37,567 nucleotides of DNA from a virus, in the IMG/VR virus record IMGVR_UViG_3300036944_000898, positions 64,001-101,567 of that record. One strand, written 5' to 3'. Below, piece by piece: positions 1-37,567 of this stretch. The notes beneath the pieces were generated by a model. The model had not been told where the DNA came from and did not search any database. It worked only from the letters and a program-made list of their open reading frames with translations. Made by a program: the position numbers and the translations under genes. Positions within the stretch are counted from its first letter, which is position 1. Each line of letters opens with the position of its first letter.

Positions 1-840
1 TTGAATTGTGTTATATAATCCTGAAGCACTAGCATAATATGGTGTAGCAAAATCAGCAGGATAACCTACTTGTCTTGCTGGATCATATTTATTACCTTTA
101 ACAAACCATTCGTAGTTAGCAGCAAATTTAGCAGTTCCTGAACCAGGATTAGCAGTTGCTGTTACTGTAGCAGTTAACAATCCTAAGTTTTGTTGTGGTT
201 GAGTTAGATCTTGAACATTTTGGAAAGTTTTAACAATCACATCAAATTCAATTAATCTACCTTCAATTTTACCAGGAACATATTTCTGAACTTTACCAGT
301 GATTGTAAAACCTACTGGAGAAGAAGTTGTTGCTGTTACAAATTCAGAATCACCTCTTTTAATAAGATTTTTTCTTAAAGAAGCTAATACACCATCTCTA
401 ATAGTAGTTGCTGTTACAGATGTGATATTAGCACCAGTAGTGTAATAACCAGAAATAACTGCAAAATTTTCAGGAGATAATGAACCACCATCATTATACA
501 ATCTAATTTCAGCTACATAAGTATGATTAGCTAAAACGTTACCTGTAAATCCTGCAACAGCTACTGATTTCTGAACTTCAGGAGCATAAGCTTTTACTGT
601 AACTCTTTCAACATATTTTGGATCGATAACATCTGAAAACTCATAGTTTAATCCTTTACCAGCATCTCCTGCTGTCTTTTGAACTAATTTAAAAGGAACG
701 TTAGCTGCAACTGCCGTACCAGCATCAGATAATACTTTTAATTCTTTATCATCTGCTGTAGCAACAAACGTTTGAATCGTTGTTTCAGAAGCTACTGCAT
801 TACCAATTATTAATTCACCAACTTGATTTGGTCCGTACAT
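1..840 (-). CDS. Virion structural protein, N-terminal part (runs off left edge)
   Basis: An open frame of 280 codons runs leftward from an ATG at 838-840 and is still open at base 1. The protein begins MYGPNQVGELIIGNAV. It is rich in Thr, Val, Ala and Gly with alternating hydrophobic residues, as expected for beta-rich virion proteins. I see no enzymatic motif, signal peptide or membrane segment. It lies downstream of the capsid and head-tail genes in the same direction, so a head-decoration, tail or connector role is likely. That is inference from position; I do not recognise the family. Confidence 0.75.
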   Translation of the reverse strand, partial: MYGPNQVGELIIGNAVASETTIQTFVATADDKELKVLSDAGTAVAANVPFKLVQKTAGDAGKGLNYEFSDVIDPKYVERVTVKAYAPEVQKSVAVAGFTGNVLANHTYVAEIRLYNDGGSLSPENFAVISGYYTTGANITSVTATTIRDGVLASLRKNLIKRGDSEFVTATTSSPVGFTITGKVQKYVPGKIEGRLIEFDVIVKTFQNVQDLTQPQQNLGLLTATVTATANPGSGTAKFAANYEWFVKGNKYDPARQVGYPADFATPYYASASGLYNTIQ

Positions 841-862
841 AATTTATTTTAATTTTAATTTA

Positions 863-1597
863 TTATTCGTTTCTTTGATCTAATTGAATTTTTGATTCTA
901 AATTAGAAGGTTTATAATCTCTAAGAGCTAATTGAACAGCTCTATCTAATATTTCAGGATGGATCTCTTGGTCTAATTCACATTGTTGAATATTTGTAAA
1001 ACCATTTATAGATAAACCCTCTCCTGGAAAACTTGTAGATAAATTAGAAATTATTATTGGTTTTGGATATTTAATATATCTTACTTTATAATTAGATACT
1101 GTATAAGGAGTAATTAACTCTACAACTTTATCATTATTTATTTTAGATATGTCTAATCTCCAAACTTTATTTTTATTTGGTCGTTTAAAAGGATTTTTAT
1201 ATTGAACATTAAATTCATCATGTGTTTTTGGTACAACTGATAACTCTTTTTCTCCACAGTTGTTAACGTTACATTTTAAACATTCGTATATAATTATAAA
1301 TGTTTCATCTGGAACTTTAAAAAATTTAGAATTATTTGTTAATCCTAATGTAGTTGTTATTACAGTATTTGTATCAAACTCTTTTACTAATTCTTTTAAA
1401 TCAATTCTTCTTTTTTCAGAATTTTCAAACCCTTTTAGTTTTCTATTACTTGCTGAATCGTAGTAATTTTTTACAATTTCTAATTGTGCTTTTGTAAGAT
1501 ATACAGATAATTCATAATCGTCTATAGATGGAGCACTTTGAGTAGCAATAGCGTTGTAATGAATATTAAATTCGTTTTTAAATTCTGCTGTTGTCAT
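863..1597 (-). CDS. Head-tail connector-like protein (crAss-like conserved)
   Basis: A 244-aa protein beginning MTTAEFKNEFNIHYN. The N-terminal pattern of an EF..EF opening, then a DYELSVYLTKAQLEIVKNYY segment, resembles a protein that in crAss-like and other Bacteroidota phages sits just after the capsid gene (from memory, not searched). It has no membrane segment. It follows the 282-aa gene by 3 bases and precedes the left-edge virion gene by about 20 bases, so all three are probably co-transcribed. A connector or adaptor role is inferred from position. Confidence 0.7.
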   Translation of the reverse strand: MTTAEFKNEFNIHYNAIATQSAPSIDDYELSVYLTKAQLEIVKNYYDSASNRKLKGFENSEKRRIDLKELVKEFDTNTVITTTLGLTNNSKFFKVPDETFIIIYECLKCNVNNCGEKELSVVPKTHDEFNVQYKNPFKRPNKNKVWRLDISKINNDKVVELITPYTVSNYKVRYIKYPKPIIISNLSTSFPGEGLSINGFTNIQQCELDQEIHPEILDRAVQLALRDYKPSNLESKIQLDQRNE

Positions 1598-1600
1598 TTA

Positions 1601-2449
1601 TTATTTTTTATTTAAAAGCTTAGCTTCAATAATACCTCTAACATCTTGATGTTTTGGATTATCTAAATAAGCAATTGCATTTTCAAAAGTAGAAATTTGA
1701 CCGTTTTCACATAAATCTAAGCCGTCAATAGTAGAATATTTATTTCCAGATTTTTTAACGTATCCTTTTTCTTCAGCAGCCTGAATTAAAAGTTTAGTTT
1801 CAAATTTAGAATCTTTCATTAAATCTACAAATAAACTTGGCTTACTATCAATAAATTCTTCAATTTTAGTTTGTAACCAAATAAGTGTTGAATCTGTCGA
1901 AATAGGTTTATTTGTTAATAATTTAAGAATACCTAATAGTTTATCTTTATTATCTTCAATTTTACCATATAATTTAAATGCTTCTTTTTTAGAATCAAAA
2001 CCAACTTTTTTCTCATTGATTTCTTCATCTCCAGAAATAATTACAAACTCATAAGTTTGTTTTAAATTTCTTTCTGACCATGTAGGACAGATGTCATTTT
2101 TATATGATAAAAGAATTTTGTATGAAATGTAATCTAAAGGATTACTTAAATCTAAAAGATTATCTTCTTTAAATAATGATACAGAATGTTCTTTCCAAAA
2201 ATCACTATATATTGATAAATTTAAACCTGTTAATTTTTCTAATTCTTCTTTTTCAGCAGAGTTTAAAACATTAGCTAATGAACCATTTCTCATAAGAGGT
2301 GTACAATATCTTTTTACAGAACCTGATAACATTCCTCCTGAAATAACATGATCTTCACCAACATTTGAAGCCATTCCTTTTTTTCTTTTAATATATTTTA
2401 CTTTTACCGTTTTGTTAGGTAATGTAAATCTTTCTAATACTTCTCCCAT
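1601..2449 (-). CDS. Conserved phage protein downstream of the capsid gene
   Basis: A 282-aa soluble protein of unknown function, starting MGEVLERFTLPN. The C-terminal 80 residues form a compact unit (KLLIQAAEEKGYV, then a Gly-Asn turn, then DGLDLCENGQ) that looks like a small helical domain. The N-terminal half is basic (KYIKRKKG). It begins just after the hairpin at 2479-2513 that follows the capsid gene, so its expression may be set by readthrough of that hairpin. No catalytic motif is visible. Confidence 0.7.
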   Translation of the reverse strand: MGEVLERFTLPNKTVKVKYIKRKKGMASNVGEDHVISGGMLSGSVKRYCTPLMRNGSLANVLNSAEKEELEKLTGLNLSIYSDFWKEHSVSLFKEDNLLDLSNPLDYISYKILLSYKNDICPTWSERNLKQTYEFVIISGDEEINEKKVGFDSKKEAFKLYGKIEDNKDKLLGILKLLTNKPISTDSTLIWLQTKIEEFIDSKPSLFVDLMKDSKFETKLLIQAAEEKGYVKKSGNKYSTIDGLDLCENGQISTFENAIAYLDNPKHQDVRGIIEAKLLNKK

Positions 2450-2478
2450 TGTATCTTCTTATTATGTTTTTATTTTAA

Positions 2479-2513
2479 AGTGCACCCCTACAGCTATTGT
2501 GTAGGGAGGCACT
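2479..2513 (-). terminator. GC-rich hairpin after the major capsid gene
   Basis: AGTGC/GCACT, a 2 x 2 internal loop, then CCCTACA/TGTAGGG (7 bp) around a short loop. It is one of the most GC-rich spots in the left arm and lies between the capsid stop and the next start. On the minus strand it is followed by TTTAAAATAAAAA rather than a clean T-run. It is therefore more likely a leaky terminator or an mRNA-stabilising 3' end that makes capsid transcripts more abundant than downstream ones. Confidence 0.6.
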
Positions 2514-2531
2514 ATATTTATTTAATTATTA

Positions 2532-4037
2532 TTAGTCTAACAAAGCTGGTTTGAAAGTCAATGTTCTAGACGGATCTTTTACCATTGCTCCTGTACCACA
2601 CATTGCTGTCATAGTAGCAGAATCTTCCATTGTTTGCATAATTCCACCTCTACGTCCAGAGAATGGATCTCTAATACCCGCTTGGTAACCACGCATTTCA
2701 TCGTCGCCACGTACTTTAATTTTTTGGATATTAGGCTCTTCCATTGAACCAATGTAAAGAACGTCATAACGATATGATTCTGCAACACCACCATCTGGGT
2801 GAAGAATTTTGTTACGAACTTTATCATCATACATTGGGTCAACCTCTAACATAATATGAATGTTATTAGGTGCTAACCATTCTGTAAATTGGAAACCTCC
2901 TTTAAATGCATTTTCATGAAATTTAGAAGTAGTTTTGTTGATAGCATTTTGGTTAGTGTTATCAAACATTGCTTTCCATCCTGAAGCAGCAGCAGTAGCA
3001 GCTCTGTTAAATTGAGCAGCACCTCTTTCTCCAGTACGTAACATAAATTTACGCTCATTCCAATCTAATTTACCTTCTGATAATTCAGAAAGAGCATCTT
3101 CAAGCATTCTCATTGAGAAAATGTTATAAGTAATAGTATTACTTACTTCCATTTGTTCTCTAATACCTGAACCTGCTTTAATTGTAATACCTGAATTACC
3201 TTTATTTAAGAATCCACCATTTTCATCTCTGTTTGTTTTACCAAACATGATTGTACGTGATTTAATACGTGACAATGCTTTTTCAAACTGCCAGTAAACT
3301 TCTTGCATCCAAGTTGTTGACTTATGTACTTTTCCAGTATTAGGATCTCTTGTTTCAATACCAGCAAAATAAACTGGTTCTACTTTACAATCAATCATTG
3401 CTCCAGAAACTTTATGTTCCATACGTAATGTAGAAACTGAGTTTTTCATTAAATAAGGAGAAGTAAATTGAATACCAGCACCTTGAGTTGAAAGTTCATC
3501 TTCAACAGGAGCACCTTCAATACTAAATCTGTTTCCACCTAAAAGTTCATCTCCTGGAATACCAGCAAGTGATTCTTGACCACCCCATACTTCACATTCA
3601 TAAACATAGTTAGATCCTTCTTCGTAAGCATCTTCTAATATTCTAATTTGATATACATCTGGTCTAGGACCTGCAATAACGTGCATTTTTGTAAACCATT
3701 TTTCTCCAAATACTAATTGGAATTTTGTTCTAGCAATACCTACACCTACAGTGTTTGTATCAACTACAGAACCTTGAAATCTTGCTTCAACAAGTGGAAT
3801 ATTTCTTTCATCACTTCCAACTACTTTCCATACGAAATCATCTGCACTGTTAAGAACTTTTTCAGGAAACAAAGATAAAGTTGTATCTAAGTTTTTCATT
3901 CCTGAGTTTTGTAACAACACAGTTGTTAATGGAGAAACTAATTGTGGTTGTGTTCCAAAAATAGCACCAATGTGATTTTTTAGTGTTAAACCTGACCAAG
4001 CTTTTCCTTTGGTCATTACAAATTTACCTAAACTCAT
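2532..4037 (-). CDS. Major capsid protein (crAss-like, HK97-type fold expected)
   Basis: A 501-aa protein. The C-terminal third contains EVDPMYDDKVRNKI, HPDGGVAESYRYDVLYIG and RGYQAGIRDPFSGRRGG, which I recognise as typical of crAss-like major capsid proteins. These form the icosahedral shell with an HK97-like fold. Length matches that family (about 490-510 aa). The start at 4035-4037 follows an A/T-rich leader without a Shine-Dalgarno sequence. It is preceded by the acidic scaffold candidate and followed by a strong hairpin, as expected for the most abundant structural gene. The fold is inferred from the family. Confidence 0.85.
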   Translation of the reverse strand: MSLGKFVMTKGKAWSGLTLKNHIGAIFGTQPQLVSPLTTVLLQNSGMKNLDTTLSLFPEKVLNSADDFVWKVVGSDERNIPLVEARFQGSVVDTNTVGVGIARTKFQLVFGEKWFTKMHVIAGPRPDVYQIRILEDAYEEGSNYVYECEVWGGQESLAGIPGDELLGGNRFSIEGAPVEDELSTQGAGIQFTSPYLMKNSVSTLRMEHKVSGAMIDCKVEPVYFAGIETRDPNTGKVHKSTTWMQEVYWQFEKALSRIKSRTIMFGKTNRDENGGFLNKGNSGITIKAGSGIREQMEVSNTITYNIFSMRMLEDALSELSEGKLDWNERKFMLRTGERGAAQFNRAATAAASGWKAMFDNTNQNAINKTTSKFHENAFKGGFQFTEWLAPNNIHIMLEVDPMYDDKVRNKILHPDGGVAESYRYDVLYIGSMEEPNIQKIKVRGDDEMRGYQAGIRDPFSGRRGGIMQTMEDSATMTAMCGTGAMVKDPSRTLTFKPALLD

Positions 4038-4067
4038 TTAATTTAATTTTAATTGTTTTATTGTTTA

Positions 4068-5150
4068 TTAAATAACCAACTCACTTCCAAAATTACCGCC
4101 AGTATAACTAGCAGGATCTGTAAGATAACCTGGTGTTCCATTATCCTCAAATTTTACTTTGCGGATTGCTTTTTCTAAATTTTTAGTAGCACTTGATGTA
4201 GCTACTGTTTTTATTTTACTTAAATCTGAAAATTTATTTGTTAATTCAAATAAATAATACATTTTAGTATCAAATTCAATAGGATTTTTAGAACGTTCAT
4301 GCATAAATGCATTTTCTAATTCTCCTGTTTGAGGATTTTTAGCAACAACTTCAGTCATAGTTTTAAATACTTTATCACTAATTGCTTTAGTGTTTGGTAT
4401 TCCTTTAATTACTTCTTTAGAATCAAAAATAAATTGTTTAATAGAATTATCTATTTTTTCCTGTTCTTTAACTTGATTTATTTTTTCTTGTTCTACACGT
4501 TGTAATTCTAAAGCCGCTTGTTTACTTTCAAAAACTTTTAAACTTTCTTTTGATTCTAAAGCTTCTTCAATAATAACATCTTCACCTAAATCAATTGTTT
4601 TACGTAACATTTTACGTGCTCTATCTTCTGATAGACCTTGATTAATATAATCTCTTAAAATTATATCTTTAGCTGTTTCAAGATTATCTTTTAAATAATC
4701 TTCTGTTATAGAATCTAATTCAATTAAATTCTTTTGAGAAGTTGCAATTTTTTCTAAATCTAAATTACTAAGATATTCATTTACTTTTAATTTAGTTTGA
4801 TTATCAATTTCAATTTTTAAAGCATCTGTAAAAGTATTTACATCTTTAATATCTTTTGAAGACTCTAGTGAAGGCAATAAGCCTTGTTCAATAAGAACAT
4901 CTGAGATAGAAGAATATAAGTTGGGAGAAGAATCATCATCTGAATCATCACCTTCACCGTTGTCGTCTTCATCCCTATCTACTTCATCCGAGTCTTCACC
5001 CTCAATAGGTTTATTTTTATCATCTAAATCATCATTTGACGATTCATCATTTTCAGCATTATCATCAGTATCTTCATCTAGATATTGACTATCAAAATTT
5101 AATTCATTTCCTGAACCAAAAATTGACATTAAATCGTTTTCATCTTCCAT
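4068..5150 (-). CDS. Acidic coiled-coil protein, probable capsid scaffold
   Basis: I start it at the ATG whose protein begins MEDENDLMSIFGSG, because a rare good ribosome-binding sequence (GGGAGA) sits just upstream and the promoter at 5179-5209 lies outside it. A longer in-frame start would overlap that promoter. The 360-aa protein has an Asp/Glu/Asn/Ser-rich tract at about residues 20-75, then long charged helices (about 120-290) that should form coiled coils. Position between portal and capsid genes, acidity and helical content match phage scaffolding proteins. There is no protease motif. Confidence 0.65.
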   Translation of the reverse strand: MEDENDLMSIFGSGNELNFDSQYLDEDTDDNAENDESSNDDLDDKNKPIEGEDSDEVDRDEDDNGEGDDSDDDSSPNLYSSISDVLIEQGLLPSLESSKDIKDVNTFTDALKIEIDNQTKLKVNEYLSNLDLEKIATSQKNLIELDSITEDYLKDNLETAKDIILRDYINQGLSEDRARKMLRKTIDLGEDVIIEEALESKESLKVFESKQAALELQRVEQEKINQVKEQEKIDNSIKQFIFDSKEVIKGIPNTKAISDKVFKTMTEVVAKNPQTGELENAFMHERSKNPIEFDTKMYYLFELTNKFSDLSKIKTVATSSATKNLEKAIRKVKFEDNGTPGYLTDPASYTGGNFGSELVI

Positions 5151-5178
5151 AATTTTCTCCCGTGTTTTATAAAGTTTA

Positions 5179-5209
5179 CAAAGATAAACTATTTTTGAGC
5201 TTATTCCAA
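5179..5209 (-). promoter_or_regulatory. Bacteroidota-type promoter before the scaffold and capsid genes
   Basis: On the minus strand: TTG (5207-5209), 20 bases, then TATCTTTG (5179-5186). This fits the Bacteroidota primary sigma consensus (TTG at about -33, TAnnTTTG at about -7). It is about 30 bases upstream of the scaffold ATG at 5150 and gives the head genes a promoter separate from the portal. Confidence 0.75.
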
Positions 5210-5252
5210 ACAAATATATAAAAATATTACATTTTTAATAAGCTCCTAATAG

Positions 5253-7658
5253 CTATTTCACACTTTTCTTTTTTATTCTATTAATACTTTGGTCTACTTT
5301 TTTAGCTTCCATAGTATCTTTATGTTTTTCCATATCTTGTTTTAAAGCTAACATTTTTTCATAATGAGAATTTTTAACTTTCTCTTTATCTAAATTTAAC
5401 TTTTCAACATCTAACGGATTAACTACACCATCGTCTTCAACAACCTCATCTGGTTGCATACTTAATTTAAGTTGTTCAATATAAATTTTAGTATCAGAAT
5501 CTTTATCAACTTTATATTGTTCTAATTCTAATTTTCTATTTTCTAATTCAGCAGCTTGTGCCATTGCAGCTTGTGTATCTTTAGATTGTTGTTGAGATGC
5601 TTCAGAATTACGTTGATGTATTTGATCTTCTGCTTCTTCAAGTCTTCTACGCATATCTGATAATGAAGGACTAAAATATATATCCATAATAGTAGACATT
5701 GTTCCACCATTTTGTAAAAATGCTTGTGCATTTTGTTTAATCATTTGTTCAAGTTCTTGTGTTTTAGAACTAGAAGTTATAACTAAACCATAATCATTTT
5801 CACAAAATTCATCAGAATCTAAATTTAATACTTCTATAGATTGATCATCTAATATATATTGAACTTTTTTATTATTACCTTTTAAAGCGATTTTAGCGGT
5901 TTCTAAAAAACATTCTAAAGCTCTAATTTTAAATTGTTCATGTAACATAAACCAATATTCAGTAATATGACTAGATTGATTTACTGCTCTTTCTACACCA
6001 CCAAGAGTTTCTCTATTTGAAACCTGACCTTCACGTTGTGCAGAAACACCAGCGATTTCACCCATTTCCATTTTAATGAATTCAAGTAATTGAATATGTT
6101 GTTGTATGTAAGAACCTGTTTCCATGTCCATTACACGACCACCTTGTGTATTCATACTACCAGCTAATTTACCAGTAGCAGCTCCTTGTTGCCCTTCTTT
6201 AAATGAATCTATTACTGCAATCTTATTTACAATCGCAAAGTGTAACCATTTTTCTACTTCCCAGTTTTCAGGAACTTTAGCTAAATCTAATTCAAAGATT
6301 TTACCATAGTTAGTAGATATTGCTTTATTTAATCTATCCCATATAACATCATACATATATTGATAGTTTTTCATTCTATCAACTAACGATACTGCTTTTG
6401 ATTGATTAGTATTATAAATTTGTCCTATAATACCTGGATGACAAACTGAAGGATTGTTTATTTTATTATATTGAACTTTACGTGGTCTTATGTTTAAGTA
6501 AATATCTTTACCTACTTTAACACCTTCCCACCATTCATTAACCCATAACGAAACAACTTCTTCACCTAAATCTTTATTAGGAATATATTCTTCTGAATGA
6601 ATTTTATATTGTTCTTCCCCATATTCATCATAAAACTTAACACGTTTAATTTCTTTTAATGATTTCCAAAATACTTTTAATACACGTATGTTACCTGTAT
6701 CATCTGTATAGTTAGAACCAAAGAAATGTCCGTTAAGTTCTGCTAAATTAAATATAGTATCATACATTCCTTCGACTCCAGTGTTCAAAGCATCACGTAA
6801 AAGAACGTGATTATTTTGATCATCTGAATATGACCCTTTAGAAGATGTTTGAGTATAATCCATAATATAGTCAATATCTTCAGGTTTTAACTCATCATGA
6901 TAAACATCTATAATTTTATGAGGGCTCCAATGGTCTTGTATAATAATAATAGATGAATCTTCAATTCTATCTGAATTACCACTTCTTACACTATGTACTT
7001 TTAAAGGGTTAAGTTTAACCATTACAGGTTCATCGTGAATAATATCACATTGTACTATTTCTTCTGCAAAAATTAAAGCCTCTTTAAAACAATCATTAAA
7101 TATTCTATCAAATCTTTGTTCTTGACTATAATGTTTAAGAATTTGATTTGCCATTTTTTCACGAATATCTTGCCAACTATATTTCATATGTTTAGCAAGT
7201 TCATCCATTTTAACTTTTAATTCATCTTCTTGATAATTGGCTTGTAAAAATTCAGTAAGTCGTTGTTGTAAAAAAGCTTTTTTATCTTCTTCTTTTTTAC
7301 TAATAGCATCAGCATTAGTTACAATTACAGACCAATCAAATCTACGTTTAATTTCCTCACCAACTAATAAATCTATTTTAGGAACCATTATCGGGTGATG
7401 TGGAATATTGTCTGGTACAAACGAAGCATCTATTTGATGAGGGTTAACTACATTAGTTAAATCTCTAATATCTACAATACCATTATACAGATTTAAATTT
7501 ATGATTTTGTTTTGTAAGCTTTTACGAACTCTTTCATTATTATAAAAAGAATGTCTATCAGCATAATCTACACAATCTCTACGCCATTCTTTATTTTTTT
7601 TACTATAAGATAACCTTTGTCTTGGTAGAATCAAAGAATTTATTCTTGGTGTTGACAT
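5253..7658 (-). CDS. Portal protein (crAss-like)
   Basis: An 801-aa protein, the size of crAss-like portals (about 780-820 aa). A portal forms the dodecameric ring at one capsid vertex through which the terminase pumps DNA. The N-terminal part (INSLILPRQRLSYSKKNKEWRR) and the block near residues 530-570 (SAQREGQVSNRETLGGVERA) look portal-like. The C-terminal 130 residues are a Gln/Glu/Lys-rich coiled coil. It lies between terminase and scaffold, the normal order. It ends in TAG and a TAA follows five codons later, so TAG is a true stop here. It has its own promoter at 7690-7720. Confidence 0.8.
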   Translation of the reverse strand: MSTPRINSLILPRQRLSYSKKNKEWRRDCVDYADRHSFYNNERVRKSLQNKIINLNLYNGIVDIRDLTNVVNPHQIDASFVPDNIPHHPIMVPKIDLLVGEEIKRRFDWSVIVTNADAISKKEEDKKAFLQQRLTEFLQANYQEDELKVKMDELAKHMKYSWQDIREKMANQILKHYSQEQRFDRIFNDCFKEALIFAEEIVQCDIIHDEPVMVKLNPLKVHSVRSGNSDRIEDSSIIIIQDHWSPHKIIDVYHDELKPEDIDYIMDYTQTSSKGSYSDDQNNHVLLRDALNTGVEGMYDTIFNLAELNGHFFGSNYTDDTGNIRVLKVFWKSLKEIKRVKFYDEYGEEQYKIHSEEYIPNKDLGEEVVSLWVNEWWEGVKVGKDIYLNIRPRKVQYNKINNPSVCHPGIIGQIYNTNQSKAVSLVDRMKNYQYMYDVIWDRLNKAISTNYGKIFELDLAKVPENWEVEKWLHFAIVNKIAVIDSFKEGQQGAATGKLAGSMNTQGGRVMDMETGSYIQQHIQLLEFIKMEMGEIAGVSAQREGQVSNRETLGGVERAVNQSSHITEYWFMLHEQFKIRALECFLETAKIALKGNNKKVQYILDDQSIEVLNLDSDEFCENDYGLVITSSSKTQELEQMIKQNAQAFLQNGGTMSTIMDIYFSPSLSDMRRRLEEAEDQIHQRNSEASQQQSKDTQAAMAQAAELENRKLELEQYKVDKDSDTKIYIEQLKLSMQPDEVVEDDGVVNPLDVEKLNLDKEKVKNSHYEKMLALKQDMEKHKDTMEAKKVDQSINRIKKKSVK

Positions 7659-7689
7659 ATATAATTTTATTAAATTTAATAATAACTTG

Positions 7690-7720
7690 CTAATATACGA
7701 AATAAATTGTGTTATTCCAA
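7690..7720 (-). promoter_or_regulatory. Bacteroidota-type promoter before the portal gene
   Basis: Minus strand: TTG (7718-7720), 20 bases, TATATTAG (7690-7697). The -7 box departs from TAnnTTTG at one position. The extended -33 context (TTTGGAATAA) is shared with the promoter at 5179-5209. It lies about 30 bases upstream of the portal ATG at 7658. Confidence 0.6.
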
Positions 7721-7749
7721 ATTATTTATAAGAAATAACACAATTTTTA

Positions 7750-10005
7750 CTATCTGTTAATAGCTTTTTCATAATTTCTATTAAAGAAGTTGTCGTCTTT
7801 TATATTTTTAATAGTTTTGTTTTGATTTGCTTTAGCTGTTTTAATTCTTTTAAATCTATCTTCACGCAATATCATCAACATACCCATTGCAGATACACGG
7901 TCAAAGTTACCATCTTGATTCCAAGCAATACATTCTTCTAAATAAGGAATACTTCTAATATGATGTAACTTTAAACTTTCATCAATTCGTTTTCCTTCTT
8001 CATCTAAAGATTCATCATAAGCTGTTTGCATCCATTGAGCTTGTAACATTCTTCCCCATTTATTTACTTCTTTAGTAGCACCTGTTCCTTTAGCAAGGTT
8101 ACCATATAAATTAGTAGCTTTAACTAAATCCATATCACGTAATACTTGAGGAGTATCACATAAATATCTTAAACAGTTTTTACTATCAAAGTAACTAAAC
8201 AAACCTTTTAAGTTTTTTTCATAATTAACTTCAGCATTATAAAATATTAAAGCTTTTAATAATATCTCATAGGCATCTACAGCTAATCTAGGTCTACCTG
8301 TATATTCACAAACAATTCTATCTGTAAATGTATCTAATATAAAAAAACTAAATAAAGATGAACCTGAGTCGGCATCAATAGGGTCACAACCTGCTATATA
8401 TCTACCTCTAACTATTTCACCTTCACCATTTTTACGAGGCATTTCAAATATTTCTAAAGCTCCAGTTTTATTACCATCATTCATAGCATAACTACGTAAA
8501 GGATATAAATCTGTGTTAGGTCGCCATTCTACACCACCTGTATTATTATGAATTAAATCACCTATATAGTGTTCTGCTAAAAATGATTCTCTTTTAACTG
8601 CAATTGTTTCTAAGTAATCTTTTAAATCTGCAACAGGAAACATTGTTCCTTCAGTACGCATTACTGCTTCTTGAGGAGTTATTGGTTCTTCTGCTTTCTT
8701 TTGAGTAATAGCGTTAGGATCAGTAGAACTATATTTTACTTTATATCTATCTAAAAGTATTTCTACTAAAGATTTAATAACATCTGGTTCACCAACTTCT
8801 TCATTATAACACTCATTTCTATTTAAATAAGCAGCCCAAAAGAAACCACATTCTGTAGAGCCATCTGTATTTTTATCAAATACATTAGGTATTCCATATA
8901 TATTATATGCTCCTGGACTATAGAATAATTTTTCAGAACCTTCAAAAGAAGCTCCTTCAGTACCACCTGTTCCACCTGCCAACATGTATCCAAATGATAC
9001 ATCACCATCTTCCACAGCTTTTCTATTTACACCCCATGCTTTTTCAAGATTAGGGAATAAACCATCTTCTTCATAATGAATTAAAGGTCCACGAATACCC
9101 CTTGCTTTTTCAGGGTTATCTTTTAAAGATATACCAAATACAGTTGATAGTATTCCTTTACGTACACCATATTCATCTTGATAACCTAATTGAACGGTCA
9201 TGTTTTTTAAATCATTAACAAGACGTAATTTAGATAATGGTGTATTATCTGCAATCCAGTCAAGAGTATCTAATATTTTACCCCATATACCTTTATCACC
9301 AGATAAGAATGTTTTTTCAGAAGCAAGATGAAAGTTAGGATTACCTGAACCTGGAAGTGTGTACATGTTACAAGGACTAATAGATCCCATTTTAAAACTA
9401 AAACCAACTCCACGAGTTTTTAATAATTTACCATGTTTACCTACAGTTCTACCTTGTTCCATATAATGATAAAACAAATAGTCACCTAACCAAGGTTTAG
9501 CAAACTTTCTTTTACGTTCACCTTTCTTTTTACCTATTTTATTATTGTTTACTCTTTCTACTAACCATATTGGACTATAATTCCAATAAAAATATAATTG
9601 ACCAGGAATCCACTCACCGTCTGATTCTCTAACTACACCATGTTTCCATTTATATAATTCTTGTTTCCAAAACTCAGCATATTCAGATTTAGGATTACTA
9701 TTAGGTGGTATGTTTGTATATCTACCATTTTTATCAAAGAAGACTGCTTTCTCTCGAAAGAATTCCATATCTTCTAATATGTGTGGATTAGTTATATCTA
9801 CAATAATTCTCCCATCATTATGTATTTCAGTTTCTTTAGGTCTATCTTTAGCAAAACCTCTAACTTTTTCTGGAGCTATAAGGTTTTGTATAAACTTAAC
9901 TGTAGATATATATTCTAAAAGGTTATCATAAACTTCTTTAGGTAATGATTGTTTTAATTCTTCTGTTATAGGTGTTTGATATTTGTTAAGTTTACTTAAC
10001 TCCAT
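7750..10005 (-). CDS. Terminase large subunit (packaging ATPase-nuclease)
   Basis: A 751-aa packaging motor, the length usual for crAss-like TerL. A modified Walker A loop (TRGVGFSFK, residues 197-205) replaces GxxxxGK[ST], as is common in phage terminases. Walker B with catalytic Glu is PLIHYEED (307-314). A GGTGG coupling motif lies at 344-348. The RNase H-like nuclease opens with RGRYIAGCDPIDADSG (533-547), whose first Asp (541) is the expected metal ligand. It uses ATP to translocate DNA into the procapsid and cuts concatemers. Its start overlaps the end of the groEL-like gene by 10 bases, which suggests translational coupling. It ends TAG TAA. Confidence 0.9.
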   Translation of the reverse strand: MELSKLNKYQTPITEELKQSLPKEVYDNLLEYISTVKFIQNLIAPEKVRGFAKDRPKETEIHNDGRIIVDITNPHILEDMEFFREKAVFFDKNGRYTNIPPNSNPKSEYAEFWKQELYKWKHGVVRESDGEWIPGQLYFYWNYSPIWLVERVNNNKIGKKKGERKRKFAKPWLGDYLFYHYMEQGRTVGKHGKLLKTRGVGFSFKMGSISPCNMYTLPGSGNPNFHLASEKTFLSGDKGIWGKILDTLDWIADNTPLSKLRLVNDLKNMTVQLGYQDEYGVRKGILSTVFGISLKDNPEKARGIRGPLIHYEEDGLFPNLEKAWGVNRKAVEDGDVSFGYMLAGGTGGTEGASFEGSEKLFYSPGAYNIYGIPNVFDKNTDGSTECGFFWAAYLNRNECYNEEVGEPDVIKSLVEILLDRYKVKYSSTDPNAITQKKAEEPITPQEAVMRTEGTMFPVADLKDYLETIAVKRESFLAEHYIGDLIHNNTGGVEWRPNTDLYPLRSYAMNDGNKTGALEIFEMPRKNGEGEIVRGRYIAGCDPIDADSGSSLFSFFILDTFTDRIVCEYTGRPRLAVDAYEILLKALIFYNAEVNYEKNLKGLFSYFDSKNCLRYLCDTPQVLRDMDLVKATNLYGNLAKGTGATKEVNKWGRMLQAQWMQTAYDESLDEEGKRIDESLKLHHIRSIPYLEECIAWNQDGNFDRVSAMGMLMILREDRFKRIKTAKANQNKTIKNIKDDNFFNRNYEKAINR

Positions 10006-11474
10006 AATCTTTCATTTAATACAACAGTTTCTGTTGACAATATCGTTTTAGCTATTGATACTGCGTTTTCTAATGCACATCTAGTAACTTTAAGTGGATC
10101 TATGATATTTTGTTTAAACATGCCACTTGGAACATTTTCATTAATAATAGCTCCATTTTTTCTAATATTATTTAATGGTGATAATAATGATATTAAAACA
10201 GCGTCATTTAAATTTTTAACATTTAATTCATTAACATAAAATTGATCTGAAAAAAGTATTCTTTGAAATGCTATACCACCACCTTCTACAATACCTTCTT
10301 CTAATGCACATGCCACTGCTAGTACTGCATCATCATATCTGTCTTTACGTTCTTTCATTTCTATTTCAGAACCACCACCTACTTTAATTATAGATGCTTT
10401 AGCTGTTAAATTTTGAATACGTTTGTTAATTACTTCAACATCATATTTAGTAAGCTCTTTATTTTTAGATAGTTCTGTTAAATTTTCAACAATTTCATCT
10501 ACATTAACATCTTCATGTTTAATAAGTAAACTATTGTTTTTAGTAATACTACAAGATTTTAGTTTACCTAAAGCTGTCAGTGAATATTGTTTACTAGATT
10601 GTGGTTGAATAATATCTGCATTAGTAAAGTCTGATAAATCTCTAATGTAATCTTTTCTTGCAGGACCAAAGCCTGGTGTTTTAATTATACATAATTTAAT
10701 GTTACTTGATAATACTTGTGATTCCAACATACGTAATGACTTTTCATTTACATGTTCTGTAATAATTAAAATAGATTCATCATTTTTAGATACAGTTTCT
10801 AATATTGTTTTAAAAGGCATTAAGTCTTCAAGTTTACCATCTAAAAGTAATACATGAGGATTAATAAACTCACAATGTTCTTTAGGTGTATTCTTAAAGT
10901 TTTTAGACATATATGATACATCTAATTGCATTCCTTCAATGGTTTCAAGGGTATCTTCTAAACTATTAGATTCTTCTACTTTAACTATATTAGAAAAATT
11001 ATAAGCCTGTTGAATAATATCACCAATCTGTACATCATTATTAGCAGATATACTAGCAACATATTTAATGTCTTCACGTTTTAATTCTTTTGAATTAAGT
11101 TTAAGTTGTTCAATTACTTTTGGTATAATCTCGTCAAATGCTTTATTAATATTATTTGAATCAAATTCTTTTAAATTTTGTATAAAAGCATTAGCTAACA
11201 CAATAGCCGTTGTAGTTCCATCACCAGCTTGAGTGACTTGCAATTCACATACTTCTTTAACTAATTGTGCACCAATATTTTCTACAGGATCTTTAAAATA
11301 AATTTCTCTAGCTACAGATACACCATCTTTAGTTATTTTTGATTTACCATAATCATCTGTAAGAATAACTGTTTTACCATTAGGTCCTAACGTAGAAGAT
11401 ACTGCATTATGTAACTTTTGTATTCCACTAAATAACTTTTCTTTAGCTTCTTCTTTAAAATATATTTCTTTCAT
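9996..11474 (-). CDS. groEL: GroEL-like chaperonin (60-kDa type)
   Basis: A 492-aa group I chaperonin subunit. ATP-site motifs are intact: LGPNGKTVIL (29-38), TKDGVSVARE (48-57, including Asp50), QAGDGTTTAIVLA (82-94), and RYDDAVLAVACALEEGIVEGGG (379-400), where Asp382 matches catalytic Asp398 of E. coli. The apical domain (about 165-345) is present (EGMQLD, TPGFG). It is about 55 residues shorter than bacterial GroEL (about 548) and lacks the Gly-Met tail. Placed next to terminase and near a GroES-like gene, it probably folds virion proteins such as the capsid protein, in place of or together with host GroEL. Confidence 0.92.
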   Translation of the reverse strand: MKEIYFKEEAKEKLFSGIQKLHNAVSSTLGPNGKTVILTDDYGKSKITKDGVSVAREIYFKDPVENIGAQLVKEVCELQVTQAGDGTTTAIVLANAFIQNLKEFDSNNINKAFDEIIPKVIEQLKLNSKELKREDIKYVASISANNDVQIGDIIQQAYNFSNIVKVEESNSLEDTLETIEGMQLDVSYMSKNFKNTPKEHCEFINPHVLLLDGKLEDLMPFKTILETVSKNDESILIITEHVNEKSLRMLESQVLSSNIKLCIIKTPGFGPARKDYIRDLSDFTNADIIQPQSSKQYSLTALGKLKSCSITKNNSLLIKHEDVNVDEIVENLTELSKNKELTKYDVEVINKRIQNLTAKASIIKVGGGSEIEMKERKDRYDDAVLAVACALEEGIVEGGGIAFQRILFSDQFYVNELNVKNLNDAVLISLLSPLNNIRKNGAIINENVPSGMFKQNIIDPLKVTRCALENAVSIAKTILSTETVVLNERLWS

Positions 11475-11476
11475 AA

Positions 11477-12040
11477 TTATTGAGTTAAACCATCTTCAAA
11501 GAAATTTAAAGTTTTACTACCTTTAGTTCTTCCTTCCATTTCTTTTTGTTCAGTTATTAATTCTTTATATGCTGATTTTAAATCTTTCATAATAATAGGT
11601 ACAGCTTTAAGTGATGCTGTAACTGTAGATAAAGGTGTTACTACACTTCCTTTATCAGTTCGTTCTGCTAATAACACATCTGTCATTTCAAGATATTTAG
11701 CTACATCATCAGCTGCTTTTAAAGCTGATTTATATAACTTAGCTGTTGGTGTAATAGACATTTTAATATAAAAATCAATTGCTTCTTGTATTATACTATC
11801 TAATTTCCAATCATCTGGTAATTTAATATCTTTTTTTATTTCTTGCAATCTAACATTATTATCTGTTATATACATATAATCAGATTTAATATCCACATAG
11901 AAATATATAAATAACATTTCTTTAAAAGCTGTTTCTTTATTACGATTTTTATCTCTTTTAAGTATAGCTTTAAAAGGAGATAATCCCCAAGCCTCTTCAG
12001 AGATTTGGAGATTATAATCTTTCATTTCAAATATTTTCAT
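11477..12040 (-). CDS. Conserved phage protein of unknown function
   Basis: A 187-aa soluble protein beginning MKIFEMKDYNLQISEEAWGL. The pattern of a short beta-strand opening, FKAILKRDKNRNKETAFKEMLFIYFYVD, then a helical C-terminal half recurs in crAss-like phages next to packaging genes (from memory). Its ATG overlaps the stop of the 40-aa gene upstream (TAATG), and it ends 3 bases before the groEL-like start. It therefore belongs to the chaperonin-packaging operon. No catalytic motif is visible. Confidence 0.7.
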   Translation of the reverse strand: MKIFEMKDYNLQISEEAWGLSPFKAILKRDKNRNKETAFKEMLFIYFYVDIKSDYMYITDNNVRLQEIKKDIKLPDDWKLDSIIQEAIDFYIKMSITPTAKLYKSALKAADDVAKYLEMTDVLLAERTDKGSVVTPLSTVTASLKAVPIIMKDLKSAYKELITEQKEMEGRTKGSKTLNFFEDGLTQ

Positions 12041-12162
12041 TATTTTTTTAATGTTTTATATAAATGTAAATAACAATATATTACATCTTCAGTATACCAA
12101 TTATCATCTGCTGCTTTATCTAAAATTATTTCTAATAATTTTAATTTATGTTTTGTTTTCAT
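12040..12162 (-). CDS. 40-aa small protein between the groES- and groEL-side genes
   Basis: An ORF of 40 codons (begins MKTKHKLKLLEIILDKAADD, contains NWYTEDV) fills the gap between the GroES-like stop and the 187-aa gene exactly. Its start lies 2 bases after one stop and its TAA overlaps the next ATG. This tight fit, and a peptide that reads as a helix followed by a Trp/Tyr-rich tail, argue that it is translated. Function unknown. Confidence 0.6.
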   Translation of the reverse strand: MKTKHKLKLLEIILDKAADDNWYTEDVIYCYLHLYKTLKK

Positions 12163-12163
12163 A

Positions 12164-12526
12164 TTATCTATTATCTTTAGCTTTAATAACTCTATCTGTT
12201 ACTAATGCAAAAATATCACCATTAACTTCAACTAAATCAACTTTGACTTGCATTACATTTTCATAAGCATTTGTAGATTCTTGTTTAACTGGTACCATCA
12301 TTTTTTCAATATCAATTAATACTTTTTGTCCTGCTTGAACTTGTGCTGTTGGTCCTACTGCTATAGCATATTGAACATCTGATAAAATATTTTCTGATAA
12401 TACTAAATCACCATCTTGTTCTAATTTATTAACTGTAATATAAACACCATTAAATAATGGTTCTAGTGGGAATTTTCCAACTAATTCTAATACATCGTCT
12501 TGATTTAAATTTACTCTTTCTTCCAT
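12164..12526 (-). CDS. groES: GroES-like co-chaperonin
   Basis: A 120-aa protein. After a 25-residue N-terminal extension it has the order of a GroES barrel: PLFNGVYITVNKLE (first strand), QDGDLVLSENILSD (where the mobile loop that docks on GroEL should be), YAIAVGPTAQVQAGQKVLID (matching the GroES V.AVG...V..GD.V segment), and a C-terminal DIFALVTDRVIKA strand matching the xDILAIV end of GroES. It lies about 0.7 kb upstream of the groEL-like gene in the same operon. Sequence identity is low, so the call rests on pattern and context. It would cap the phage or host GroEL ring. Confidence 0.75.
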   Translation of the reverse strand: MEERVNLNQDDVLELVGKFPLEPLFNGVYITVNKLEQDGDLVLSENILSDVQYAIAVGPTAQVQAGQKVLIDIEKMMVPVKQESTNAYENVMQVKVDLVEVNGDIFALVTDRVIKAKDNR

Positions 12527-12783
12527 TTCTTTAATTTATAAAATTTAGTACACATCTCAAAGGTAGTATATAACTTACCTATATAAAGATACATAAAGTT
12601 TGTTTTTAATTTATTATATTCTTCTTCTGACATATCATCAGATATTTGTAACTCTGATATTTTTTCTCTTGTAAACTTATAAGGAGAGCTTGTTATTTTA
12701 TTAATAACCTCATCTTGTAAGTTATGTTTTAATCCTATACTATGTATAAGTGCTTTAATCTTATCATCATCAACTTTACTCAT
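12511..12783 (-). CDS. Small conserved phage protein (90 aa)
   Basis: A helical 90-aa protein starting MSKVDDDKIKALIHSIG and ending in a basic tail (KFYKLKKWKKE). The segment NFMYLYIGKLYTT resembles the Y.GK.. strand of a small family found in Bacteroidota phages, whose function I do not know. It overlaps the GroES-like start by 16 bases and the upstream gene by 8, so it is translationally coupled with both. Confidence 0.65.
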   Translation of the reverse strand: MSKVDDDKIKALIHSIGLKHNLQDEVINKITSSPYKFTREKISELQISDDMSEEEYNKLKTNFMYLYIGKLYTTFEMCTKFYKLKKWKKE

Positions 12784-13171
12784 TGTCTACAATATTAAAG
12801 TTAAATACCATTTTAAAATTAGTACTACCTACTTCTAATTCAGGTATATAGACGTTTGATATTTGATTATCAACAATAGCATCTTTTCTTCTAAGTACTG
12901 TTAGTATATTATTTAAAGTATTAGTTGTCATACCTTTCTTCCAACACTCATCTTCAATAATCTTTAATCTAGTATCATAATCAAATACAATTTTCCAAAG
13001 TATTTTATTATTTGTAGTTTCTTTTTTATATAAATAATGATAATATAATAAAAGAGCTAATACCTGTTGTTGTTGATTATTAAGATTATGCCATGGTTTT
13101 AATATGTCTAACCATCTAAAAAATAATACTTTTAACTTAGTATTGATATTAGCTGTTTTAATATTACTCAT
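12776..13171 (-). CDS. Conserved phage protein with winged-helix-like pattern
   Basis: A 131-aa protein with FFRWLDILKPWHNLNNQQQQVLALLLYY, then ..RLKIIEDECWKKGMTTNTLNNILTVLRRKDAIVDNQISNVYIPEL. The helix, then helix and short beta order, and the LRRKDAIVDN..I turn, suggest a winged helix-turn-helix that could bind DNA. The family recurs in crAss-like phages (from memory). It overlaps both neighbours by 8 bases. A regulatory or late-gene role is inference. Confidence 0.6.
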   Translation of the reverse strand: MSNIKTANINTKLKVLFFRWLDILKPWHNLNNQQQQVLALLLYYHYLYKKETTNNKILWKIVFDYDTRLKIIEDECWKKGMTTNTLNNILTVLRRKDAIVDNQISNVYIPELEVGSTNFKMVFNFNIVDNE

Positions 13172-13481
13172 CTTTATTCTTTAACCATTCTTTATATTTA
13201 TAAATATTTTTAAACTCTTTTGTTTCATTTACAGAACCACATTTAATACATACATTATTATCTGTATCATCAAACTCAATATGTAAACTTTTACAATGTC
13301 TACATGCTACAACTGGTTCGTCATCATACTCTTTTGTTTTATCACTCATTATTTCTATTAATTTATTTTCTACATCATTTACATAACTAGTATCGAACAC
13401 TGGAAAAGGAGCCATACTGTTGTAATATTTCATATGTTTAAGATCCTTTTTCAAGTAATCTATAGTTAATTTACTTTTCAT
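13164..13481 (-). CDS. Zinc-ribbon protein
   Basis: A 105-aa protein with two cysteine pairs, CRHCKSLHIEF and VCIKCGSV, about 20 residues apart. This is a classic four-Cys zinc ribbon around residues 60-85. The rest is charged and helical. It overlaps the downstream gene by 8 bases and the upstream gene by 11. Zinc ribbons of this type bind nucleic acid or protein partners such as RNA polymerase; which applies here cannot be told. Confidence 0.7.
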   Translation of the reverse strand: MKSKLTIDYLKKDLKHMKYYNSMAPFPVFDTSYVNDVENKLIEIMSDKTKEYDDEPVVACRHCKSLHIEFDDTDNNVCIKCGSVNETKEFKNIYKYKEWLKNKDE

Positions 13482-13656
13482 GTTTTATGTTTATCTCAGC
13501 ATCCCATAGGTTGTTATTGGTTATTAATTTAACATCATATGAATACCCTTTATGTTTATTTCTAAAAGTATTAATATTTGTTATAATAATATCTACTTCG
13601 TTTAGTATTTCTTTTAAATGTTTATTTTGAATTTTGTAAGTATTATTTAATGTCAT
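13471..13656 (-). CDS. Small basic protein (61 aa)
   Basis: I place the start at the Met of MTLNNTYKIQNKHLK, which follows an A-rich AAGAAACAA leader. An ATG nine codons upstream would increase the overlap with the preceding gene from 14 to 41 bases. The protein is helical at first (KEILNEVDIIITNINTFRN) and then strand-rich. No family recognised. Confidence 0.5.
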   Translation of the reverse strand: MTLNNTYKIQNKHLKEILNEVDIIITNINTFRNKHKGYSYDVKLITNNNLWDAEINIKHEK

Positions 13657-13927
13657 TTGTTTCTTTATATTTATCCCATTCAAGTTTATTCATTAAATCT
13701 GGAAATCTATTTGGATTACAACTTTCTTTTACAGATGTTTTACCTTTAAAATCGCAACCACATATAATACATTCGTTTTTAATAGCACAATCATCTTTAC
13801 ATAGTAATCTACGATAAACTATTTGTTCTTGTATATGTTGAGGTTGAAGACTTAGTTGTTCTAATCCAAGTTGCAAGTTACCTTCTAAAAAAGATTTAAT
13901 ATTATGTAATGTTATTTTCTGTTTCAT
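13643..13927 (-). CDS. Cysteine-rich zinc-binding protein (94 aa)
   Basis: The middle of this 94-aa protein carries CKDDCAIKNECIICGCDFKG, then a further Cys in KESCNPN. Six cysteines in about 30 residues, in a C..C-C..C-C-C layout, should bind at least one zinc. A helical N-terminal region precedes it. Related small Cys-rich proteins are frequent in Bacteroidota phage packaging arms (from memory). It overlaps both neighbours. Function unknown. Confidence 0.65.
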   Translation of the reverse strand: MKQKITLHNIKSFLEGNLQLGLEQLSLQPQHIQEQIVYRRLLCKDDCAIKNECIICGCDFKGKTSVKESCNPNRFPDLMNKLEWDKYKETNDIK

Positions 13928-14210
13928 TTTTTAAATTATATGATGGACCATCTATATATTTATCTTTATTTACTACATAGTGTAATTTACCTAACACTAA
14001 AAACTTCTCCATTGAATCTAAATCTCTACCAATAATAAGATTTACATATTCATTAATATTATCTTCATTATATTCTAATGTAGGATCTAACTGTTTAGCT
14101 ACAACATCCATTTGACCTAATATACTATAAAAAGCTTTTATATGTGCTTTTGTTTTCTTTCTTTCAGCTAATTTAGCTTGTTTTTGTCCATTCTTTAAAT
14201 AACTACTCAT
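13902..14210 (-). CDS. Small phage protein (102 aa)
   Basis: A 102-aa protein with a basic N-terminal helix (KNGQKQAKLAERKKTKAHIK) and an acidic C-terminal half. The stretch KFLVLGKLHYVVNKDKYIDG looks like a conserved core. Its stop lies inside the next gene (26-base overlap) and its start touches the stop of the gene upstream (TAATG). No function can be assigned. Confidence 0.6.
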   Translation of the reverse strand: MSSYLKNGQKQAKLAERKKTKAHIKAFYSILGQMDVVAKQLDPTLEYNEDNINEYVNLIIGRDLDSMEKFLVLGKLHYVVNKDKYIDGPSYNLKNETENNIT

Positions 14211-14521
14211 TATGGTTCTAGTTTAGGAAATTTTAAATATTCTTTAGCTGATTTTACTAAATTATTAGTTGTTATTCTTTCCATTTCAGATAACATCTTA
14301 TATCTTTTTCTACTAATTACTACACAATCTATTTCCATTTCTACATCTGAAATATCGTTGTTAGGATAACCTTGTTTAGTTTTAACTAAATCTGTATATT
14401 CTCTAATAACATCAAACAACATTGTTCTTTTAGCAAAATCTAAATTCTGTTGATTCATTGTTCCACTATTATTTAAATTAATAGCGTGTGTTTGTTTTTT
14501 ATATAAAATTATATCTTCCAT
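14210..14521 (-). CDS. Small phage protein (103 aa)
   Basis: A 103-aa, mostly helical protein beginning MEDIILYKKQTHAIN. The segments DFAKRTMLFDVIREYTDLVK and CVVISRKRYKMLSEMERIT suggest an all-helical fold. The ATG overlaps the TAA of the 57-aa gene upstream, and its own TAA overlaps the next ATG, so it sits in a chain of coupled genes. No family recognised. Confidence 0.6.
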   Translation of the reverse strand: MEDIILYKKQTHAINLNNSGTMNQQNLDFAKRTMLFDVIREYTDLVKTKQGYPNNDISDVEMEIDCVVISRKRYKMLSEMERITTNNLVKSAKEYLKFPKLEP

Positions 14522-14694
14522 TATTTACTTACGTGTTTTAAAAATTGATGCAAACTCATATGTTTGAATCTTTCATTTAATTTATATTCTAATGTTCCTT
14601 TTGTGTTTACTTTTTTAATATATCCTTCTCTTTCAAGATATATTTCTAAATCTAAATAATTTCTATTTAAGTCTATTCCAGTTTTAGCAATCAT
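14521..14694 (-). CDS. 57-aa protein in the coupled gene chain
   Basis: A 57-codon ORF that exactly bridges two genes: its ATG overlaps the upstream TAA and its TAA overlaps the downstream ATG. The peptide has the look of a small winged helix-turn-helix: LDLEIYLEREGYIKKVNTKG then TLEYKLNERFKHM, that is helix, basic turn, and two short strands. DNA binding is possible but unproven. Confidence 0.6.
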   Translation of the reverse strand: MIAKTGIDLNRNYLDLEIYLEREGYIKKVNTKGTLEYKLNERFKHMSLHQFLKHVSK

Positions 14695-14960
14695 TAGTTT
14701 AATCTTTTAATTATTAAATCATTATCATACATAGTATAGTTTTCATCTAAAAATAATTGTTCTCTTATCTTAGTATTTTTATCTGCTACATATATCTGTG
14801 CTGTAAGTCTTTGTCTGTTATCTCTAAACAATCCTACATTAATATCTAACATTCTATCATTACTTCTCCATTTGTGTGTATAATAGTGATGCAGGTTAAA
14901 TAAATCTTTACTGTTTACTATTAAGTCTTGTCTTATTATATCGTGTATTTGTTCTATCAT
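14694..14960 (-). CDS. Small phage protein (88 aa)
   Basis: An 88-aa protein starting MIEQIHDIIRQDLIVNSKD, with a second half of alternating strands (VGLFRDNRQRLTAQIYVADK). It overlaps the next gene upstream by 53 bases, unusually long for this cluster. The true start could be the internal ATG 36 codons in, but the peptide before it reads as a normal helix, so I keep the longer form. Function unknown. Confidence 0.5.
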   Translation of the reverse strand: MIEQIHDIIRQDLIVNSKDLFNLHHYYTHKWRSNDRMLDINVGLFRDNRQRLTAQIYVADKNTKIREQLFLDENYTMYDNDLIIKRLN

Positions 14961-15138
14961 TATAATTTTTATTAAATATTTTATTAAACTCTTTTTCTGA
15001 ACAATTTAGTTTAATTGGTAATTCTCCTTCTTTAGTTTTTATTTTTAAATAATTAGTTATAAAATAATAAGGAGATTCTTTTACTTTAATTATTTCTTCA
15101 AACCAGTCTGTTTTATTTTTTATATCTTCTTCCATCAC
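14908..15138 (-). CDS. Small phage protein (76 aa)
   Basis: A 76-aa protein, MMEEDIKNKTDWFEEIIKVKES..., with a Lys/Asn-rich C-terminus that lies over the start of the next gene. The first 45 residues look like a folded unit (YYFITNYLKIKTKEGELPIKL) and the tail may be disordered. No family recognised. Confidence 0.5.
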   Translation of the reverse strand: MMEEDIKNKTDWFEEIIKVKESPYYFITNYLKIKTKEGELPIKLNCSEKEFNKIFNKNYNDRTNTRYNKTRLNSKQ

Positions 15139-15304
15139 TTACTGGATATAGTTTATTATATGTTTTAAATAGTAGATTACTAAACTCACCATTTGCAAAA
15201 CCATCTTTTGTTACATACTCTAATTTAGATATTGTTTGACCGTTAGGTAAAATAATTTTATCTCTTAACCATTGTATTTTTTTATACCATTCTTGATATG
15301 TCAT
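15113..15304 (-). CDS. Small phage protein (63 aa), first gene after promoter 15329-15359
   Basis: A 63-aa protein beginning MTYQEWYKKIQWLRDK, with a central DGFANGEFSNLLFKTYNKLY. It starts about 20 bases downstream of the expected transcription start of promoter 15329-15359, so it heads the long run of small genes that leads to the chaperonin and packaging genes. Function unknown. Confidence 0.6.
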   Translation of the reverse strand: MTYQEWYKKIQWLRDKIILPNGQTISKLEYVTKDGFANGEFSNLLFKTYNKLYPVSDGRRYKK

Positions 15305-15328
15305 TATCTATTAATTTTAAATCTTGTA

Positions 15329-15359
15329 CAAAGATACAACAAATATTTCACATATGCAA
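15329..15359 (-). promoter_or_regulatory. Bacteroidota-type promoter for the small-gene and packaging operon
   Basis: Minus strand: TTG (15357-15359), 20 bases, TATCTTTG (15329-15336), a perfect TAnnTTTG -7 box followed by TAC. The nearest downstream ATG is at 15304. No stronger promoter was seen until 7690-7720, so it may drive everything from 15304 to the terminase gene. Confidence 0.75.
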
Positions 15360-15416
15360 GTTTTTTATCAATTATTTTTAAAAAATAGTGAAAATAATTT
15401 AAAAGACATAAAAAAA

Positions 15417-15442
15417 CCCACTAAAACATAAGTTAAAGTGGG
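15417..15442 (-). terminator. Intrinsic terminator of the GIY-YIG gene
   Basis: On the minus strand, CCCACT (15437-15442) pairs with AGTGGG (15417-15422) around a 14-base loop and is followed by seven T residues. It lies 50 bases past the stop of the GIY-YIG-type gene and just before promoter 15329-15359, separating the two transcription units. Confidence 0.85.
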
Positions 15443-15492
15443 TGTAATTAAAGTAATTGCAATTTAGCCCTGTCTTTTTCAGACTGTCCAGA

Positions 15493-16038
15493 CTACTTTA
15501 TTTTATTATTATGATTCATTACTAATTTATTTAATCTTGCAGATTTTATAAAAAAAGAAACTTGTTCTTTAGTAAAACCATAATCAACAATATATTTATG
15601 ATATGAAATTCTTCTATCTTTTTTATTTTTTAAACAATCTTCAACATCACTTAAAATTAATTTTATTTTACTTTTATTACAATCTTGAATATTTGGAATA
15701 ATTTGATTTTGTCTAAAATCTTTATTTCTTTTATCATTAAGTTGTGATGCTTTAAATTCTGCTAATTTAATATCTACAAATTGAGGTATGTTTTTTAAAG
15801 AACTATTTAATATAAGTTCTATATTAATATCTTTTAAATGAAACCATTCATTATTTGAATTTGTTTTAAATTGTTTGAATAGTTTATGTAAAACTTGTTC
15901 ATATTTATCTTTTACATCAAATAAATGACTAAAATATAATTTATTAGCATTACTTGTTTGTAAATCTTTTATTCTAGAATAAGGATTTTTACTTTTTCCT
16001 ATTTTAGTATAGGTACCATCAGATATAAAATACACCAT
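15493..16038 (-). CDS. GIY-YIG superfamily protein (T5orf172/MUG113 type)
   Basis: In this 181-aa protein the first 70 residues match the short GIY-YIG variant: VYFISDG (2-8, in place of GIY), TKIGKSKNPYSRIKDLQ (11-27, in place of YIG plus the catalytic Arg22), a His at 51, and NEWFHL (63-68) with Glu64 as likely metal ligand. The C-terminal 110 residues are basic and helical, probably DNA-binding. Such proteins act as nucleases or free-standing homing-type enzymes. It ends with TAG, is followed by a strong terminator, and is preceded by a 300-base folded leader. Confidence 0.8.
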   Translation of the reverse strand: MVYFISDGTYTKIGKSKNPYSRIKDLQTSNANKLYFSHLFDVKDKYEQVLHKLFKQFKTNSNNEWFHLKDINIELILNSSLKNIPQFVDIKLAEFKASQLNDKRNKDFRQNQIIPNIQDCNKSKIKLILSDVEDCLKNKKDRRISYHKYIVDYGFTKEQVSFFIKSARLNKLVMNHNNKIK

Positions 16039-16070
16039 TATATATAATAATTTAATTAATTAAATATTTA

Positions 16071-16345
16071 ATATCTAACCTTACAAATTAGATATAAGAA
16101 TCCCTATATGCAAACTGGTGTGTATTGCATAAATCACCATATTTTAACTTTTTCTTGAATTATAGACAGTGCATTATCCAAGATTTAACTACTACTTAAA
16201 GTATTTTCAGTTCGTGACACTATTTGTTAAATCAATCTATAATCTTGAATTGTTGGGAGTGATTGGGTTCCAACTTCTTACTTAACCCTTTGATACTGGA
16301 GCAAATTTATGGTATCCAGCAGAGCATCTTTCAAAGTAAGATATT
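16071..16345 (-). ncRNA. Folded leader or ncRNA between promoter 16354-16384 and the GIY-YIG gene
   Basis: Perfect stems follow one another: CTTTGA/TCAAAG (16288-16293 with 16331-16336) enclosing CTGGA/TCCAG and AGA/TCT; GTTGG/CCAAC (16252-16256 with 16270-16274); ATTATAG/CTATAAT (16159-16165 with 16237-16243) enclosing GATTTAAC/GTTAAATC and TACT/AGTA; TATGCAA/TTGCATA (16107-16113 with 16125-16131), whose loop GGTG can pair with CACC at 16135-16138 (H-type pseudoknot); and ATATCTAA/TTAGATAT (16071-16078 with 16088-16095). I assign it to the minus strand because two leftward promoters point into it. Function unknown; no known riboswitch class recognised. Confidence 0.5.
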
Positions 16346-16353
16346 TTAAAGTA

Positions 16354-16384
16354 CAAAGATACAACATTTATTTGACAAATCCAA
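16354..16384 (-). promoter_or_regulatory. Leftward promoter in the divergent region (proximal)
   Basis: Minus strand: TTG (16382-16384), 20 bases, TATCTTTG (16354-16361). Transcripts should begin near 16346 and run straight into the folded leader before reaching the GIY-YIG gene at 16038. Confidence 0.75.
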
Positions 16385-16447
16385 ATATTTTAGTGATTAT
16401 TTTTAAAATATTTTATCTCCTAATAGCTTTTTTGTTATTTATAACTA

Positions 16448-16478
16448 CAAATATACAACAAATAAATGATATTTCCAA
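16448..16478 (-). promoter_or_regulatory. Leftward promoter in the divergent region (distal)
   Basis: Minus strand: TTG (16476-16478), 20 bases, TATATTTG (16448-16455), a perfect match to the Bacteroidota consensus. It is a second, tandem promoter about 94 bases upstream of the one at 16354-16384. Confidence 0.75.
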
Positions 16479-16523
16479 AATTTTTTATTTTTTTTTAAAT
16501 TTTTTTACTTTAATGAATGTGTG

Positions 16524-16588
16524 AGCTAAACCAAACATATACCCCGACCTCAATACAATTTTGGGAGCTACGGGTGTAGCTTTTGTTT
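16524..16588 (+). promoter_or_regulatory. Rightward leader with terminator-like hairpin and alternative pairing
   Basis: AGCTAC/GTAGCT (16566-16571 with 16576-16581) around the loop GGGT, followed by TTTTGTTT, resembles a short intrinsic terminator. An upstream AGCTA (16524-16528) can pair instead with TAGCT (16577-16581) and undo the hairpin. CCCG (16543-16546) is complementary to the CGGG at the hairpin top. Competing structures ahead of the first rightward gene fit transcription attenuation. I see no clear promoter of the leftward type on this strand. Confidence 0.4.
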
Positions 16589-16593
16589 AACCA

Positions 16594-16665
16594 GTGTTAT
16601 TATCTATGACTCATGAAATAACACACAATATCGACGGATTTACGTATCAATCTTATGTCAACTGA
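16594..16665 (+). promoter_or_regulatory. Leader hairpin and 19-codon upstream ORF
   Basis: GTGTTATT (16594-16601) pairs with AATAACAC (16617-16624). The loop carries TATGACTCA, a sequence seen again twice before the HNH gene. An ATG in this loop (16606) opens a 19-codon frame (MTHEITHNIDGFTYQSYVN) that ends at 16665, overlapping the start of the main gene at 16655 out of frame. Translating it would compete with or couple to that gene. It may equally be chance. Confidence 0.35.
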
Positions 16666-17062
16666 AAAAACAGCATTAAAAAGCTTATCGGCTACAGTAA
16701 CTACGGTTATCACAACTACTAAAGAGGGTGCTCCATTGATGAAGAAACGTGCAGACGGTTCTGAATCTCCTGTTGCATTGTGTGGTCTTAAACTTACAGA
16801 AGGACCACACGCAGGTAAAACTCTTTGGGCTCAAAGAACTTTAATAAACCGTGAAGGTGTTGCTAAAGAACCTGTTGCTAAAGGAGATAATGTATTTGCT
16901 ACATTAGTATCTGTTATTACAGACGCAAATGGTAACAAAAAGCCTTTCTTTGAAGTAACTACATCTGCGAATGCTTCTGATGAAGACTTAATGGACGCAT
17001 TTGGTGCTACAGCTGAAACTGTTGCAACTCAAGAAGAGGTTAAAATACCTGTTCAAGCATAA
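16655..17062 (+). CDS. First rightward gene, probably abundant small protein (OB-like pattern)
   Basis: A 135-aa soluble protein with strand-rich sequence (LSATVTTVITTT, ALCGLKLTEGPHAGKTLWAQRTLI, GDNVFATLVSVITDANGNKKPFFEVTT) and an acidic Ala-rich tail. A small beta-barrel core plus flexible acidic tail is what single-stranded DNA-binding proteins look like, but no family signature is certain. Codon use is clearly more regular and GC-richer than in its neighbours (GGT, GCT, CTT, CGT preferred), as in highly expressed genes. It is followed by a strong terminator, so it is its own transcription unit. Confidence 0.75.
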   Translation: MSTEKTALKSLSATVTTVITTTKEGAPLMKKRADGSESPVALCGLKLTEGPHAGKTLWAQRTLINREGVAKEPVAKGDNVFATLVSVITDANGNKKPFFEVTTSANASDEDLMDAFGATAETVATQEEVKIPVQA

Positions 17063-17068
17063 ATAGAT

Positions 17069-17101
17069 AAGCTACCTTTAATTAGGTAGCTTTCTTTTTT
17101 T
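17069..17101 (+). terminator. Intrinsic terminator after the first rightward gene
   Basis: AAGCTACCT (17069-17077) pairs perfectly with AGGTAGCTT (17084-17092) around ttaatt, followed by TCTTTTTTTT. It starts 7 bases after the TAA. Confidence 0.92.
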
Positions 17102-17188
17102 AACGTACATTCTTTGAAGATTGTTTTTGTCCTTTATAATTAAGAATACCTTACATGCACCACGCATTAGATATTTCTACCTTAATAT

Positions 17189-17318
17189 ATATACCTTATA
17201 CTTTAGTAATTAAAGATAGATAAGATACACTTAAAATTGATACATTAGAAATTAAAAATAAAATGTATGATACTAATAAGTCACTATACTTGTCACACTT
17301 GTGAAATAGTAGGTATAT
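17189..17318 (+). ncRNA. Multi-branch RNA element (first of two in a 530-base gene-free stretch)
   Basis: The stretch 17063-17592 has no gene beyond the terminator. Within it ATATACCT (17189-17196) pairs with AGGTATAT (17311-17318). Inside are CTTTA/TAAAG, ATACAT/ATGTAT and TCACA/TGTGA hairpins, giving a closed multi-branch fold. The strand is assumed from the surrounding genes. No known RNA family recognised. In AT-rich DNA some of these stems could be chance. Confidence 0.35.
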
Positions 17319-17328
17319 TATATATAAT

Positions 17329-17442
17329 TTGTTGATTGTGATGATTTTACATTGTTTTTCTGAAGTCTTCAATGTAATGTAAATGTGTGGTTATTTATTT
17401 ATACCAATTCAAATAAAGTTCTCAAATCCATCACATCAACAA
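17329..17442 (+). ncRNA. Three-way-junction RNA element
   Basis: TTGTTGAT-(T)-GTGATG (17329-17343) pairs over 14 bp, with a single bulged T, with CATCACATCAACAA (17429-17442). The arm encloses exactly two hairpins: TTACATTG/CAATGTAA (17347-17354 with 17370-17377) and TTTATTT/AAATAAA (17394-17400 with 17411-17417). The layout of a long closing stem and two arms recurs elsewhere in the right arm. It could also extrude as a cruciform in DNA, for example at a replication origin. The remaining 150 bases to the next gene are AT-rich with no clear feature. Confidence 0.5.
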
Positions 17443-17592
17443 TTTATTTAACAATAATAGCTTTTTTATTAACATTAACAAACATATAATTATAATTTTA
17501 TTTATATTCATACTATTAAGATTATACATTATATTCTTAGATAACGATGATAATTTGCAATTATAACAGAATTAACTAACACATTTTACATT

Positions 17593-17829
17593 ATGAAATA
17601 TTCAATTTTATTATTACTTTTACTTATATCATGTAAACAAAATACTATTGTGTATTCAAAACATGAACGTGTAGAATATTATTATATGATAGGTAGTCAT
17701 AAACACTATGATACTATTAAAGAATATAATAAACAATATATTCATTCAAAAACAATATATTATTTTAAAACCAATAATGGTATTGAATATGTAGATGAAA
17801 TTACATATTATTATCATACAATTAACTAA
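17593..17829 (+). CDS. Small lipoprotein (78 aa)
   Basis: A 78-aa protein with a hydrophobic signal (MKYSILLLLLLIS) ending in the lipobox-like LISC at residues 11-14, so Cys14 should be lipidated. The mature part is short and Tyr/His-rich. It starts after an AATTAACTAA...ACATT leader typical of this arm. Phage lipoproteins of this size often act at the cell surface, for example in superinfection exclusion; that role is only a suggestion. Confidence 0.65.
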   Translation: MKYSILLLLLLISCKQNTIVYSKHERVEYYYMIGSHKHYDTIKEYNKQYIHSKTIYYFKTNNGIEYVDEITYYYHTIN

Positions 17830-17843
17830 CAAATTATAACATT

Positions 17844-17957
17844 ATGAAAACAATAAAAATCTTATTTAAATTATTCTATTGTGTTTGTAACAAAAGTGTA
17901 TCAGACAATAATTTACCTAATCTTAAATGTATCAATTGTAGTCATTTATTACCTTAA
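17844..17957 (+). CDS. 37-aa cysteine-containing peptide
   Basis: ATG AAA ACA ATA... to TAA gives 37 residues with CVC near residue 13 and CINC near residue 30. Two C-x-C/C-x-x-C pairs may bind one zinc. The start sits behind the same AATTAACTAAC...ACATT leader used by neighbouring genes, which is the main reason to believe it. Function unknown. Confidence 0.5.
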   Translation: MKTIKILFKLFYCVCNKSVSDNNLPNLKCINCSHLLP

Positions 17958-17977
17958 TTAACTTAAACTAAAACATT

Positions 17978-18184
17978 ATGACAGGTCAAATCTTATTAAC
18001 AATTATAATAATATTATTTTTTATAATACCATTAATTTTACATTATCATAAAATAACTGAATTATTTAATGATGTATTTTGGCATGAAATATTAAATACA
18101 ACATTATTTATAATATCTTTAATATATTTATTAATAATGTTAAGTATGTTTATATATCATCATTGGAATACACCAATATTTTAA
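17978..18184 (+). CDS. Small membrane protein, two helices (68 aa)
   Basis: A 68-aa protein with two membrane segments (about 4-21 and 41-60) separated by a polar loop containing KITELFNDVFWHEI. The short tail ends HHWNTPIF. It starts behind an ACTAAAACATT leader. The size and topology would suit a holin or a membrane-sensing peptide, but nothing specific supports lysis here. Confidence 0.6.
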   Translation: MTGQILLTIIIILFFIIPLILHYHKITELFNDVFWHEILNTTLFIISLIYLLIMLSMFIYHHWNTPIF

Positions 18185-18196
18185 ATTATTATGAGT

Positions 18197-18475
18197 TTAA
18201 ATATACTAATTGTATATTTAATGAAACTTTAAAATCAAACATTATCTAGAATAATAAAGAAAGTAAATCTTATAATATGTGAAATTCAAACTTAATCCGT
18301 ACCTAAAGATAGGATTAAACAGTTATAGTCTGTTATTTTAAATATTACTTACAGTTTTTTATATTTTAATGTAAGATAATAACGTTCTTAAATATAAATC
18401 ATATAAATAAGTCTTGAGCCCTTTGTGGTACTGAGTAATTCAAGTCTAAATCCATGTCAGTGTAGGGTTTTTAAT
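18197..18475 (+). ncRNA. Array of consecutive hairpins in a 560-base gene-free stretch
   Basis: Between genes ending at 18184 and starting at 18749 there is no credible ORF. Reading rightward: TTAAATATAC/GTATATTTAA (10 bp, 18197-18206 with 18212-18221); TTAATCC/GGATTAA (18292-18298 with 18312-18318); AACAG/CTGTT (18318-18334); CTTACA/TGTAAG (about 18348-18377); CTTGA/TCAAG (about 18413-18444) enclosing two small hairpins; and AAATCC/GGGTTT followed by a T-run (about 18448-18474), which could terminate transcription. The density of perfect stems is far above what the neighbouring coding DNA shows. No known RNA class recognised. Confidence 0.45.
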
Positions 18476-18502
18476 GTATCAATTCTGTTTCCCAAGGACA
18501 GA

Positions 18503-18702
18503 CAGTTGTAATAGATGCGTCACTAATAGGTAGACATATCCTGATCGAAGAGCTTGGCACTTGGTTATGTGAAACACTATGGCGAAGGAAACGTGAAATT
18601 TTTGTCCCAACAAAAATTAGAGCATTTGATTATAGGGTATCTCCAGGGAACTGTAACTGGACGGTCTTAGAGAACTTATACGATAGGGAACTATTACAAC
18701 TG
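18503..18702 (+). ncRNA. 200-nt closed structured RNA of unknown class
   Basis: CAGTTGTAATAG (18503-18514) is perfectly complementary to CTATTACAACTG (18691-18702), a 12-bp stem closing about 176 bases. Inside are AATTTTTGT/ACAAAAATT (18597-18605 with 18610-18618, loop CCCA), CCAG/CTGG, CTT-x-GC/GC-x-AAG and GTAT/ATAC pairings. The domain is visibly GC-richer than its surroundings and contains unpaired purine-rich runs (GGCGAAGGAAACGTGAAA). I looked for group I intron cores, RNase P, 6S and hammerhead signatures and found none. It is directly preceded by CTGT-TT-CC/GG-ACAG. Best viewed as a candidate new ncRNA. Confidence 0.55.
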
Positions 18703-18748
18703 AATACAGAGGGTTAAATAAATTATTAACAAATTAAATTAAAACATT

Positions 18749-19120
18749 ATGGGAATTTTACTAGCAATTATAATCTTTTTTGGATTAGTAGCTTATGTGT
18801 TATCTAAAACAGAAACACCTGTTTATTTAGATGACCAAAACAAACCAATTACAACACAAGATGGTATTGAAGATGTTGTAACAGATGAAAAAACTGTTCA
18901 TGTTAAAACACATGATAAAGATCGAGTTAAAGAAGAAATTATTGAAACAACAACAGTAACAACAGATGATTTTATTGAAAAAGAAACAAAACAACCAGAA
19001 GGTGTTAGACAATTAACAGAACATATTGCTAGTGTTGTTGAATTAAATCCTAATTCTAAAAAACATTTAAACAAACGTCAACGTAAAACTGTTGAAAAAA
19101 TTGTTAAAGAAAAGAAATAA
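18749..19120 (+). CDS. Membrane-anchored charged protein (123 aa)
   Basis: A 123-aa protein with one N-terminal membrane helix (MGILLAIIIFFGLVAYVLS), then about 100 charged residues: an acidic and Thr-rich stretch (VVTDEKTVHVKTHDKDRVKEEIIETTTV) followed by a strongly basic C-terminus (KKHLNKRQRKTVEKIVKEKK). The domain probably faces the cytoplasm, inferred from length and charge. The tRNA-like gene starts at the base after its stop codon. Function unknown. Confidence 0.65.
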   Translation: MGILLAIIIFFGLVAYVLSKTETPVYLDDQNKPITTQDGIEDVVTDEKTVHVKTHDKDRVKEEIIETTTVTTDDFIEKETKQPEGVRQLTEHIASVVELNPNSKKHLNKRQRKTVEKIVKEKK

Positions 19121-19228
19121 TATATTGGTAGTTTAGAAGGAGGTTAATCAAAAAGAAATAAATAATTATCTGTGGAACTACTCCCTAGGTGGGATTAAGA
19201 GTGAGGTGTTCGATTCCCTTCAATATAT
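19121..19228 (+). tRNA. tRNA-like gene with enlarged D-loop (anticodon perhaps AGG)
   Basis: The ends make a perfect 7-bp acceptor, TATATTG (19121-19127) with CAATATA (19221-19227). The T-arm is AGGTG-TTCGATT-CCCTT with the canonical TTCGA. AGTT/AACT (19130-19133 with 19176-19179) form a D-stem whose loop is about 42 bases instead of 8-10. An anticodon arm ACTCC-CTAGGTG-GGATT would give AGG (Pro). Total 108 nt against 73-76 normal; no CCA. It is either a tRNA carrying an insertion, a decayed tRNA, or a tRNA mimic. Confidence 0.5.
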
Positions 19229-19242
19229 TATTAAACAGTTTC

Positions 19243-19269
19243 ACACTTCTGTAAAAAGTGTATTTTTTA
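19243..19269 (+). terminator. Intrinsic terminator after the tRNA-like gene
   Basis: ACACTT (19243-19248) pairs with AAGTGT (19256-19261), loop of seven bases, followed by ATTTTTTAT. It lies 15 bases past the tRNA-like acceptor end. Confidence 0.75.
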
Positions 19270-19288
19270 TTAACTAAAATAAATAATT

Positions 19289-19393
19289 ATGACAATACAT
19301 TTATCACAAATATTACCACATTTATTTTTCTTTTATTTATTTCTTAATTTTGTTTTTTATTGTCTTGATAAAAAAAAACAAGAAAAAAAATGA
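19289..19393 (+). CDS. 34-aa hydrophobic peptide
   Basis: ATG at 19289 to TGA at 19391 encodes a peptide with one aromatic-rich membrane segment (HLFFFYLFLNFVFYCL) and a Lys/Gln/Glu tail. It follows a TTAACTAAAATAAATAATT leader. Its TGA overlaps the ATG of the next ORF (ATGA), a coupling seen repeatedly in this arm. Function unknown. Confidence 0.5.
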   Translation: MTIHLSQILPHLFFFYLFLNFVFYCLDKKKQEKK

Positions 19394-19554
19394 TAAAATC
19401 TAACAATATAAAACTAATATTAAATCCTTTTAGAGAATTTAAATTTAAATATTTAGGTCCATATATATTTGTTACAATAGTATGTATTTTAGTATATTTA
19501 TTTTTACAATGGGGATTTTTTCAATTAATAAAAAATGTTAAAATTGTTTGGTAA
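19390..19554 (+). CDS. Small membrane protein (54 aa)
   Basis: A 54-aa protein with a polar N-terminus (MIKSNNIKLILNPFREFKFK) and one membrane helix (about 27-46, YIFVTIVCILVYLFLQWGFF). It overlaps the 34-aa peptide by 4 bases (ATGA). The two adjacent single-span peptides could form a membrane pair. Function unknown. Confidence 0.5.
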   Translation: MIKSNNIKLILNPFREFKFKYLGPYIFVTIVCILVYLFLQWGFFQLIKNVKIVW

Positions 19555-19596
19555 AATAATCTAGTTGACATCTCTAGTAATCAAAAGATGTAATAA

Positions 19597-19972
19597 GGGG
19601 GTGCCTGGTTTTGACATGAATTTGAGAGTAAATATAATAAACAGTCGTGAGAGATATACACGTAAAAACTAAGGTGAATACAAGAAATGACAAGAATACG
19701 ATCGCTCAAACAAGAGCAAACATGCAAGTAGTTCATAACCTTTTAGGTGATGACTCACAAGAAGAAGCTAACTATTTCTCTACTAGTAGAGTTTTAGCTG
19801 CTGCTTAATTTTAAGTTATTTAAGATTTCTTCATTAGATTAAATGAAGTGGTGGAGTACGCTGATTTATCAGTTGTCCTAGTGTAGTTAAACACATAAAT
19901 CTATAACTAAACTGTAATATTTTATTATATTGAAATTGTTTGTGGACGGGAGTTCGATTCTCCCCACCTCCA
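19597..19972 (+). ncRNA. ssrA: tmRNA (transfer-messenger RNA)
   Basis: The 5' end GGGGGTG and 3' CACCTCC-A make a tRNA-like acceptor with a G3-U70 wobble, the signal for alanine charging. The 5' D-region GCCTGGTTTTGACA and the 3' T-arm GGGAG-TTCGATT-CTCCC match tmRNA. Long helix H2 is formed by AATATAATAAA near 19635 and TTTATTATATT near 19920. CGTG/CACG gives pseudoknot PK1. The message part follows (tag ORF 19734-19808). Its product rescues ribosomes stalled on broken mRNAs and tags the stalled protein for degradation. CCA is not encoded. No smpB lies in the window, so it must use the host SmpB unless one lies elsewhere. Confidence 0.93.
19734..19808 (+). other. tmRNA tag-peptide reading frame
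   Basis: The frame ending GTT TTA GCT GCT GCT TAA gives a tag ending VLAAA. Counting back, the best resume codon is CAT at 19734, because it is preceded by TAGTT, matching the U-A-G-U-Y rule of known tmRNAs. The tag would be 24 residues (HNLLGDD..., then EEANYFSTSRVLAAA). A shorter 20-residue version would start at GGT (19746), but without the upstream A at -4. Typical tags are about 8-15 residues and end (Y)ALAA. The codons for FSTSR are an insertion-like palindrome (19778-19791). Confidence 0.7.
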
Positions 19973-19996
19973 CAATTAAAATACTACTAAGTATAA

Positions 19997-20053
19997 ACTA
20001 ATACTTACTATCTGGTAGCTTGGACTCGGATTTCTGAGAGTCAGATTAGTATT
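19997..20053 (+). ncRNA. Small three-way-junction element between tmRNA and tRNA-Glu
   Basis: ACTAAT (19997-20002) pairs with ATTAGT (20045-20050), enclosing TAC/GTA and GACTC/GAGTC (20023-20027 with 20038-20042). Alternatively AATACT pairs with AGTATT followed by TTT, which would act as a terminator for the tmRNA. About 54 nt, tRNA-like in outline but without an anticodon arm. Confidence 0.4.
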
Positions 20054-20058
20054 TTTAA

Positions 20059-20130
20059 GCTCCCATCATCTAGAAGTCAGGATGTCAGGTTTTCAATCTG
20101 AACACGAGAGTTCAATTCTCTCTGGGAGTA
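20059..20130 (+). tRNA. tRNA-Glu (TTC anticodon)
   Basis: A complete cloverleaf of 72 nt. Acceptor GCTCCCA/TGGGAGT with A73; D-arm ATCT...; anticodon stem TCAGG/TCTGA with loop TTTTCAA, giving TTC; T-arm GAGAG-TTCAATT-CTCTC. CCA is not encoded, as usual in Bacteroidota. It reads GAA/GAG codons; GAA is very common in these AT-rich genes. Confidence 0.92.
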
Positions 20131-20163
20131 CTATATTTAATCTTTAAAATGGCAGAGAATGAA

Positions 20164-20266
20164 ATTATATTATAAGTTACGGTCATAATCGGAATAATTT
20201 GTTTACAAATTAACCCGTAGTCATCCCGTCAATGAATATAATAGAAATTTGTAGTGGAGCCGCTAC
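20164..20266 (+). ncRNA. Structured non-coding element downstream of tRNA-Glu
   Basis: ATTATATT (20164-20171) pairs with AATATAAT (20235-20242). Inside, TACGG/CCGTA (20178-20182 with 20215-20219) closes an AATTTG/CAAATT hairpin. It is followed by GTAGTGG-AG-CCGCTAC (20251-20266), one of the strongest hairpins in the window. There is no ORF. Together with the terminator that follows, it looks like the 3' half of a tmRNA-tRNA-ncRNA transcript. Confidence 0.45.
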
Positions 20267-20282
20267 TTAAATAGAAAAAAAC

Positions 20283-20347
20283 TAAGGGTCTTAGTAAATG
20301 TTAGAGATATTGAATCCGTCTTTTACATCTAGACCCTTATTTTTTAT
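20283..20347 (+). terminator. Long-loop terminator ending the RNA cluster
   Basis: TAAGGGTCT (20283-20291) is perfectly complementary to AGACCCTTA (20331-20339), followed by TTTTTTATT. The 39-base interior has GTAAA/TTTAC and AGA/TCT pairing. Nine perfect base pairs and a T-run fit termination. The large structured loop is unusual for a plain terminator. Confidence 0.65.
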
Positions 20348-20387
20348 TATAAAATATTAAAAAATTATTAACTAACAATTAAATATT

Positions 20388-20657
20388 ATGGCACAAGTAA
20401 TAATATCTTATGAAGAATATCAAGATTTATTAGCAAGTAAATCTAAAAGAGAAGAATCTTTAGAAAAAAAATTAAATGATAATATAGATTCACATTGGTT
20501 ACAAGTTAATGCTTATCAAGAAACATTAGTTAAAATAACTAAATATAATAATATACATGATTTAAATTCATTTTTAAAAGAAAATTATGGTATTAATTTA
20601 AGACGTTATTATTCAGGTAGTGATAGACTTGAAAGAGTTGATACTGAAAAAGTATAA
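20388..20657 (+). CDS. Small phage protein (89 aa), possible frameshift donor
   Basis: An 89-aa protein, MAQVIISYEEYQDLLASKSKREESLEKKL..., helical and charged, with a C-terminal YGINLRRYYSGSDRLERV. The opening beta-strand plus EEY..L resembles small phage accessory proteins, but I do not recognise the family. It starts behind a TTAACTAACAATTAAATATT leader. It ends GAA AAA GTA TAA, and a good coding stretch in the -1 frame begins exactly there. Confidence 0.65.
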   Translation: MAQVIISYEEYQDLLASKSKREESLEKKLNDNIDSHWLQVNAYQETLVKITKYNNIHDLNSFLKENYGINLRRYYSGSDRLERVDTEKV

Positions 20658-20764
20658 TTATAAATAATCCACAATATATAAGATTATGGTTTCCAGATGG
20701 TGAATTTACTTATGTACATATTTGGAATACTATTGATTTAAATAATTGTTTAAAACTTAACTGA
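20657..20764 (+). CDS. Coding-like frame without ATG (possible -1 frameshift extension)
   Basis: From ATT at 20657 to TGA at 20764 the frame encodes IINNPQYIRLWFPDGEFTYV and continues HIWNTIDL..., a natural-looking peptide rich in aromatic residues. No ATG, GTG or TTG precedes it; the frame is closed upstream by a TGA at 20645. A -1 slip at AAA-A(G) at the end of the 89-aa gene would enter it directly. Alternatives are an ATT or ATA start, a sequencing indel, or a decayed gene. It fills the gap to the next gene exactly. Confidence 0.35.
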   Translation: MINNPQYIRLWFPDGEFTYVHIWNTIDLNNCLKLN

Positions 20765-20766
20765 TT

Positions 20767-21045
20767 ATGGAAATACAAATAAATAATGAAATTCAAAAGA
20801 AAGCTGAAAGTATAATAGCTGATAAAAAAGCTCAAATACAACAAAAAAAAGACAAATCAAAATATATTGATACTTGTGTTGAAGCTGATATTTGTCCTGT
20901 TTGTGGTGATAAATTAATAAAAAGATCTGCTACAAAAGAAGAAAAAGATCAATATGGTTATGATTATTATCACAATACATTAACATGTAATAAAAATCAC
21001 TTTTTAAGAGTAAATGGTGATTTTGATGATTATGATTATGATTAA
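20767..21045 (+). CDS. Zinc-ribbon-like protein (92 aa)
   Basis: A helical, Lys/Gln-rich N-terminus (about 1-38), then CVEADICPVCGDKLIKRS and LTCNKNHFLRV. One CPxC pair plus a later C...H suggests a single zinc site. The Asp/Tyr-rich tail is acidic (DFDDYDYD). It starts 2 bases after the frame ending at 20764. Function unknown; nucleic-acid or protein binding is likely for this type of module. Confidence 0.6.
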   Translation: MEIQINNEIQKKAESIIADKKAQIQQKKDKSKYIDTCVEADICPVCGDKLIKRSATKEEKDQYGYDYYHNTLTCNKNHFLRVNGDFDDYDYD

Positions 21046-21069
21046 AAATTAACTAAAACTAACAACATT

Positions 21070-21465
21070 ATGAAAAAAAAATTTAAAAAAGAAGTATGTA
21101 ATTGTGGTTGTAATAAAGAATTTACAAAATGGTTAAATCCTCCTAACGAATTACCAACTTATAAAGTTAATAATTATAGCAATTCAGAAGAAAAATATCC
21201 TTTAGAAATTATTAGATTGTCCGACAATGTAAAATTTAGATTAGGTGATACTTTACTATTAGTTTCTGCAAACAACAAAGTTAAATGCAAAGTTAAATTG
21301 TATAATATTCAAGTTGTTGAAAAAGGTTTTATGAAAGGTTTTTTACAACTTCATACTTATTCTTTATATAGTTCAGGTACTATTACAATAAGAAATGAAT
21401 TTGTATATTTAAACAATGCTGATGATTGTACAAATTTTATGTTTACCAAAAATATAACAAAATAA
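21070..21465 (+). CDS. Phage protein with N-terminal Cys cluster (131 aa)
   Basis: A 131-aa protein. A very basic start (MKKKFKKEVCNCGCNKEF) holds three closely spaced cysteines. The rest is strand-rich (KFRLGDTLLLVSANNKVKCKVKLYNIQVVEKG), resembling a small beta-barrel. The start follows AATTAACTAAAACTAACAACATT. No known family recognised. Confidence 0.6.
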   Translation: MKKKFKKEVCNCGCNKEFTKWLNPPNELPTYKVNNYSNSEEKYPLEIIRLSDNVKFRLGDTLLLVSANNKVKCKVKLYNIQVVEKGFMKGFLQLHTYSLYSSGTITIRNEFVYLNNADDCTNFMFTKNITK

Positions 21466-21487
21466 ATTAACTAACAAAAAAAACATT

Positions 21488-21826
21488 ATGAGCAAACAAC
21501 AATCATCTATATCTCAACTTGAAAAAGCTGGATATAAAGGAACAAAAGTGATGTCAATGATTAAAGCTATTGAATCACAAGAAATATTCAAACATTTACG
21601 TCTTGTACAACAAGATGAATTTGCTAGAGTTAAAAATAGATACAACAAACATGGTCAATTAACACAACCATATTTTAGTTATCTTTGGAACCTTTATTGG
21701 AACTTTGTATTAAATGATTTTAGATATGAATCGTCAAAATCATGGACAGAAATTTCAAAAATAAAAACTATTGAACCACAACATATTGGTTTAAGAATAC
21801 TTGAAAAATTAACTAAAACAAATTAA
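21488..21826 (+). CDS. Small helical phage protein (112 aa)
   Basis: A 112-aa, mostly helical and basic protein (MSKQQSSISQLEKAGYKGTKVM...; LRLVQQDEFARVKNRY; YLWNLYWNFVLNDFRYESSKSW). The Trp/Tyr-rich middle suggests a packed helical core. It starts behind AATTAACTAACAAAAAAAACATT and is followed by a lipoprotein 7 bases later. Function unknown. Confidence 0.6.
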   Translation: MSKQQSSISQLEKAGYKGTKVMSMIKAIESQEIFKHLRLVQQDEFARVKNRYNKHGQLTQPYFSYLWNLYWNFVLNDFRYESSKSWTEISKIKTIEPQHIGLRILEKLTKTN

Positions 21827-21833
21827 AAACATT

Positions 21834-22142
21834 ATGAAAAAAGTATTAACATTTTTATTATTGTCACTTATGTTTATATCATGTAATGATATAAATAATA
21901 TAGATGATAAATTATCTACTGTAATTAAAGTAGAAATTGAACATTTAAAAAGATATAATAATATACAAAAGTTATCTAAAGATACTGTTGTTATAAATTA
22001 TATAATTAAAGTAAAAGATTCTTTAAAAATATCAGCTATTAAATCACAAGGATTAATAGAAGGTAAAACTGGTTTAATTTTTGGAGATTTAAAAAAACCA
22101 CAAGAAGAATTAAAAAAATATATTAAACTTTGTAAAAACTAA
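21834..22142 (+). CDS. Small lipoprotein (102 aa)
   Basis: A signal segment MKKVLTFLLLSLMFIS leads to a lipobox-like FISC (Cys17) followed by Asn-Asp, so the protein should be lipidated at the cell envelope. The mature 85 residues are charged and alternate Lys/Glu/Ile, probably helical. It is the second lipoprotein of this arm (compare 17593). A role in blocking superinfection or in host-envelope control is possible, not shown. Confidence 0.65.
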   Translation: MKKVLTFLLLSLMFISCNDINNIDDKLSTVIKVEIEHLKRYNNIQKLSKDTVVINYIIKVKDSLKISAIKSQGLIEGKTGLIFGDLKKPQEELKKYIKLCKN

Positions 22143-22157
22143 ATAACTAAAAACATT

Positions 22158-22331
22158 ATGAGTACACAAAACACACCAAAAATTACTGCGAATAATAGTA
22201 ACAGTAAAAAACCTTTCTTCAAAAAGAAAGAAATTACATTTAAATCACAAGAACAGTTAAAAACTTATTTAACAGATGCTGTGGTAAATAACAAACGTCG
22301 TTCATTTAATATGAACGTTAAAATAACATAA
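22158..22331 (+). CDS. 57-aa basic protein
   Basis: ATG at 22158 to TAA at 22331, 57 residues. It has a Ser/Thr/Asn-rich start, a basic patch SKKPFFKKKE (about 18-27), a short amphipathic helix (FKSQEQLKTYLTDAV) and another basic patch (NNKRRSF). The start follows ACTAAAAACATT. The charge suggests nucleic-acid binding. Confidence 0.6.
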   Translation: MSTQNTPKITANNSNSKKPFFKKKEITFKSQEQLKTYLTDAVVNNKRRSFNMNVKIT

Positions 22332-22337
22332 AATATT

Positions 22338-22613
22338 ATGTTATATCGTTTTAAAAAGTATATATCTTATTTATTAGTAAGATATATACCTGGTACAAGT
22401 AAATTAGCTACAATGGAAGCTAAAAGACTTGCAAAACATATATTTGATAACTATGATGAACATCAACGATTAATCATTCTTGAAGAATTAAAACTTGAAG
22501 TAATTGATTTAAGTGAAAATCATATTAAAAATGAGGAAATTAAATTAACTGAAACAGAAGTTAATTTAAGACGTTTAAAAGCTAATTTTGATAAATTACA
22601 AGAATTAAAATAA
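22338..22613 (+). CDS. Helical protein with amphipathic N-terminus (91 aa)
   Basis: A 91-aa protein. The N-terminal 20 residues (MLYRFKKYISYLLVRYIPG) are amphipathic and could lie on the membrane. The rest is a long charged helix (LKLEVIDLSENHIKNEEIKL...) likely to form a coiled coil. It starts 6 bases after the previous stop and is followed directly by the folded element at 22615. Confidence 0.6.
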   Translation: MLYRFKKYISYLLVRYIPGTSKLATMEAKRLAKHIFDNYDEHQRLIILEELKLEVIDLSENHIKNEEIKLTETEVNLRRLKANFDKLQELK

Positions 22614-22614
22614 A

Positions 22615-22751
22615 CTACGTATTTGGAAATTACTCGAGTTAGGTCCCAATGACTAGTTTTAGCTTTATATAGAGGCGTAATTATCTATTGTAGCGACGGT
22701 ATTATCGAGGGTTAGATGTGAATGTATCTTTCCTAACCCTCCTTATCGTTG
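22615..22751 (+). ncRNA. Structured element (about 137 nt) between small genes
   Basis: CTAC (22615-22618) pairs with GTAG (22690-22693) and, inside, AATTAC (22628-22633) pairs with GTAATT (22677-22682). This is followed by a 9-bp perfect hairpin, GAGGGTTAG (22707-22715) with CTAACCCTC (22733-22741), itself flanked by CGAC/GTTG. The segment is GC-richer than its neighbours and has no ORF. There is no T-run after the last hairpin, so it is not a simple terminator. Confidence 0.45.
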
Positions 22752-22778
22752 ATTAATTAACTATTAAATTAAATAATT

Positions 22779-23009
22779 ATGAGAATTAAACATTTATTAT
22801 TAATACCTACATTAATATATGTATTATATTTAGATATATACGCTATTACAAATTTAGAATTTTTAGGAAAAACTAACTCAACACCTTTTCAAATTTTAGC
22901 AGGTGGTATATTTATAATTTCATTTGGTCTTTTTATAATGTTCGTATGTTTTTTAATTTCTACAAAAATCAATAAAATTAATAACTTTTTAAACAAAAAA
23001 ATATTATGA
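22779..23009 (+). CDS. Small membrane protein, two helices (76 aa)
   Basis: A 76-aa protein with two membrane helices (about 5-24 and 40-62) and a basic tail (KINKINNFLNKKIL). It is the first of three membrane genes joined by ATGA overlaps (22779, 23006, 23224), followed closely by the signal-peptide gene at 23559. The set is probably co-translated. Function unknown. Confidence 0.65.
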   Translation: MRIKHLLLIPTLIYVLYLDIYAITNLEFLGKTNSTPFQILAGGIFIISFGLFIMFVCFLISTKINKINNFLNKKIL

Positions 23010-23227
23010 AAATAACAGGTTACACAATAATATATTTTTTATTAAGTATGTTATTATTATGGGGATTTATAGAATTTGAAATATGGTTTTATAAAAAAGA
23101 ATGGTTAAAACAAAAAGATAAATTTATAGGAGTAAATTTATTTATTTTTACATGTATTATTATAATTTTATGGTTTGGAGGTTATTTAGAACCAATAGAT
23201 AAACTTCTTAAAAAACGTATATTATGA
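23006..23227 (+). CDS. Small membrane protein, two helices (73 aa)
   Basis: A 73-aa protein with two hydrophobic segments (about 4-24 and 44-62) joined by a charged loop (WFYKKEWLKQKDKFIG). It overlaps both neighbours by 4 bases. It shares the two-helix layout and basic C-terminus of its upstream neighbour, so the two may be diverged duplicates; this was judged by eye only. Confidence 0.65.
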   Translation: MKITGYTIIYFLLSMLLLWGFIEFEIWFYKKEWLKQKDKFIGVNLFIFTCIIIILWFGGYLEPIDKLLKKRIL

Positions 23228-23553
23228 AATATATTTTAGGTCCGTTTTTTAAATATTTATGGTTAACTATTATATTTATATTACAAGTAATATTAGCAAT
23301 ATTATTAACAATTGGTTGGGGAATTCCTACTTTAATGTGGAGTATGTTATATTTTATATATGAATTATCTTTTTATAAATGTAAAAAATATTATCAAATA
23401 GATAATGATTTTTCTTATAGTTTTTTATGGAGTAATAGTGAAGAAAAAGTAATGTATAATTCATATTTCCATTGTATATGGAATTTATCAAAAAAAACAC
23501 CAGTAATGGTTCAAATTACACAAAAAATTAAAAATAACTTAAATTTAAATTAA
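23224..23553 (+). CDS. Membrane protein (109 aa)
   Basis: A 109-aa protein with a long hydrophobic N-terminal half (about 8-48, LWLTIIFILQVILAILLTIG then PTLMWSMLYFIYEL), probably two helices, and a polar, Tyr/Ser-rich C-terminal half with cysteines (KCKKYY, HCIWN). It is the third gene of the coupled membrane set. No family recognised. Confidence 0.65.
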   Translation: MKYILGPFFKYLWLTIIFILQVILAILLTIGWGIPTLMWSMLYFIYELSFYKCKKYYQIDNDFSYSFLWSNSEEKVMYNSYFHCIWNLSKKTPVMVQITQKIKNNLNLN

Positions 23554-23558
23554 ATATT

Positions 23559-24200
23559 ATGAAAAAAATGATTTTAATGGTAGTATTATTACCATCAACA
23601 ATTAGCTTTGCTAATCAACAACAAACACCAATACAACAAGTTAAAGATGGTGTAGAAATTGTAAAAACTTTAAATAAAGAAGTAACTTCTTTAAAAGAAA
23701 ATGTTTCTAAACCAACATTTACAAAGTCAGATACTACTAAACCAGGATTTTTATCAACAACATCCAATGGTATTAGTGAGGTTTACGGTGATGGTAAAAA
23801 TGGAGTGTCAACATTATATAATGATGTTAAATCTTTATATCCTGATGCTAAATCTACAATACAAGAATTATATAATCAAATTAAAAAAGTTTCTTCTTAT
23901 ACTTGGAATTTATTAGTAAAACAACAACAAGTATGGTCATGGTGCTATTTATTTGGTGAATTATTATTTTTCTTTGCTGTATATAGATTTTGGAAAGCTT
24001 ATGAAGATTATAAAACTGATAAGGATGAAACAGGTTCTAGTAAATCTGTAAATATTTTACCTATTATTATTTTAGGAGGTAGTTCATTATTATTAGGTTA
24101 TTTTAGCTTAATTCATTTTGAAACTATGATGACAGGATTTTTTAATCCAGAATTTGGTGCTTTAAGAAATTTAATTGAAATTGGTAAAACTTTAAGATAA
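23559..24200 (+). CDS. Exported membrane protein (213 aa)
   Basis: A signal peptide (MKKMILMVVLLPSTISFANQ, cleavage likely after SFA), then a 100-residue polar stretch with coiled-coil character (QVKDGVEIVKTLNKEVTSLKE), and two membrane helices (about 128-143 WCYLFGELLFFFAVYR and 168-186 NILPIIILGGSSLLLGYF). It is followed after one base by the 314-aa membrane protein. The cluster seems to remodel the host envelope, but the role is unknown. Confidence 0.7.
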   Translation: MKKMILMVVLLPSTISFANQQQTPIQQVKDGVEIVKTLNKEVTSLKENVSKPTFTKSDTTKPGFLSTTSNGISEVYGDGKNGVSTLYNDVKSLYPDAKSTIQELYNQIKKVSSYTWNLLVKQQQVWSWCYLFGELLFFFAVYRFWKAYEDYKTDKDETGSSKSVNILPIIILGGSSLLLGYFSLIHFETMMTGFFNPEFGALRNLIEIGKTLR

Positions 24201-24201
24201 T

Positions 24202-25146
24202 ATGATTGTTAATAAAAATAGTTCTTTACTTGGAAGATATTCCGCTAAAGAAGACATCATTTTTAAAAATCAAAATGATAAAGGAACTTTATTATTATTA
24301 GAACAACCAAAAGAAAATACACAGATTTTAAAAACTATTGGTTTTGATCATTATATTTCTGAAGTTGAAGCAGATGTACATATTAAAAATTCTAAAGTTG
24401 TAATTGGTCAATTATTTGGTAAACCTGCTTTTTTAGGTTCTGAAATTAAAAAAGTTTGTAATGATTATGATTTAGTTATTTCAAAAGTTTCTAATTATAA
24501 AGGCGCACCATTTCAAGATTTACCTGAAATTATTCAAGCATTTATGGATGCTAATTTTTCAGATGTTGTAGTTCCTGCTAAAACTGAAAGAAAAAAAGTT
24601 TTTCGTTATAAAGAAGATTGTATAACACCTGATTATTATTCTGGTACTGAAGATCAAAAATTTGATTGGAGAACAGAAATAATTTCTGAAGAAAGAATTG
24701 AAAAAAAATCTAAAATTAAAACAGGTTATTCTAATTGGTTTATTATGGCTCCAAGAGAATCATTTAATGGTAATAAGAAAAATACTTGTTGTACTTTATT
24801 TTATCGCGATAATGAAGATAGTAAAAGTATATCTGAAAACGATGTATTTACAGAAGTATATTCTTGGGGAAGTAATTATTCAGATGTTAGAAAATACAAT
24901 TATTTTCTTAAAAATATTAATTGGGAAAAAGAAACAAATCTTAGAAATAAAAGTTTAAACCAAAATGAATTAAAACATCAAAATATTTCATTAATTTTAT
25001 GTTTATTTTTTCTAATTGTTTTAAATGTAATATCATATTTTTATAGTTTTACAGCAATGTGTATAGTAACTGGTTTAATACTAAGTTATTTATATTTATC
25101 AATTAGAAAACCTTGTAAAGAATATTATAATTTATGGAGAATTTAA
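24202..25146 (+). CDS. C-terminally anchored membrane protein (314 aa)
   Basis: A large soluble part (1-255), mixed alpha/beta with Trp-rich segments (TGYSNWFIMAPRESF; VYSWGSNYSDVRKYNYF), then two membrane helices near the C-terminus (about 262-300). No catalytic motif is recognised. It is translated right after the exported 213-aa protein and overlaps the next gene by 13 bases, so the three probably work as a complex. A surface-modifying or exclusion role is speculation. Confidence 0.65.
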   Translation: MIVNKNSSLLGRYSAKEDIIFKNQNDKGTLLLLEQPKENTQILKTIGFDHYISEVEADVHIKNSKVVIGQLFGKPAFLGSEIKKVCNDYDLVISKVSNYKGAPFQDLPEIIQAFMDANFSDVVVPAKTERKKVFRYKEDCITPDYYSGTEDQKFDWRTEIISEERIEKKSKIKTGYSNWFIMAPRESFNGNKKNTCCTLFYRDNEDSKSISENDVFTEVYSWGSNYSDVRKYNYFLKNINWEKETNLRNKSLNQNELKHQNISLILCLFFLIVLNVISYFYSFTAMCIVTGLILSYLYLSIRKPCKEYYNLWRI

Positions 25147-25457
25147 AGTATTGGATATTTGGTTTAGGATTAATTTTAATATCATTTGGTTGGTTTTTTA
25201 AAGCTGAAGATGTCAAATATTATAAAATTGAAAAAACATTAAATAATGTTGAATCTGTAAAATATATTAAACAATATCGTAAATCAGCACATTATTATAA
25301 AGAAGTTAAATATCGTATTGTAAAAAAAAGAGGAGTTATTCCTTTTACTTACAAAGAAATAGATACTATAAAAAAACCAGAAGTTACATTTTATAGTACT
25401 CAATATCCTGAAAATCACAATGAAAATCCTAATGATAATTCTTGTGGTTGTAATTAG
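25134..25457 (+). CDS. Membrane-anchored protein with Cys tail (107 aa)
   Basis: A 107-aa protein with one N-terminal membrane helix (YWIFGLGLILISFGWFF), then a basic Tyr-rich domain (KYIKQYRKSAHYYKEVKYRI) and an Asn-rich tail ending SCGCN. The ATG lies inside the preceding gene. It is the last gene before the folded stretch with tRNA-Pro. Function unknown. Confidence 0.65.
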   Translation: MENLKYWIFGLGLILISFGWFFKAEDVKYYKIEKTLNNVESVKYIKQYRKSAHYYKEVKYRIVKKRGVIPFTYKEIDTIKKPEVTFYSTQYPENHNENPNDNSCGCN

Positions 25458-25579
25458 TGGAAGCATAACCATCAATAATGCGTAGTAGAAAAAGAAACTA
25501 TTAAATATAGTTAACATTATCTACATTTAACCTGTTCGTATAATATCGTAAATACCTTATGTTATTAAATATAAGCAAT

Positions 25580-25665
25580 CTAACCTCGAAAGTTAGCCAG
25601 GGATTTTGTCGTCGTTTAGAGTGCAAGGTGCGTTTGTTAGTACAGGGATGAGATCCTATCTAAAC
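25580..25665 (+). ncRNA. Mini-cloverleaf element upstream of tRNA-Pro
   Basis: CTAAC/GTTAG (25580-25584 with 25592-25596) is followed by a perfect 7-bp stem GTTTAGA (25614-25620) with TCTAAAC (25659-25665). It closes GCA/TGC (a D-arm-like hairpin) and GGGAT/ATCCT (a T-arm-like hairpin). At 52 nt it looks like a tRNA without an anticodon arm. It could be a decayed tRNA, an RNA-processing signal or an independent small RNA. The rest of 25458-25672 holds AACTAT/ATAGTT and CTTAT/ATAAG hairpins and no ORF. Confidence 0.4.
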
Positions 25666-25672
25666 TGGTATT

Positions 25673-25744
25673 AGTTGTGTCTGCTAAGGGTAAGCTGCCC
25701 AACTTGGTGTTGGGAGAACGTAGGTTCGACCCCTATCACAACTT
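25673..25744 (+). tRNA. tRNA-Pro (TGG anticodon), probable
   Basis: Acceptor AGTTGTG/CACAACT (perfect), D-arm GCT/AGC with GG in the loop, anticodon arm CCCAA-CTTGGTG-TTGGG giving TGG, T-arm GTAGG-TTCGACC-CCTAT. 72 nt without CCA. Two oddities: base 37 is T where proline tRNAs have G, and the loop can close to 5 nt through a sixth C-G pair. Discriminator base 73 is T rather than A. It may therefore be a functional but unusual tRNA or a mimic. Confidence 0.72.
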
Positions 25745-25784
25745 CAAATAGACGTTTCATAATAGTTTATTTAGTTAGTTAGTT

Positions 25785-25841
25785 AAAATGTGAGTGAAAT
25801 CTAGCGTCCAGTCTGTGGAATGAAAGTAACTCACATTTTTT
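25785..25841 (+). terminator. Long-stem terminator after tRNA-Pro
   Basis: AAAATGTGAGT (25785-25795) pairs perfectly over 11 bp with ACTCACATTTT (25829-25839). The loop holds TCCA/TGGA. A T-run overlaps the stem end. Just upstream is a short tandem TTAG repeat (about 25770-25784). It separates the RNA stretch from the HD hydrolase gene at 25883. Confidence 0.65.
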
Positions 25842-25882
25842 AAATATTATGAATTAAAAATAACTTAAAACAATTATAAAAA

Positions 25883-26320
25883 ATGAAAAAATTAGCATTA
25901 GCAATAGCTATTACAGCCAAAGCTTTTAAAGATGTTTTAGATAAAGGTGGTCATCCTTATATTCTACATTGTATAAGAGTTATGAACAACTTACATACAG
26001 ATGACGAAGAATTAAAATCTGTTGCAATACTGCATGATTATGTGGAAGACATTTTTAAAAATGACCCCCAAAGAGGTTTACAGTCTTTAAGAGAAGCAGG
26101 ATTTTCTGAAAGAGTTATAGTGGCATTAGATTTACTAACTCACAGAGATACAACTACATACGTGGATTATATAAAAATACTTTCTCATAATGAAGATGCA
26201 CGAAAAGTAAAACTGGCTGATTTAAAAGATAATTCAGATATCACAAGACTAAAAGGACTTTGCAAAAAAGATTTTGAACGTCTTGAAAAATATCATGCAG
26301 CTTATATTTATTTATCTTAA
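25883..26320 (+). CDS. HD-domain hydrolase of the small alarmone-hydrolase (MESH1/RelA-SpoT) type
   Basis: A 145-aa protein. Motifs fit the hydrolase half of RelA/SpoT proteins: HPYILHCIRVM (24-34, first His), AILHDYVED (48-56, the HD metal pair His51-Asp52), and VKLADLKDNSD (109-119, last metal ligand Asp113). The size equals a bare hydrolase domain, with no synthetase or regulatory domains. The family removes the 3' pyrophosphate from (p)ppGpp. A phage could use it to stop the stringent response during infection. Other HD phosphohydrolase substrates cannot be excluded. The start follows an A-rich AACAATTATAAAAA leader. Confidence 0.75.
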   Translation: MKKLALAIAITAKAFKDVLDKGGHPYILHCIRVMNNLHTDDEELKSVAILHDYVEDIFKNDPQRGLQSLREAGFSERVIVALDLLTHRDTTTYVDYIKILSHNEDARKVKLADLKDNSDITRLKGLCKKDFERLEKYHAAYIYLS

Positions 26321-26331
26321 AATTATAAAAT

Positions 26332-26460
26332 ATGAATATATGGAAATTAGTATGTGTAACATACTTTCAGTTAGGTGTAAACGTAATAGGTTTACCAATA
26401 GGTATTGAACATAAACAATACGAGATTTGTAAAATTAAAACATCAAAATATCATGGATAA
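26332..26460 (+). CDS. 42-aa small protein
   Basis: ATG at 26332 to TAA at 26458, 42 residues. A hydrophobic first half (MNIWKLVCVTYFQLGVNVIG) is followed by a basic tail (KQYEICKIKTSKYHG). It starts 11 bases after the HD hydrolase stop and overlaps the next small ORF by 8 bases, so it is likely expressed with it. Function unknown. Confidence 0.5.
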   Translation: MNIWKLVCVTYFQLGVNVIGLPIGIEHKQYEICKIKTSKYHG

Positions 26461-26527
26461 AGATGAAATTCATTATTTAGATGAAATGGAAAAAGACTGG
26501 ATGAACAACACTGTAGTTTGTTCTTAA
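26453..26527 (+). CDS. 24-aa acidic micro-ORF
   Basis: ATG at 26453 (overlapping the preceding stop) to TAA at 26525. The peptide MDKDEIHYLDEMEKDWMNNT... is acidic and amphipathic. It is very short, so the case rests on the overlap and on natural amino-acid composition. Confidence 0.35.
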   Translation: MDKDEIHYLDEMEKDWMNNTVVCS

Positions 26528-26550
26528 TTAACTAAAAAAAAATAAACAAA

Positions 26551-28101
26551 ATGAAACAATTAACAAAAAAAGATTTAATTAATGGTGAAATTTATATTTG
26601 TATTATTAAACGTTTAAATATTAAACATTTAATTAAAAAAACAAATAATTTTACATGTGTAAATATTGAAATATCACCTTTAAGAGAAAAGTTATTTACT
26701 CATGGTTGTTTTACTGATATAAGTAATGAATTTTATGAAGCAACACCAGAAGAAAAACATTGGCTTGAAGTATGTATCGCAGCTAATAGTTTTATATCTT
26801 ACGATAAAGCTATGAAAACATTTATTCCTAAATATGTTAAAGCTATTAGTAATAAACATTCTAATAGTGAAATTATAGGAAAAATTTATAAAACTTCAGA
26901 ATTACCAAAAAGTTTTTGGGATTGTTATATGATTCATTACAAACCATCAACAAAAGAAGTTTATGATGCTCAGTTTATTGTTAAAGAACCTGAGTTTGTA
27001 TTATCTGAAAATTGGTATATTATTGTAAAAGATAAAAATAAAGAAATTGATTATTATAAAAAATATTTTCGAAGTACATGGAGTTTTAGAAATAATTTTA
27101 TTTATGGTTTTAAAAATGGTAAAATAACAAATGCTATTAAATATGGTCAAGAAATAACTTTTGAACAATTTAAAAAATATGTTTTAAAAGAACAATTAGA
27201 AATACCTAAAGATAAGGTTTTAAAATTAAATACTTTAAAACAAATTCAAAAAGTACAATGTTCTGAAGGCGCTATTTATCAATTAGGTGATAAAATTACA
27301 GTATTTACTAAAGATTCACCAAATAAAGGTAGAATATTAAATATTAAAGGTTTTAGATGGAACAATGCTAAAACTAATATTTGTGCTATTACTGAAGTTC
27401 ATGCTAAAAACGGTATTGGTTTAGATAAGATTGAATTACATTCAGAACCTATTGTAAAAAAACTATCTTTATTAGAACAAGCTAAACTTAAATATCCCAT
27501 TGGTATTAAGTTTAAAAATGCTTGTAAATATAGAAGTGATGATAGTGAAATATTTGAAATTACATCAACAGGTAGTTGGAATCAATCTACAATAGAATCA
27601 CATGGTCAAGTTGGTGTTTATTTTAATAATCAATGGTTATATTTTAATAATCAATGGGCTGAAATTGTAGAAGATTTTAAATTACCTGAAACATGGTGGA
27701 TTACTATTGAAAATCAAAGACAATTAGAAATTGCTAAACAATATTTTAGTCAACATTTTAATCAAGTGAGTCATTTAATGGTATCTGTAAAAGTAGGTTA
27801 TGTTAGAAATAATTATGGTAAAACTTGGTTTTCATATTTATCTGAAACAACAAATCAATCTAATCCACAAATTACATTTGAACAATTTGAACAATATGTG
27901 TTACATAATGGATTTAAAATTGGTGATAAATTTAATAAAGTTAAAGCATTATCATTTACAAATCATTTTAACAATATATCTGAAGGAGAAATTATTGATT
28001 TACAATATCTTAATAATAAATCTGTAGCTTTTTATAAAGTAATTGAAACAAATCATTCAGGACCACAATGTAGAATATTAACTAAAAATATTGTAAAATG
28101 A
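26551..28101 (+). CDS. Modular repeat protein (516 aa)
   Basis: A protein built from related units. Unit 1 (about 150-222): ENWYIIVKDKNKEIDYYKKYF ... GQEITFEQFKKYVLKEQ. Unit 2 (about 380-452): ETWWITIENQRQLEIAKQYF ... NPQITFEQFEQYVLHNG. Between and after them are barrel-like units (YQLGDKITVFTKDSPNKGRI; FKIGDKFNKVKALSF). A tandem YFNNQWLYFNNQW marks a recent small duplication. No catalytic motif or membrane segment. Families with these IT.EQF..YVL modules are common in Bacteroidota phages (from memory) without assigned function; binding of DNA or a host protein is plausible. Confidence 0.7.
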   Translation: MKQLTKKDLINGEIYICIIKRLNIKHLIKKTNNFTCVNIEISPLREKLFTHGCFTDISNEFYEATPEEKHWLEVCIAANSFISYDKAMKTFIPKYVKAISNKHSNSEIIGKIYKTSELPKSFWDCYMIHYKPSTKEVYDAQFIVKEPEFVLSENWYIIVKDKNKEIDYYKKYFRSTWSFRNNFIYGFKNGKITNAIKYGQEITFEQFKKYVLKEQLEIPKDKVLKLNTLKQIQKVQCSEGAIYQLGDKITVFTKDSPNKGRILNIKGFRWNNAKTNICAITEVHAKNGIGLDKIELHSEPIVKKLSLLEQAKLKYPIGIKFKNACKYRSDDSEIFEITSTGSWNQSTIESHGQVGVYFNNQWLYFNNQWAEIVEDFKLPETWWITIENQRQLEIAKQYFSQHFNQVSHLMVSVKVGYVRNNYGKTWFSYLSETTNQSNPQITFEQFEQYVLHNGFKIGDKFNKVKALSFTNHFNNISEGEIIDLQYLNNKSVAFYKVIETNHSGPQCRILTKNIVK

Positions 28102-28934
28102 AAAAATATCGTTTGATTCGTGAATATCCAGATAGTCCTGAAGTAGACACAGAAATCATTAAATCAGATATATCAAACAGTTCTTTAGGAAGTTATGATA
28201 CATATATGATAAAAGGAGAAAAATGGTTTAAATTATCTAATCCACAAGATTATCCAGAATTCTGGGAACCAGTTGTTGAAAAAAATTATGAAATATTAAG
28301 TTTTAAGGTTTCAAATGGTTATCTTTATAATAAAATAAACAATTCTGATGATTATTTATTAGAAGAAAATGTTTGTGATGGAGAAACCAATACGTATAAT
28401 AATATGATTAACAATATTAATTATAAAATTCATTCAATTAAAAGATTATCAGATTCTGAAATATTTACTATTGAAGATAAAATTGATTGTAAAGGTTGGT
28501 TTGGAAATATTGTTAAATTTGAAATATCAAACAATGAATTAAAAATATTTCAACAACAACATGTAGATAGTTCTAGCTATACACCTTTATTAATTCAAGA
28601 ATTAAATAAAGTTAAAAAACCATTATTCACAACTAAAGATGGTGTTGATATTTTTGAAATTAATAAAGATTGGGGAGTAGCATTAAAAGATGGTGAAGAA
28701 TCTACAATAACTTCTGATTATAATTGGAAAGCTTTTGATTTAGAATTGTGGAATGAAAAATCATATAATTGTGAATATTGGAAATTATTTTCAACAAAAG
28801 AAAAAGCTGAAGAATATATTTTAATGAATAAACCTTGTTTATCTTTTAATGATATTAAAACTATTTTTAAAAAAATGAACAAAATAAATACTGATAATTT
28901 AACAGAATTAATAAAAACAAAAATTAATAAATAA
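28098..28934 (+). CDS. Modular phage protein sharing style with its neighbour (278 aa)
   Basis: A 278-aa protein: MKKYRLIREYPDSPEVDTEI, a central EFWEPVVEKNYEILSFKVSNG, and a C-terminal unit LFTTKDGVDIFEINKDWGV ... LFSTKEKAEEYILMNKPCLSFND. I recall the same blocks scattered through Bacteroidota phage accessory proteins. The small Trp/Tyr-rich units look like exchangeable binding modules. It overlaps the 516-aa gene by 4 bases (ATGA), so the two are probably made together. Function unknown. Confidence 0.65.
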   Translation: MKKYRLIREYPDSPEVDTEIIKSDISNSSLGSYDTYMIKGEKWFKLSNPQDYPEFWEPVVEKNYEILSFKVSNGYLYNKINNSDDYLLEENVCDGETNTYNNMINNINYKIHSIKRLSDSEIFTIEDKIDCKGWFGNIVKFEISNNELKIFQQQHVDSSSYTPLLIQELNKVKKPLFTTKDGVDIFEINKDWGVALKDGEESTITSDYNWKAFDLELWNEKSYNCEYWKLFSTKEKAEEYILMNKPCLSFNDIKTIFKKMNKINTDNLTELIKTKINK

Positions 28935-28947
28935 ATATTAAACAATT

Positions 28948-29229
28948 ATGAAAGTAGAAAATGTAAAAGTTATCTTCAGATATGCTGAAGATCAAAGTAG
29001 TATTAAAGCATTAGTTGTTAATGTTAATACTAAAGAAACAATTGCAGATAGAGAAGTAATTCTTCGTCATGGTGATAAACCACAAAAAGTTTTAGGTAGA
29101 AAATATGCGTTCAAAAAACTTATGAATCACGTTATGTACAACAATATTTTACCTAAACCAATGGTTGGTGAATTTTGGAAACAATTTGGTAATCAATGTA
29201 GACAACCAAGACAAAAATTAGCTTATTAA
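28948..29229 (+). CDS. Conserved small phage protein (93 aa)
   Basis: A 93-aa protein starting MKVENVKVIFRYAEDQSS. It opens with a strand pair, then a basic helix (GRKYAFKKLMNHVMYNNIL) and a basic C-terminus (FGNQCRQPRQKLAY). Codon use is a little more regular than in its neighbours. It starts after a TATTAAACAATT leader. DNA or RNA binding is suggested by charge only. Confidence 0.65.
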   Translation: MKVENVKVIFRYAEDQSSIKALVVNVNTKETIADREVILRHGDKPQKVLGRKYAFKKLMNHVMYNNILPKPMVGEFWKQFGNQCRQPRQKLAY

Positions 29230-29231
29230 TT

Positions 29232-29405
29232 ATGACAGAATATAGCACAGTAACGTATCATTTTGAAGATGGTACAAAACAAATAAGTAGTATTAATAAT
29301 GCTGTCTTATTTAATGAAAAAGGACGTAGACGTTCTCAACAAGAAATTAATAAAGTATTTGAAGACACAATGTGGGATTTAGGTGCTATTAAATTTGAAG
29401 TGTAA
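29232..29405 (+). CDS. Small phage protein (57 aa)
   Basis: ATG at 29232 (2 bases after the preceding stop) to TAA at 29403. It has a beta-hairpin-like start (STVTYHFEDGTKQISS) and a helical basic middle (KGRRRSQQEINKVFEDTMW). The TAA overlaps the ATG of the next gene (TAATG). Coupling on both sides supports translation. Function unknown. Confidence 0.6.
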   Translation: MTEYSTVTYHFEDGTKQISSINNAVLFNEKGRRRSQQEINKVFEDTMWDLGAIKFEV

Positions 29406-29569
29406 TGTTTATAAATATAATAATGATGGTTATTTTAATAGTAGCCATCATTTTCTTTTTAGGATTTATTGTACAAATTATTTATTTAATTATTACACCA
29501 GCTAAACAGTTAACAACAGTTGATTGTCTTAGAAAAAACATATTATATAAATTTTTAAAATTAAAATAA
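29405..29569 (+). CDS. Small membrane protein (54 aa)
   Basis: Starts within the preceding stop (TAATG). One long N-terminal membrane helix (about 4-32, INIIMMVILIVAIIFFLGFI...) and a basic C-terminus (RKNILYKFLKLK). It is followed after 3 bases by the Ser/Gly-rich gene. Function unknown. Confidence 0.55.
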   Translation: MFINIIMMVILIVAIIFFLGFIVQIIYLIITPAKQLTTVDCLRKNILYKFLKLK

Positions 29570-29572
29570 ATT

Positions 29573-29863
29573 ATGTATATACATATAACAAATAGTACAA
29601 GAATTACAAGTAGTCAATATTATGAATTAGATTATTCTGAAAGAAAAAATTATAGAGAAGAATCTTATACTGATGATACTATAGACACAATTGCAAACAT
29701 TGCAATTACAAGTGTTATTGATTATGGTGTTTCATCATTATTAGATGACAGTTCTTCAAGTTCTAGTTCAGATTATTCATCTTCAAATGATTCATCAGGT
29801 TTTGATGGAGGATTTGGCGGCGGAGGCGGTTTTGGCGGTGGAGGTGCAGGTGGTGATTGGTAA
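29573..29863 (+). CDS. Ser-rich/Gly-rich tailed protein (96 aa)
   Basis: A 96-aa protein. The first 55 residues look folded; then comes a Ser tract (DDSSSSSSSDYSSSNDSS, about 58-75) and a Gly tract ending GGFGGGGGFGGGGAGGDW. C-termini of this G/F/W type occur on TPM-domain (YgcG-like) and other envelope proteins; whether this is a relative is uncertain, since no TPM domain is visible. It is translated just before the exported 166-aa protein, which suggests joint action at the envelope. Confidence 0.6.
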   Translation: MYIHITNSTRITSSQYYELDYSERKNYREESYTDDTIDTIANIAITSVIDYGVSSLLDDSSSSSSSDYSSSNDSSGFDGGFGGGGGFGGGGAGGDW

Positions 29864-29882
29864 AAATTAAAAATTAAAAAAA

Positions 29883-30383
29883 ATGAAAAAATTTATAGGA
29901 ATTTTATTGATATTATTTACTTTAATATCAACAACAACATGTAGTGTTAAAGCTATCAATTTTGATAGAAATTGTACAGCATATCTTAAAAGAGCTGCTG
30001 ATGCTAATACTGTAGAAACAGCAAAAACTGAATTAACACAAACAATTAATTATCTAAATGATAATAATTTAACAAAAGGTTATACTTCAATACTTTATGA
30101 AACACCTAGTGAAGATATTGGTTTCTGGTATAATAATTTAAAATCAAGCCAATTAGAATTATCTAAAGTTAATAATTCAACTTCAGCTTTAGAAAAAACT
30201 AATTTACTTATGAAATTAAGAGAAACTTTATTAGATAGTGGTGAAAAAAATGATAATATTACAATACCTGATGGATTATGGAGATATCCTAATAATTTAT
30301 TATACAGTATATGGTTTTGGACTTCTTTATTTTTATTTGGTGTAGGTTTATTCTTATTAGTAATTTATTACGAAGAAAATTAA
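29883..30383 (+). CDS. Exported, C-terminally anchored phage protein (166 aa)
   Basis: An N-terminal signal (MKKFIGILLILFTLISTTTC; possibly a lipoprotein with Cys20), a helical middle domain with NCTAYLKRAADANTVETAK, GYTSILYETPSEDIGFWY and LMKLRETLLDSGEK, and a C-terminal membrane helix (WTSLFLFGVGLFLLVIYY). I recognise the middle domain as one widespread in large phages, without known function (memory only). It is likely placed in the periplasmic space between two anchors. Confidence 0.7.
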   Translation: MKKFIGILLILFTLISTTTCSVKAINFDRNCTAYLKRAADANTVETAKTELTQTINYLNDNNLTKGYTSILYETPSEDIGFWYNNLKSSQLELSKVNNSTSALEKTNLLMKLRETLLDSGEKNDNITIPDGLWRYPNNLLYSIWFWTSLFLFGVGLFLLVIYYEEN

Positions 30384-30391
30384 AATAATTT

Positions 30392-30462
30392 AATAATTAG
30401 GTGCTTAAAACCATGTTTAAGATAAATGGTTACATTCTATAACCAGCCTAATTATTTCTTTT
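30392..30462 (+). ncRNA. Three-way-junction RNA element with T-rich end
   Basis: AATAATTAGG (30392-30401) pairs perfectly with CCTAATTATT (30447-30456). It encloses two hairpins: CTTAAA/TTTAAG (30404-30409 with 30416-30421) and TGGTTA/TAACCA (30427-30432 with 30440-30445). It is followed by TCTTTT. This is the cleanest example of the recurrent long-stem-plus-two-arms design. It may also act as a terminator for the gene ending at 30383. Confidence 0.55.
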
Positions 30463-30479
30463 AAATCCATTATTTAAAG

Positions 30480-30530
30480 TATGACTCACTTTATTGATAT
30501 TTATGACTCAAATATTAATAAATAAAAGTG
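30480..30530 (+). promoter_or_regulatory. Leader hairpin with TATGACTCA repeats before the HNH gene
   Basis: CACTTTATT (30487-30495) pairs with AATAAAAGTG (30521-30530, one bulged A). Inside, ATATTT pairs with AAATAT (30497-30502 with 30510-30515), leaving a loop ATGACTC. TATGACTCA occurs at 30480-30488 and 30502-30510. The same word is in the loop of the hairpin at 16594-16624. The hairpin ends 1 base before the HNH start codon, so it could control its translation. Confidence 0.4.
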
Positions 30531-30531
30531 A

Positions 30532-30993
30532 ATGAAGTACAAAAAAGAAATATATGAATTAATCGTTAAAAAAGGATATTCTTATAATCCAATAACTGGT
30601 AAAATATTAAATCCTAAAAATGAAATAATTAGTCATGAAACTATTTATGGTTATGTTGTTATTAGTCCTTATTTAGATAATAAATACTATAAAATGTTTG
30701 CTCATAAATTTGCATGGTATTATATACATAATGAAATACCTGAAACAATTGATCACATAAATAGAATTAAAAATGATAATAGAATTGAAAATTTAAGATC
30801 TGTAACATTAAGTGAAAATCAACGGAATAGAAATGCTAAAGGTTATAATTGGAAAAAATCTCATAATAAATATGAAGTTAAAATAAAAGTATATAATAAA
30901 CATATTTGGATAGGTCTTTTTAATACTGAAGAAGAAGCTAGTTTAGCGTATTTAAAAGCAAAACAAAAATATCATAATATAAATCATGAATAA
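30532..30993 (+). CDS. HNH endonuclease (homing type, AP2-like C-terminus)
   Basis: A 153-aa protein. The HNH core runs AHKFAWYYIHNEIPETIDHINRIKNDNRIENLR as residues 57-89, with His75 and the two Asn of NDNR..N forming the beta-beta-alpha metal site. The C-terminal half (YNWKKSHNKYEVKIKVYNKHIWIGLFNTEEEASLAYLKAK) resembles the AP2 DNA-binding domain often fused to phage HNH enzymes. Such genes are selfish, free-standing or intron-borne. It overlaps the polymerase start by 8 bases and sits just ahead of the polymerase gene, a usual site for homing enzymes. Confidence 0.88.
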   Translation: MKYKKEIYELIVKKGYSYNPITGKILNPKNEIISHETIYGYVVISPYLDNKYYKMFAHKFAWYYIHNEIPETIDHINRIKNDNRIENLRSVTLSENQRNRNAKGYNWKKSHNKYEVKIKVYNKHIWIGLFNTEEEASLAYLKAKQKYHNINHE

Positions 30994-32845
30994 AGGAAAA
31001 ATAATAATGGATATAGAAGTTTATACTAACTTTTTTTGTGTTGGTATTAAAAACTATCTTACAAAACAAATTACTTATTATGAAATAAGTGAACAACAAA
31101 ATGATATTCATAAAGTTTATAATTATTTTAAAACATATGATGGTTTTTTAATAACTTTTAATGGAATTCATTATGATAATTTAGTTATTAAATACATTTT
31201 AATGAATTATCAAAATCTTAAAGATTTACAATATGAAAATATATGTGGTGAATTAAAATATTTATCAGATAAAATTATTGGAGATATTTATGATGATGAA
31301 ATATCAAAATTAAAATATTTTAAAACAAATTGGACAGATATTGATTTATTTTGTTATTGGTCTAAAATGTTAAGAATATCTAAAAAAATTAGTTTAAAAT
31401 CTTTAGCAATACAATTAGGATATGATGTAGTTCAAGAATTACCTTATAAACCTAGTAGTATATTAACTTTAGAAGATTTACCAAAACTTCGTACATATAA
31501 TACAGTACATGATTTAACTATTACTGAATTATTATGTAGTAAAATGGAAGATGAAATAAAACTTCGAGCTAATATCAATAAAGAATATAAACTTGATTGT
31601 TGGTCATGGGATGCACCTAAGATTGCTTCTGAAGCATTATTACAAGATTATTGTAGAATAACTCATAAAAATGTAAATGAAGTCAGAAAACAACGATTTG
31701 AAAAACCTATATTATATTTAAATGAGTGTTTACATGATTTTGATCCACAATTTAGATTACCAATCTTTAAACAATTATGGTTTGATATTTTAAATTCTAA
31801 AGACAGCTTTAGTAAAGAGTTAATTGTTAATCAAGCTAACACATCTATTAAACTTACTTATGGTATTGGTGGTTTACATTCTGTTAATGAAAATGAACAA
31901 TATGAATCTAATTCAGATACAATTGTTATTACATCTGATGTAGCTTCATTATATCCAAATTTAATGATTAATTATGGTTGTTTAAGATTTAATGAAGTAT
32001 TAGAAAGATACAAAGAAGTTAAAACAGAACGTTTAATAGCTAAAAAAGCTAAAGATAAAGCTAAAGATAGTTTTCTTAAACTTATTCTTAATTCAACTTC
32101 AGGTTTAATTGACAATCAACATAGTTGGTTATATTATCCAGAAGGTGCTATGAGATTACGTTTAATTGGTCAATTAATATTAACTAAATGTATTGAAACT
32201 TGTATTATTAATAATTGGCAAGTTGTTTCAGCTAATACTGATGGTATTGAAGTAATTGTTCCAAAACACATGCAAAAACAATATCAAGAAATTTTAGATA
32301 TGACTTGTAATAAATTTAATTTAGATTTAGAACATGAAATATATTCTAAAATTATTTATAAAAATGTAAACAATTATATCGCAATAACTCAAGATGGTAA
32401 ATATAAACAAAAAGGATTGTTTGTTCCTAAACCATTATTAGGAAATTCCGTAGATGAATTAGTAATAGCAAAAGCTTTAGAAGCTTATTATACTAAAAAT
32501 ATTTCACCTAGAGAATTTATATCTAATCCCGATAAGTATGATTTACATATTTATGATTATTGTAAAAGTAATAAAATTGGTAAAGATTTTAAAGTGTATT
32601 GGAATGGAGAAATTCAACAACAATTAAATAGATATTATTTTAGTAAAAAAGGTGCTTATTTATTCAAACAAAAACATGGTCAAGGTACAATGCAACATGT
32701 AAATGTTGGTCAAGCTGTAACTTTATATAATAATCATCAACAACAATCATGGGAAGAATATAATATTAATTATAATTATTATATATCTGCAACACAAAAA
32801 ATTATTGATGAAATTGCAAATTTTAATCAACTAACATTATTTTAA
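30986..32845 (+). CDS. Family B DNA polymerase (compact)
   Basis: A 619-aa polymerase. Exonuclease motifs: I DIEVY (Asp9, Glu11), II TFNGIHYDN (Asn59, Asp64), III YNTVHD (Tyr171, Asp176). Polymerase motifs: A SDVASLYPNLMI (Asp318), B KLILNSTSG (Lys365), C ANTDGI (Asn417, Asp419). In motif C the first Asp of the usual DTD is Asn, while the metal-binding second Asp is kept. It is shorter than cellular family B enzymes (750-900 aa), as in some phages. It copies the phage genome with proofreading. It is followed by a zinc-ribbon gene and the NAD block. Confidence 0.9.
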   Translation: MNKGKIIMDIEVYTNFFCVGIKNYLTKQITYYEISEQQNDIHKVYNYFKTYDGFLITFNGIHYDNLVIKYILMNYQNLKDLQYENICGELKYLSDKIIGDIYDDEISKLKYFKTNWTDIDLFCYWSKMLRISKKISLKSLAIQLGYDVVQELPYKPSSILTLEDLPKLRTYNTVHDLTITELLCSKMEDEIKLRANINKEYKLDCWSWDAPKIASEALLQDYCRITHKNVNEVRKQRFEKPILYLNECLHDFDPQFRLPIFKQLWFDILNSKDSFSKELIVNQANTSIKLTYGIGGLHSVNENEQYESNSDTIVITSDVASLYPNLMINYGCLRFNEVLERYKEVKTERLIAKKAKDKAKDSFLKLILNSTSGLIDNQHSWLYYPEGAMRLRLIGQLILTKCIETCIINNWQVVSANTDGIEVIVPKHMQKQYQEILDMTCNKFNLDLEHEIYSKIIYKNVNNYIAITQDGKYKQKGLFVPKPLLGNSVDELVIAKALEAYYTKNISPREFISNPDKYDLHIYDYCKSNKIGKDFKVYWNGEIQQQLNRYYFSKKGAYLFKQKHGQGTMQHVNVGQAVTLYNNHQQQSWEEYNINYNYYISATQKIIDEIANFNQLTLF

Positions 32846-32846
32846 A

Positions 32847-33053
32847 ATGGCACACGGAAATCCTAGAATTTGTTTTTGTAAAAAATGTAATATGATTGGT
32901 TCAATTCCAAGATTTAGTCAGAATATTTGTACAAATTGTAATAATAAAGTTGAACAAATTACTAAAGAAGAATTGAAAAAAAAATTAGGTTTAATGATTC
33001 ATGAATCATTACCATATATTCCATTTCAATTTTTTAAAATTAAAACAAAATGA
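32847..33053 (+). CDS. Zinc-ribbon protein (68 aa)
   Basis: CFCKKCNMIG and ICTNCNN, about 20 residues apart, give a four-Cys zinc ribbon in the N-terminal half; the rest is basic and helical. It begins 1 base after the polymerase stop and overlaps the next gene by 4 bases (ATGA). It probably works with the replication proteins, for example as a nucleic-acid-binding accessory. That is inferred from position only. Confidence 0.65.
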   Translation: MAHGNPRICFCKKCNMIGSIPRFSQNICTNCNNKVEQITKEELKKKLGLMIHESLPYIPFQFFKIKTK

Positions 33054-33259
33054 TAAAACCATACTCACAACTAGCAATGGCTGTGGATTTAGTATCTTAT
33101 GAATATCAAACTTCTAATCCTATAATTATTGCTGAAAAAATTGAAGAAGATTTAGGTTTAGAATATAGTATTCATGTAATTGCTGATTATATGGATATTA
33201 ACAAATTAGAAGATTATGAAAAACAATCAAACAAAATAAAATATGAACAAATTAGATAA
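33050..33259 (+). CDS. Small acidic helical protein (69 aa)
   Basis: A 69-aa protein, MIKPYSQLAMAVDLVSYEYQTSN, with IIIAEKIEEDLGLEYSIHVIADYMDI, which reads as a small helix-turn-helix (helix, tight turn at LGLEYS, second helix). It overlaps the zinc-ribbon gene by 4 bases and the NAMPT-like gene by 17 bases. It could be a small regulator; no family recognised. Confidence 0.55.
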   Translation: MIKPYSQLAMAVDLVSYEYQTSNPIIIAEKIEEDLGLEYSIHVIADYMDINKLEDYEKQSNKIKYEQIR

Positions 33260-34916
33260 AACATTTAAAATAAATCCATTATATGAGTCTGATGGATATA
33301 AAGTAGGACATAAAGCTATGTTAGCTCCAAATACTACTAGGGAATATTGGACTTGGATTCCTAGAAATTTAAAATATTTACATCCAAGTATTAATAAAAT
33401 TATGTCAGCAGGTCAACAATTAGTATGGAGATATATTCATAGTCATTTTCAAGAGTTGTTTTTTGAAAAATCTATAGAAGAAGCTATTAAGTTTGGACAG
33501 GATATGTCTAAATATTTAATGATGGATTATAATGCTGATCATTTTGTTGAATTACACAAATTAGGTTATTTACCTGTACAAATACAATCATTACCTGAAG
33601 GTATTTTTACAAATAAAAATATACTACATATGACAGGTATTAATACTGTTAATGGATATGATTGGTTAGGTTTATATTTAGAAACATTAGTATCTAAATT
33701 AGCTTGGCAATTACCTACTGCTGCAACAATTGCTAATCAATTTAAAAAAAATGCTGTAGAATCAGTTAAAAAGACAGATCCAGAAAACTTATGGTTAGCT
33801 GATTTTATGTGTCATGATTTTCATTCAAGAGGAGGTAATCCATTTACATCAATTGCTGTAGGATTAGGTCATTCAATGTCTAATTCAGGTAGCGATACAT
33901 TAAATGTTATTCCTGCATCAAGATATTATTATGATTTTGATGAAAATGAAGTTCCTATTTATTCTGTAAATGCTTCAGAACATTCTGTTACATGTACAGG
34001 TATATTTTATTATGAAAATAAATTAAAAAGTGGTTTATTAAATCATGAAATTTTAAATTATTATACTAAAGATCAAACATTACCTTGTGATGGGAATTTA
34101 GAAAAACCAGATTATTTAGCTATTGCAGAATATTTAAATTTAAGAGATTGGTTGAAAAAGTTTCCTAAAGGTATTTTATCAGTAGTTTCTGATACAATGG
34201 ATTTATGGAAAGTAATTACACATATTTTACCTAGATTAAAAGAAGAAATTCTTTCTAGAGATGGTAAATTAGTAATTAGACCTGACTCTGGAGATCCTGT
34301 TGATATTCTTTGTGGAACTGTACAAGAATGTGATAGAGAAAATGTTTTAAAATTGATTGCTAATAAACCAGAAGAAAGAAAATGTTTACCTTCACACTCT
34401 GGTGTTATTGAATTGCTTTGGGACATCTTTGGTGGTGATGAAACATCTACTGGATATAAACGTTTAAATTCTCATATTGGTGCTATTTATGGTGATTCTA
34501 TTAATTTAGAACGTCAATTAGCTATTTATCAAAGATTAGAAGCTAAAAGTTTTGCATCAACTAATATTGTTGTAGGTGTTGGTTCATTTACATATGTTAT
34601 GTTAACTAGAGATAGTGCTGGTTATGCAGCTAAAGGTGCTTGGTTTGAAACTAGAGAAAAAGTTAGTGGTAGACATTTTGAAAAAACTGTCACTGAACAA
34701 TTTAATATTTACAAAGACCCTATAACTGATGACGGAACTAAAAAATCATTAAAAGGATTTCAATTTGTAAATGAAGATTTTACTGTAGAAAGTGAAGTTA
34801 CTGAAAATAAAGCTTTTTCTGAAGAAAATATGTTAAAAACTATTTATAAAGATGGTAAATTTTATAATCAAATTAGTTTAGTTGAAATCCGTGAACGTAT
34901 AAATTCTACATTATAA
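33243..34916 (+). CDS. nadV: Nicotinamide phosphoribosyltransferase-like enzyme (NAMPT/NadV or Namat)
   Basis: A 557-aa type II phosphoribosyltransferase. Active-site motifs are complete: HDFHSRGG (Phe193 stacks the nicotinamide ring), NSGSDTL (Asp218), NASEHSV (His247, the catalytic histidine of NAMPT), LVIRPDSGDP (Arg346, Asp348, phosphate and ribose contacts), AIYGDSIN, and GVGSFTYVMLTRDSAGYAAKG. NAMPT makes NMN from nicotinamide and PRPP. In NARP1 phage pathways a related enzyme (Namat) uses ADP-ribose pyrophosphate and makes NAD+ in one step. Its TAA overlaps the start of the PRPP-synthetase-like gene (TAATG). No NMN adenylyltransferase is in the window. Confidence 0.9.
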   Translation: MNKLDKTFKINPLYESDGYKVGHKAMLAPNTTREYWTWIPRNLKYLHPSINKIMSAGQQLVWRYIHSHFQELFFEKSIEEAIKFGQDMSKYLMMDYNADHFVELHKLGYLPVQIQSLPEGIFTNKNILHMTGINTVNGYDWLGLYLETLVSKLAWQLPTAATIANQFKKNAVESVKKTDPENLWLADFMCHDFHSRGGNPFTSIAVGLGHSMSNSGSDTLNVIPASRYYYDFDENEVPIYSVNASEHSVTCTGIFYYENKLKSGLLNHEILNYYTKDQTLPCDGNLEKPDYLAIAEYLNLRDWLKKFPKGILSVVSDTMDLWKVITHILPRLKEEILSRDGKLVIRPDSGDPVDILCGTVQECDRENVLKLIANKPEERKCLPSHSGVIELLWDIFGGDETSTGYKRLNSHIGAIYGDSINLERQLAIYQRLEAKSFASTNIVVGVGSFTYVMLTRDSAGYAAKGAWFETREKVSGRHFEKTVTEQFNIYKDPITDDGTKKSLKGFQFVNEDFTVESEVTENKAFSEENMLKTIYKDGKFYNQISLVEIRERINSTL

Positions 34917-35851
34917 TGAAAATATTAAATTTAGTAGATTTAGATAAATCAAATATTAAATATCAAATTTCTAAATTTCCAGATAGTCAACAACAAGTTA
35001 AAATTTTATCAAATGTTCATAAACAAGAAGAAATTCCTGGAAGTAAAGTATTTACAAATTTTGGTTCAAGATGTTTAACTCGTACTATTATTGAAATTAT
35101 TCAAATCAAATCAAGATTAAATAACTTTCAAGATTTAGAAAAAATTATATGTGCTACTAAATCATTACGTGAATTAGGAGTTAAAGAAATTCATTTATAT
35201 ACACCATATTTCTTAGGAAGTAGAAGTGATAGAAAATTTGAAGAAGGTTCTAATAATTATCTCAAAGATGTAATTTGTCCTATTATTAATTCTTTAAGGT
35301 TTGAATCTGTAACAGTTTTAGATCCACATTCTGATGTGCTTGAAGCCTGTTTAAATAATTTTAAAAAAGTTGATAATTTATCATTGGTGCGATTTGCTAC
35401 TAATAATTATCAGTATGAAAACCAAAAAAAATCTGGAAAACCACATGAAGATTTTATCTTAATATCACCAGATGCAGGTGCAAATAAGAAAATCTTTAAA
35501 GTAGCTGAACAAATTGGTTATAAAGGAGATATTATTACTTGTAGTAAATCTCGTGATAAACAAGGTAAATTAAGTCATACTGTAGTACCTATTACAAATA
35601 TTGATAATTTCAAAAAAGATATAATTATTATAGATGATATTTGTGATGGAGGTGCAACTTTTATTAATATTGCAAAAGAAATTAAAAAAGATTGTAAATC
35701 AACTAAAATTTATCTTATAATAACTCATGGAATCTTTTCTAAAGGTACAACAGAATTAAGTCATTATTTTGATGGTATTTATACAACAAACTCATATCGA
35801 GATATTAATGCTTTAGAAGGATTATTAGTAAAACAATTAAATGTATTCTAA
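34916..35851 (+). CDS. prs: PRPP synthetase-like kinase (Prs, or Adps of NARP1)
   Basis: A 311-aa protein with the Prs fold markers: SRSDRKF (102-108, ATP contact), DPHSD (136-140, catalytic-site His138), ISPDAG (183-188), KSR (211-213, catalytic loop Lys and Arg) and the PRPP loop IIDDICDGGATF (238-249). The FSDGE motif near the N-terminus is altered to FPDSQ (21-25). Sites that shape substrate choice differ from cellular Prs, as in phage relatives. It makes PRPP from ribose 5-phosphate, or ADP-ribose pyrophosphate from ADP-ribose if it is an Adps. It is coupled to the transferase gene by TAATG, so it should supply that enzyme's donor substrate. Confidence 0.88.
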   Translation: MKILNLVDLDKSNIKYQISKFPDSQQQVKILSNVHKQEEIPGSKVFTNFGSRCLTRTIIEIIQIKSRLNNFQDLEKIICATKSLRELGVKEIHLYTPYFLGSRSDRKFEEGSNNYLKDVICPIINSLRFESVTVLDPHSDVLEACLNNFKKVDNLSLVRFATNNYQYENQKKSGKPHEDFILISPDAGANKKIFKVAEQIGYKGDIITCSKSRDKQGKLSHTVVPITNIDNFKKDIIIIDDICDGGATFINIAKEIKKDCKSTKIYLIITHGIFSKGTTELSHYFDGIYTTNSYRDINALEGLLVKQLNVF

Positions 35852-36258
35852 TGGATGAATATTTAATAAAAAACTCCTCATATAAAAGATTGTATGAGGA
35901 GTATAAAAAATATGGTAGTTTAGTTATTGGATTTGATTTTGATAATACTGTTTATGATTATCATAAAACTGGTAAATCCTATGAAATGGTTAGACAATTA
36001 CTTCGAGATTTAGTGTCAACTGGTTGCAAAACAATTTGTTGGACAGCTCAAAAAGACATTGATTTTGTTGCTAATTTCTTAGATAAAAACGATATACCAT
36101 ATAATGGTATTAACTCAAATGGTATTAAATTAGACTGGGAATCACGTAAACCATTTTTTAGTGTTTTATTAGATGATAGAGCTGGTTTATTACAAGTGTA
36201 CAATGATTTAATAAAATTAACAAAAACAATAAGAAATGAAACAAACATGGTTGTATAA
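35851..36258 (+). CDS. HAD-superfamily phosphatase (135 aa)
   Basis: Motif I FDFDNTVYD (Asp29 nucleophile, Asp31 acid/base), motif II in ICWTA (Thr65), Lys100 (motif III), motif IV LLDDRAG (Asp108, Asp109). It is a minimal HAD hydrolase with almost no cap domain, so it may accept large substrates such as nucleotides or phospho-ends of nucleic acid. The ATG overlaps the stop of the prs-like gene (TAATG), which suggests a role in the same nucleotide or NAD pathway. Substrate unknown. Confidence 0.82.
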   Translation: MDEYLIKNSSYKRLYEEYKKYGSLVIGFDFDNTVYDYHKTGKSYEMVRQLLRDLVSTGCKTICWTAQKDIDFVANFLDKNDIPYNGINSNGIKLDWESRKPFFSVLLDDRAGLLQVYNDLIKLTKTIRNETNMVV

Positions 36259-37123
36259 AAAATTAGATGAGGTACAAAATGATAGTTTAGGATCAGATTT
36301 TCATAATAAGACTACAACAATAGCTTCTCTTATGAATATTATAGTTTTTCCAATACTTGGTGTGACTGCATTATTAGCTCCATTATTATTTATTTTAACA
36401 TTTTTTTTAGGTATATTTAAAGATTTATATGATGTATACTTATATCTTAATGCTGAAAAAATAGCTAAAAAAGAAGCTGTTAAAAAAGCTTTAAAACTTA
36501 AAAATAATATTAAAAACTGGATTGATTATTATCAAACTCGTTTAGATAATATAACACCATATATGTTGGAAAAAATAACATATGAAGAAAAACCTAAAGT
36601 AGAACAATTACCTGGTGTAGATGTTAGTTATCAAGGTGGTATTTTACAAGGAATATTCATATCTGATCCTTTATCTTTTTCAAAATTTTCTAGTAATAGA
36701 TATAAAAGTTATTTAAATACTAACATAATAAAAGAAAAATTAAGTAAAGAATTTATAAATTTAAAAAATTCTAAATTTGAAGATTTCATTCTTCAATTTT
36801 TTATTCAATATAATAATGAATGTAATACTATACATGCTAGTCATTCAAAAATAATTTGTGATACAAATCGTAGAAGAAGTTTACATGATATTTATTTAAT
36901 TACTAAATATTATTATCCTGAAGTTACATTTATAGATATTATTAAAACAATTTTATCATTATTAAAAATTGGTGTAATATGTAGTTCTTATTGTTCAACA
37001 GTAAATAAATATGTATTTTATACAACAAATATATCACATTATAATAGTTTTAAACACACATTAGAATTTACAAATGAATTAACATTTAATGATCTTAAAC
37101 AATATATTGAAAATGAACAATAA
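36236..37123 (+). CDS. Membrane protein with cytoplasmic domain (295 aa)
   Basis: A polar N-terminus of about 28 residues, a long hydrophobic region (about 29-66, two helices: IASLMNIIVFPILGVTALLA and LLFILTFFLGIF), then a 225-residue soluble part that is helical and basic. The segment GVDVSYQGGILQGIFISDPLSF stands out as a possible folded core. It overlaps the HAD gene by 23 bases. No family recognised. Confidence 0.65.
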   Translation: MKQTWLYKKLDEVQNDSLGSDFHNKTTTIASLMNIIVFPILGVTALLAPLLFILTFFLGIFKDLYDVYLYLNAEKIAKKEAVKKALKLKNNIKNWIDYYQTRLDNITPYMLEKITYEEKPKVEQLPGVDVSYQGGILQGIFISDPLSFSKFSSNRYKSYLNTNIIKEKLSKEFINLKNSKFEDFILQFFIQYNNECNTIHASHSKIICDTNRRRSLHDIYLITKYYYPEVTFIDIIKTILSLLKIGVICSSYCSTVNKYVFYTTNISHYNSFKHTLEFTNELTFNDLKQYIENEQ

Positions 37124-37304
37124 TTTAAAAGAATGTCCCCAATGTCTTGGAGCTAAAGAAGTTATGGTTCCAAAACAAATTAAAGGATTTGAATACAAAA
37201 TTTGTAATTTGTGTAATGGTCAAGGTAAAGTTGATTCACAAATTGCAGATGATTTTGTATTTGCTATGAATGAAGATAATTTTGAAACTAATGAAGATTG
37301 GTAA
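37113..37304 (+). CDS. DnaJ-type zinc-finger protein (63 aa)
   Basis: I start it at the ATG at 37113, which overlaps the preceding stop and gives MNNNLKECPQC. An earlier in-frame ATG would lie deep in the previous gene. CPQCLGAKEV and CNLCNGQGKV form the CxxCxGxG pairs of a DnaJ cysteine-rich zinc finger, here a single two-pair unit, with an acidic tail (FVFAMNEDNFETNEDW). Such minimal modules bind unfolded peptide or act as redox or zinc scaffolds. Confidence 0.72.
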   Translation: MNNNLKECPQCLGAKEVMVPKQIKGFEYKICNLCNGQGKVDSQIADDFVFAMNEDNFETNEDW

Positions 37305-37567
37305 TGAAAAATATACACATATTACCAACAAAACCAAATGATGAAACAGGTAATGGTATTTGGATAGAAAAAACAAGAGATTGGTGCAATATTTTTATCA
37401 CTTCTGATGAAGAAATTAAAGAAGAAGATTATGCTTTACAGTTTCACTATAATAAAATATCAATAGTAAAATGCGATGTTCAAAATAAATCTGTTATCAA
37501 CAATAAATCTTTAGATTTATATGCAACCAAAATCATCTTAACAACAGACCAAGACTTAATCAAAGAT
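37304..37567 (+). CDS. Conserved phage protein, N-terminal part (runs off right edge)
   Basis: Starts at ATG 37304, overlapping the previous stop (TAATG), and stays open to the window end (88 codons). The opening MKNIHILPTKPND resembles a family common in Bacteroidota phages that begins MKNIHxLPT (from memory). The rest (WIEKTRDWCNIFITSDEEIK...) is mixed alpha/beta. Function unknown; often found in several copies per phage genome. Confidence 0.7.
   Translation, partial: MKNIHILPTKPNDETGNGIWIEKTRDWCNIFITSDEEIKEEDYALQFHYNKISIVKCDVQNKSVINNKSLDLYATKIILTTDQDLIKD

Follow-up and report, generated by a model that had tools for sequence, protein, structure and literature searches.

The locus examined here raises the question of whether a crAss-like phage carries a genuine tmRNA and, if so, what that RNA may do during infection. 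The window, a stretch of 37,567 nucleotides, comprises bases 64001-101567 of a virus record of 101,567 bases (IMGVR_UViG_3300036944_000898). Within it, ARAGORN called a one-piece, standard-form tmRNA (ssrA) of 377 nt at 19597-19973 (+), and the Rfam tmRNA family RF00023 matched 19597-19975 with the whole model covered (81.9 bits, gathering score 47, E 1.8e-30), which places the gene in that family. The initial annotation had proposed a phage tmRNA with an intact tRNA-like half and suggested a covariance-model search; both programs agree with it, and the score lies above threshold rather than below. Its start at 19597 stands, while its end at 19972 falls one base short of the ARAGORN call. The elements of the tRNA-like half and helix H2 are as follows.

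19597..19973, + strand: one-piece tmRNA (ssrA), 377 nt (ARAGORN; RF00023, 81.9 bits; helix covariation in 11 relatives)
19597..19603, + strand: acceptor stem 5' strand, GGGGGTG, pairing with 19965-19971 and containing G3 of G3-U70 (RF00023; 100% of cells paired; G-U in 11 of 11)
19631..19644, + strand: helix H2 5' strand, pairing with part of 19912-19931 (71-77% of cells paired; 5 doubly changed pairs)
19912..19931, + strand: helix H2 3' strand (covariation count among relatives)
19948..19964, + strand: T-arm, GGGAG-TTCGATT-CTCCC (98% paired; 5 of 5 pairs doubly changed)
19965..19973, + strand: acceptor stem 3' strand, CACCTCC with U70, then A73 and one C (RF00023; covariation)

The hallmarks named in the initial annotation were all present: the 5' region CTGGTTTTGACA, the T-arm, an A/T-rich H2 and the G3-U70 alanine identity, the last shared by all 11 relatives. 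The covariation count used alignment A3, which consists of 11 related phage tmRNAs, and a model comprising the acceptor stem, T-stem, H2 and module stem (see below). Under this model 85.8% of cells were paired, both sides had changed in 19 pairs and the covariation score was 0.404, figures reached by none of 500 shuffles. The acceptor stem was fully paired with four doubly changed pairs and every T-stem pair changed on both sides, while H2 was weaker as aligned (about 71% paired; 4 of 10 pairs unpaired in 5-6 of the 11 rows). This compensatory pairing shows that selection maintains the gene as a tRNA-like RNA; it is a genuine phage-encoded tmRNA, a chance match being excluded by the covariation. 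Judged by plain fold energy, the RNA as a whole was ordinary (z -1.04). Since the 3' end reads CCAC-AA, with CCA incompletely encoded, CCA addition after trimming would be needed. A promoter-like match at 19611 was set aside as a consensus match lying inside the gene.

Other possible structures lie nearby. A short A/T-rich hairpin (19560-19596) sits directly 5' of the tmRNA, as it does in several relatives among L083-L093; a tRNA-like fold at 19121-19228, unannotated and with no ARAGORN call, pairs TATATTG with CAATATA around a GTTCGATTC T-loop; and between the tmRNA and tRNA-Glu there may be a three-way-junction RNA (19985-20058) with a T run after it.

The initial annotation had also placed the genome among the crAss-like phages, and the capsid, portal and terminase bear this out, matching the crAss-type PHROGs phrog_11589, 6547 and 6681 at E 1e-93 or better. 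A chaperonin in the same genome also matches a crAss-type PHROG, and the capsid shares 63.5% identity with its counterpart in Cellulophaga phage phi14:2 (Crassvirales, Steigviridae). By these protein matches, the genome belongs to Crassvirales, with phi14:2 as its nearest named phage. A search for SmpB that was positive in 10 of 14 control genomes found no such gene in the phage record; host SmpB would, therefore, be needed for any tmRNA function.

The statement in the initial annotation that phage tmRNAs are rare, with none known to it in a crAss-like genome, needs correction. RF00023 exceeded its cut-off in 10 of 46 IMG/VR records gathered via the capsid protein; matches below the cut-off were left uncounted because tRNAs occur among them (e.g., the tRNA-like match in L099). 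Among cultured phages, RF00023 scored 111.2 bits in Lactococcus phage P1048, 58.2 in Flavobacterium phage FpV4 (L119) and 46, just below the cut-off of 47, in phi14:2 (L120), and the tmRNAs of the latter two encode long tags of about 36-38 residues. The human-gut Crassvirales phage cr128_1 (MT774392; L109 1202-1900) carries a tmRNA with the tag GNTYRAAA, whose T-loop is split by a group I intron (RF00028, 86.1 bits), so that RF00023 missed it; by eye, L098 apparently has a similar T-loop insert. Permuted tmRNAs occur as well, in L097 (1465-1821; RF04321, 64 bits; tag ANIFAINNAPVRLAA) and in the sister crAss-like phage L096 (1465-2010; tag ANIFAINNEPLRMVA read by eye). The stretches consulted of the phi14:2 and cr128_1 records carry no tmRNA annotation, and, going by titles and abstracts, none of the publications found that pair tmRNA with crAss-like phages or Crassvirales appeared to deal with such a tmRNA. 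Since phage tmRNAs (402 of 18,146 phages, PMC9004378) and intron-bearing and permuted forms (PMC11915505) are already in the literature, the gene class is not new, and the window gene adds a new example to an established type. What our data add is that trans-translation genes are a recurring component of environmental crAss-like phages.

Two features of the RNA were absent from the initial annotation, a 39-residue tag and a phage-only RNA module. The tag region reads as follows.

19671..19688, + strand: conserved AAGGTGAAT box and spacer ahead of the resume codon (alignment of relatives)
19689..19808, + strand: tag frame from resume codon GAC to stop TAA, 39 residues, DKNTIAQTRANMQVVHNLLGDDSQEEANYFSTSRVLAAA (44 homologous tags; third-position excess)

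ARAGORN reported a tag of 30 residues starting later, at GCA; comparison with relatives, whose tags were read from the conserved AAGGTGAAT box, sets the resume codon at GAC (19689) and yields an unusually long tag of 39 residues. The frame closes VLAAA-stop at 19808, in keeping with the LAA-type end originally described. The predicted tag contains peptides such as ANMQVVHNLLGDDSQEEANYFSTSR and matched none of the known phage peptides searched. The 44 distinct homologous tags span 24-44 residues (median 35) and share a conserved ANM..V core and a small C-terminal end, which is AA in 42 and VA in 2, a count that is not a free test because the selection rule demanded an A- or S-containing frame end. 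Independent support for the frame comes from codon comparison across the 44 tags, where single-base differences number 5178 at position 3, against 1452 at position 1 and 1325 at position 2. This excess is strong in the ANM core and modest before it (809 vs 608 and 651), so the resume codon rests mainly on homology. In seven Bacteroidota genomes with a strong match, ARAGORN made four plausible tag calls, all of 8-9 residues (GEYNYALAA, ENNYALAA, GEDSYALAA, GETNYALAA); the remaining three gave no usable tag. The crAss capsid profile matched 13 of 20 tested records, including every ANM-type long-tag phage in the set.

Bacterial tmRNAs carry pseudoknots PK2-PK4 downstream of the tag; four pseudoknots (PK1-PK4) are typical of tmRNA, not obligatory. 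The middle region of the window gene aligns poorly to RF00023, and there, 3' of the tag stop, sits the module (19824-19877).

19824..19855, + strand: core hairpin of the phage-specific module, GATTT-CTTCA-TTAGATTAAA-TGAAG-TGGTGGA (contig counts; stem covariation; model, 56.4 bits; no Rfam family)
19856..19877, + strand: second hairpin P2 (CTGATTTATCAG at 19861-19872) and the following TTGTCC (centroid fold; shuffle test)

A 33-base match to Lactococcus phages prompted the search pattern GATTT-N-TTAGATTAAA-N-TGGTGGA. At least 119 viral contigs contain it, compared with none of 84,980 bacterial and archaeal genomes. Because the pattern fixes 22 flanking and loop bases, leaving five outer stem pairs free, the invariance of those bases is partly by construction. 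Relaxed searches returned few variants. L083 has the loop AAATTA, L418 has TGGTGCA, and the last block varies freely at its seventh position (A 81, T 13, G 7). The seven-pair stem was 100% paired in 26 distinct rows, with 59 cells changed on both sides vs 14.6 expected. The downstream hairpin reached shuffle p <= 0.05 in 68% of 54 copies; the window copy is weaker (p 0.11). A DNA cruciform is less likely, as G-U pairs occur in the module stem. The covariance model R1 found one strong copy in the window's own genome (56.4 bits). Of 33 positive records, 32 had a single copy and the remaining one had two. In 395 Bacteroidota genomes R1 gave only four 28-bit matches, about chance level, and matches of the module to 4227 Rfam families were likewise at chance level, with no family fitting.

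The module occurs in several contexts. Among 95 distinct copies, 47 lay in ARAGORN tmRNAs, 10 in tmRNA-like 3' halves, 6 before a possibly interrupted T-arm and 15 stood alone before a terminator; the other 17, sorted by eye, were 11 tmRNAs, 2 stand-alone copies and 4 Lactococcus phages with the module between tRNA-Arg and a standard tmRNA. Outside tmRNAs it is found at the 3' ends of phage mRNAs, starting at or a few bases from the stop codon in L153, L156, L211, L234 and L223, and in tRNA arrays; L418 has a further copy after tRNA-Ile. No tmRNA scored over the cut-off in 14 records with a stand-alone module, several of which are fragments, and the capsid search detected no crAss capsid in some module-bearing records. 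A general role as a riboswitch on the next gene is unlikely, the downstream gene being convergent in L156 and L234, and an anti-terminator (GGTGGA with a terminator arm) suits some stand-alone copies, not L156, L193 or L223, by eye. Stand-alone copies in L146, L153, L161, L193, L211 and L223 share a neighbourhood with a thymidylate-synthase-like gene downstream, and several of these loci have a conserved protein of about 90 residues upstream; no named relatives were found for the genes flanking stand-alone copies. In L215 (IMGVR_UViG_3300006226_001721), an HNH-like reading frame ends at the module and a tmRNA-like 3' half follows.

CCACCA forms the 3' end of tmRNA and many tRNAs, and the module's TGGTGG is its exact complement; as a lead only, the module may thus bind tRNA tails. 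An exact seven-base match to the tmRNA end UCCACCA is weakened by the variable seventh base, though six bases still match. Tentatively, with somewhat less than even confidence, we suggest that the module represents a previously undescribed class of RNA restricted to phages, which is kept across unrelated phages with nearly always a single copy in each genome. It would move among tmRNAs, tRNA arrays and the 3' ends of mRNAs, serving as a 3'-end device or acting in trans.

What the data show is the gene itself with its conserved fold, the conserved tag frame and the module; that the RNA is expressed, charged and active in rescue, what becomes of tagged proteins and what the module may do are inferences. 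Our data suggest that this crAss-like phage gene probably encodes a working one-piece tmRNA that rescues ribosomes and adds its 39-residue tag via host SmpB. After trimming and CCA addition, G3-U70 would allow the transcript to be charged with alanine, and together with host SmpB it would reach stalled ribosomes, where Ala and the phage tag ending LAAA would be added and the ribosome released. Translation could thereby be kept up while mRNAs are degraded during infection, and the region 3' of the tag, in the place of PK2-PK4, may have been remodelled around the compact two-hairpin module. That a phage tmRNA sets ribosome rescue and tagging during infection, as initially predicted, is plausible.

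The RNA could instead compete with host tmRNA for SmpB or ribosomes, its tag replacing the host degradation tag (e.g., GETNYALAA) so that host proteolysis of phage proteins is weakened, with no gain in rescue. Phage and Bacteroidota tags do differ strongly in length and end, and a tag-less tmRNA-like gene of mycobacteriophage DS6A resembles a tmRNA-inhibiting RNA (PMC4131195, PMC11915505). The window gene, unlike a pure decoy, retains a conserved reading frame and stop, and most clade tags end in a hydrophobic residue plus AA, typical of degradation tags; we consider this possibility unlikely. Equally improbable, in our judgement, is that the tmRNA serves mainly as a stable, abundant carrier of the module, which would act in trans on a host or phage factor with rescue secondary. 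The near-constant single copy per genome fits such a carrier, as do the copies at mRNA 3' ends in phages with no detected tmRNA and in tRNA arrays, yet several same-clade tmRNAs (e.g., those of L085, L088, L090 and phi14:2) lack the module and retain the long tag, which argues that the tmRNA is kept independently of it. Phages often carry passenger genes and the middle region is remodelled, as might be expected of a captured host ssrA decaying without function, but the compensatory changes, the conserved frame and repeated retention in the clade make decay very improbable.

The preferred reading, a working phage tmRNA, can be set beside known systems. Like bacterial one-piece tmRNA (RF00023), the 377-nt window gene has a tRNA-like half with G3-U70, a tag frame with stop and H2; it differs in its tag (39 residues vs a commonest bacterial length of 10, PMC11915505) and in a post-tag region built on a phage-only module. 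Phage-borne ssrA is also known from mycobacteriophages Bxz1 and Wildcat, Bacillus phage G and marine phage Melnitz, and tmRNA occurs in about 2.3% of phage genomes (PMC9004378, PMC4131195). The window gene is set apart from these by its Crassvirales genome and clade-wide long tag, and its one-piece form contrasts with the permuted, two-piece tmRNA of Melnitz. Intron-bearing and permuted forms (PMC11915505) both appear in sister crAss-like phages (cr128_1 and apparently L098; L097), whereas the window gene is neither. The tmRNAs of Bacteroidota (Maribacter sp. and Bacteroides fragilis genomes) belong to the same RNA family, and their tag frame starts at a similar position (with Gly in B. fragilis), but their tags have 8-9 residues (e.g., GETNYALAA) vs 39, and R1 module matches there are at chance level only. 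As the clade's conserved tag is much longer than those of the examined hosts, the function of the long tag becomes testable; the module in cultured Lactococcus phages (P1048 and relatives) and the module-less long-tag tmRNAs of phi14:2 and FpV4 make direct experiments possible.
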